From an uncultured Mucilaginibacter sp. (lineage in GTDB: Bacteria; Bacteroidota; Bacteroidia; Sphingobacteriales; Sphingobacteriaceae): a DNA stretch of 37,248 nucleotides. The stretch covers positions 1-37,248 of the forward strand of contig CAIPDP010000065.1 in the NCBI GenBank assembly GCA_903863845.1, given 5' to 3'. The notes below the pieces were generated by a model that saw nothing but the letters and a program-made list of their open reading frames with translations, was not told the origin of the DNA and made no database searches. The position numbers were made by a program, and so were the translations under genes. Below are positions 1-37,248 of the stretch, piece after piece (the first letter of the stretch is position 1; each line of letters starts with the position of its first letter).

Positions 1-1748
1 ATGCCCTCTTTTTCGTTGGTCCAAACTGTTGCGTTTTTAAATAAAGTGGATTCCTGTTTTGGCAATTCTACATTACCAAACGGCGCCATAGGGTAAACTA
101 CCGGTCCAAGGGCTATCGTCGGTTTTGTTTCAGGCTTTGCAGCTTCGGGCGTAAAAGCACTACTCAGGCTCGCCGACCAGGTACTGAAAGTTCCATCAGG
201 CAATACGGCATCTCCGCTCAATACCACCGGTACTACCGACGAGATATAACCGGTAAGCCGTATGTTTCCGGCAGGCTTATCTTTAAGGTCGAAATAGATC
301 GTCACGATATCACCATTTCGGGTCAGTGTACCACGGGTATGGGCGCTATCGGCACCGCTACGCACTACATTCAGTTCGTAGGAACCGGGCGTACCACCAA
401 TTTTTAGACTGATGTTTGCAAAGCCCTCACCCGAAAGTGAATAGTTGCCACGCAGGTCGGCCAGCTCGGCACGACTTACAATGTATTGTCTACCTTCAAC
501 CCAATTCTCATAGATCACATTACCTTTTTTAAAAAGGTTATCTGAGGTGATGATAAAATTAGCGAGTTTGCCTTTGGTCAAAGTACCCAGTTTATCACTC
601 ACCCCTAATAATTCGGCAGGTATTTCAGTGAGCGAGCGTAAAGCCTGCTTTTCGCTCAGCCCGTAGTCGATAGCGGTGCGTACGTTGGTCCAGAAATCTT
701 TACTGCTCTGCAGTCCATAAGTGGTAATGGCAAATCTGATGCCAGCCTTTTCTAAAGCTGCCGGGTTGCCGGGTGCCAGTTCCCAGTTTTTCAATTGTTC
801 ATAACTGATGTTTTTGGCATCAATGGGATCCTCGATATCATAAGGCTCAGGGAAATTAAGCGGTATGATAAAACTTGCACCTGTATTTTTAATGGCATCC
901 AATCGGCGGTATTCGGTGCCATCAGTTTTATAGATGTATTGTTTACCAAACTCTTTGGCGATCTTATCGGCACGCAAAACATTAAACGGATCGCCGGCCT
1001 CAAATATCTGTGGCAAGTTTTGCTGCTGAATAAATTCAGCAAGCGATATATTGTACTCTTCTTTTTGTGTCTTGTACCAATCCGCATCATAATAAGTCTG
1101 GCGCAGCAAAGCAATGCTGCCCATCAGCGAGGATGGATAATTTGTTGCCGCGGTTCCCTTACTGAATGAATAATGTGCAGCTGCCTGATCGTTGATCATC
1201 ACCAGATTATCACGCTCATCGCCAAGCGAAACTACAACCGAAGTACCACGAGCAATACCATCATGAATAAGCGATTGTACAGCGCCAAATCCATTTTTCT
1301 TCAGCTCCTCAGCTTTTGAAACATCGGCATGAAAGATAGCCCTGGCATTCATCTCGGGGCGGATAGCTTCATTCCAGTTATAAGCACCGGCTTTGGTGGT
1401 TACTGGCGTTATGGTTACCCTGCCGTTAAAAGCCTGTCGCGGTGCATCCGGAATACCATAGGTGGTATAAGCATCAACCAGGCCCGGGTAAATGTATTTG
1501 CCCTTCAGGTCGACCACCACATAACCCTTCGGAATGGTAAGCCCCTGCCCTGCAGCTTCTATCAGGCGGTCTTTCACCAGCAGCACACCATTACTGATGG
1601 TTTGGTCGGCACTTACCACAATATTGGCATTGGTAAAGGCATATTGGCCGGGGCGTATATCCCAGCTACCATTAACCGGGAAAGTTTGTTGCGCCCGGCA
1701 TAAATAAACCGCCGAAAGTGCAAAACAAAGGAGTAATAGTTTCTTCAT
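1..1748 (-). CDS. Secreted amidohydrolase family protein, two-domain type (3' part missing)
   Basis: The frame is open from an ATG at 1746-1748 to the left edge, giving 582 residues without a stop, so the gene is cut by the window. The first 22 or so residues (MKKLLLLLCFALSAVYLCRA) are a signal peptide, so it should act in the periplasm or outside. The N-terminal composite domain reads 'NANIVVSADQTISNGVLLVKD' style strands, then YIYPGLVDAYTTYG, where catalytic amidohydrolases have PGxIDxHxH. The metal-binding HxH is therefore YxT here. About residue 370 'ALRSLTEIPAELLGV' and 'GTLTKGKLANFIITSDN' are typical imidazolonepropionase-like features, and a beta-rich linker follows before a second amidohydrolase domain appears to begin at the edge ('ESTLFKNATVWTNEKEG'). 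By family knowledge, the second domain of such roughly 1000-residue Bacteroidota proteins carries the active site. The substrate is unknown. Confidence 0.85.
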   Translation of the reverse strand, partial: MKKLLLLCFALSAVYLCRAQQTFPVNGSWDIRPGQYAFTNANIVVSADQTISNGVLLVKDRLIEAAGQGLTIPKGYVVVDLKGKYIYPGLVDAYTTYGIPDAPRQAFNGRVTITPVTTKAGAYNWNEAIRPEMNARAIFHADVSKAEELKKNGFGAVQSLIHDGIARGTSVVVSLGDERDNLVMINDQAAAHYSFSKGTAATNYPSSLMGSIALLRQTYYDADWYKTQKEEYNISLAEFIQQQNLPQIFEAGDPFNVLRADKIAKEFGKQYIYKTDGTEYRRLDAIKNTGASFIIPLNFPEPYDIEDPIDAKNISYEQLKNWELAPGNPAALEKAGIRFAITTYGLQSSKDFWTNVRTAIDYGLSEKQALRSLTEIPAELLGVSDKLGTLTKGKLANFIITSDNLFKKGNVIYENWVEGRQYIVSRAELADLRGNYSLSGEGFANISLKIGGTPGSYELNVVRSGADSAHTRGTLTRNGDIVTIYFDLKDKPAGNIRLTGYISSVVPVVLSGDAVLPDGTFSTWSASLSSAFTPEAAKPETKPTIALGPVVYPMAPFGNVELPKQESTLFKNATVWTNEKEG

Positions 1749-1975
1749 GAATGATCAGTTTACCACTAAGGTATTCAAAGATTTGTTACACTAAATAATT
1801 TCAGGGGCAATCGTCCCATATTTGTTACAAGTAAAGATGTATTATTATGTGTATCTACCTTTTTTTAATCACAGATTTTAGGTGATTGGTGTGATTGCAC
1901 AGATTTGATCAACCCAATGACTAGTACCTGATACCTGATTAACAAATCACCAATTAACTAATCACCAAAACCTCT
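1749..1975. other. AT-rich divergent spacer with degenerate repeats
   Basis: No gene is visible between the amidohydrolase start and the small membrane protein. The stretch 1870-1968 is made of short repeated words (TGATTGGTGTGATT, TACCTGATACCTGATT, CACCAATTAACTAATCACC). It shares the 12-mer CAGATTTGATCA (1900-1911) in inverted orientation with the trpE-trpG spacer (4149-4160). Confidence 0.6.
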
Positions 1976-1983
1976 TATATTTG
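1976..1983 (+). promoter_or_regulatory. Candidate -7 promoter box for the small membrane protein
   Basis: TATATTTG matches the Bacteroidota -7 consensus TAnnTTTG exactly. A start site about 6 bases downstream would leave a leader of roughly 35 bases before the ATG at 2025. I find no TTTG at the expected -33 position, so this rests on one box. Confidence 0.4.
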
Positions 1984-2024
1984 ACCCATATCCAAGTCTG
2001 CTAAGAAACAACAAATAAAAAAAC

Positions 2025-2474
2025 ATGACACCATACTCATTTTTATTACATCTCCACTCCGGTTTAAGGTACATTGTATTGTTACTGGTGTTGGTCGCCA
2101 TTATCCGTGCCTGGGCAGGCTGGTTAGGCAAACAGCCATTTACTGATGGTAACCGTAAATTAAACCTCTTTGCGTTGATATCAGTACATACCCAGTTGAT
2201 CGTGGGCCTGGTATTGTATTTTCTGAGCCCCTTTGTACAGTTTAACGCCGAAACCATGAAAACGCATGATACCCGTTACTGGACCGTTGAGCACCTTACC
2301 GGCATGCTGATCGCCATTGTTTTGATCACTATCGGCTACAGCAAATCGAAAAGAGCAAGTACTCCGGAATCTAAGCATAAAACCGTAGCTCTATTTTTTA
2401 CGATAGCACTGGCGATCGTGGTTGTGATCATCCTGGCAAGTGGCAGGGGCCTTGTAGGTGGAGCTACAGCCTAA
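2025..2474 (+). CDS. Small integral membrane protein, possibly cytochrome b-like
   Basis: 149 residues with four predicted membrane helices: about 15-33 (YIVLLLVLVAIIRAW), 47-67, 90-106 and 123-140. Histidines lie near membrane faces (HLHSGLRY at 9-16, SVHTQL at about 54-58, VEHLTGM at about 88-94), a spacing that resembles small four-helix cytochrome b-type proteins, so haem binding is possible but not shown. It stands alone, with its own -7 box upstream and the trp promoter 29 bases after its stop. I do not recognise a specific family name; membrane location is well supported and the haem role is an inference. Confidence 0.8.
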   Translation: MTPYSFLLHLHSGLRYIVLLLVLVAIIRAWAGWLGKQPFTDGNRKLNLFALISVHTQLIVGLVLYFLSPFVQFNAETMKTHDTRYWTVEHLTGMLIAIVLITIGYSKSKRASTPESKHKTVALFFTIALAIVVVIILASGRGLVGGATA

Positions 2475-2502
2475 AAAAAAATCAAAATATTTTAACTAAA
2501 AA

Positions 2503-2532
2503 TTTGCCAATTCAAATTTCTTTATAAATTTG
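2503..2532 (+). promoter_or_regulatory. trp promoter (Bacteroidota -33/-7)
   Basis: TTTG at 2503-2506 and TAAATTTG at 2525-2532 are separated by 18 bases, matching the Bacteroidota primary sigma consensus TTTG-N19-TAnnTTTG almost perfectly. Transcription should start near 2537-2540, directly in front of the leader-peptide ATG at 2541. Confidence 0.7.
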
Positions 2533-2540
2533 TCACCGCG

Positions 2541-2606
2541 ATGATTAAAACTAACAAAAATAACAGCTGGTGGCTCCATAAAAATGGCAGCCGGTCGTGT
2601 TTTTGA
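2541..2606 (+). CDS. trpL: trp operon leader peptide (21 residues, Trp-Trp)
   Basis: A 21-codon reading frame starts 9 bases after the -7 box and ends in TGA at 2604-2606. Its core reads NNSWWLHKNG: two adjacent TGG codons lie at 2568-2573. Tryptophan is rare, so a Trp pair in a short frame just ahead of trpE is the hallmark of an attenuation leader. The Trp codons sit at the base of a hairpin (2572-2592) whose right half can pair instead with the terminator's left arm. A ribosome stalled on the Trp codons would free this segment; one that reaches the stop would cover it. There is no Shine-Dalgarno sequence and almost no 5' UTR if the promoter call is right. Confidence 0.8.
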   Translation: MIKTNKNNSWWLHKNGSRSCF

Positions 2607-2664
2607 TATGAACTACTAATCAATTGTAAACCTAATATGAACCCGGCGCCAACCACGCCGGGTT
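2572..2664 (+). promoter_or_regulatory. trp attenuator: three mutually exclusive hairpins
   Basis: Hairpin 1:2 is GGCTCCAT (2572-2579), loop AAAA, ATGG[C]AGCC (2584-2592), 8 pairs with one bulged C. Hairpin 2:3 (antiterminator) pairs TGGC[A]GCCGG (2585-2594) with CCGGCGCCA (2643-2651), 9 pairs with one bulged A. Hairpin 3:4 (terminator) pairs 2640-2648 with 2656-2664, 9 perfect pairs. Segment 2 is shared by the first two and segment 3 by the last two. Logic inferred: Trp starvation stalls the ribosome at 2568-2573, 2:3 forms and trpE is transcribed; with Trp plentiful the ribosome runs to 2606, covers segment 2, and 3:4 terminates transcription. Confidence 0.8.
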
Positions 2665-2670
2665 TTGTAT
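2640..2670 (+). terminator. trp attenuator terminator
   Basis: AACCCGGCG (2640-2648) and CGCCGGGTT (2656-2664) form a perfect 9-pair, GC-rich stem around the 7-base loop CCAACCA, followed by TTTTGTATTTT. It lies 25 bases before the trpE ATG, so it can only act as a regulated stop in front of the operon. Confidence 0.85.
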
Positions 2671-2694
2671 TTTAAATGCGCCTGTATAATTGAA

Positions 2695-4104
2695 ATGAAA
2701 AAGTATAAGATAAATACCACTTCCAAAAAATTGCTTGCAGATACCACCACACCGGTAAGCATCTATTTGCGTCTTCGCGATGTTTTCCCCAACTCGTTAT
2801 TGTTGGAAAGCTCTGATTACCATAGCCGCGAGAATAGCCTCAGCTATGTATGCTGCGACTCGATTGCCGGGCTTGTGCTTGACGAAGGCCGGCTAAAGTT
2901 ATCCTATCCCGATGGTACGGAGGCTGTGCGCGAACCGGGTACATTCGACCTGGTAAACGAGGTAAGCGCGTTTGTGCAGCAGTTTGATGCCGAGATAAGC
3001 CCAGGCAAGATCATCTCAAATGGCTTATTCGGCTATTTTACCCATGAAGCTATCGAGTATTTCGAGACCATCAAATTAAAAACTGTTGAGGATAACCCAC
3101 GCAAGATTCCAGTGATGCAATACCATATTTACCGGTATATCATCGCCATAGATCATTTTAAGAATGAGCTTTATATCTTCCAAAACCAACCCGAAGGCCA
3201 GGATGCCAACGGTGGCCTTCAAAAACTCGAATACCTGATCAAGAATAAAAACTTCCCCGAATATCATTTTAAAAGCAACGGCGAGGAGCAGTCAGACCTA
3301 ACAGGCGAGGAATTTATGGCGATGGTAAAGAAAATGAAACAGCACATTTTCAGGGGCGATGTATTCCAGATCGTACCATCAAGGCCATTCTCGAAGAAGT
3401 TTTTGGGTGATGAATTCAATGTGTACCGGGCATTACGTTCTATCAACCCATCGCCCTATTTATTTTATTTTGATTATGGAGATTTCAGAATATTCGGTTC
3501 TTCGCCCGAAGCGCAGATCACCATCAAAAATAAAATAGCCAGTATTTACCCCATTGCAGGAACCTTTAAGCGCAGTGGTGATGCGCTGAAAGATGCCGAG
3601 ATAGCCAGGCTATTGGAAAATGATCCCAAAGAATCTGCAGAACATGTAATGCTGGTCGACCTGGCGCGCAACGACCTTAGCCGGCATTGTGAGCAGGTGG
3701 AAGTAAGATCGTTCAAAGAAGTACAATATTACTCGCACCTGATCCACCTGGTATCACACGTGAGCGGCAAACTACTCGACAATACCTCTTCGTTCAAGAT
3801 CGTGGCGGATACCTTTCCGGCAGGCACCCTAAGTGGCGCCCCAAAATATCGGGCCATGCAGATCATCGACGAAAATGAAAAAACCAAACGCAGTTTTTAC
3901 AGTGGCGCAATCGGCTACCTGGGTTTTAACGGCGATTTTATACACGCCATCATGATCCGTTCGTTCCTGAGTAAAAATAACACGCTGTTTTACCAGGCCG
4001 GTGCAGGCATCGTAGCCGATTCGGACCCCGAAAGTGAGTTGAAAGAAGTAGACAACAAAATAGCCGCTTTAAGGAAAGCGATAGAATTGGCGGAGGAGTT
4101 GTGA
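2695..4104 (+). CDS. trpE: Anthranilate synthase component I
   Basis: 469 residues. TrpE converts chorismate and ammonia (from TrpG) to anthranilate, the first committed step of tryptophan synthesis, in the cytoplasm. The LLESSDY motif near residues 35-41 is the feedback tryptophan-binding site. The chorismate-binding domain shows SINPSPYLFYFDYGDFRIFG, PIAGTFKRS, LVDLARNDLSR, TFPAGTLSGAPKYRAMQIIDE in part, and a C-terminal GAIGYLGFNGDF segment, all normal for a catalytic enzyme. I chose ATG 2695, because an upstream TTG at 2665 lies inside the attenuator's T-run. Its transcription is probably set by the attenuator just upstream; trpG follows after a 94-base repeat-bearing gap. Confidence 0.96.
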   Translation: MKKYKINTTSKKLLADTTTPVSIYLRLRDVFPNSLLLESSDYHSRENSLSYVCCDSIAGLVLDEGRLKLSYPDGTEAVREPGTFDLVNEVSAFVQQFDAEISPGKIISNGLFGYFTHEAIEYFETIKLKTVEDNPRKIPVMQYHIYRYIIAIDHFKNELYIFQNQPEGQDANGGLQKLEYLIKNKNFPEYHFKSNGEEQSDLTGEEFMAMVKKMKQHIFRGDVFQIVPSRPFSKKFLGDEFNVYRALRSINPSPYLFYFDYGDFRIFGSSPEAQITIKNKIASIYPIAGTFKRSGDALKDAEIARLLENDPKESAEHVMLVDLARNDLSRHCEQVEVRSFKEVQYYSHLIHLVSHVSGKLLDNTSSFKIVADTFPAGTLSGAPKYRAMQIIDENEKTKRSFYSGAIGYLGFNGDFIHAIMIRSFLSKNNTLFYQAGAGIVADSDPESELKEVDNKIAALRKAIELAEEL

Positions 4105-4198
4105 GGCAGTTAATTAGTGATTGGTTAATTGGTAATAAGGTATTAGGCTGATCAAATCTGCGATTCTGAAATTGGTGAGCAGATCAAATAATAAAAAA
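4105..4198. repeat. Degenerate dispersed repeat in the trpE-trpG spacer
   Basis: The 94 bases between trpE and trpG include TTAATTAGTGATTGG, GGTATTAGG and TGATCAAATCTG. The same words occur in reverse orientation upstream of 2025 (1900-1965), and related GATACCTGATACC words follow glnS (35970-36016). It looks like a spacer repeat that entered the operon; no promoter or terminator is apparent. Confidence 0.5.
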
Positions 4199-4822
4199 AT
4201 GAGCAAGATATTAATTATAGATAATTACGATTCGTTCACGTATAACCTGGTGCACCTGGTGCATGAGATAGGTTTAACCTGTGATGTTTGGAGGAACGAT
4301 AAATTTGCGCTGGAGGAGGTAGATGCGTATAGCCATATCATTTTGTCGCCGGGCCCGGGTATACCATCTGAGGCTGGTTTACTTTTGGCGGTGATTGAAA
4401 GATACGCACCGACTAAAAGTATTTTCGGCGTATGTTTAGGGCAGCAGGCTATTGCCGAAGCTTTTGGCGGCAAATTGCATAACCTGAGCCGGCCGATGCA
4501 CGGTATTGCGACGCCTATTAAAATAACCGACAGGGATGAAAAGCTTTTTGCCGGTTTACCTGAAAGTTTTAAAGTTGGGCGTTACCATTCATGGGTAGTA
4601 GACCAGGACGGATTACCGGAAACGCTTACCGTTACAGCTATCGACGAGAAGGATAACAGCATCATGGCCCTGCGACACCAGCAATATGATGTACGCGGCG
4701 TACAGTTCCACCCGGAGTCGGTGCTAACCGAATATGGTCGTGCCATTTTACAAAATTGGCTAAACCCGCAAACAAATGGTGCAGAAAGACCAGCTGAAAG
4801 GTCGCATTTTGTTAAAATTTAA
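4199..4822 (+). CDS. trpG: Anthranilate synthase component II (glutamine amidotransferase)
   Basis: 207 residues, a class I glutamine amidotransferase that splits glutamine and passes ammonia to TrpE. The N-terminus MSKILIIDNYDSFTYNLVH is typical of TrpG/PabA. The oxyanion region LSPGPGIP (about 53-60), the nucleophile Cys in GVCLGQQAIAEAFGG (about 79-93) and the His-Glu pair in QFHPESVLTEYG (about 170-181) are all present, so it should be active. Start at ATG 4199 is preferred over GTG/TTG codons slightly upstream because it gives the canonical N-terminus. It could also serve p-aminobenzoate synthesis, as shared TrpG/PabA subunits do in some bacteria; the position after trpE favours anthranilate. 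Confidence 0.94.
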   Translation: MSKILIIDNYDSFTYNLVHLVHEIGLTCDVWRNDKFALEEVDAYSHIILSPGPGIPSEAGLLLAVIERYAPTKSIFGVCLGQQAIAEAFGGKLHNLSRPMHGIATPIKITDRDEKLFAGLPESFKVGRYHSWVVDQDGLPETLTVTAIDEKDNSIMALRHQQYDVRGVQFHPESVLTEYGRAILQNWLNPQTNGAERPAERSHFVKI

Positions 4823-4876
4823 TATAATTGCAAAACAACAATTTTAGGCTGTCATTTGGCAGAGCATAGGGGGTTC

Positions 4877-5659
4877 ATGAGTATACTTGACACGATCGTA
4901 GCGCACAAAGTAAAAGAAATACAATCTGCAAAGAAAAACGTATCCTATACCAGCCTGGAGGAATCGGAATATTTTCATCGTGAGGTGCTTTCTTTCAAAG
5001 ATTTCCTGCTAGATCCATCTAAAACCGGCATCATTGCCGAATTTAAGCGCCGATCGCCTTCAAAAGGGATCATCAATGATAAAGTGTCGGTGGAGCAGGT
5101 AACTAACGGCTATGCAACAGCGGGTGCCTCGGCCCTATCAGTATTGACCGACCGGCAGTTTTTTATGGGCCGAAAGATTGACCTGGTAAGGGCCCGGCGA
5201 GCCAACAAAATTCCTATCCTGCGCAAGGATTTTATGATAGACGAATACCAGGTAATTGAAGCTAAAGCGCTTGGAGCCGATATCATCTTACTGATCGCCG
5301 CTATTTTGACACCAAAGCAGATCAACCAGTTAGCCTCATTGGCCAAGAGCCTCGGGCTGAATGTGCTGCTCGAAGTACATAACCTTGAAGAACTGGAACG
5401 CAGCATCGACCCTAATCTGGATGCCATCGGCGTAAACAACCGCAACCTGGCGGATTTTACTGTATCGGTCGAAACCTCTTACCAGTTGTCAGCACATATC
5501 CCACCCGAATTCCTGAAAATATCCGAAAGTGCCATCAGCGATCCTGAAACGATCAAACAATTGAAAAAAGCAGGCTTCAATGGTTTCCTGATCGGAGAGA
5601 ATTTTATGAAGCAGGCCGATCCGGGTGTGGCGATGATGGATTTTGTCAGGGAGTTATAA
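4877..5659 (+). CDS. trpC: Indole-3-glycerol phosphate synthase
   Basis: 260 residues, a TIM barrel that closes the indole ring of CdRP to give indole-3-glycerol phosphate. Visible motifs in order: IAEFKRRSPSKG (catalytic Lys, substrate phosphate region), ALSVLTDRQFFMG, PILRKDFMIDEYQV (catalytic Lys), GADIILLIA, LEVHNLEELE, GVNNRNLADF, KISESAISDPE and GFLIGENFM. Start at ATG 4877 (MSILDTIV) is preferred over 4856, which adds seven residues not expected in the family. It follows trpG by 54 bases. trpD, whose product acts between TrpE/G and TrpC, is not in the cluster, nor are trpF, trpB and trpA; they must lie elsewhere. Confidence 0.95.
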   Translation: MSILDTIVAHKVKEIQSAKKNVSYTSLEESEYFHREVLSFKDFLLDPSKTGIIAEFKRRSPSKGIINDKVSVEQVTNGYATAGASALSVLTDRQFFMGRKIDLVRARRANKIPILRKDFMIDEYQVIEAKALGADIILLIAAILTPKQINQLASLAKSLGLNVLLEVHNLEELERSIDPNLDAIGVNNRNLADFTVSVETSYQLSAHIPPEFLKISESAISDPETIKQLKKAGFNGFLIGENFMKQADPGVAMMDFVREL

Positions 5660-5665
5660 CAGACG

Positions 5666-5691
5666 GCCGGGTGTTTAGTAAAAAGCCCGGC
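5666..5691 (+). terminator. Weak hairpin after trpC
   Basis: GCCGGG (5666-5671) and CCCGGC (5686-5691) can form a 6-pair stem, possibly extended inside by TTT/AAA pairs. There is no T-run after it, so termination is uncertain. Confidence 0.3.
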
Positions 5692-5700
5692 AATTAAAAT

Positions 5701-6000
5701 TTATCCCAATTTCAATTTAGCTGGATTCTGATAATTGTTCCAAATAGTTAAAAGGTCGATCATTTTATTATTGACGACCCGTTAGTAATCAGTAATTTGA
5801 GGAGTAATTACACAGCAGCGAATATTTAGTGATTCGTTATAAAAAGGAAAGGCTTCCGGATTAGAGGCAATTACCTTAAGATTGTCGTCGACTTTTCTAA
5901 TAAAATCAATTGCAACTTTATTGTTCCAACGAACAGCTAAATATTCCAAATTTCGCGCAAAGGTAGTTTCTGATTCTGGAGTCCAGTAAATAGCAATCAT
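5701..6000 (-). pseudogene. RelE/ParE family toxin broken by an in-frame stop
   Basis: From ATG at 5998-6000 the frame encodes 72 residues (IYWTPESETTFARNLEYL, a typical ParE N-terminus) and stops at TAA 5782-5784. Past that codon the same frame continues for 26 residues (RVVNNKMIDLLTIWNNYQNP, then AKLKLG) to a second TAA at 5701-5703. The tail is exactly what ParE proteins carry after the 'YYR' strand, and the total of about 99 residues is the normal family length. The stop therefore replaces one codon, most likely Tyr (TAT or TAC changed to TAA), and removes the last strand of the fold. The antitoxin gene overlaps its start by four bases. Probably an inactive toxin; a sequencing error is the other explanation. 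Confidence 0.8.
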
Positions 6001-6200
6001 TTATATTTATCAATAAATGATCGCAATACTTCATCATGAGGTTTTGTTAATCCATTTGCCGATTGCTGATAGCCGGTCAAAATCGATTTTTCGAACGCTT
6101 CCTGATCGTAAAAATGATATTTTATACCGGGCTTATACAGGAAAGCTTCAACGGCCAGAAGATCTTTATCCTGATCTATTTCGATGGTTACTTTCCGCAT
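5997..6200 (-). CDS. Probable antitoxin partner of the ParE-like toxin
   Basis: 67 residues from ATG 6198-6200 (MRKVTIEIDQDKDLLAVEAF). It ends ...KPHDEVLRSFIDKYK, and its TGA overlaps the toxin ATG as ATGA, the normal antitoxin-toxin coupling. The N-terminal strand 'KVTIEI' fits small Bacteroidota antitoxins, but no clear DNA-binding domain can be named from sequence alone. A longer reading from 6239 adds 13 residues without support. The reading frame is intact while the toxin is broken, as expected when a toxin is lost first. Confidence 0.7.
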   Translation of the reverse strand: MRKVTIEIDQDKDLLAVEAFLYKPGIKYHFYDQEAFEKSILTGYQQSANGLTKPHDEVLRSFIDKYK

Positions 6201-6321
6201 AATCAAATTTGATAATATAAACCGAAAATAAATAACCACTTAGCTTTCATTTTCAGAGGAATTCTTTAACCCTGTCCGGCAATGTCCGGCTTTACAAAGG
6301 ACACGTAAACGGACGGACGGA

Positions 6322-7695
6322 TCAAGCTTTGAGTTTTTTGACGATCTCATCAGCAGGCAATTTTTCCTGACCACCGCTCACCATGTCTTTCAGGGTCAGC
6401 AAACCACTCTGCATCTCGTCGCTACCTATCATTATGGTAAAGGGTACCTGTCTGGCATTGGCATAATCAAGCTGCTTTTTGATCTTCGCACCGGCGGGGT
6501 ATAGTTCTGAAGGGATATCGCTATCGCGAAGTTGCTTCAATAAGGGCAGGGCAAATTTTTCGCCATCAGCATCAAAACAGCAGATCAACACTTTGGTTCC
6601 CTGGCTGGCAGTTTGCGGGAAAAGATCCAGCTCTTCGAGTACATCATAGATACGATCGGCACCAAATGAGATACCTACACCCGTAAGACCTTTTAAACCA
6701 AACATCCCGGTAAGGTCGTCATAACGCCCACCGCCGCCGATGCTACCCATTTGTACTTCGTTGGTCTTTACCTCGAAAATTGCTCCCGTATAATAATTCA
6801 AGCCACGTGCCAATGTAATATCCAGTTCCAGTTTAGCTGTGCGCAAAGGATTGCCAGCTATATAATTTAAAACGGTTTCAATCTCATCACAGCCTTTGAT
6901 ACCAATGACCGACCCAGCCAGCGTCGCTCTCAGGCTGGCCAGTTTGGCCTCATTTGTGCCTTGTAATAAGATAACCGGCTTGATCTTTTCGATATCATCC
7001 TCAGAAAAACCACGCTCCAGCAGCTCTTTACTAACGCCATCAAGGCCTATTTTATCGATTTTATCTATGGCAACCGTAAGGTCGGTTATGTTATCGCTTT
7101 TGTCTATAAGTTCGGCTATTCCTGATAGAATTTTTCTATTATTGATCTTAATGGTAAAATCTTTGAGTCCCATTTTGCCCAATGCTTCGTCATAGATCAT
7201 CACAAATTCCGCCTCATTCAACAGCGATTCAGAGCCAACTACATCGGCGTCGCATTGGTAAAACTCGCGGTATCTTCCCTTTTGTGGCCTGTCGGCGCGC
7301 CATACCGGCTGCACCTGAAAACGCTTAAATGGGAAAGCAATTTCATTTTGATGCATCACTACATAACGTGCAAACGGAACGGTAAGGTCGTAGCGTAGTG
7401 CTTTTTCGGAGATACCGGCAGTTACCCGTTGTACGTTTAAAGATAAGAGCAATTGCTGGTCAACCTTCAATAAATAATCGCCGCTATTTAATATTTTAAA
7501 TATAAGCTTATCACCTTCTTCTCCATACTTGCCGGTAAGGGTGCTCAAATTCTCCATAGCCGGAGTTTCTATCTGCTGATAGCCATATTTGCGGAACACA
7601 CTTTTGATGGTATCGAAAATGTAATTGCGCTTAGCCATTTCGGCCGGAGAGAAGTCGCGGGTGCCTTTGGGTACAGATGGTTTGATGGATGCCAT
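6322..7695 (-). CDS. hisS: Histidyl-tRNA synthetase
   Basis: 457 residues, a class II aminoacyl-tRNA synthetase that charges tRNA-His in the cytoplasm. Seen: KPSVPKGTRDFSP at the N-terminus, LRYDLTVPFARYV (about 100-112), motif 2 with RADRPQKGRYREFYQCD (about 133-149), the histidine-specific LARGLNYYTGAIFE (about 295-308), GSIGGGGRYDDL (about 317-328) and motif 3 GVGISFGADRI, followed by an anticodon-binding domain. ATG 7693-7695 is chosen; the longer frame begins at a TTG that overlaps the putative promoter box. It is transcribed divergently from the GNAT gene. Confidence 0.96.
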   Translation of the reverse strand: MASIKPSVPKGTRDFSPAEMAKRNYIFDTIKSVFRKYGYQQIETPAMENLSTLTGKYGEEGDKLIFKILNSGDYLLKVDQQLLLSLNVQRVTAGISEKALRYDLTVPFARYVVMHQNEIAFPFKRFQVQPVWRADRPQKGRYREFYQCDADVVGSESLLNEAEFVMIYDEALGKMGLKDFTIKINNRKILSGIAELIDKSDNITDLTVAIDKIDKIGLDGVSKELLERGFSEDDIEKIKPVILLQGTNEAKLASLRATLAGSVIGIKGCDEIETVLNYIAGNPLRTAKLELDITLARGLNYYTGAIFEVKTNEVQMGSIGGGGRYDDLTGMFGLKGLTGVGISFGADRIYDVLEELDLFPQTASQGTKVLICCFDADGEKFALPLLKQLRDSDIPSELYPAGAKIKKQLDYANARQVPFTIMIGSDEMQSGLLTLKDMVSGGQEKLPADEIVKKLKA

Positions 7696-7701
7696 AGGAT
7701 G

Positions 7702-7709
7702 CAAAGGTA
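7702..7709 (-). promoter_or_regulatory. Candidate -7 box for hisS
   Basis: On the minus strand TACCTTTG matches TAnnTTTG. The hisS ATG begins only 7 bases after its last G, so the message would have almost no 5' UTR. No clear -33 box. Confidence 0.45.
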
Positions 7710-7802
7710 ATACGATTTGAGGATTTTTTGATTGCCTGATCGATCTTCTGTCAAATCAAAGCTGTCCAATATGCTATGAACCAGCGTTCAGATAAATTAT
7801 TT

Positions 7803-7810
7803 TACCTTTG
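7803..7810 (+). promoter_or_regulatory. Candidate -7 box for the GNAT gene
   Basis: TACCTTTG, identical to the box in front of hisS on the other strand, ends three bases before ATG 7814. If used, transcription would start at or next to the A of the start codon (leaderless). No clear -33 box. Confidence 0.4.
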
Positions 7811-7813
7811 ACT

Positions 7814-8326
7814 ATGCCATTGCACATCCAAACCCCCCGTTTTGTGATCCGAGAGTTCAGACCAGATGATCTTGATGTTTACATGGCGCTTTACGACGAT
7901 GAGGATGTTATCCTGCATCTTCCCAAACGGAGCAAACAGGAAAACCTGGACATTTACCAAAATACTTTAAACGACTATGCCGCCGGCAAATCTCTGGGCC
8001 GCTGGGGAATATTTACCAATCATGATGGCGAATATATCGGCACCTGCCTGCTCCGCCAGTTTTATGACCAGGAGCGAAAAGTAGAGATCGGCTACCTGCT
8101 GGCCAAAAAATTCTGGGGAAAAGGTATCGCCAGTGAAATGGCTCAAATTTTAGTATGCTATGGTTTTATGCATACCGATGCAAAAGAGATCGTAGCGGTA
8201 ACTACCTTAGGCAATACCGGTTCGCAAAAAGTATTATTAAATGCTGGTTTGACACGTCGGCCCAATTTTAAGCGAGATGGGCTAGAGTTGGCTTACTTTA
8301 GTATAAAAAGGCAAGAATCAAATTGA
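7814..8326 (+). CDS. GNAT family N-acetyltransferase (RimJ/RimL-like)
   Basis: 170 residues. N-terminus LHIQTPRFVIREFRPDDLD is the usual opening of Acetyltransf_3 proteins. The acetyl-CoA loop region is YLLAKKFWGKGIASEMAQIL (about 97-116), in which WGKGIASE is the R/QxxGxG/A motif, and later TTLGNTGSQKVLLNAGL is the conserved 'N..S..vl.k.GF' helix. Such enzymes acetylate protein N-termini, small amines or antibiotics; the substrate here cannot be told. ATG 7814 is preferred over TTG 7808. Its end lies 7 bases from the convergent phosphatase gene. Confidence 0.88.
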   Translation: MPLHIQTPRFVIREFRPDDLDVYMALYDDEDVILHLPKRSKQENLDIYQNTLNDYAAGKSLGRWGIFTNHDGEYIGTCLLRQFYDQERKVEIGYLLAKKFWGKGIASEMAQILVCYGFMHTDAKEIVAVTTLGNTGSQKVLLNAGLTRRPNFKRDGLELAYFSIKRQESN

Positions 8327-8333
8327 ACATAGG

Positions 8334-8771
8334 CTACTTAGCCAAAACCCTGATCAATTCTTCGCAGCCGTCCTCAATTAACTTAAATACCGGCTCAAAC
8401 ATTTCGTTGGCATAGTAAGGATCAGGCACCTCTTTGGTGCCTAGCAACAGCTTAACTTTTGCAGCAGCTAAGGCATGTGGCGCCATAGCTTGTACGTCCG
8501 ACAGATTATACTTATCCATCACAAAAATATGATCGAATAATTCGAAGTCGCTTTTACTGAACTGCCGGCACACCTGTTTGCTGATATCGATGCCATGTTC
8601 ACGTGCTACACGAACAGAGCGGCGGTCGGGACCTTCACCAACATGCCAGCCACCGGTACCCGCTGAATCCACTTGCCAGTTAAATCCTTGCTTGGCGGCC
8701 AAATGCTGCATGATGCCCTCCGCCAAAGGCGAGCGGCATATATTACCGAGGCAAACCATGAGGATCTTCAT
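8334..8771 (-). CDS. Low-molecular-weight protein-tyrosine phosphatase
   Basis: 145 residues. The P-loop CLGNICRS (about 7-14) is the C-x5-R-S signature of this family, right after MKILMV, and the acid/base Asp is in VPDPYYAN (about 115-122), so it should be catalytic. It removes phosphate from phosphotyrosine proteins, in bacteria often BY-kinases of polysaccharide export, or acts as an arsenate-reductase relative; no kinase or ars gene is nearby, so the target is unknown. The start codon sits at the edge of a tandem repeat block (8772-8855). Confidence 0.92.
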   Translation of the reverse strand: MKILMVCLGNICRSPLAEGIMQHLAAKQGFNWQVDSAGTGGWHVGEGPDRRSVRVAREHGIDISKQVCRQFSKSDFELFDHIFVMDKYNLSDVQAMAPHALAAAKVKLLLGTKEVPDPYYANEMFEPVFKLIEDGCEELIRVLAK

Positions 8772-8855
8772 GTTGGTTGTGATTGGTTGAAGTGGTTGTA
8801 TTGGTTGTATTGGTTGTATTGGTTGTCCCGATAGCTATCGGGACAACCAACAAAA
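8772..8855. repeat. Tandem GGTTG repeats and 32-bp perfect palindrome
   Basis: Between the phosphatase start and the nuclease stop are several GGTTG words, including three head-to-tail copies of the 9-mer TATTGGTTG. They run into a perfect 32-bp palindrome (8819-8850) centred on CCCGATAG/CTATCGGG. The core TCCCGATAGCTATCGGGA recurs at 28390-28407 and, with two changes, at 20614-20631. A zero-loop perfect palindrome could form a cruciform or an RNA hairpin; there is no T-run. Confidence 0.75.
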
Positions 8856-8860
8856 CTAGT

Positions 8861-9658
8861 TCAACTAAAAATCCCATTAAGCACCCCAGCCAAACGAACT
8901 CCGGCTTTCAATAACTGGCGATTAACAAGTTCTATATGGATGTAGTTATATTTAAAAGGATTGAGGGAATCGCCGGTTTTTACTTCAGCGTAAAGTTTAT
9001 CAGCAATTTGATTTGATTCAAAAAGCCATTGACTGATGGGAGCACCTTGCCATTGCGCTACCTGAGCTGCTGTTGTATGATTGATGGTTTTGGCATACTC
9101 CGTATAACTCAATTGCTGAAATTCGATGAGCCCGGAATCCCAAACCGAATGAAGGTTAGAGGGGTTGTTGAGCCAGGTTACCTTGATATCATTACCACCC
9201 TTATCGGCAGTATGACCTGTATGCAATGGTTGGTGTACGTCTTCCACGATATGGATCAGCATACGCAGGTACAACAGCTTTTTGTCTTTTGGGAGCGATC
9301 TATCCTTCAGTTGGGTCACCAGGAAATTCAGTTTAGTATAAGCATCCACTGCAGTATCCTGTTTAAGATAAAGCTGAAGTTCAGGATAGGCGTAGGTCTT
9401 GTCGAGGTCGATAAAATGCCAGTTATATAAGTAATTATAGGCAGGATCAGATTTGATAAAATCAGCCCAGTTGCTGGCGATCGCTATACTGGTATCGCCT
9501 AAAATGGCATTAACCGCAGCACGCGCTTTGGGTGTTAGGTAACTCTCAGCAATTAAGCCGGTTATACGGTGACCCTCGGTCCCCCATGCCATCGATTGCA
9601 AAGGCAGGTATACTATGGCCAGCCCCAGCAGCAGTTTTTTGAAGATATTGTTTTTCAT
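8861..9658 (-). CDS. Secreted S1/P1-type nuclease
   Basis: 265 residues. A signal peptide of about 24 residues ends ...LQSMA, leaving Trp as the mature N-terminus (WGTEGHRITG). In the S1/P1 family this Trp1 itself binds zinc. Other zinc-ligand regions are visible: SNWADFIKSD, YNWHFIDLD, and HIVEDVHQPLHTGHTADKGG with DIKV after it, plus HSVWDSGLIE. It should be a three-zinc, single-strand-preferring nuclease/3'-nucleotidase in the periplasm or outside, scavenging nucleotides or phosphate. Its ATG overlaps the stop of the upstream lipoprotein gene by four bases (ATGA), so the two are co-transcribed. Confidence 0.94.
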   Translation of the reverse strand: MKNNIFKKLLLGLAIVYLPLQSMAWGTEGHRITGLIAESYLTPKARAAVNAILGDTSIAIASNWADFIKSDPAYNYLYNWHFIDLDKTYAYPELQLYLKQDTAVDAYTKLNFLVTQLKDRSLPKDKKLLYLRMLIHIVEDVHQPLHTGHTADKGGNDIKVTWLNNPSNLHSVWDSGLIEFQQLSYTEYAKTINHTTAAQVAQWQGAPISQWLFESNQIADKLYAEVKTGDSLNPFKYNYIHIELVNRQLLKAGVRLAGVLNGIFS

Positions 9659-10167
9659 AGTGGTTTGGGATTACAGGTACTTCGTTTAACAAGGCGTGCA
9701 ATAACAGGCTGCAGGCTTGATGCTCCATCAAATTCAAGCAGCGAATCGTTATGCTTTTGCAACTTAAAATACTCTTCATAGATACCGGATTGGAAACAGC
9801 CTCCGGGATCTTTTATTGTATAATCGCGATTACAATATTGACCCTTCACATGCAGGGTATCATTGCGCTGCTCGTAATTGCCTTTCACATATTCGGTCCA
9901 GCGACCCGAGCGGGTGCAAGTATCCGGACCATTATTTACTTTACTGAAATTCCTGATCTGAATAAAGAATGAATCACAGCTAAATTTGATGGTGTACAAG
10001 GAATAGTCGGTTAGCAGTTTTTCCTTTGGCACCGAGTCTTGTTGCCATTCGCCTTGTAAAGCTAATTCGCCTTTGCCCTGTAAACCCGGGTTACGGGTGC
10101 ATGAACTAATGCCGAAAGCAAAAAGCATCATTAAAACGGAAAGGTAAAAGGGGAATGGTCTTTGCAT
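9655..10167 (-). CDS. Putative lipoprotein of unknown function
   Basis: 170 residues. MQRPFPFYLSVLMMLFAFGISSC is a lipoprotein signal with the lipobox ISSC at about 20-23, then 'TRNPGLQGKGELALQGEWQQD'-like text. Beyond the signal are mixed strands and six further cysteines, of which the pair CDSFFI and DTCTRSG and the C-terminal CFQ, CNPK could form disulfides. The 'L.G.W..DS' opening followed by small strands is reminiscent of lipocalin-like lipid-anchored domains, but I cannot name a family. It overlaps the S1/P1 nuclease gene by four bases and starts just 11 bases after the fumC terminator. Confidence 0.8.
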   Translation of the reverse strand: MQRPFPFYLSVLMMLFAFGISSCTRNPGLQGKGELALQGEWQQDSVPKEKLLTDYSLYTIKFSCDSFFIQIRNFSKVNNGPDTCTRSGRWTEYVKGNYEQRNDTLHVKGQYCNRDYTIKDPGGCFQSGIYEEYFKLQKHNDSLLEFDGASSLQPVIARLVKRSTCNPKPL

Positions 10168-10177
10168 ATGATCGACT

Positions 10178-10208
10178 AAAAAAAGCCCCTCATATTTCGG
10201 GAGGGGCC
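10178..10208 (-). terminator. fumC terminator
   Basis: Read on the minus strand, GCCCCTC (10201-10207) and GAGGGGC (10185-10191) form a 7-pair stem with a 9-base loop, followed by a run of seven Ts (10178-10184). It begins 8 bases after the fumC stop. Confidence 0.85.
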
Positions 10209-10215
10209 TGTATTC

Positions 10216-11613
10216 TTACTTTAAACTACCAACCATATCTTCAGGTTTCACCCAGGCGTCGAATTGCTCGTTGGTGAGCAAACCAAGACCAATAGCAGCT
10301 TCCCGAAGCGAGGAGTTTTGCTTCAATGCAGTTTTGGCGATCTTAGCAGCATTCTCATAACCGATATGCGGATTGAGCGCTGTTACCAGCATCAGTGAAT
10401 TTTCGAGGTGCTTTTTGATACCGGCATAATTAGGCTCGATACCAACGGCACAATGATCATTGAAAGATACGCAGGCATCGCCGATCAGCCTGGCCGACTG
10501 TAGGAAATTAGCAGCCATTACGGGTTTGAATACATTCAGCTCATAATGCCCGTTGGAGCCACCGATTGAGATGGTAACATCATTTCCCATTACCTGGGCA
10601 GCAACCATGGTAACTGCTTCGTTTTGGGTTGGATTAACTTTACCCGGCATAATAGAAGAACCGGGTTCATTATCCGGTATATGTATCTCACCGATACCAG
10701 AACGGGGGCCCGAGGCCAGCATCCGGATATCATTAGCGATCTTCATTAAAGACACAGCGATCTGTTTCAATGCACCGTGACTTTCTACAATAGCATCATG
10801 GGCTGCTAAAGCCTCAAACTTGTTATCAGCAGTACGAAAAGGCAGACCAGTAAATTTGGCGATATAATCGGCAACTTTAACGTCGTAACCTTTTGGGGTA
10901 TTGATACCTGTACCAACTGCTGTACCACCAAGGGCCAGTTCAGAAAGGTGATCAAGGGTATTTCTTAATGCTTTGATACCATGATCCAATTGCGATACAT
11001 AACCCGAAAATTCCTGGCCAAGGGTAAGCGGTGTAGCGTCCATCAGGTGAGTACGGCCGATCTTCACCACATCTTTAAAAGCTTCTGATTTTGCTTTCAG
11101 CGTATCACGTAATTTTTCAATACCCGGTATGGTTACCTCCATTACGATCTTATAGGCCGCAATGTGCATCGCCGTAGGGTAAGTATCATTGGAAGACTGC
11201 GATTTGTTGACATCGTCATTTGGATGAATAAAGGTTTTGCCTTCACCCAGTACATTACCAGCCAGCACGTGAGAGCGGTTGGCAACTACCTCGTTCACGT
11301 TCATGTTAGATTGCGTGCCCGAACCCGTTTGCCAGATCACCAGCGGAAATTCTGATGCCAGTTTACCTTCCAGTATCTCGTCGCATACCTGGGCTATCAT
11401 ATCGCGCTTTTCAGCGCTAAGCACACCGAGGTCGGCATTGGTATAAGCAGCAGCCTTTTTAAGGTAAGCAAATGCATAAATGATCTCCTTCGGCATCGAT
11501 GCCTCGGGACCAATTTTAAAGTTATTGCGTGAACGTTCGGTTTGCGCACCCCAGTATTTATCGGCAGGTACCTGTACCTCGCCCATAGTATCGTGTTCGG
11601 TTCTGAAACTCAT
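10216..11613 (-). CDS. fumC: Fumarate hydratase, class II
   Basis: 465 residues, the iron-independent fumarase of the TCA cycle (fumarate to L-malate). [28 protein letters not shown] is the usual N-terminus; [28 protein letters not shown] (catalytic His region) and the signature [16 protein letters not shown] (about 317-332) are all present, with a C-terminal [19 protein letters not shown] 11611-11613 is chosen; the longer frame starts at a TTG. A terminator follows directly, so it is probably a single-gene unit with its own promoter. Confidence 0.97.
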
Positions 11614-11633
11614 GGTATTTGTATTTTGCAAGG

Positions 11634-11641
11634 CAAATTTA
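11634..11641 (-). promoter_or_regulatory. Candidate -7 box for fumC
   Basis: TAAATTTG on the minus strand, 20 bases upstream of the fumC ATG, matches TAnnTTTG exactly. No TTTG was found at -33. Confidence 0.45.
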
Positions 11642-11668
11642 GGGTTTTATTTGATGTGGGCGAAGATA

Positions 11669-11701
11669 AGACCTACGAAGTTTTTAAAACTTAGTAGGTC
11701 T
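11669..11701. repeat. 33-bp imperfect palindrome (AGACCTAC...GTAGGTCT)
   Basis: AGACCTAC (11669-11676) and GTAGGTCT (11694-11701) flank AAGTTTT/AAAACTT, giving a stem of about 15 pairs with one mismatch and a single central base. It lies in the divergent space upstream of fumC. It looks like a dispersed extragenic palindrome rather than a terminator. Confidence 0.7.
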
Positions 11702-11744
11702 AACGCCCGTTGTTAGTTGAACTTGTTTAATATTTAATTATTTG

Positions 11745-11800
11745 ATTGCCGTTGACTTCAGTCAACGGATACCTTTATGACAGAAAAGGGCTTTAGCCAA
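11745..11800. repeat. REP-like double palindrome
   Basis: CCGTTGAC-TTCA-GTCAACGG (11749-11768) is a perfect 8-pair hairpin. About 20 bases on is GGCTTTAGCC (11789-11798), a second small palindrome. Paired palindromes of this wording are the form taken by REP elements mobilised by RAYT-type transposases; no transposase is in the window. The rest of 11614-11947 holds no gene. Confidence 0.6.
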
Positions 11801-11947
11801 AATGGAGAATTGGTTAGGAGCGTTTGATTCGATAGGAAGTTCAACTTTTACGGTTATCAACTAAAACCATAACAATGTTTAAAACTTTAATTCTGTGCCG
11901 GGCGATAATTTCCAATTTTCGCAAACGTTAAATACCCGGCTTGTATA

Positions 11948-13162
11948 ATGAGATCAGTGATAAAAAAGTTAATACCTATTTCTACCCCTTTATTGGTTTT
12001 GCTGGCCTGCGGAAACAATAATGCGAGTTCAAAAACCAGCGAATCTGCCCCCTCGCATACTTCCTTCCATCCGACCGAACTATTAAAATATAACCCTAAG
12101 AATGAAGACAAAAGAATAGATGAGTTTTTCCATAAACTGCACCGCAACAGCGCTTTCAACGGCAATATTTTGGTTGCGAAGCATGGAAAGATCATTTATG
12201 AGAACGCTTTGGGCTGGGCCAATCATCTTACACGCGATAGTCTGAAGATTAATTCGCAGTTCCAGCTGGCTTCGGTTACCAAAACCATGACCTCAACAGC
12301 GATCATGCAGTTATGGGAACGCGGTAAAATCAAACTCGACCAGGATGTTCGCGATTTTTTCCCGAATTTTCCATACCAGGGCGTTACCATACGTTTGCTA
12401 CTCACCCACCGCTCAGGCATGATGAACTATGTATATTTTGTGGACGATCTGTATCGGGCAAACCATTGGAGCGAAAAGAAAGGGATAACCAATGCCGAGG
12501 CAATGGACCTGATCGCAAAATACAAACCTGCTCCATTTAACAAGCCTAACAAACGTTTCCTATACAATAACTCCAACTTCATGGTACTGGGTGCCATCAT
12601 CGAAAAGGTGAGTGGTATGAGCTACGCCGAATATATGAAGAAGAACGTTTTTGAACCAGCCGGCATGAGTCACACTGCCGTATACTCAAAGGCTGCTTAT
12701 GACAAAATTCCGGTTGATGTGATCGGTCACGATCGCAACAGCTGGCGCTATTCGGTTGTACCAAATGTACTCGACGGCCCTGTCGGCGACAAAGGTATAT
12801 ACAGTACCGTAGGCGACCTGTTCCTGTTTGACCAGGCTCTGCGTGCAGGTATGCTCATTAAACCCTCTACCCAGGATTCGGCGTATACTGACCGTAACCC
12901 AATGATTCGTGGCCATTTCAACTACGGCTATGGCTGGCGTTTATTTGAAGCACCCGGCCAGAAGGTGGTATACCATACTGGTTGGTGGCATGGTTTCAGG
13001 CATATTTATGTACGTGATCTTAAAAATGACGTCACTATCGTACTGCTTGGCAACCTGTGCAATGGCGCATTGGTGCATATCGACGACCTTTTCAAACTGG
13101 AAGGTATCCCGGTTATCCGCAAAGGTGCATACAGTGGTTCGGGGGAGACATCGGAAGATTAG
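11948..13162 (+). CDS. Serine hydrolase lipoprotein, beta-lactamase/PBP fold (class C-like)
   Basis: 404 residues. A lipoprotein signal ends in LLVLLAC (lipobox Cys at about 21). The catalytic set of the AmpC/esterase-EstB/DD-peptidase superfamily is visible: SxxK in ASVTKTMTSTAIMQL (about residue 109-112), the Tyr-x-Asn in FLYNNSNFMVLG (about 200), and HTGWWHGF (about 346) in place of KTG. The HTG variant is common in this group. Likely attached to the inner leaflet of the outer membrane or in the periplasm; substrates may be peptides, esters or cell-wall stems, and real beta-lactamase activity is not implied. A stretch of repeats separates it from the YbaB gene. Confidence 0.92.
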   Translation: MRSVIKKLIPISTPLLVLLACGNNNASSKTSESAPSHTSFHPTELLKYNPKNEDKRIDEFFHKLHRNSAFNGNILVAKHGKIIYENALGWANHLTRDSLKINSQFQLASVTKTMTSTAIMQLWERGKIKLDQDVRDFFPNFPYQGVTIRLLLTHRSGMMNYVYFVDDLYRANHWSEKKGITNAEAMDLIAKYKPAPFNKPNKRFLYNNSNFMVLGAIIEKVSGMSYAEYMKKNVFEPAGMSHTAVYSKAAYDKIPVDVIGHDRNSWRYSVVPNVLDGPVGDKGIYSTVGDLFLFDQALRAGMLIKPSTQDSAYTDRNPMIRGHFNYGYGWRLFEAPGQKVVYHTGWWHGFRHIYVRDLKNDVTIVLLGNLCNGALVHIDDLFKLEGIPVIRKGAYSGSGETSED

Positions 13163-13184
13163 TTTTTATTAGTTGAAAATGTTG

Positions 13185-13264
13185 TACTGGTTGTATTAGT
13201 TGAAGAAGTTCTTCCTTTTTCTAAACTTTACATGCCAAAACCAATACAACTAATACAACCAGTA
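13185..13264. repeat. 18-bp perfect inverted repeat of GGTTGTATTAG type
   Basis: TACTGGTTGTATTAGTTG (13185-13202) and its exact complement CAACTAATACAACCAGTA (13247-13264) are separated by 44 bases, between the serine hydrolase and YbaB genes. Copies of CCAATACAACC continue to the YbaB start. The words resemble the TATTGGTTG repeats at 8772-8820. Confidence 0.7.
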
Positions 13265-13282
13265 TATCCAATACAACCAACA

Positions 13283-13588
13283 ATGTTCGATAAACTACTC
13301 GAAGCCAAACAAAAAGCCGAAGCTGTAAAAAAGCGCCTTGACGGACTCAACGTAACTGGCATCGCCGAAGGCGGGAAGATCAAAGTAACCGCTAACGGCA
13401 ACAAGGTGATTCAATCTATTTCGCTTGATGATGAATTCCGGAAGTCTGCCGACAAGGAAGAATTGGAAGAACTGCTGACCATCGCTGTAAACAAAGCCCT
13501 GGAGCAGGCCGAAAATCTGAACCAAAGTGAAATGGCTGCCTTATCCAAAGACATGTTTGGCGGATTGGGTGGTTTGTTTGGGAAATGA
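13283..13588 (+). CDS. YbaB/EbfC family nucleoid-associated protein
   Basis: 101 residues from MFDKLLEAKQKAEAVKKRLDG, the usual start of this DNA-binding dimer. The central strands IKVTANGNKVIQSISLDDEF and the C-terminal helix ending MFGGLGGLFGK are typical. These proteins bind duplex DNA without strong sequence preference and form tweezer-like dimers. A longer frame from 13232 would add 17 residues encoded by the CCAATACAAC repeat, which is not credible as protein, so ATG 13283 is chosen. In many genomes ybaB accompanies dnaX and recR; neither is present here. Confidence 0.92.
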   Translation: MFDKLLEAKQKAEAVKKRLDGLNVTGIAEGGKIKVTANGNKVIQSISLDDEFRKSADKEELEELLTIAVNKALEQAENLNQSEMAALSKDMFGGLGGLFGK

Positions 13589-13668
13589 TTAGCTGAAAAG
13601 TTGGAACGTTGAAATTTTGTAAGGTTAGGGCCTTCTCCCTGAAAAATGACTCCATCACAATAAATTTA

Positions 13669-13700
13669 CTTGAATTGTCTAAACATTCAATATAGCTTTG
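13669..13700 (+). promoter_or_regulatory. Promoter of the MBL-fold hydrolase gene
   Basis: CTTG (13669-13672) and TAGCTTTG (13693-13700) are spaced 20 bases apart, close to TTTG-N19-TAnnTTTG. The expected start near 13706 leaves a leader of about 36 bases. Confidence 0.6.
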
Positions 13701-13742
13701 CGCTTTAATGTTACAGCGTTTTAACCTTGCAACAAAATAGCT

Positions 13743-14420
13743 ATGAAATTCACCTATTACGGCCATGCCTGTTTCGAGCTTGAAACTGGTGGCAAAAAAC
13801 TTTTATTTGACCCATTTATAACGCATAACGAGTTGGCAAAGCATATCGATGTCAACAGCCTGCAACCCGATTATATCTTGCTGTCGCACGGGCATGGCGA
13901 TCACATTGCTGATGTATTTGCGATACAAAAAAACAGTGGTGCCAAGGTGATCGCAATTGCTGATATCGCCGGTTGGTTAGGCGGAAAAGGGATACCCGAC
14001 GCCCACGGTATGAATATAGGTGGTGGGTTCAATTTCGATTTCGGCAGAGTAAAAATGGTTAATGCGATCCATTCCAGCTCGATGCCTGATGGTTCTTATG
14101 GCGGCAATCCCGCTGGTTTTGTGATCTATGCAGAAGGAAAAAAGATATATTATGCCGGAGACACAGCCCTGCATTATGACATGAAACTGCTGGCCGATGA
14201 AAACCTCGACTGGGCGATCCTACCAATAGGCGACAACTTTACAATGGGAGCAGAGGATGCTATTAAAGCAGCTGGTTTTATCAACTGCAGCAATGTGATC
14301 GGCGTACACTATGATACTTTCCCGCCGATACGTATCGATAAGGCAGCAACTCTTGCCAAATTTGCTGAGGCTGATCTTAATCTGCAATTGCTTCCGATAG
14401 GCAATACAATTGAACTTTAA
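13743..14420 (+). CDS. UPF0173-type metal-dependent hydrolase (MBL fold)
   Basis: 225 residues. MKFTYYGHACFELETGGKKLLFDPFI is the UlaG-like/UPF0173 opening. The metallo-beta-lactamase signature HxHxDH is LSHGHGDHI (about 49-57), followed by IHSSS, GDTALHYDM (metal Asp) and GVHYDTFPPI (metal His). All expected metal ligands are present. Substrate unknown for this family; a phosphodiesterase or lactone-type hydrolysis in the cytoplasm is usual for the fold. Own promoter upstream and a strong shared terminator downstream. Confidence 0.93.
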   Translation: MKFTYYGHACFELETGGKKLLFDPFITHNELAKHIDVNSLQPDYILLSHGHGDHIADVFAIQKNSGAKVIAIADIAGWLGGKGIPDAHGMNIGGGFNFDFGRVKMVNAIHSSSMPDGSYGGNPAGFVIYAEGKKIYYAGDTALHYDMKLLADENLDWAILPIGDNFTMGAEDAIKAAGFINCSNVIGVHYDTFPPIRIDKAATLAKFAEADLNLQLLPIGNTIEL

Positions 14421-14423
14421 TGG

Positions 14424-14461
14424 CAAATAAAAAGCCACCGCAATCGGTGGCTTTTTATTTG
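14424..14461. terminator. Bidirectional terminator between MBL hydrolase and glgC
   Basis: A perfect 17-pair stem (14424-14440 with 14445-14461) around the loop CAAT. The GC core GCCACCG/CGGTGGC is flanked by AAAAA and TTTTT, so it ends transcription from both converging genes. Confidence 0.92.
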
Positions 14462-14477
14462 TCAGTTCAAAAAGGTT

Positions 14478-15743
14478 CTAGATCACTGTTCCGTGAGGTA
14501 TAACGGCGCGTTTCTTGATCACTACGATACCATCCTGCACGGTATGAGTGCCATAGTCGCCATCTTCCAGTCTTTTGTTGCTGGCATTGATCTTTACATC
14601 ATCGCCGATATAGGTATTCTTATCGATGATCGCATTTTTGATGCAGCAACGGTCGCCAATGCCCATGATCGGTGAGTTACTTTCTTCTGATTCTTTGATC
14701 TGTTGCAACGTTTGGTAATTATCACTACCCATTACATAGCAATTTTCGATGATCGTATCTCGTCCAATCCGGGTGCGAACGCCAATGATTGATCGGTAAA
14801 TATGACTTGCGTTAATTATGCAACCATCCGCAATAATAGTTTTTTCGAGATGCGAGCCTGAAACCTTAGATGGCGGAAGCATCCGTGCCCGGGTAAATAT
14901 CGGCTGACTATCAAAAAGATTAAATGCCGGTATATCATCCGTCAGGCCTAAATTTGCTTCAAAGAACGAAGGTATGGTACCAATATCGGTCCAGTATCCT
15001 TCATACTGATAACTTACTACGCGGTGATGAGCGATAGAATCCGGGATAATTTCCTTGCCAAAATCGGTACGATCGTTACCTGTTAAAAGCTCATACAATA
15101 GTTTCCGGTTGAAAATATAAATACCCATTGAGGCCAGGTAATGCCTGCCCTGAGCAGCCATATCGGGGCTAACTTCTGAGGCCCAGCTTTCAAAATTGGT
15201 CTTTGGTTTTTCAACGAATGCAGTAACAAAGTTATTCTCGTCAGTTTTTAAAATACCAAATCCCGGAACATCATTGGCATGAACCGGTATCGTAGCGATT
15301 GATATCTCAGCATTGTTTTTGATGTGATTTTCTACCATTTCGCGGAAATCCATCTGGTACAATTGGTCGCCCGAAAGGATCAAAACATAGTCAAATTCAT
15401 GTACTGCCAGGTGATGCAAACTTTGCCTAACAGCATCTGCAGTACCCTGAAACCAGGCAACACTGGATGGTGTTTGTTCGGCTGCCAGGATGTCCACAAA
15501 AGCATTACTAAAGCTACTGAAGTGGTAGGTGTTCTTGATGTGCTTATTGAGCGACGCAGAGTTAAATTGCGTCAGCACGTAAATTCGGGTAATATCCGAA
15601 TGCAAACAGTTAGAGATCGGAATATCGACCAAACGATATTTTCCGGCAATTGGTACGGCCGGTTTGGAGCGGGTTGCGGTTAGGGGCGATAAACGACTTC
15701 CCTGGCCACCGCCAAGCACAATGCTGATTACTTTTGATGTCAT
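14478..15743 (-). CDS. glgC: Glucose-1-phosphate adenylyltransferase
   Basis: 421 residues. Makes ADP-glucose from glucose-1-phosphate and ATP, the regulated step of glycogen synthesis. The nucleotide-binding SIVLGGGQGSRLSPLT (about 7-22) with SKPAVPIAGKYRLVDIPISN is followed by LILSGDQLYQMDF (catalytic Asp), FVEKPK (glucose-1-phosphate site), SMGIYIFN and GYWTDIGT. A left-handed beta-helix domain fills the C-terminal third (IIADGCIINASHIYRSIIG, then IIENCYVMGSDNY). It overlaps glgA by four bases, so the two are co-transcribed with glgA first. Confidence 0.96.
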   Translation of the reverse strand: MTSKVISIVLGGGQGSRLSPLTATRSKPAVPIAGKYRLVDIPISNCLHSDITRIYVLTQFNSASLNKHIKNTYHFSSFSNAFVDILAAEQTPSSVAWFQGTADAVRQSLHHLAVHEFDYVLILSGDQLYQMDFREMVENHIKNNAEISIATIPVHANDVPGFGILKTDENNFVTAFVEKPKTNFESWASEVSPDMAAQGRHYLASMGIYIFNRKLLYELLTGNDRTDFGKEIIPDSIAHHRVVSYQYEGYWTDIGTIPSFFEANLGLTDDIPAFNLFDSQPIFTRARMLPPSKVSGSHLEKTIIADGCIINASHIYRSIIGVRTRIGRDTIIENCYVMGSDNYQTLQQIKESEESNSPIMGIGDRCCIKNAIIDKNTYIGDDVKINASNKRLEDGDYGTHTVQDGIVVIKKRAVIPHGTVI

Positions 15744-17164
15744 ATAGCAGGTTTTAAACTCTCATAAAGGTTAATATATTCTTTAGCTGACCGATCCCAG
15801 GAGAAATCGAGCGCCATCATTCTTTTTCGTATGGATTGCACTTTAGCTGCATCCTGGTATAACTCAACCGCTCGACTTACGGCTTCAGTAATATCTACTA
15901 CGCTGGCCTGTAAAAAACGGATACCATAACCACCTTCATCTCCAAAATCGATCACCGTGTCTTTCAGTCCGCCTGTTACCCTTACCATTGGTATAGTGCC
16001 ATAGCGCAAAGCATATAACTGGTTCAATCCGCAGGGTTCAACCCGTGAAGGCATCAAAAGGAAATCCGAACCTGCATACACCAAATGTGCCAGAGCTTCA
16101 TCATAGCCGATAAATACACTGCACTGATCAGGAAATTCTTTTTGCAGGGCCGTTAGTTCATCCTGCAACACTACTTCGCCTGCACCAAGCAGACAAAAAT
16201 TAACACCAGCCGGATGAGCGATGATACTCCTTTTGATGGCTTCAGGCAACAGATCGGCTCCCTTCTCACCTACAAGGCGTCCAATGAAAGAGATCAATGG
16301 TCGGTCGGTCGACAATTTGAAGCGTTCGCAAAGTGCTATTTTGTTCTTACTTTTCCCTGCTGCCAACTTTTGGGTAGAATAGTTTTCCGCGATCATGGCA
16401 TCGGTTTTGGGGTTCCATATCTCGGTATCAATCCCATTGATGATCCCGGTTCCCTTTGCGCGCTCCAGATAGAACAAGTATTCCATACCGTTTGACTTGA
16501 TTGTCAGCTCCTCCAGGTAACTCGGCGAAACCGCAGTATACTTCCAACAGCATTTTACTGCAGAAGCCAGGGGATTAATAGCACCGTTCCATTCCAGCAG
16601 GCCGGTTTTTGATATATCGATCTCTGGAAGTAAGCCTAATTTGCTCCAGCCAAATGCACCATGATATTGCCCGTTGTGTATGGTCAGCACTGACGGGGTC
16701 TCCGAAAGGCGTTTGTATAAACTCGAATTATAAAGCAGAAAAGGTACCAGACCGGTATGATGGTCGTGGCAGTGGATCAGGTCGGGTGATTGTTGCGACC
16801 AATTGATCCAATCGAGGAAAGCTATCTGGAAAGCGATAAATTGCTCCGTCTCATCCGGATAACTGTACACATTTTCGCGATCAAGCAAGCCTGGAATTTT
16901 GATCAAAAACAGCTCGAAACCAAGCTTGTTGGTTTTTTCCTTCAGCACTTCAAAATAAAAACGACGGGTACCCAGCAACGAAGAAGCCTGGAATTTTACT
17001 TCCCATTCATTCTCCTGCACAAACTTACGCTCGTAAAATGGCATCACAACAGCAGCCTCCATACCCATTTGATTTTGGTATTTGGGTAATGCTCCTACGA
17101 CGTCGGCAAGGCCGCCAACTTTAGCCACAGGATAACATTCGGCGCTGAGATGGAAAATTTTCAT
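15740..17164 (-). CDS. glgA: Glycogen synthase (ADP-glucose type, GT5)
   Basis: 474 residues, transfers glucose from ADP-glucose to the growing alpha-1,4-glucan. The N-terminal MKIFHLSAECYPVAKVGGLADVVGALP includes the KVGGL ADP-glucose site. The GT-B C-terminal half shows FIGRLVGEKGADLL, SRVEPCGLNQLYALRYGTIP (catalytic Glu and nucleotide-binding region) and RVTGGLKDTV. Length is normal for bacterial GlgA. The stop overlaps the glgC ATG (ATGA). A branching enzyme gene is not in the window. Confidence 0.96.
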   Translation of the reverse strand: MKIFHLSAECYPVAKVGGLADVVGALPKYQNQMGMEAAVVMPFYERKFVQENEWEVKFQASSLLGTRRFYFEVLKEKTNKLGFELFLIKIPGLLDRENVYSYPDETEQFIAFQIAFLDWINWSQQSPDLIHCHDHHTGLVPFLLYNSSLYKRLSETPSVLTIHNGQYHGAFGWSKLGLLPEIDISKTGLLEWNGAINPLASAVKCCWKYTAVSPSYLEELTIKSNGMEYLFYLERAKGTGIINGIDTEIWNPKTDAMIAENYSTQKLAAGKSKNKIALCERFKLSTDRPLISFIGRLVGEKGADLLPEAIKRSIIAHPAGVNFCLLGAGEVVLQDELTALQKEFPDQCSVFIGYDEALAHLVYAGSDFLLMPSRVEPCGLNQLYALRYGTIPMVRVTGGLKDTVIDFGDEGGYGIRFLQASVVDITEAVSRAVELYQDAAKVQSIRKRMMALDFSWDRSAKEYINLYESLKPAI

Positions 17165-17768
17165 TGTGGATTATTATTGGTTCAAGTTAAGCAAAGAATT
17201 AATTAAATAAACAAATCTAAATAGCTTATTCAGCATGTAATTTAAATTTTTATTATTTGTTCAGCAGCAATTGAAGTTAGTTTTTATTTTGAAAGCAAGC
17301 TAATAGGTTTTTTGCAAAATCGATATTTTTATGAACAAAAAGATAGGTTGTTTTATTAAAGTGATAATTATTTCTTCTTTAATAATTTAAGCCCCATTTT
17401 CTAATGTGTCGGCAAAACACTATTAATGTTTGTAATAAAGTTGTTTAACCGCTTATTGATCGAACTTAAAAATTAAAGGACAGCGTTTGCCCTAACCGGA
17501 AACAAAACATTGGATCAAAATCATTGAATTTCAATGTATTATTTAAATATTGATACAATATTAATTGCTACCGAAATATATTAGATCGGAGTAAACTATG
17601 GCAATTTTTAGCTTTAAAAAAAACATTCTAGCGGGATAGGTATCAATTATTTTTGGAAAATACGAGCTGTTAAGTTCAATTGTCAGTCGTTCGATGTTTG
17701 TTAAGTTTCTGTTAAACCTCCTTTTTTTAAAACTTTAAATCAATACATTTACCTACTTATTTTCCAAA
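17165..17768. other. 604-bp AT-rich divergent spacer
   Basis: No gene is convincing. A minus-strand TAGATTTG (17212-17219) could be a -7 box for glgA. A 13-residue frame (17598-17639, MAIFSFKKNILAG) follows a GGAG but has no other support. The end contains a T7 run (17724-17730) and TACATTTA near 17745, possibly the promoter and 5' UTR of the RRM gene. No tRNA-like fold or stable hairpin was seen. Confidence 0.5.
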
Positions 17769-18116
17769 ATGGTTAAATTATTTGTCAGTGGGTTCCCGCT
17801 GAATATGGATGAATTAGAGTTGGCCCGCCTGTTTGTTCCCCATGGCGACCTGAAAACGATCAAATTGGTGCGCGATAAAAAAACGCGCATCTGCAAAGGG
17901 TATGGCTTTATAGAAATGGGCGACCGCCAATCGGCCGAGAATGCTGTTGCCGCGTTACACGGACAGGAAATGGGCGACCGCTTTCTGACAGTAAATATCA
18001 AGGAAGAAGAAGTGGAACCAGTAAAAGCAGCCCCGGTTTTCCGTAAGCCTTCTCCTGTTGCACGTTTTGCTGCGCCTGAGAAAAAGAAAAGGCCCAGGCT
18101 ACCAGGCCGGGGCTAA
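17769..18116 (+). CDS. RNA-recognition-motif (RRM) protein
   Basis: 115 residues. A single RRM: RNP2 is KLFVSGF (residues 3-9) and RNP1 is KGYGFIEM (about 43-50), with the beta-alpha-beta spacing MDELELARLF / SAENAVAALHG. The C-terminal 30 residues are basic and Pro-rich (RKPSPVARF, EKKKRPRLPGRG), a likely flexible RNA-contacting tail. Bacterial RRM proteins of this size occur in cyanobacteria and Bacteroidota and bind RNA in vitro, with some cold-linked. The gene stands alone after an unusually long spacer. Confidence 0.93.
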   Translation: MVKLFVSGFPLNMDELELARLFVPHGDLKTIKLVRDKKTRICKGYGFIEMGDRQSAENAVAALHGQEMGDRFLTVNIKEEEVEPVKAAPVFRKPSPVARFAAPEKKKRPRLPGRG

Positions 18117-18152
18117 AAATTTATTGTTTATAATACCTCGAAAGAATGGCAA

Positions 18153-19202
18153 TCATGGTCTTACTGCCCATGCCAGGCCATCAGCACCATTAATAGCGAT
18201 ATGCCCGCTTACTGTTAGGGTTTTCAAATCTACAACAGCTACATAGTTGTCACCTGTACAACCAATAAAAGCACGCGAACCATCGTCATCTACTAATATA
18301 CCCGCTGCGCCGTGTCCGGTATTCAATGTTTTTATCAGCTGGTGGGTATTGGCATCAATTACAAATAAATCGCCGGTTCGTAAACTGGTTACCAAAACAC
18401 GTTTGCCATCGGGTGTAAATTTAAGTCGATTTGCCCCCTCTACCTTCGCATCTAAACTGGCCGCCACTTTCTTTCCGGCAAGATCGATAATTGTTATAAT
18501 GCCATCATCCGCACCGGCGGTCCAAAGTTCTTTCCCATCGGGCGAAACATCAAATCCCTCCGAACCTTTGCCAACCGGTATTAGTGTTTGAACCCAATCT
18601 TCGTGAGCGGGAGGAGTAAATCTATTAGGGAATGCCCGGGGTTTGATCAGGCTATCTGTAATAATACTAACGGTGGCAGAAGCGACATTAGTGGTATAAA
18701 CATTTTTTCCGTTTGGCGTTACAAAAACCATATGGGTGCGGTCTTGCCCGGTGCCCATGCACCAATCGAATTTGCCGCTCGCCGGGTCATAGCGGGCAAC
18801 TGTCTTGGTCCCTTCAACACTAAACCAAACCTTGCCACCCTGGAAATATATGCCGTGAGGTCCCATAAAGGGTCTGGTATCCAGAGTTGGCAATGCTTTT
18901 TGACCCACAAGATCTATCACATTGATCTCGTGTAAACTACCTCCGCCATAGATGGTTACATAGGCAGTTTTACCATCTGCCGAAGCAATCACTTCATGGG
19001 GATCAGAACCAACCGGCACTTGCGCCAATATCTTGAAACTTACAGGGTCAATAATTGCCAGTATATGATCGCCCTTAGATAGCGCCAATAGTGTCTTAGC
19101 CGGTGTTACCTGAGCCGAACATCCACAGGAAACGAATAATAAAAGGGCAGAAACAACAGCCGAAACTATCCTGCCCGGGCGAATGTTATTTACTTTTTCC
19201 AT
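18153..19202 (-). CDS. Exported YVTN-type beta-propeller protein
   Basis: 349 residues. A signal peptide precedes LLLFVSCGCSAQ, where FVSC could be a lipobox, so it may be lipid-anchored. The rest is blades of a YncE/YVTN propeller: repeats such as VGSDPHEVIASADGKTAYVT, GSEGFDVSPDGKELWTAG, ANRLKFTPDGKRVLVTS and GILVDDDGSRAFIG. Each has the 'P-DG-x-x-(h)-(hydrophobic)' turn. These proteins bind partners or metals or carry redox enzymes' cofactors; no catalytic residue can be claimed. It follows the YceI gene by 140 bases on the same strand and ends 36 bases from the convergent RRM gene. Confidence 0.88.
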   Translation of the reverse strand: MEKVNNIRPGRIVSAVVSALLLFVSCGCSAQVTPAKTLLALSKGDHILAIIDPVSFKILAQVPVGSDPHEVIASADGKTAYVTIYGGGSLHEINVIDLVGQKALPTLDTRPFMGPHGIYFQGGKVWFSVEGTKTVARYDPASGKFDWCMGTGQDRTHMVFVTPNGKNVYTTNVASATVSIITDSLIKPRAFPNRFTPPAHEDWVQTLIPVGKGSEGFDVSPDGKELWTAGADDGIITIIDLAGKKVAASLDAKVEGANRLKFTPDGKRVLVTSLRTGDLFVIDANTHQLIKTLNTGHGAAGILVDDDGSRAFIGCTGDNYVAVVDLKTLTVSGHIAINGADGLAWAVRP

Positions 19203-19342
19203 TTGATCAGGGACTTAAAATATTATCCTACCAGTTTTATAAGGCATCTACAAAATTCTATCTCAGCAATAAATCAAAAGGCAATCAGATCTGCTTTAAA
19301 GTATAACCAAAAATACTGTCCGGTCTGGCAACCGGACAATAT

Positions 19343-19894
19343 TTACAATTGTGCGTTTTCCGCCTTACGTTCTTCGCAATCCAAATGAACGGTTACCTGG
19401 TCTGACAATATCATACTTGAACTACCGACACCAAAGTCGAGCCGATTAATTTTAAAACTTGCTTTAAATTCTCCTGAATTACCCTTGTCAGTGTAGCTAA
19501 ATGGTATATCCAACTGTTTTGTTTTGTCTTTTATAGTAAGCAAAAATGTACCCGTATAATTATCACCACTTTTATGCTTCAATGAAACTGATTTCAGCGT
19601 AATCTTTGGGTATTTGGCCACATCAAAAAAATCTTCGCTACGCAAGTGTTCATCTTTGGTCGAATTATCAGTATTGATAGTGCCCACATCAACTGTAGCT
19701 TCAAGCGTGCTGGTTGCCAGGTTACCTGGCGTAAAATGCAGTTTTGCAGATAAGCCGCCGAGCGAGCCCCCGGTATTGATTCCCATATTCTTGATCTCGA
19801 AGGTAATAGTTGAGTGCAACAACGAACTTTGCGCACGTACCATTCCAATCCCGGTAACCAGTACCAGTTGCATTGTTATTAAAAACCGTTTCAT
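19343..19894 (-). CDS. YceI family periplasmic protein
   Basis: 183 residues with a signal peptide (MKRFLITMQLVLVTGIGMVRAQ). The YceI lipocalin-like barrel is visible as STITFEIKNMGINTGGSLGG, TSTLEATVDVGTINTDNSTK, DEHLRSEDFFDVAKYP (the most conserved YceI motif) and KASFKINRLDFGVG. YceI proteins bind isoprenoid-like lipids such as quinones. It is 22 bases downstream of the cytochrome c gene, so these two are probably co-transcribed, suggesting a periplasmic redox role; this last point is inference. Confidence 0.93.
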   Translation of the reverse strand: MKRFLITMQLVLVTGIGMVRAQSSLLHSTITFEIKNMGINTGGSLGGLSAKLHFTPGNLATSTLEATVDVGTINTDNSTKDEHLRSEDFFDVAKYPKITLKSVSLKHKSGDNYTGTFLLTIKDKTKQLDIPFSYTDKGNSGEFKASFKINRLDFGVGSSSMILSDQVTVHLDCEERKAENAQL

Positions 19895-19916
19895 TTCAAT
19901 CGTCTAAAATCAAAAT

Positions 19917-20438
19917 TTATCTGCCCGATGGCGGATTTCCACCAGGAGGAGGACCACCCGGACCGCCCGGAGGAGGCGCACCAGGACCACCGGGAGGAGG
20001 GCCACCCGGACCATGATGTTCTTCAGGAACTTTAACTTCTGGATGCGATTTTCCATTATGGCAGGTATAGCAATTAACACCTGTTATTTTATACATACCC
20101 AGGCTATCCTTCTGGCTGCCAAAGAACTTTTTGTTGATCTTTCCTTCCATCACAAACATTTCGCGCGCAGCTTTCTTTTCAGGCTTCGCATCACTGGCAA
20201 AATCCATTTTGCCTGTTTGCGCATCGCGGACGTGGCAAAAATTACAGTGCACACCCAGGGAAGCAGCCCACTCGTCCATTGCATGGTCCAATACACGATA
20301 AGGAATGTTTTTCGGGAATACTTTCAGGTTAACCAGTTTCGGTTCTTCCCGCTGCTGCTGCGGCAGAGACGCTGCCACACTAACCGCAATAAGCGCAATT
20401 GCGCCAACGGTTACCAGTAGTTGTTTCTTCAAATGCAT
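19917..20438 (-). CDS. Exported c-type cytochrome with two CxxCH motifs and a Pro/Gly tail
   Basis: 173 residues from ATG 20436-20438 (MHLKKQLLVTVGAIALIAVS, signal peptide). Haem motifs CNFCH (about 68-72) and CYTCH (about 126-130) predict two covalent haems. The surrounding text NLKVFPKNIPYRVLDHAMD and EWAASLGVHCNFCH resembles the reaction-centre cytochrome c subunit-like family found in non-phototrophs. The last 33 or so residues are a Gly/Pro tail (GPGGPPPGGPGAPPPGG and on), unusual for the family. The frame is open further upstream to 20645, but that part overlaps polA and has no signal peptide at its start, so it is not used. Likely an electron carrier in the periplasm. Confidence 0.9.
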   Translation of the reverse strand: MHLKKQLLVTVGAIALIAVSVAASLPQQQREEPKLVNLKVFPKNIPYRVLDHAMDEWAASLGVHCNFCHVRDAQTGKMDFASDAKPEKKAAREMFVMEGKINKKFFGSQKDSLGMYKITGVNCYTCHNGKSHPEVKVPEEHHGPGGPPPGGPGAPPPGGPGGPPPGGNPPSGR

Positions 20439-20641
20439 ATTTGTTTTTTTGATGATGGAATAAATATAAAAAATGATTCCTGAATTTTTTCTGTAGATCG
20501 ACCCCGGCACCATATTTATCGACAAAACGGAGTTTTTAACCGATTGTTGTGCAGGCACTGTTCCTTTCAATGCCCTGTTACCTTTAGTTTTTAGAATCAA
20601 AACTGTTAAACCTTCCCGATCGCTATCAGGACTACAAAACC

Positions 20642-23452
20642 TCAATGCGCTTCAAGCCAATTCTGTCCTACACCTACTTCAGCCAGGATGGGCACCTCGG
20701 TTTTAATTGCGTGTTTCATTAGTTCAGTAATGATCGGTTTTACTTTTTCGATCTCGTAATTGGGCACATCGAAAACCAACTCGTCATGTACCTGCATCGT
20801 CATTCTGGAATCGAGTTTAAGCGTATTAAATTCGCGATGGATATTGATCATTGCAATTTTGATCATATCTGCTGCCGAGCCTTGTATGGGGGCATTGATC
20901 GCATTTCGTTCGGCAAATCCCCGAACTGTGGCATTGGCCGAATTGATATCGCGCAGGTAACGTCGTCGTCCCATCAGGGTACATACGTAGCCGTTTTCAC
21001 GCGCGAAGTTCATGGTATCATTCATATACTGCTTGATGCCGGGGTAGGTGGCAAAATAGTTTTCAATGATCTCCGCTGCTTCTTTGCGTGGTATGCCCAG
21101 ATTTTGGGATAAACCAAACGCCGATTGCCCGTAGATGATACCAAAATTTACTGCTTTAGCATTGCGGCGTTCGTCACTGGTAACTTCGCTGAGTTGCTTG
21201 CCATATACCCTTGCAGCTGTTGCCGTGTGGATATCCAGATTCTGACGGAAGGCATCAAGCATATTAACATCTTTGCTGATCTCGGCGATGATGCGCAATT
21301 CAATTTGTGAATAATCCGCTGAAACAATGCTGTGGTTTACATCGCGTGGAATAAAGGCTTTACGCACCTCTCTGCCGCGCTCAGTACGAATAGGGATATT
21401 CTGTAAATTAGGATTGGTAGAGCTTAAGCGCCCGGTAGCAGCTATTGCTTGATTGTAGGAAGTATGAACCCTTCCTGTTTTAGGGTTTACCATGAGCGGC
21501 AATGCATCAACATAGGTAGATTTTAATTTTTGAAGCTGGCGGTAATCCAATATATCTCGTACGATATCACTTTTAGCAGCTAGTGATAACAATACATCTT
21601 CACCAGTTTGGTATTGACCGGTTTTGGTTTTCTTGGCCTTGGGATCAAGCATCAGCTTCTCAAATAGTACTTCTCCTAATTGCTTTGGCGAGGCAATATT
21701 AAAACGGACTCCCGCTTTGTCGTAAACCGTGCGTTCCAATTTGGCAATATCAACTTCCAGGTCTTTCGAAAACTCTTTCAGGGTATCCGTGTCAATTTTT
21801 ACCCCTTCAAATTCTATGTCTGCCAGTACATAAACCAATGGGTTCTCAATACCGTTAACCAGCTTTTCGGCTTCAGCCTGAGCAAGTTTAGGTTCAAAAA
21901 CGCCACGTAACTGCAAAGTGATATCGGCATCTTCTGCCGCATAGTCTTTTACCTTTTCAATTTCCACATCACGCATGTTACCCTGGCCTTTACCCTTTGC
22001 GCCTATCAGTTCGGTGATAGATACCGGTTTATAACCCAGATAGTTTTCTGAAAGGATATCCATATTATGCCGGGTATCCGGATCGAGCACATAATGGGCC
22101 AGCATGGTATCAAATAATACGCCAGCAACCTGCACTCCGTACCATTTGAACACGAGGATATCATATTTAATATTCTGACCAGTTTTGCATATCGATGGGT
22201 TTTCTAAAACCGGCTTAAACTCGTTTACTATTGCCTGCGCCTCCTGCTGGTTGGCGGGCACCGGCACATACCAGCCTTCGTGTTCTTTTACCGCGAATGA
22301 CAGACCAACCAACTCGCAATTATTGGCGTCGATACCAGTAGTTTCGGTATCAAAACAAATACTTTCCTGCTTCAGGAGCAGGCTGATAAGTTCCGCACGT
22401 TTTTCTTTGGTATCTGCCAGGTAGTAATGATGTGGAACATTACTGATATTTTTTGCAGCAACTTCGTTTTCCGGCTCGTTCGCGTCCCTTACTTCAAGAT
22501 TAAAAGCCGGGCGGGTATCGGCGACTGGCTGACCAAACAGATCGGTCTGAACACCTACCGCACGGGATTCGGTAACGCTGAAATCTTCGCCAAAAACACG
22601 TCTGCCCAGGGTTCGGAATTCCAGTTCGGCAAACAACGGTTCAAGTAACTCACGACTCGGAGCAGAAACTTCCAGTCCGGCTTCATCCAATTCAACAGGA
22701 GCCTGCAGGTTGATGGTAGCCAGTTTTTTTGAAAGCAACCCTTGTTCTGCAAAGTTCTCTACATTTTCCTTTAGCTTGCCTTTTAGCTCGTGACTGTGCG
22801 CAATGATGTTTTCCATCGAGCCATATTGCTTGATGAGCAATTTGGCGGTCTTTTCGCCAACGCCGGGTATACCGGGAATATTATCAACCGCATCACCCCA
22901 GAGGCCGAGAATATCGATCACTTGAAGCGGATCGCTTACCTCCCATTTTTCTAAAACCTCTTTGACACCCATAATTTCCACCTCATTACCCTGGCGACCC
23001 GGTTTATAAAGCTTGATATTCTCGGAAACTAACTGTGCAAAATCTTTGTCGGGTGTCATACAAAACACTTCGTAGCCAACTTTTTCGGCTTTTTTGGCGA
23101 GGGTACCGATGATGTCATCAGCCTCAAAACCATCCGATGTGATCAGGGGAATGTTAAACCCCAGAACGATCCTGAAAATATAAGGAATAGCTTTTGCAAG
23201 GTCCTCGGGCATGGCCTCGCGATGGGCTTTATACGCTTCAAAATCGGTGTGCCGTTCGGTAGGTGCCTCGGTATCAAATACCACGGCCATGTGCGTTGGC
23301 TTCTCTTTTTTGAGCACATCCAGCAGGGTATTGGTAAAACCCAGCATAGCCGAGGTGTTCAATCCGCCAGAGGTAAAACGCGGGGTTTTGCTCAGGGCAA
23401 AATGCGCCCGGTAAATTAGCGCCATGCCATCCAGTAGGAATAACTTTTTCAT
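20642..23452 (-). CDS. polA: DNA polymerase I
   Basis: 936 residues, gap-filling and primer-removing polymerase. The 5'-3' nuclease domain (about 1-290) begins KKLFLLDGMALIYRAHFAL and has FEADDIIGTLA and GDAVDNIPGIPGVGEKTA. The 3'-5' exonuclease domain holds ICFDTETTGIDA with both metal acids, so proofreading looks intact. In the polymerase domain motif A is SADYSQIELRIIAE, motif B is RRNAKAVNFGIIYGQSAFGL and motif C is MQVHDELVFDVP. Length is normal. The 3' end lies 200 bases before the cytochrome start on the same strand. Confidence 0.98.
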   Translation of the reverse strand: MKKLFLLDGMALIYRAHFALSKTPRFTSGGLNTSAMLGFTNTLLDVLKKEKPTHMAVVFDTEAPTERHTDFEAYKAHREAMPEDLAKAIPYIFRIVLGFNIPLITSDGFEADDIIGTLAKKAEKVGYEVFCMTPDKDFAQLVSENIKLYKPGRQGNEVEIMGVKEVLEKWEVSDPLQVIDILGLWGDAVDNIPGIPGVGEKTAKLLIKQYGSMENIIAHSHELKGKLKENVENFAEQGLLSKKLATINLQAPVELDEAGLEVSAPSRELLEPLFAELEFRTLGRRVFGEDFSVTESRAVGVQTDLFGQPVADTRPAFNLEVRDANEPENEVAAKNISNVPHHYYLADTKEKRAELISLLLKQESICFDTETTGIDANNCELVGLSFAVKEHEGWYVPVPANQQEAQAIVNEFKPVLENPSICKTGQNIKYDILVFKWYGVQVAGVLFDTMLAHYVLDPDTRHNMDILSENYLGYKPVSITELIGAKGKGQGNMRDVEIEKVKDYAAEDADITLQLRGVFEPKLAQAEAEKLVNGIENPLVYVLADIEFEGVKIDTDTLKEFSKDLEVDIAKLERTVYDKAGVRFNIASPKQLGEVLFEKLMLDPKAKKTKTGQYQTGEDVLLSLAAKSDIVRDILDYRQLQKLKSTYVDALPLMVNPKTGRVHTSYNQAIAATGRLSSTNPNLQNIPIRTERGREVRKAFIPRDVNHSIVSADYSQIELRIIAEISKDVNMLDAFRQNLDIHTATAARVYGKQLSEVTSDERRNAKAVNFGIIYGQSAFGLSQNLGIPRKEAAEIIENYFATYPGIKQYMNDTMNFARENGYVCTLMGRRRYLRDINSANATVRGFAERNAINAPIQGSAADMIKIAMINIHREFNTLKLDSRMTMQVHDELVFDVPNYEIEKVKPIITELMKHAIKTEVPILAEVGVGQNWLEAH

Positions 23453-23614
23453 TGTTGATTTACACTAATTGCACGAATTTAATCAACACGAATTTCACGA
23501 ATTATTTAAATGAATTGAGCCGAATTAAATGCCTTGGATACAATAGTACAAAATATCGGCTAAAAGGTATAATTCAATTTCTATCGTTGTAATCTCAACA
23601 AATTCGTGTCAATT
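23453..23614. other. Spacer with CACGAATTT repeats
   Basis: GCACGAATTT, CACGAATTT and CACGAATT occur in a row (23471-23503), and the reverse word AAATTCGTG is at 23599-23608. No gene or promoter motif is evident upstream of polA. Confidence 0.5.
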
Positions 23615-24190
23615 TTATTTAAAACTGCACTCAGGCAAATGATCGTTCACCATACCGGTTGCCTGCATATGGGCATAACAAATGGTAGTACCGAAAAACT
23701 TAAATCCGCGCTTTTTCATGTCCTTGCTGATAGCATCAGATATTGGAGTGCTTACAATTGGCTGCTGCGGATAATTAACAATCGGCTTCCCATCAGGCAT
23801 AAAACTGTATAAATACCGGTCGAACGAACCAGTTTCTTTTTGAACTTCAATAAACTTTTGTGCATTGCTGATGGAGGAAACGATCTTGGCACGGTTACGG
23901 ATAATACCTGTATCCTGCATCAGTCGCTCTACATCATCCTCTGTAAAAGCCGCAACCTTATGCACATCAAAATCAGCATAAGCCCTGCGATACCCTTCGC
24001 GGCGGCGCAATATGGTGATCCAGCTCAAACCCGCCTGAGCCGATTCAAGGACCAGGAACTCAAACAGCTTTTTATCATCATGTATCTCCTTACCCCATTC
24101 TTCATCATGGTATTTTATATAGAGCTCGTCTTTGCCGGGCCAGGTGCAGCGTTTTAAGTCCTGAGTCTGGAGTATTGAGTCTGGAGTCAT
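23615..24190 (-). CDS. tag: DNA-3-methyladenine glycosylase I
   Basis: 191 residues, base-excision repair enzyme that removes 3-methyladenine. Family marks: KRCTWPGKDELYIKYHDEEWG (Cys and His zinc ligands), FEFLVLESAQAGLSWITIL, GTTICYAHMQATGMVNDHLPEC near the C-terminus (the remaining His/Cys zinc ligands). The first 12 or so residues (MTPDSILQTQDL) are encoded by a GACTC-type repeat, and the family normally starts only a few residues before RCxWxG; no other ATG/GTG/TTG lies between, so the repeat has probably replaced the original start. Confidence 0.94.
   Translation of the reverse strand: MTPDSILQTQDLKRCTWPGKDELYIKYHDEEWGKEIHDDKKLFEFLVLESAQAGLSWITILRRREGYRRAYADFDVHKVAAFTEDDVERLMQDTGIIRNRAKIVSSISNAQKFIEVQKETGSFDRYLYSFMPDGKPIVNYPQQPIVSTPISDAISKDMKKRGFKFFGTTICYAHMQATGMVNDHLPECSFK
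24156..24190. repeat. GACTC-type repeat in the tag start region
   Basis: Read on the minus strand, GACTCCAGACTCAATACTCC runs into AGACTCAGGACTTA. The 12-mer GACTCAGGACTT recurs, inverted, at 24597-24608 on the other side of the four-helix-bundle gene. Confidence 0.65.
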
Positions 24191-24197
24191 TTTGAGG

Positions 24198-24560
24198 TTA
24201 TTTGAATTTATCTGGGTTGTTGATCATGTATATAAGTAACCTCGTTACTTCTTCGCTTTGCTGATTGAACCGATCAAATTGGTCTTTTTCAATATAATTA
24301 CATGCCAATGAAACATCCAACCAGGATTGTGTTTCACCATTCTCCATATCTGCATCCGTCAGTTTGCTTATAAAATGATTCGGATATCTCCTCTTTTTAT
24401 AGGCTTCGGCTAAACTGGAACATACAGACCTTGAAGACCTTCTTATTTGATCTATAAGACTGTAGGTTTCTTCCTTCAGAAATCTCTTAGTTTCCCAGTA
24501 TATCTCCATCGATAAGGCAAATGCCTTTTTATAAGCAATCAGGTCTCGAAATGAACTCAT
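24198..24560 (-). CDS. Four-helix-bundle protein (S23/IVP family)
   Basis: 120 residues, all alpha-helical. MSSFRDLIAYKKAFALSMEIYW, then YSLIDQIRRSSRSVCSSLAEAY (the most conserved IVP helix) and LIYMINNPDKFK match the 'four helix bundle protein' family once found in 23S rRNA intervening sequences. The typical Y..LE-type middle motif is here SWLDVSLACNYI. The function is not known. It is flanked on both sides by short GACTC-type repeats in inverted orientation and lies 7 bases after the tag start region on the same strand. Confidence 0.92.
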   Translation of the reverse strand: MSSFRDLIAYKKAFALSMEIYWETKRFLKEETYSLIDQIRRSSRSVCSSLAEAYKKRRYPNHFISKLTDADMENGETQSWLDVSLACNYIEKDQFDRFNQQSEEVTRLLIYMINNPDKFK

Positions 24561-24577
24561 TTCTATAATGACTAAGG

Positions 24578-24967
24578 TTAAGTTAAAAAATGATTTGACT
24601 CAGGACTTGAGACTCGAGACTCAGGACTCGAACACAACTCATCCCAATATTCAACCGCTCTTCGGTAATGCGGAATAACAATCGACCCACCAACCAAATT
24701 GGCGATCATAAATACCTCATTCATTTCCTCATTATTTACACCCGCCTCGTGGCATTTTCCCAAATGATATTTGATACAATCGTCGCAACGCAAAACCATA
24801 GAGGCTACCAGACCGAGCAATTCTTTGGTTTTTACGTCAAGGGCACCTTCGGCGTAGGTAGTTGTATCGAGCGCAAAAAATCTTTTGATATTGGTATTAG
24901 CCGATTCCATGATACGGTCGTTCATTCTGGAGCGGTATGCGTTAAAATCGTCTTCTAATTTTCCCAT
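24578..24967 (-). CDS. Carboxymuconolactone decarboxylase/AhpD-like protein
   Basis: 129 residues. The AhpD-like core is present: LGLVASMVLRCDDCIKYHLG with CxxCxxxH (C64, C67 and H71 or nearby), then EAGVNNEEMNEVFMIANLVGGSI. This CxxC-His arrangement gives disulfide reductase or peroxidase-support activity in AhpD; the exact reaction is open. The normal family end would be near EYWDEL; the last 17 residues (CSSPESRVSSPESNHFLT) are encoded by a tandem GACTCAGGACT repeat and look like an added tail. Confidence 0.92.
   Translation of the reverse strand: MGKLEDDFNAYRSRMNDRIMESANTNIKRFFALDTTTYAEGALDVKTKELLGLVASMVLRCDDCIKYHLGKCHEAGVNNEEMNEVFMIANLVGGSIVIPHYRRAVEYWDELCSSPESRVSSPESNHFLT
24597..24635. 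repeat. Tandem GACTCAGGACT repeat at the AhpD-like 3' end
   Basis: GACTCAGGACTTGA (24597-24610) and GACTCAGGACTCGA (24618-24631) are direct copies 21 bases apart, with GACTCGA between them. They code for the SSPES-SSPES tail of the AhpD-like protein. Confidence 0.75.
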
Positions 24968-25029
24968 GGGAGGTGTTTAATTGGTGAATGAGTTAGTTGT
25001 TTTATTGTTCAATTGTTGAATTACTAAAG

Positions 25030-25076
25030 CTACCAATGCCAAATGACCAATGACAAATGACCAATGACCAAAAATG
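25030..25076. repeat. ATGACCAATGACAA-type short tandem repeat
   Basis: The divergent spacer 24968-25159 has a run of CCAATG(C/A), CAAATGACC and ATGACCAATGAC words, about four imperfect copies. Upstream is a softer run of ATTGTTCAATTGTTGAATT. A partial -7 box TACCTTTA lies near 25109. Confidence 0.6.
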
Positions 25077-25159
25077 CTAAATTATTTAGTTTTTATCAAA
25101 ATGTTTTATACCTTTAGTATTCCAAACCAAAATTAATCTTTTGAGCATTCAACAACGAC

Positions 25160-25537
25160 ATGGAAAGTTTAGCGCCAAATATTTTTACGAACAACCTACA
25201 GGAAACCATAGCGGTTTATACCTTGTTGGGATTTAAAGTAGCCATGTCGGTACCTGAGCAGGGTGATGAACTGGTTTGGGTGATGATGGTGAATGGCGGT
25301 GTTACGCTGATGTTTCAGACCTTTGATAGCCTGGCTTGTGAATTGCCCGAGATCAGCCGGAAAGATGGTGGTTCTTTATTATTATATATCAATATTAAAA
25401 ATATCCGTGATTATTTTGATTCGGTGAAAGACAAGGTGAAAGTGTTAAAGGGCCTGGAAAAGACCTTTTATGGCGCAACAGAATTTTCTATATTGGACAA
25501 CAACAATTATGTGCTCACTTTTGCCGAAAACGAATGA
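25160..25537 (+). CDS. VOC/glyoxalase-like protein (first of two)
   Basis: 125 residues. The pattern LAPNIFTNNLQETIAVYTLLGFKV, then VWVMMVNGGVTLMFQ, then the end FSILDNNNYVLTFAENE is that of a bleomycin-resistance/glyoxalase fold. The first metal ligand position has no His (N in PNIF) and only Gln and Glu remain, so metal catalysis is uncertain; it could be a binding protein. It overlaps the next VOC gene by four bases (ATGA). Confidence 0.88.
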   Translation: MESLAPNIFTNNLQETIAVYTLLGFKVAMSVPEQGDELVWVMMVNGGVTLMFQTFDSLACELPEISRKDGGSLLLYINIKNIRDYFDSVKDKVKVLKGLEKTFYGATEFSILDNNNYVLTFAENE

Positions 25538-25905
25538 TAAACTTTAAGCGCGCAGACCATATCAATATCTGCGTTCCGCCCGAAAGGCTTGAAGAGGCCC
25601 GGGCATTTTACACAGATATCATCGGATTAAAACCCACCTACCGTCCGGAAGTTTTTCGCCATCCGGGTTATTGGTTCGAGATCGGTGACATCGGCTTTCA
25701 TATTGGTGTTGAACCCGGTTTGAAGGAAACAGGACGACATACGGCTTTTGAGGTGGAAGATATCAAAGCTAGCCGCGAGCACCTGGAGAAACACGGCGTA
25801 CACACCTTTGAAGAAGAAGTGATTCCCGGCCGCGAACGTTTCTTTTATCTCGACCCCTTTGGCAACAAGATGGAGCTTTTGCAAATAAACAACACACCAT
25901 TATAA
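25534..25905 (+). CDS. VOC/glyoxalase-like protein (second of two)
   Basis: 123 residues. ADHINICVP (His at 9), GDIGFHIGVEP, HTAFEVEDI (His) and GNKMELLQ (Glu) place a His/His/Glu set where glyoxalase-family enzymes bind metal, with FYTDIIGLKP as the usual second strand. It is likely a metal-dependent lyase, isomerase or dioxygenase of unknown substrate. Start overlaps the first VOC gene, so the two form one transcription unit. Confidence 0.9.
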   Translation: MINFKRADHINICVPPERLEEARAFYTDIIGLKPTYRPEVFRHPGYWFEIGDIGFHIGVEPGLKETGRHTAFEVEDIKASREHLEKHGVHTFEEEVIPGRERFFYLDPFGNKMELLQINNTPL

Positions 25906-26000
25906 GATTTTAAAGATTGCAGTTAATGCAACTACCCAATCAAAAGATCCGGGGAACCTCCCTGATTATTATTATCTAATTAAATCCATAAAATCCCAAA

Positions 26001-26033
26001 ATCGTGTCTTAATCGTGTCTTAATCGTGTCTTA
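26001..26033. repeat. Three tandem copies of an 11-bp unit
   Basis: ATCGTGTCTTA is repeated three times without a mismatch, 49 bases before the start of the membrane acyltransferase. A related word, ATCGTGTCCTC, appears at 27365-27375 after that gene. Confidence 0.85.
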
Positions 26034-26081
26034 GCAAGTTTCGGGTTTTATGGTACGCGTGATTAAAACTATATTCGTTTT

Positions 26082-27275
26082 ATGAACCCAGCCCTAACCA
26101 TCACAAAATACCGCATTACCTCGATCGACTTCCTGCGCGGAGCAATCATGATCATCATGGCGCTTGACCATGTTCGTGATTATTTGTTTTTTGGCTCCTT
26201 TTATTTTGATCCGCTTGATCTGACAAAAACCAGCGGTCTTTTATTTTTTACACGCTGGATAACCCATTTTTGTGCTCCTATTTTTATGCTGCTTGCCGGC
26301 ACATCAGCCTATTTGATGGGCCAGAAAAAAACCAAAAAGGAATTATCCGCTTTTCTGATCAAAAGGGGGCTTTGGCTGGTTTTTCTCGAAATGATCGTTG
26401 TTAATTTTGGCTGGAATTTCAATATTACATTTCCAATGTTCTTTTTCATAACGATATGGGCGTTGGGTGTAAGTATGATCGTTCTCGCAGGTTTGATCTA
26501 TCTACCCAAAAAACTGATCCTGGCTTTAAGTTTATTGATCATCTTCAGTCATAACCTTTTTGATAGCGTACATATACCGGGGGCTGGCTTAAAAGCTTTT
26601 GGCTGGTCGCTGCTTCATTTCCAGCAGGTATTTACCTGGCATGGCGAATTATTACTGGTAGGCTACCCCCTGATCCCATTGGTTGCTGTGATGGCGTTGG
26701 GTTATTGCCTGGGTCAGGTTTTCTCTTCGGCATATAGTCCTGAACAACGGAAGAGCCTGTTGTTAAAGCTTGGTACTGCTGCCATAGCTTTGTTTATTGT
26801 GATCCGGTTTATCAATATTTACGGCGATCCGGTGCCCTGGGCGGAACAAAAAAATGGCTTCTTTACTTTCCTTTCGTTCATCAACTTTAACAAATATCCG
26901 CCCTCACTCGATTACCTGCTGGTAACACTCGGCACTGCGCTGTTATTCCTTGGCTTTGCCGAAAAATTGCAGAACGGCGTTGTAAAAGTAGTTTCTGTTT
27001 ATGGCCGGGTACCTATGTTTTACTACCTGATCCATATCTATGTGATACACCTCATCGCAATTTTTGCATCCGCTTTTACGACAGGGCAGGATTGGCATAT
27101 CTGGTTCTTAAAACAACCTATCTGGTTCACCACCGATTTGAAAGGCTATGGGTGCTCATTACCGATAGCGTATCTGGTTTGGATCGCAATAGTTGTTGGC
27201 CTATATCCGCTTTGCAAGCGCTACGATGCGTATAAGCAAAACAATAAAAGCAAGTGGTGGTTAAGTTACCTGTGA
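26082..27275 (+). CDS. DUF1624 / heparan-alpha-glucosaminide acetyltransferase-like membrane protein
   Basis: 397 residues, about ten hydrophobic helices. The N-terminal RITSIDFLRGAIMIIMALDHVRDYL (about 11-35) is the typical 'D-h-h-R-G' and 'DH' signature of this family, and HFCAPIFMLLAGTSAY follows. The human relative HGSNAT passes an acetyl group across a lysosomal membrane; in bacteria the members are uncharacterised inner membrane proteins, probably modifying cell-surface sugars. It has a lone position; the 3' end has no obvious terminator. Confidence 0.9.
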   Translation: MNPALTITKYRITSIDFLRGAIMIIMALDHVRDYLFFGSFYFDPLDLTKTSGLLFFTRWITHFCAPIFMLLAGTSAYLMGQKKTKKELSAFLIKRGLWLVFLEMIVVNFGWNFNITFPMFFFITIWALGVSMIVLAGLIYLPKKLILALSLLIIFSHNLFDSVHIPGAGLKAFGWSLLHFQQVFTWHGELLLVGYPLIPLVAVMALGYCLGQVFSSAYSPEQRKSLLLKLGTAAIALFIVIRFINIYGDPVPWAEQKNGFFTFLSFINFNKYPPSLDYLLVTLGTALLFLGFAEKLQNGVVKVVSVYGRVPMFYYLIHIYVIHLIAIFASAFTTGQDWHIWFLKQPIWFTTDLKGYGCSLPIAYLVWIAIVVGLYPLCKRYDAYKQNNKSKWWLSYL

Positions 27276-27351
27276 CACGATGAAAGGATTTTTGAACACG
27301 ATTGTCAAGATATTAAATGATAGAGAGGATGCACTAAGATCCCACCCATCC

Positions 27352-27687
27352 CTAAAATCCTGCCATCGTGTCCTCTGGATTCCAGAACACGTTTTTAAAG
27401 TCAACCACTTTATCATTTTCCACCTTTACTCCTTCTGATGCCAGCATTTGCTCCATCAGATCGCCGCCAAAATGGAATTTTCCGGTCAACAGCCCAGCAC
27501 TATTTACCACCCGATGTGCCGGTACCGGTGGATCTGCTGCGCCGCAGGCCTGCATAGCATACCCTACCATCCTGGCCGAGCCCCGTGTGCCAAGGAAATT
27601 GGCAATAGCACCATAGGACGTTACTCTGCCTGGCGGGATAAGCCTTACAACTTCATATACCTTATCGTAAAAATTCAGATCGGGCAT
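27352..27687 (-). CDS. Alkyltransferase-like protein (ATL; MGMT family without the cysteine)
   Basis: 111 residues. It is only the C-terminal domain of O6-alkylguanine-DNA methyltransferase: MPDLNFYDKVYEVVRLIPPG, RVTSYGAIANFLG (helix-turn-helix start) and RMVGYAMQACG (Arg finger region). Where the repair enzyme has PCHRV, this has PVPAHRVVN, so the acceptor Cys is Ala. By family knowledge such ATLs bind O6-alkylguanine and flag it for nucleotide excision repair rather than repairing it. It starts 3 bases after the trmB stop, so the two are co-transcribed. Confidence 0.93.
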   Translation of the reverse strand: MPDLNFYDKVYEVVRLIPPGRVTSYGAIANFLGTRGSARMVGYAMQACGAADPPVPAHRVVNSAGLLTGKFHFGGDLMEQMLASEGVKVENDKVVDFKNVFWNPEDTMAGF

Positions 27688-27690
27688 GAT

Positions 27691-28341
27691 TTACGCAAAC
27701 GAGAATTTAAGATAGTTGATATTCTTGTTTTCCTTCAGATATTTCTTTTCGTAATAAGTTTTGATGGATAGCACTTCGTCCGCAAGTTCAGAATGGTACA
27801 GATCTTCTGTTTTAATGTGCAATCTCAAATTCAATTCAGCAATTTTTTCGGCGGTGTAAGCATGCAGATCGTCATTGTCAGTTTTTAGATTGACAAAGCC
27901 ACCGGGTTTCAACAGCTGTTTGTATTTCTCGAGGAAGCGCGGTGAGGTCAAACGCTTCTTTTCGCGGCTGAGTTGGGGCTGGGGGTCGGGGAAAGTGATC
28001 CAAATTTCATCCACTTCGCCGGGAGCAAAGTAGTCCAAAATTGTCTCGATCTGTATCCTTAAAAAGCCAACATTGGGTACTCCCTGTTCAAGGGCATCTT
28101 TGGCACCACGCCAGATTCGGTTGCCTTTGTAATCGATACCTATAAAATTCTTTTTTGAAAACAACCGCGCCAGGTTTACCGTGTATTCACCTTTGCCACA
28201 AGCAAGTTCCAGCACAAGCGGATCACCGTTCTTAAAGAAATCATTAGACCATTTGCCGCGATACGGCAGGCCAGCCTCTAATTGCACTACGTTAGCAAAG
28301 GTAGCCACTTCGGCAAATCGCCTTAATTTATCTTTTCCCAC
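27691..28341 (-). CDS. trmB: tRNA (guanine-N7-)-methyltransferase
   Basis: 216 residues. Methylates G46 of the tRNA variable loop using SAM. The SAM-binding loop is LELACGKGEYTVNLA (about 50-64), NFIGIDYKGNRIWRGA follows, and the catalytic/substrate motif EIWITFPDPQP (about 113-123) is typical. The start is a GTG at 28339-28341; an in-frame TAA lies four codons upstream and no ATG precedes, so this is the only possible start near the family N-terminus. Confidence 0.94.
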   Translation of the reverse strand: MGKDKLRRFAEVATFANVVQLEAGLPYRGKWSNDFFKNGDPLVLELACGKGEYTVNLARLFSKKNFIGIDYKGNRIWRGAKDALEQGVPNVGFLRIQIETILDYFAPGEVDEIWITFPDPQPQLSREKKRLTSPRFLEKYKQLLKPGGFVNLKTDNDDLHAYTAEKIAELNLRLHIKTEDLYHSELADEVLSIKTYYEKKYLKENKNINYLKFSFA

Positions 28342-28379
28342 TTTTAAAATTTAGCGGGTAAAAATAAGAAGGAAATCCG

Positions 28380-28420
28380 AAAGTCCGCATCCCGATAGCT
28401 ATCGGGAATCCAAAAGTCCG
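28380..28420. repeat. Palindrome TCCCGATAGCTATCGGGA between direct repeats
   Basis: TCCCGATAGCTATCGGGA (28390-28407) is a perfect palindrome, the same core as at 8826-8843. It is bracketed by AAAGTCCG at 28380-28387 and 28413-28420, an 8-bp direct repeat such as an inserting element might leave. Confidence 0.7.
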
Positions 28421-28482
28421 AATGAATATTTAGGTAAAAAAGATTGAGTTGGGTATCCAATTCCCAGAGTTGTTTTTCGGAC

Positions 28483-28905
28483 TCAAGAAGCCTCGCTTTC
28501 GGGAGGGATACCGTAATCAGCCGGCTTCTTTTTTCTTTTTTCAAATAATGTCCTAACCTTATCCCAAATACCTAACACTGCATCCTCATTGATATAATCA
28601 GAGGCTTTTTGCGAAAAAAGACCAACAAGCCCTTTTATCAAAAGGTTTGAATTACGGAACAAGGTTGAGTTGAGCAACATTGGTAAAAAGATACGCGAAA
28701 TAACGCCAACCAGGTCCTGATGAAAAATATCATTTTTCGCACCTTCTTCGGGCGCATTCGGAAATACCGTATACAAGCTGGAAAGGGCAGTCATTGGCGT
28801 ATTAAAACGTTTGGCAAGGGCTTTGCCTTGCGCATCACGTACCTCGTGTAATCGGGCAATCTCGGCACGCAACTCACTTATATTATTGATATTCAGATCG
28901 TCCAT
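28483..28905 (-). CDS. Conserved-type protein of unknown function, last gene of the YtxH cluster
   Basis: 140 residues, mostly helical: an N-terminal polar coil (ELRAEIARLHEVRDAQGKALAKRF), a hydrophobic middle about 65-95 (GVISRIFLPMLLNSTLF, LLIKGLVGLFS) that could be one membrane segment, and a charged tail. I do not recognise the family. Its ATG lies directly after the stop of the holin-like gene, so it is part of the same transcription unit and probably works at the membrane with it. Confidence 0.8.
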   Translation of the reverse strand: MDDLNINNISELRAEIARLHEVRDAQGKALAKRFNTPMTALSSLYTVFPNAPEEGAKNDIFHQDLVGVISRIFLPMLLNSTLFRNSNLLIKGLVGLFSQKASDYINEDAVLGIWDKVRTLFEKRKKKPADYGIPPESEAS

Positions 28906-29244
28906 TTATTTGAAGAAGTTACGAATAAAAAGGTCTGTCAATGCAGGTCTGATCTTATCCTTACGTTTTATAACAATAAATGCTACAATAAGATACAATA
29001 AAGCCATTAAACCAAACCCGGCCCAATAAGCGCCTAAAAAGTGGGAGATCAACAGGGCAAGGGCAAAACTCACAAACAAAAACCCCAGCACAAAACAAAC
29101 ACCGATAATGATATCGACAACAAAGCCCGCCAAAAACTTCGAGCCTTTTTCTACTGCCTCGAGTTTGGTAAGTTCCAATTGGGTCTCGACATAGGATTTA
29201 ACCTGATCAACAATTGGTGGCGGCGTATCTTTTTTTTCTTCCAT
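28906..29244 (-). CDS. Phage-holin-like (Holin-X/YqjE type) membrane protein
   Basis: 112 residues from ATG 29242-29244. A soluble start (PPPIVDQVKSYVETQLELTKLEAVEK, amphipathic) is followed by two membrane helices, about 38-61 (FVVDIIIGVCFVLGFLFVSFA and on) and 71-90 (AYWAGFGLMALLYLIVAFIV), and a basic tail. This matches 'phage holin family/YqjE' proteins, which are housekeeping membrane proteins despite the name. It sits 47 bases after ytxH; the three genes look like a stress-related envelope cluster. Confidence 0.86.
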   Translation of the reverse strand: MEEKKDTPPPIVDQVKSYVETQLELTKLEAVEKGSKFLAGFVVDIIIGVCFVLGFLFVSFALALLISHFLGAYWAGFGLMALLYLIVAFIVIKRKDKIRPALTDLFIRNFFK

Positions 29245-29291
29245 TTGAAGTATTCTACGGTCCGGCATTCTTTACCGGGACAAGCTTTGGT

Positions 29292-29558
29292 TTACGCGTG
29301 CTCCAGATCGTCCTGGTATTCTTCGTCAACACTGGTGATCTTGCTTTTGATATTATCAACAACTTTGTCTTTAAGACCGACCAGGTTATCAATTTCATTA
29401 GCTGCTGTCTCTTTGATCGAATCGCCTAATTTTTTTAAGGAGTCGGTAAGTTTGTCCCGTGTTTCCGCACCTTTATCTGGTGCAAATAATATTCCTAATG
29501 CTGCCCCTGCCGCTAATCCAGCCAGTAGTGCAACTATAACTTTTGAGTTATCTGACAT
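29292..29558 (-). CDS. YtxH domain protein
   Basis: 88 residues. The N-terminus KVIVALLAGLAAGAALGILFAPDKG is the single membrane helix with the glycine-rich 'GxxxG...LLFAPxxG' signature of YtxH. An amphipathic helical tail (RDKLTDSLKKLGDSIKETA and on) follows and is probably coiled. In Bacillus YtxH is a general-stress protein of unknown job; here it opens the cluster with the holin-like gene. Confidence 0.92.
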   Translation of the reverse strand: MSDNSKVIVALLAGLAAGAALGILFAPDKGAETRDKLTDSLKKLGDSIKETAANEIDNLVGLKDKVVDNIKSKITSVDEEYQDDLEHA

Positions 29559-29716
29559 AGTACTAAAATTTTAATATGAACTAGTTTATTATAAAATGGT
29601 TAAATATCCTGCCAATCTTTATTTAACGGACTTTTCGTCAGTTTATAATCGCCGGTTGATAATTGATGGCATTAATATCGGCATTTCCTGTCGCGCCAGC
29701 AATATTTTCTTATAAA

Positions 29717-30760
29717 TTAACTCTCCGACGTTGTTTTGATCCGCTCCAGTCTGCTTGCAGCCATTCGGTTAGTTTCGTAAATCTCAAGCAACAGTAAGAA
29801 ATATGACAACAGCAAAGGGCCGAATACCAGGCCCAAAATACCAAAAAGCGGTATGCCTATAAATACACCAACGACCGAAATGATTGGGTGGGTATTAGCT
29901 AAGCGCTTATTGATGATCATTCTCAAAATATTATCAATGTTACCGATCACCAGCAGTCCGTAAACGAGCAGCGCTATCCCTTTGAAGGTATGTCCGCTGG
30001 CAAAAAGGATAATACTGGTGGGTATAGCCAGAGTCGGTGCGCCAACCACAGGTAAAAATGATATCAAAGCACCGAGCATGCCCCAAAATACCGGATCGGG
30101 TATACCAAAAGCATAAAATCCCATACCCAATAATACACCTTGCACAACTGCTATGATACCTTGACCCAATACATTACTGTAGGTTGCATTACGCAACGCC
30201 GCCGCGAATTTTAGTGTATGTTGCTCACGAAATGGTGCATACTTTAACATTGCGGCTTCAAATTCTTTCATTTGGGTGAACATGAAAAAAAGCAGGAAAT
30301 ACATGACCAATAGATTTATCAGTATGCTCACGGCGCTTCCGATTAGCGATGGAAAAAGGTCGGTCATAAATGCCCCGATCTTTTGCAGAGTGTTTTCAGC
30401 TAAACGAGGCTGCCCAAGGTGATGGCTGGCAAAGATGTCAACCTTATAGATCCAATCCTGTATAGGTAGTCCATTTCTGGTCAGGGCTGATATTTTGTCA
30501 ACGATGAGGATACTCATCGATAAAAAAGGAATAACGATCACAACCAACGAGGTAAGTATGATCAACATAGCTGTAAGAGATGGGTTCCAACGTCTTTTAC
30601 CCACAAGATACAAGTAGAGGGGCCTGAAGATGGTAAAAAGAATTATTGCCCCCAGGATAGCACTGAACAACCCCGACATGGCATACAAAAGTATGCAGCC
30701 CAGTACTACAATTGCAGCCAGGATCACATTGTTGCGTTGCCTGTAATTAAAAGATGACAT
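29717..30760 (-). CDS. AI-2E family transporter (TqsA/PerM-like permease)
   Basis: 347 residues from ATG 30758-30760 (MSSFNYRQRNNVILAAIVV). About eight membrane helices with a long soluble loop after helix 3. The family signature appears as VLLGMGFYAFGIPDPVFWGMLGALISFLPVVGAPTLAIP in pieces and LVIGNIDNILRMIINKRLANTHP. Members export autoinducer-2, peptides or act as sodium/proton antiporters; the substrate here is not known. It lies 85 bases after the DHp-like gene on the same strand. Confidence 0.93.
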   Translation of the reverse strand: MSSFNYRQRNNVILAAIVVLGCILLYAMSGLFSAILGAIILFTIFRPLYLYLVGKRRWNPSLTAMLIILTSLVVIVIPFLSMSILIVDKISALTRNGLPIQDWIYKVDIFASHHLGQPRLAENTLQKIGAFMTDLFPSLIGSAVSILINLLVMYFLLFFMFTQMKEFEAAMLKYAPFREQHTLKFAAALRNATYSNVLGQGIIAVVQGVLLGMGFYAFGIPDPVFWGMLGALISFLPVVGAPTLAIPTSIILFASGHTFKGIALLVYGLLVIGNIDNILRMIINKRLANTHPIISVVGVFIGIPLFGILGLVFGPLLLSYFLLLLEIYETNRMAASRLERIKTTSES

Positions 30761-30845
30761 CGGGAATTGACAATAAGTACTCCCTATAAACAACGGAAAG
30801 CAAAAAAGTTTTTAGCTAATAACTAAAAAATGCCGTGGGCAAATT

Positions 30846-31058
30846 TTAGTCCAGATCATTGAGCAGCAGGTTGATCTTGGCGCAGCTTACCGCTATGGTA
30901 TTGATATAAAAAGCAGTGTCAGATCCTGCATCATCGGGTATTTCGTATTTCAGCTGCTCTACTGATAGGTTTATGTTTGACAACTGGTTGCGGATATCGT
31001 GGCGGATCCGGCGGGTTTTCCCTTCCTCAGGGATATTCTCTTTTGCTGAATCTGGCAT
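30846..31058 (-). CDS. Isolated histidine-kinase DHp (HisKA)-like protein
   Basis: 70 residues. A 17-residue charged start is followed by TRRIRHDIRNQLSNINLSVE, which has the H-box pattern (H-D-x-x-N-x-L) of dimerising histidine kinases, and a second helix, INTIAVSCAKINLLLNDLD, ending where a kinase would continue to its X-box. There is no sensor domain before and no ATPase (N, G1, G2 boxes) after; the sequence past the TAA does not continue one. It follows the NtrC-type regulator gene by 2 bases. It could be a phosphotransfer protein (compare Spo0B) or a kinase remnant. Confidence 0.75.
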   Translation of the reverse strand: MPDSAKENIPEEGKTRRIRHDIRNQLSNINLSVEQLKYEIPDDAGSDTAFYINTIAVSCAKINLLLNDLD

Positions 31059-31060
31059 TA

Positions 31061-32476
31061 TTACTTACTTAAGTTGATAGCCTTCATTTTATTATAAAGC
31101 GTTTTGCGGTCGATATTAAGAATTTCAGCTGCCTTGGTCTTGTTAAAGTTTACTTCGCGCAACACTTTCAGAATTGTATCATACTCGGCCTCCTGAGCAG
31201 CATTTTTAAGATCGTGGCGATTCTCTTTGATCATTACAACTTCCTGCTCAACAACAATTTCCTGAACCGGTATATGCGTCGATTTATAATTGGAAATTTC
31301 GAGTGGCAGGGCCTTCAGCTGTATCACATCGCCTTCCGTAATCAGTGTAGCACGGCGAACCACATTCTTCAATTCGCGAATATTACCATTCCAACGGTAA
31401 TTCATAAAACACTCTTCCACTTCCGATGAAAATGACGTTACATTGCGGCCAAGTTCCGCATTTGCTATCTGCAGGAAATGATTTGCAAGCAACATGATAT
31501 CACTGCCTAACTCGCGAAGAGCGGGCATGTAAATAGTAAATTCGTTAAAGCGGTGGTAAAGATCTTCGCGGAATCTGCCTTTAGATATGCCTTCCTGAAG
31601 GTTTTCGTTAGTTGCTATGATGATGCGGACGTCCAGATCAATTTCTTTGGTGCTACCTATCCGTTTAACTTTTCTTTCCTGCACTGTACGTAACAGCGCA
31701 GCCTGTATATCATATGACAGATTGCCTACTTCATCCAAAAATAATGTGCCTCCATTGGCCATTTCAAAGTGACCAATTTTGGTATAAAGTGCCCCGGTAA
31801 ACGAGCCTTTTTCGTGTCCAAAAAATTCACTTGCTGCAAGTTCTTTAGTTAGCGAACCACAGTCCATCGCTATAAAAGGCATATTGGCGCGCTGGCTGTG
31901 CAAATGAATATTTTTCGCAGCCGACTCTTTACCCGTACCGCTTTCGCCTAAAATGATCACACTGTAGTTAGTTGGTGCTACTAATTCAATCTGCCTCACC
32001 AATTCTTTTGCTGCTTTGCTGGTACCTACAACAAATTCGCTATTCGGTAATTGTGGCTTTTTGCTGCTGGGTTTTGCGACTGAAGTGGAATTATCCGGTT
32101 CGTCAATCAGAGCGTGATGGGTTTCAAAGGCCTTATTGATGGTATTTAAAATCTCATCAGGGTACAGAGGTTTGGTAATATAATCGTAAGCTCCCATCTT
32201 GATGAGCTCAACTGCCATTTTAATATCTGAATATCCGGTTATAATAATAACACCTGTTTTGGGGTATTGAGTTTTGATACTCTTCAACATTTCACGGCCA
32301 TCCGTATCTTCCAGCCTAAAATCACAAAGCACCAGATCATAGGAACCATTTTTCAACAATTCGAGTCCGCTTGAGCCGGTAGCAGCTGTAGTAACATCAA
32401 AACCGTTGCGTGTTAAAAACTTTGAGAGTAATAAGGCAACGTTCACTTCATCATCAATGATGAGGATTTTTTTCAT
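31061..32476 (-). CDS. Sigma-54-dependent response regulator, NtrC family
   Basis: 471 residues. Receiver domain (1-118): acidic pair at D8-D9, phospho-acceptor D52 in LVLCDFRL, and ITKP. AAA+ domain: Walker A GESGTGKES (about 180), FFGHEKGSFTGA (sigma-54-contacting loop, GSFTGA instead of GAFTGA), Walker B GGTLFLDEVGN and the arginine-finger region GRFREDLYHRFNEF. The C-terminal Fis-type HTH is VNFNKTKAAEILNIDRKTLY. It should open sigma-54 promoters after phosphorylation. No complete kinase is in the window; the DHp-like gene follows by 2 bases. Confidence 0.96.
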   Translation of the reverse strand: MKKILIIDDEVNVALLLSKFLTRNGFDVTTAATGSSGLELLKNGSYDLVLCDFRLEDTDGREMLKSIKTQYPKTGVIIITGYSDIKMAVELIKMGAYDYITKPLYPDEILNTINKAFETHHALIDEPDNSTSVAKPSSKKPQLPNSEFVVGTSKAAKELVRQIELVAPTNYSVIILGESGTGKESAAKNIHLHSQRANMPFIAMDCGSLTKELAASEFFGHEKGSFTGALYTKIGHFEMANGGTLFLDEVGNLSYDIQAALLRTVQERKVKRIGSTKEIDLDVRIIIATNENLQEGISKGRFREDLYHRFNEFTIYMPALRELGSDIMLLANHFLQIANAELGRNVTSFSSEVEECFMNYRWNGNIRELKNVVRRATLITEGDVIQLKALPLEISNYKSTHIPVQEIVVEQEVVMIKENRHDLKNAAQEAEYDTILKVLREVNFNKTKAAEILNIDRKTLYNKMKAINLSK

Positions 32477-32779
32477 AACAGGTATTAGCTTATTTTGACT
32501 GGTAAACGGATTATACCTACGTCAAGTTACATACAAAACTGCTAAAATTTAAGGTAAAATTTAATTATTGCGCTAATTATTATATTTCTTGTATAAAAAC
32601 ATCCTCGGTTTCAGGCAATCCGGAGCTTATTACTTCAAATAATAATTCGAAATTTATTCGATGTCAATAATTTAAGGGAACACTTTTTTGACAAGGAAAA
32701 CTGATTTGATAACCTTTTTTAAAAACTAAAATCAAATGTTGTTTGGTGGTTTGTTAATACCTATATCTGGTTAAATGGG
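32477..32779. other. 303-bp AT-rich spacer upstream of the NtrC-type gene
   Basis: No gene and no repeat are apparent. I could not find a TAnnTTTG box or a sigma-54 site (GG-N10-GC) that I would defend. The spacer presumably holds the regulator's promoter, and the end of the hydratase unit. Confidence 0.5.
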
Positions 32780-33565
32780 TTATTTCCCCCGAAACACTGG
32801 TTTTCTTTTCCCGAGAAAAGCGGTCACGCCCTCTTTAAAATCTTCGGTATCGAAACAATGTCCAAATAACTCGATTTCCTCTTCAAACCCATTTATATTC
32901 CGATCGAATGAGGCGTTTACTGCGCGAATAGCAGATTGCAATGCCAACGGCGCCCGCGACAAAATGACACGCATCAACGTCTCCGCTTTCGTCAGCAGAT
33001 CATATTGGCTAACCACATGATTTACCAGGCCAAATTGGTATGCTTCCTGAGCAGTGATCATATCGCCGGTAAGGATCATCTCTAAAGCGCGTCCTCTGCC
33101 TACCAAACGTGTTAAGCGTTGTGTCCCCCCATAGCCCGGTATAAGGCCAAGCGTAACTTCCGGCAGGCCCATTTTGGCATTTTCGGATGCTATACGGATA
33201 TGGCAGGCCAATGCCAGTTCTAATCCGCCGCCTAAAGCAAAACCATTGATGGCCGCAATAATGGGTTTGTTGCTATTTTCAATATAATCAAAAACATTTT
33301 TATGTCCTCTGCGCGCTAATTCTTCTCCTTTTACAGCATCAAATGATGCAAACTCGGCAATATCTGCACCCGCAACAAAGGCCTTGTCGCCGGCACCAGT
33401 GATGATGATCCCACCAACATGATCGTTGTTATACGCGTCGTAAAGTGCGGTGTGCAATTCGGCTAATGTATCCCGGTTAAGCGCATTTAGTTTGCCTGCA
33501 CGGTTAATAATGATATGATGGATACCGCTTTCGGTATGAGTGAGCAGGTTTTCGAACATCGACAT
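32780..33565 (-). CDS. Enoyl-CoA hydratase/isomerase family protein
   Basis: 261 residues, crotonase fold. The oxyanion hole is formed in AFVAGADIAEF and NGFALGGGLELALACHIRIA. Both acids of true enoyl-CoA hydratases are present (E in GGGLELA and E in GLPEVTLGLIPGYGG), so the hydration of 2-enoyl-CoA in fatty or amino acid breakdown is likely. ATG at 33563-33565 or 33557-33559 (MFENLL) both fit. It follows a B12-binding subunit gene by 55 bases on the same strand. Confidence 0.93.
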   Translation of the reverse strand: MSMFENLLTHTESGIHHIIINRAGKLNALNRDTLAELHTALYDAYNNDHVGGIIITGAGDKAFVAGADIAEFASFDAVKGEELARRGHKNVFDYIENSNKPIIAAINGFALGGGLELALACHIRIASENAKMGLPEVTLGLIPGYGGTQRLTRLVGRGRALEMILTGDMITAQEAYQFGLVNHVVSQYDLLTKAETLMRVILSRAPLALQSAIRAVNASFDRNINGFEEEIELFGHCFDTEDFKEGVTAFLGKRKPVFRGK

Positions 33566-33620
33566 GGGACAGTATAATTGATTTGTGTTATGCTAAGCAG
33601 TTTGCCGTATATCTTCCGAC

Positions 33621-34040
33621 TCAAAAATTCCGGTGCTTGTGCACCCATTCAGTAATATATTTAACGATATCAGTTGTAGTTGTTCCGGGCGGGAAAAGTT
33701 CCCCAACACCGATCGCTTTGAGTTCATTCATATCGCTTTCGGGTATTATGCCTCCTCCGGTTACCAACACATCATCTAATTCCTTTTCTTTCATTAATTT
33801 GATGATCTTCGGGAAAACGGTCATATGTGCACCGGAAAGTATAGAAATACCAATAGCATCTACATCTTCCTGCAAAGCGGCATTGACCACCATCTCGGGT
33901 GTTTGGCGCAAACCGGTATAGATCACCTCCATGCCGGCATCACGCAAACTGGTTGCAATGATGCGCGCACCGCGGTCGTGACCGTCCAAACCAACTTTGG
34001 CAACCAGAACACGGATAGGGCGGTTAAATGATTTAGTCAT
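33621..34040 (-). CDS. Stand-alone cobalamin-binding subunit of an acyl-CoA mutase
   Basis: 139 residues. The B12 domain motifs are [13 protein letters not shown] (DxHxxG with the Co-binding His), SILSGAHMT and [11 protein letters not shown]. This is the small subunit or domain of methylmalonyl- or isobutyryl-CoA-type mutases; the catalytic large subunit is not in the window. It is upstream of, and probably co-transcribed with, the enoyl-CoA hydratase, which suggests propionate or branched-chain acyl-CoA metabolism. Confidence 0.93.
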
Positions 34041-34225
34041 GGATAGTTATTAGTGTTGTAAAGGTAGCAATTTAGTTAATTTGAGTTGGTCAATAGTAAA
34101 GGGTAAATCCTGTACTTAGTTTTTATCCGAAATTGAATACGCGAATAAAGGTACACGGTTCACTTTATTGGCAGCCCGCCTTTCCAGCCCGATTAAAACC
34201 ATTCGCCAAACCCGGCTGAATTTCA

Positions 34226-34233
34226 TATTTTTG
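34226..34233 (+). promoter_or_regulatory. Candidate -7 box for glnS
   Basis: TATTTTTG matches TAnnTTTG, 17 bases before the glnS ATG. The expected start near 34239 leaves a leader of about 12 bases. No -33 TTTG. Confidence 0.4.
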
Positions 34234-34250
34234 CGGCTTTCCGTACTATC

Positions 34251-35909
34251 ATGAGTGAAGAGCGATCGTTAAATTTTATCGAAGAGATTGTTGAAGAGGA
34301 TATCCGCGAAGGCAAGCATAGCGGCCGCGTACTGACGCGTTTTCCGCCCGAGCCTAATGGTTACCTGCACATTGGGCATGCCAAATCAATTTGCCTCAAC
34401 TTCGGGCTGGCACTGAAATATGGTGGGCAAACCAATCTTCGGTTTGATGATACCAACCCGGTTAAGGAGGATGTTGAATATGTGGATAGTATCAAAGAAG
34501 ATGTAAAGTGGCTGGGCTTTACCTGGGCAAAGGAATTGTATGCTTCGGATTACTTCGATCAGTTGTATGCTTTTGCAGTTGAACTGATCCGCCAGGGTCT
34601 GGCTTATGTTGACGATAGCACTCCCGAACAAATAGCCGCCCAGAAGGGAACCCCTACCGAGCCTGGTACCGGAAACGAATACCGCAATCGCAGCATAGAA
34701 GAAAATCTTCGTTTGTTTGAGGAAATGAAGGCCGGTAAATACCCCGACGGTGCGAAAGTACTTAGGGCAAAGATCGACCTGGCATCACCCAATATGCACC
34801 TGCGCGACCCGCTGATGTACCGCATCAAACATGCACATCACCATCGTACCGGAGACCAGTGGTGTATCTACCCGATGTATGATTTTGCCCATGGCGAATC
34901 AGACGCAATCGAAGAAATTACCCATTCAGTTTGCACACTGGAATTTATTCCGCATCGCCCGTTGTACGAATGGTTCATTGAAAAACTGGGAATATTCCCT
35001 TCTAAACAATATGAATTTGCGCGCCTCAACCTCAACTATACGGTAATGAGCAAGCGTAAACTCCTGCAACTGGTCGACGAAAAGTTTGTTGATGGATGGG
35101 ACGATCCGCGCATGCCTACTATCAGTGGTTTGCGGCGGCGCGGCTACACGCCTGCTTCCATCCGCGATTTTTGCGAACGCATCGGCGTGGCCAAACGCGA
35201 GAATATGATCGATGTTGGCTTACTTGAATTTTGCATTCGGGAAGACCTTAATAAAACCGCATGGCGCCGTATGGCAGTGCTTGATCCCATCAAACTGGTG
35301 ATCACCGATTACCCCGAAGGCAAAACCGAAGTATTTACCGGCGAAAATAATCCTGAGGTGGAAGGTGGTGAAGGCAGCCGCGATATACCCTTCAGCCGCG
35401 AGCTGTGGATTGAGCGGGAAGACTTTATGGAAGAGCCGCCAAAGAAATTCTTCCGGCTGGCAGTTGGCAATATGGTACGTTTGAAAAGTGCCTATATTGT
35501 TAAATGCGAAGGTTTTAAAAAGGACGATAACGGTAATGTTACCGAAGTTTATTGCACACATATCGCCGAATCGCGTTCAGGAAATGACACCAGCGGCATC
35601 AATGTTAAAGGTACTATCCACTGGGTGAGTGTCCTTGCTGCAAAAACCGTTGAAGTTCGCTTGTACGATCGCCTGTTCCGGGTGGAAGACCCATCAAGTG
35701 AAGAGGGCGATTTTAAAGATTACATCAATCCCGCAAGCTTGCATATTCTACCACAAGCCTATATTGAACCCGACCTGGCTAATGCTGTTCCGGGTAAGGG
35801 TTACCAGTTTATACGCAAAGGGTATTTTACGCTCGACAAAAACTCAACACCCGACAAATTGGTATTCAACCGCACGGTGACGTTGAAGGATGGATGGGTG
35901 AAGAAATGA
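34251..35909 (+). CDS. glnS: Glutaminyl-tRNA synthetase
   Basis: 552 residues, class I synthetase that charges tRNA-Gln directly. [16 protein letters not shown] (HIGH at 40-43), [39 protein letters not shown] and [10 protein letters not shown] (KMSKS-type loop, about 267-276) are present, followed by the GlnRS-specific double beta-barrel anticodon domain with [13 protein letters not shown] at the end. Length is normal. The presence of glnS implies direct Gln-tRNA formation, so GatCAB may not be needed for glutamine. Confidence 0.97.
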
Positions 35910-36024
35910 GTTGGTGGTTATCGGGTATCAGTTAATGGGTTAATTTTTTATCAAAAAGTACCGCTCCCTGATACCTGATACCTAATATCTGATACCTAAT
36001 ATCCGATACCTATTACCTGCCCCC
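35910..36024. repeat. TGATACCTAATA-type short tandem repeat after glnS
   Basis: About six imperfect copies of a TGATACCTAATA-type unit lie in 35970-36016 (TGATACCTGATACC, TAATATCTGATACC, TAATATCCGATACC, TATTACC). The same words occur near 1925-1937 and 4130-4147. Convergent space between glnS and the amidase; no terminator hairpin is visible. Confidence 0.65.
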
Positions 36025-36846
36025 CTAATACTTCCGGTATACATTATAAAGTACATTCAAATCAAGCTGGCTTAAAACCGGGTCACTGTCTTTTTGGACG
36101 AAATGGCGTTTAAAGGCCACAATAGCAGCATTTAGGTTGGAGGTATCATAACCGATCAATCGGAGGGCGGTTGGGTAGTCGAAATTTTCAGGGGCCACTT
36201 CCAGCACTTCATCGCTCCAGTAACCAAAGCCTTGCGCGGCCATTACCTGCCAGGGAAACAAGGGTCCCGGGTCGGGTTTACGGGCAGGGGCAATGTCCTG
36301 GTGACCAATAAAATTGGCTTGTGGTATGTTATAGGCCTTTTTCAGGAAGCCCAGCAATGCCACAAGACTATTAACCTGCGCATCGGTATAGGGTTCGCTG
36401 CCATTGTTATCAATCTCGATCCCGATTGAACAGCTGTTCATATCCGTCACACTGCCCCATTTGCTGATACCCGCCTGCCATGCCCGCAGGTAGTCGCTCA
36501 GCATATGGTATATTTTGCCGCTTTTGGCTACTACATAATGGGCACTCACCTGGGTACGAGCGAGGGTAAAAGTTTTGAGCGTTTGTTGAATGCTGTCCTG
36601 CGCTGTAAAATGGATGATCACATAATTAGGCTTCCTCAGGTTAAAGTTTACCGTCCCAACAAAATCGGAGGGAACCGGACTGCCGCTGCTGTCAGCTAAC
36701 GTAAGGGGTTGCGCCAGTTCGATCACTTTGGCGATCGAATCGGTATGGTGCTTGTAGAATTTCCCGGCTGCGTAATAGGGTCCCTTCGGCGCACAGCCTG
36801 CTAACACGATCATGGAGGCGGACAGCAGTAAAAACAAGCGTTTCAT
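36025..36846 (-). CDS. N-acetylmuramoyl-L-alanine amidase lipoprotein (Amidase_2, AmiD-like)
   Basis: 273 residues from ATG 36844-36846. Lipoprotein signal MKRLFLLLSASMIVLAGC, lipobox LAGC. The Amidase_2 domain shows VIIHFTAQDS (first zinc His), SAHYVVAKSGKIYHMLSDYL, MNSCSIGIEIDNNG and GHQDIAPARKPDPGPLFPW (second His and the Asp), which is the N-acetylmuramoyl-L-alanine amidase set. It is likely to cut between MurNAc and L-Ala in peptidoglycan turnover, anchored in the outer membrane. The frame remains open upstream to 36969, but that extension contains no signal peptide at its start and is not used. Confidence 0.92.
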   Translation of the reverse strand: MKRLFLLLSASMIVLAGCAPKGPYYAAGKFYKHHTDSIAKVIELAQPLTLADSSGSPVPSDFVGTVNFNLRKPNYVIIHFTAQDSIQQTLKTFTLARTQVSAHYVVAKSGKIYHMLSDYLRAWQAGISKWGSVTDMNSCSIGIEIDNNGSEPYTDAQVNSLVALLGFLKKAYNIPQANFIGHQDIAPARKPDPGPLFPWQVMAAQGFGYWSDEVLEVAPENFDYPTALRLIGYDTSNLNAAIVAFKRHFVQKDSDPVLSQLDLNVLYNVYRKY

Positions 36847-37248
36847 TATGAAGCTAAAGTAATGATAAATGGCGAATGTGTTGCTCAAAAACGCCCGCCA
36901 AACTATGCTGAAAAGATAAATTTTCATCAAAAAACACCTGTATTTACCCGAAAACAACCTGTTCTGCACTCATTTTTAGTGATTTATTGCTCAAAAAACA
37001 CTGTCTCGTCCTGCGCTTGGCGAAGGGTGTGGGTGGGGGATTGGAATAGTGTATTATCTTCAACATTTGCCGGCTAACAAATAATTACTCCGTAGGAGTA
37101 TCCTGTTTATAGCACTGGGAAAGGTAAGTAAAGGCTCCGTAGGTGCCTCCTATTTGCTCCTGGCCTTGCATAATTTACTGAACCATTGAGCCGCCACCAG
37201 CCTGCCTGCAGATTCGCAGGCCGCGAAAGCGATCGTGAAAATGATAGA
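36847..37248. other. Repeat-bearing end of the window, no convincing gene
   Basis: A CTCCGTAGGAGTATCCTG-type palindromic segment (37088-37105) is followed by AGGCTCCGTAGGTGCCTCC (37132-37150) and by a GCCTGC/GCAGGC hairpin at 37202-37219. These look like extragenic palindromes common in the phylum. Two minus-strand frames are open to the right edge (37150-37248 for 32 residues, and one longer), neither resembling a known protein. No tRNA was seen. Confidence 0.5.

Follow-up and report, generated by a model that had tools for sequence, protein, structure and literature searches.

The trpE, trpG and trpC genes of an uncultured Mucilaginibacter, a genus placed in the Sphingobacteriaceae of the phylum Bacteroidota, are very probably controlled by a ribosome-mediated transcription attenuator that would adjust their transcription to how much charged tRNA-Trp is available. 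The parts of this element can be read in the sequence at positions 2541-2670 of the window (the whole 37,248-nucleotide stretch of DNA analysed), directly 5' of trpE-trpG-trpC. An earlier note on this DNA had proposed the same reading, which is now backed by conservation in relatives, by compensatory changes in the paired arms and by a conserved promoter box 5' of the leader. Taken together, the leader, its covariation and a reverse-strand control establish that the element is not a product of chance.

How would such an element work? RNA polymerase would start near position 2537, and a ribosome would load very close to the transcript's 5' end, on the AUG at 2541. When Trp-tRNA is scarce, the ribosome would stall at two adjacent Trp codons (2568-2573), covering the first of four RNA arms. 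Arm 2 would then be open for pairing with the emerging arm 3, no terminator would form and trpE would be transcribed. When Trp-tRNA is plentiful, the ribosome would reach the stop codon at 2604-2606 and cover arm 2; arms 3 and 4 would pair, and transcription would end at the T tract. If the leader is not translated, arms 1 and 2 would pair first and the terminator would follow.

The leader element and its surroundings

The leader ORF has 21 codons, from the ATG at 2541 to the TGA at 2604-2606, and encodes the peptide MIKTNKNNSWWLHKNGSRSCF, with TGG TGG (Trp-Trp) at 2568-2573. A leader of this length with adjacent Trp codons, together with three pairings that share arms, is what the earlier note had described, and the sequence agrees on the positions of all of these. 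Helix 1:2 pairs GGCTCCAT (2572-2579) with ATGGCAGCC (2584-2592), helix 2:3 pairs TGGC(A)GCCGG (2585-2594) with CCGGCGCCA (2643-2651), and helix 3:4 pairs AACCCGGCG (2640-2648) with CGCCGGGTT (2656-2664), followed by TTTTGTATTTT. The arms compete with one another. The hairpin and T-rich tract claimed for the terminator are both present; the tract, TTTTGTATTTT, is interrupted. Table 1 lists these features and their neighbours.

Table 1. Features of the trpEGC leader region and operon in the window. A1 is the alignment of Mucilaginibacter-type leaders described in the text.
Feature	Position	Strand	Evidence
Possible -33 element, TTTG	2503-2506	+	Sequence, 18 nt from the -7 box; consensus as given in PMC7366714
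Sigma-A -7 box, TAAATTTG (TAnnTTTG)	2525-2532	+	Box in the 25 nt preceding the leader ATG, 79/81 loci
Leader ORF, MIKTNKNNSWWLHKNGSRSCF	2541-2606	+	WW/WWW/WxW ORF in the window and 80 named relatives (best 80 of >561)
Tandem Trp codons (putative sensor)	2568-2573	+	TGGTGG invariant in 56/56 A1 rows
Arm 1	2572-2579	+	Covariation of helix 1:2
Arm 2, partner of arm 1 or arm 3	2584-2594	+	Covariation, cross-family swaps, folds
Conserved linker, ACTAATCAATTGTAAACCTAAT	2615-2636	+	AACCT at 2629-2633 invariant in 56/56 A1 rows
Arm 3	2640-2651	+	Helix 2:3 or helix 3:4
Arm 4 of the intrinsic terminator	2656-2664	+	Helix 3:4; 4/10 pairs changed on both sides
T-rich tract, TTTTGTATTTT, interrupted	2663-2673	+	Sequence
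trpE, anthranilate synthase component I	2695-4104	+	NCBIfam TIGR00564 at 2e-123, 412.8 bits, below the curated cut-off of 517.7
trpG, anthranilate synthase component II	4199-4822	+	TIGR00566 over cut-off
trpC, indole-3-glycerol phosphate synthase	4880-5659	+	NF001377 over cut-off

Among the relatives listed, the TrpE of an uncultured Mucilaginibacter metagenome-assembled genome is 94% identical to that of the window. The window's genome also encodes a distant second TrpE-like protein (L002, G000:C18:34231-35307), 33% identical and possibly PabB-like. Two small adjacent ORFs of 72 and 80 amino acids follow trpC on the minus strand (5782-6239). Their arrangement resembles that of a toxin-antitoxin pair; we rejected this reading after a Pfam search of the two ORFs gave no match.

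Folding with and without a ribosome

Taken as single structures, helices 1:2, 2:3 and 3:4 have computed energies of -7.3, -12.9 and -16.5 kcal/mol. The 135-nucleotide leader is more stable than its dinucleotide shuffles (z -3.06; 1 of 200 was as good). The segment 2584-2675 by itself is ordinary by this measure (z -1.25; 23 of 200 were as good), and for this reason the main evidence for the element is comparative.

Ribosomes were modelled by removing the bases that they would cover, with an assumed footprint of 11 nucleotides beyond the A-site codon. With the ribosome stalled at Trp1 or Trp2 and the nascent RNA extending up to arm 3, helix 2:3 forms (-19.9 kcal/mol); with the ribosome at the stop codon, just the terminator 3:4 forms (-17.6 kcal/mol). 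Ribosome-free RNA ending at 2607 folds into a hairpin that spans arms 1 and 2 (-16.6 kcal/mol), and the ribosome-free whole leader forms this hairpin together with the terminator (-37.5 kcal/mol).

In this model the switch appears on nascent RNA, where a stall gives helix 2:3; it is lost at Trp1 once arm 4 has been made. When the terminator is complete, helix 3:4 wins in the masking model for the Trp1 stall and not for the Trp2 stall, and it also wins in the segment 2584-2675 alone. Antitermination must therefore be partly kinetic. Moreover, the computed fold of ribosome-free RNA ending at 2655 pairs arm 2 with arm 3, which means that the state without translation needs helix 1:2 to have formed first. 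Both results would require the RNA to fold in the order in which it is transcribed.

In the window, the stop codon at 2604-2606 lies near enough to the end of arm 2 at 2594 that a terminating ribosome would cover this arm. Across 186 leaders, arm 2 ends at a median of 32 nucleotides and the stop codon at a median of 33 nucleotides past the last Trp codon; the difference between the two ends spans -28 to about 24 nucleotides, and the placement of the stop over arm 2 is less clear there.

Covariation among near relatives

A TrpE scan of named genomes gave more than 561 relatives, of which the best 80 were kept: 57 Mucilaginibacter-type loci (51 by title and 6 titled 'Bacteroidetes bacterium') and 23 others, which include Pedobacter, Daejeonella, Sphingobacterium, Paradesertivirga and Hufsiella. 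Each of these 80 best loci, like the window, carries a short ATG-to-stop ORF with WW, WWW or WxW 5' of trpE; WLW, WQW, WHW or WYW occurs in several Pedobacter leaders. Alignment A1 was built from the Mucilaginibacter-type leaders. It holds 56 distinct rows of 58 sequences and omits L029, which is identical to L024, and L016, whose terminator was not recognised.

The earlier note had made its reading depend on Trp codons and compensatory changes being conserved in related species, and both are. TGGTGG is invariant in all 56 rows. In helix 1:2, 97.8% of cells are paired, as against 86.8% in shuffles, and both sides have changed in six of the nine pairs (slid controls 12-50%). Helix 3:4 is 95.7% paired, as against 93.6% in shuffles, with both sides changed in four of ten pairs (slid controls 28-56%). 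Helix 2:3 is nearly invariant in Mucilaginibacter: it is 74.6% paired, which 106 of 500 shuffles matched, and both sides have changed in one pair (slid controls 18-43%), although its covariation score was equalled by just 2 of 500 shuffles. Covariation of the arms, the check suggested by the earlier note, is accordingly strong in 1:2 and present in 3:4. Within the genus it is of little information for 2:3, and cross-family swaps were used for this helix instead.

The leader codons themselves are only weakly coding-like, with entropies of 0.50, 1.15 and 1.34 at the three positions of codons 2-9, a point against the attenuator reading.

Between the leader stop and the terminator, the linker at 2615-2636 is strongly conserved and apparently unpaired. 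Pedobacter and Daejeonella carry sequences that look similar by eye. An extended antiterminator rod (A1 columns 69-82 with 97-110) was considered as an explanation for this linker; it is 82.5% paired, but it was rejected: none of its pairs shows a two-sided change, and it does no better than shuffles.

Arm 2 and the terminator across families

Does arm 2 fit its own terminator in more distant relatives? A script found a T-ended terminator hairpin in 186 of 198 leaders, compared with 4 of 198 when the downstream sequence was shuffled. The same script also reports a hairpin for 64 of 198 reverse strands because hairpins look alike on both strands.

For the swap test each genus label was represented by a single leader (n = 80); 26 of these are from Sphingobacteriaceae, mostly single named loci. 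When the partner is the 5' arm of the terminator plus its loop, native arm 2 pairs better than in cross-family swaps (mean z -1.22 and -1.48) and better than shuffles (mean z -1.91), where differences in composition between families could inflate the swap values. Many single cases fail: 29 and 32 of 80 leaders reach z < -1.64 against swaps, and 44 of 80 against shuffles. When the partner is extended to the whole hairpin, the mean z is -1.02 and -1.37. When one leader per family was taken (16 families), none of 5000 permutations equalled the native pairing of arm 2 with the terminator, a result to which differing compositions may also contribute.

The strength of this match varies among families. 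In Sphingobacteriaceae, native pairing with the whole hairpin is only weakly favoured over swaps (mean z -0.58 and -0.86, n = 26). Family f17 and much of f4 are weak with the 5' arm and loop; f17 turns negative with the whole hairpin (-1.49 and -3.09). In one f4 leader, L138, arm 2 (GTCGTGA) appears by eye to complement the loop and arm 4 of its terminator. The predicted helices 1:2, 2:3 and 3:4 are mutually exclusive, the last of them being an intrinsic terminator, and helix 2:3 is supported across families.

Occurrence across the phylum

TrpE matched at E<=1e-60 in 326 of 392 genomes of the phylum. From the matches listed we took 124 regions outside Mucilaginibacter, some of which may share species with the named loci; 20 listed places were left out, 19 by choice and one at a contig end. 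In 117 of the 124, an ATG-initiated ORF that is 8-45 codons long and contains WW, WWW or WxW lies upstream, compared with 2 of 124 on the reverse strand. In a second sample, from the same class (63 of 197 class genomes matched at E<=1e-100; G529, G490 and G608 were left out at contig ends), 26 of 30 regions have a leader and none has one on the reverse strand. One additional leader in this class, L251, has a GTG start as judged by eye and stands beside the 26. In a sample from other classes, where 30 of 40 genomes were examined, a leader is present in 14 of 30 and again in none on the reverse strand.

The total is 157 leaders in 184 trpE upstream regions against 2 in 184 on the reverse strand, in phylum samples that both favour TrpE resembling the query, and at least one leader was found in 40 of 49 anonymous families. 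The upstream sequence of L246 and L263 is short. A WWW leader at L284, where the TrpE match begins at residue 104, is outside the 157. The earlier note had implied that elements of this kind are rare outside Proteobacteria. That does not agree with these counts, which come from a sample that leans toward query-like TrpE.

Some of the misses have a pattern. In four f11 and f12 misses among the 124, RF01692 matches lie further upstream. At L314 (f12) and L315 (f11), a Trp leader precedes what looks by eye like a trpB-like ORF, which lies between the leader and trpE. In family f18, which belongs to the sample from other classes, no Trp leader was seen 5' of TrpE in any of 11 genomes (L278, L281, L283, L286, L290-L293, L295, L297 and L299), an apparent loss or absence.

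These data bear on a rival explanation: a plain intrinsic terminator that lowers trpE transcription constitutively, beside a short ORF that arose by chance and whose Trp codons are inert. The unremarkable stability of 2584-2675 alone and the rank of 3:4 as the most stable helix would suit it. Yet a Trp-codon leader stands before trpE in all 80 of the best named loci and in 157 of 184 regions of the wider sample, and helix 1:2, which would be useless to a bare terminator, covaries. We regard this explanation as very improbable.

A second possibility is that the leader RNA or its peptide acts mainly in trans, with control of trpE secondary. What speaks for this is precedent only, namely what is reported for peTrpL of Sinorhizobium (PMC7298713), and a terminated leader would be released as a small RNA. 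But the residues past the Trp codons vary, which is ill-suited to a conserved peptide function, and the stop lies anywhere from 27 to 51 nucleotides past the Trp codons across the 56 Mucilaginibacter-type leaders; the end of the peptide is not fixed. A chiefly trans-acting role is therefore highly unlikely, and attenuation in cis remains our reading of the element.

A promoter box close to the leader start codon

Of 87 Sphingobacteriaceae leaders, 84 have TAnnTTTG in the 40 nucleotides that precede their ATG, compared with 3 of 117 for a control stretch further upstream. In 82 of the 87 it lies 5-10 nucleotides before the ATG. The commonest spacing is 8 nucleotides in Mucilaginibacter-type leaders (45 of the 57 that have a box) and 6 nucleotides in the remaining leaders (17 of 27). 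The same loci contain 434 ORFs with 150 amino acids or more, which are not mutually independent; 21 of them have the box 3-10 nucleotides before their first ATG. Counting against the attenuator reading, 7 of 81 loci have a TAnnTTTG downstream of the Trp codons and upstream of trpE. The earlier note had recognised that transcripts starting after 2606 would speak against an attenuator; the sequence points instead to a start upstream, given the conserved box just 5' of the leader.

In Flavobacterium psychrophilum this box is positioned at -12 to -5 (PMC9723704). Transferring that position to the window gives a predicted start near 2537, with the AUG at +5. The predicted 5' UTR is about 4 nucleotides long, and the predicted spacing between start and AUG is kept in Sphingobacteriaceae. 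In the two Bacteroidota that have been studied, such transcripts form a small minority: leaderless mRNAs make up 5.5% in F. psychrophilum (PMC9723704), and 5' UTRs shorter than 10 nucleotides about 3.7% in Bacteroides thetaiotaomicron (PMC7366714). This box spacing is not phylum-wide: the box is missing in 15 of 15 f24 leaders, and many f4 spacings are 16-18 nucleotides.

Other probable attenuators in the same genome

The trpD gene lies on a separate contig behind a leader of its own, MKNALNNIWWWPNE, which comes with a terminator and an antiterminator duplex (L318 1348-1500, G000:C18). Upstream of trpD, a WW or WWW leader is present in 30 of 30 regions examined, that of this genome included, of 60 genomes of the genus with trpD. 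The exact TAnnTTTG box is absent from 28 of 30 trpD leaders. Judged by its sequence, the trpD leader, with WWW, is a second Trp attenuator in the window's genome; it has no match to RF01692 or RF00513 at E<=1.

Leaders for other amino acids occur in this genome as well. A Phe/Tyr-rich leader MKFNSAYFYGYYFYFNSKSRD precedes pheA (L301, G000:C197), and a leader with eight Thr codons, MIIKSTITTTTTTTGNIPGGR, precedes an aspartokinase gene (L303, G000:C73); each has a terminator and a matching arm 2. The leader of hisG, MNGYRLHHLHLHHRHQAIR, has six His codons (L300, G000:C15). No convincing terminator was found between it and hisG, which suggests that the His element may work differently. No ilv leader was seen before ilvB or a presumed ilvD ORF of this genome.

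Relation to known systems

The element resembles enterobacterial trpL (RF00513) in its tandem Trp codons, its shared-arm 1:2, 2:3 and 3:4 helices and its terminator before trpE. The leader of E. coli trpL is longer and includes a Shine-Dalgarno sequence, whereas the predicted 5' UTR of the window leader, about 4 nucleotides, has no room for one. Comparison with the Rfam Trp_leader model (RF00513) gave no match, either at the gathering score in the window or at E<=10 within the leader.

The earlier note had asked whether such an element is in a published catalogue for Bacteroidota. As a kind it is: Weinberg et al. 2010 (PMC2864571) is the source of RF01692, Bacteroid-trp ('Bacteroidete tryptophan peptide leader RNA'), and a Bacteroid-Trp RNA has been noted before the trp operon of F. 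psychrophilum (PMC6414381). Like the window element, Bacteroid-trp is a Trp leader peptide 5' of trp genes in Bacteroidota. RF01692 (cut-off 49 bits) has no gathering-score match in the window, and a search of the leader at E<=10 did not list it. It does match trpE leaders of family f4, such as L138 (73.9 bits), the one match in 20 loci scanned together. The L138 leader has WWW, in contrast to the WW of the window leader, and its arm 2 by eye fits the loop and arm 4. In a phylum search with strict filters, and 8 candidates scored per genome listed, RF01692 is over its cut-off in 41 of 392 genomes, and the window's genome is not among them. Because this model fails on the window leader, we file the element as a diverged relative of the known kind, outside RF01692.

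The same Rfam searches leave hardly any credit to the idea that another RNA device (a T-box, a TRAP-type element or a riboswitch) senses Trp and the ORF is incidental: we found no point in its support, no Rfam family reaches its gathering score anywhere in the window, T-box, RF00513 and RF01692 are absent from the leader matches at E<=10, and the sole amino-acid leader listed is RF00506 Thr_leader, at 19.2 of the 55 bits needed (E 0.16).

Leader-peptide attenuators have been proposed before amino-acid operons in F. psychrophilum, of the same phylum and another family, where pheA and hisG elements are named (PMC9723704). In the passages of these accounts that were consulted (PMC9723704, PMC6414381), no Sphingobacteriaceae form was seen. 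Our literature search found nothing closer than Bacteroid-trp; a 2010 survey of attenuation in bacteria (Lopatovskaya et al., Mol Biol 44:128, cited in PMC4833913) was outside its scope, and we do not claim absence from print. The kind is already in print for Bacteroidota, and the window element is a diverged form of it, not a member of RF01692.

Implications

We lean modestly toward a broader proposal with two parts taken jointly. First, the Sphingobacteriaceae trpE attenuator would run on near-leaderless translation, with the AUG about 1-6 nucleotides from the 5' end and no room for a ribosome-binding site, the ribosome loading as the RNA emerges. Second, the trp genes of Mucilaginibacter would be split into trpEGC and trpD units, each with its own Trp attenuator, one sensing through WW and the other through WWW. 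A leader start codon with a predicted position so close to the 5' end of its mRNA would offer a natural test of transcription-translation coupling. As for the phylum, classical trp attenuation, the textbook mechanism of enterobacteria, appears to be the usual arrangement 5' of trpE in the Bacteroidota sampled (157 of 184).
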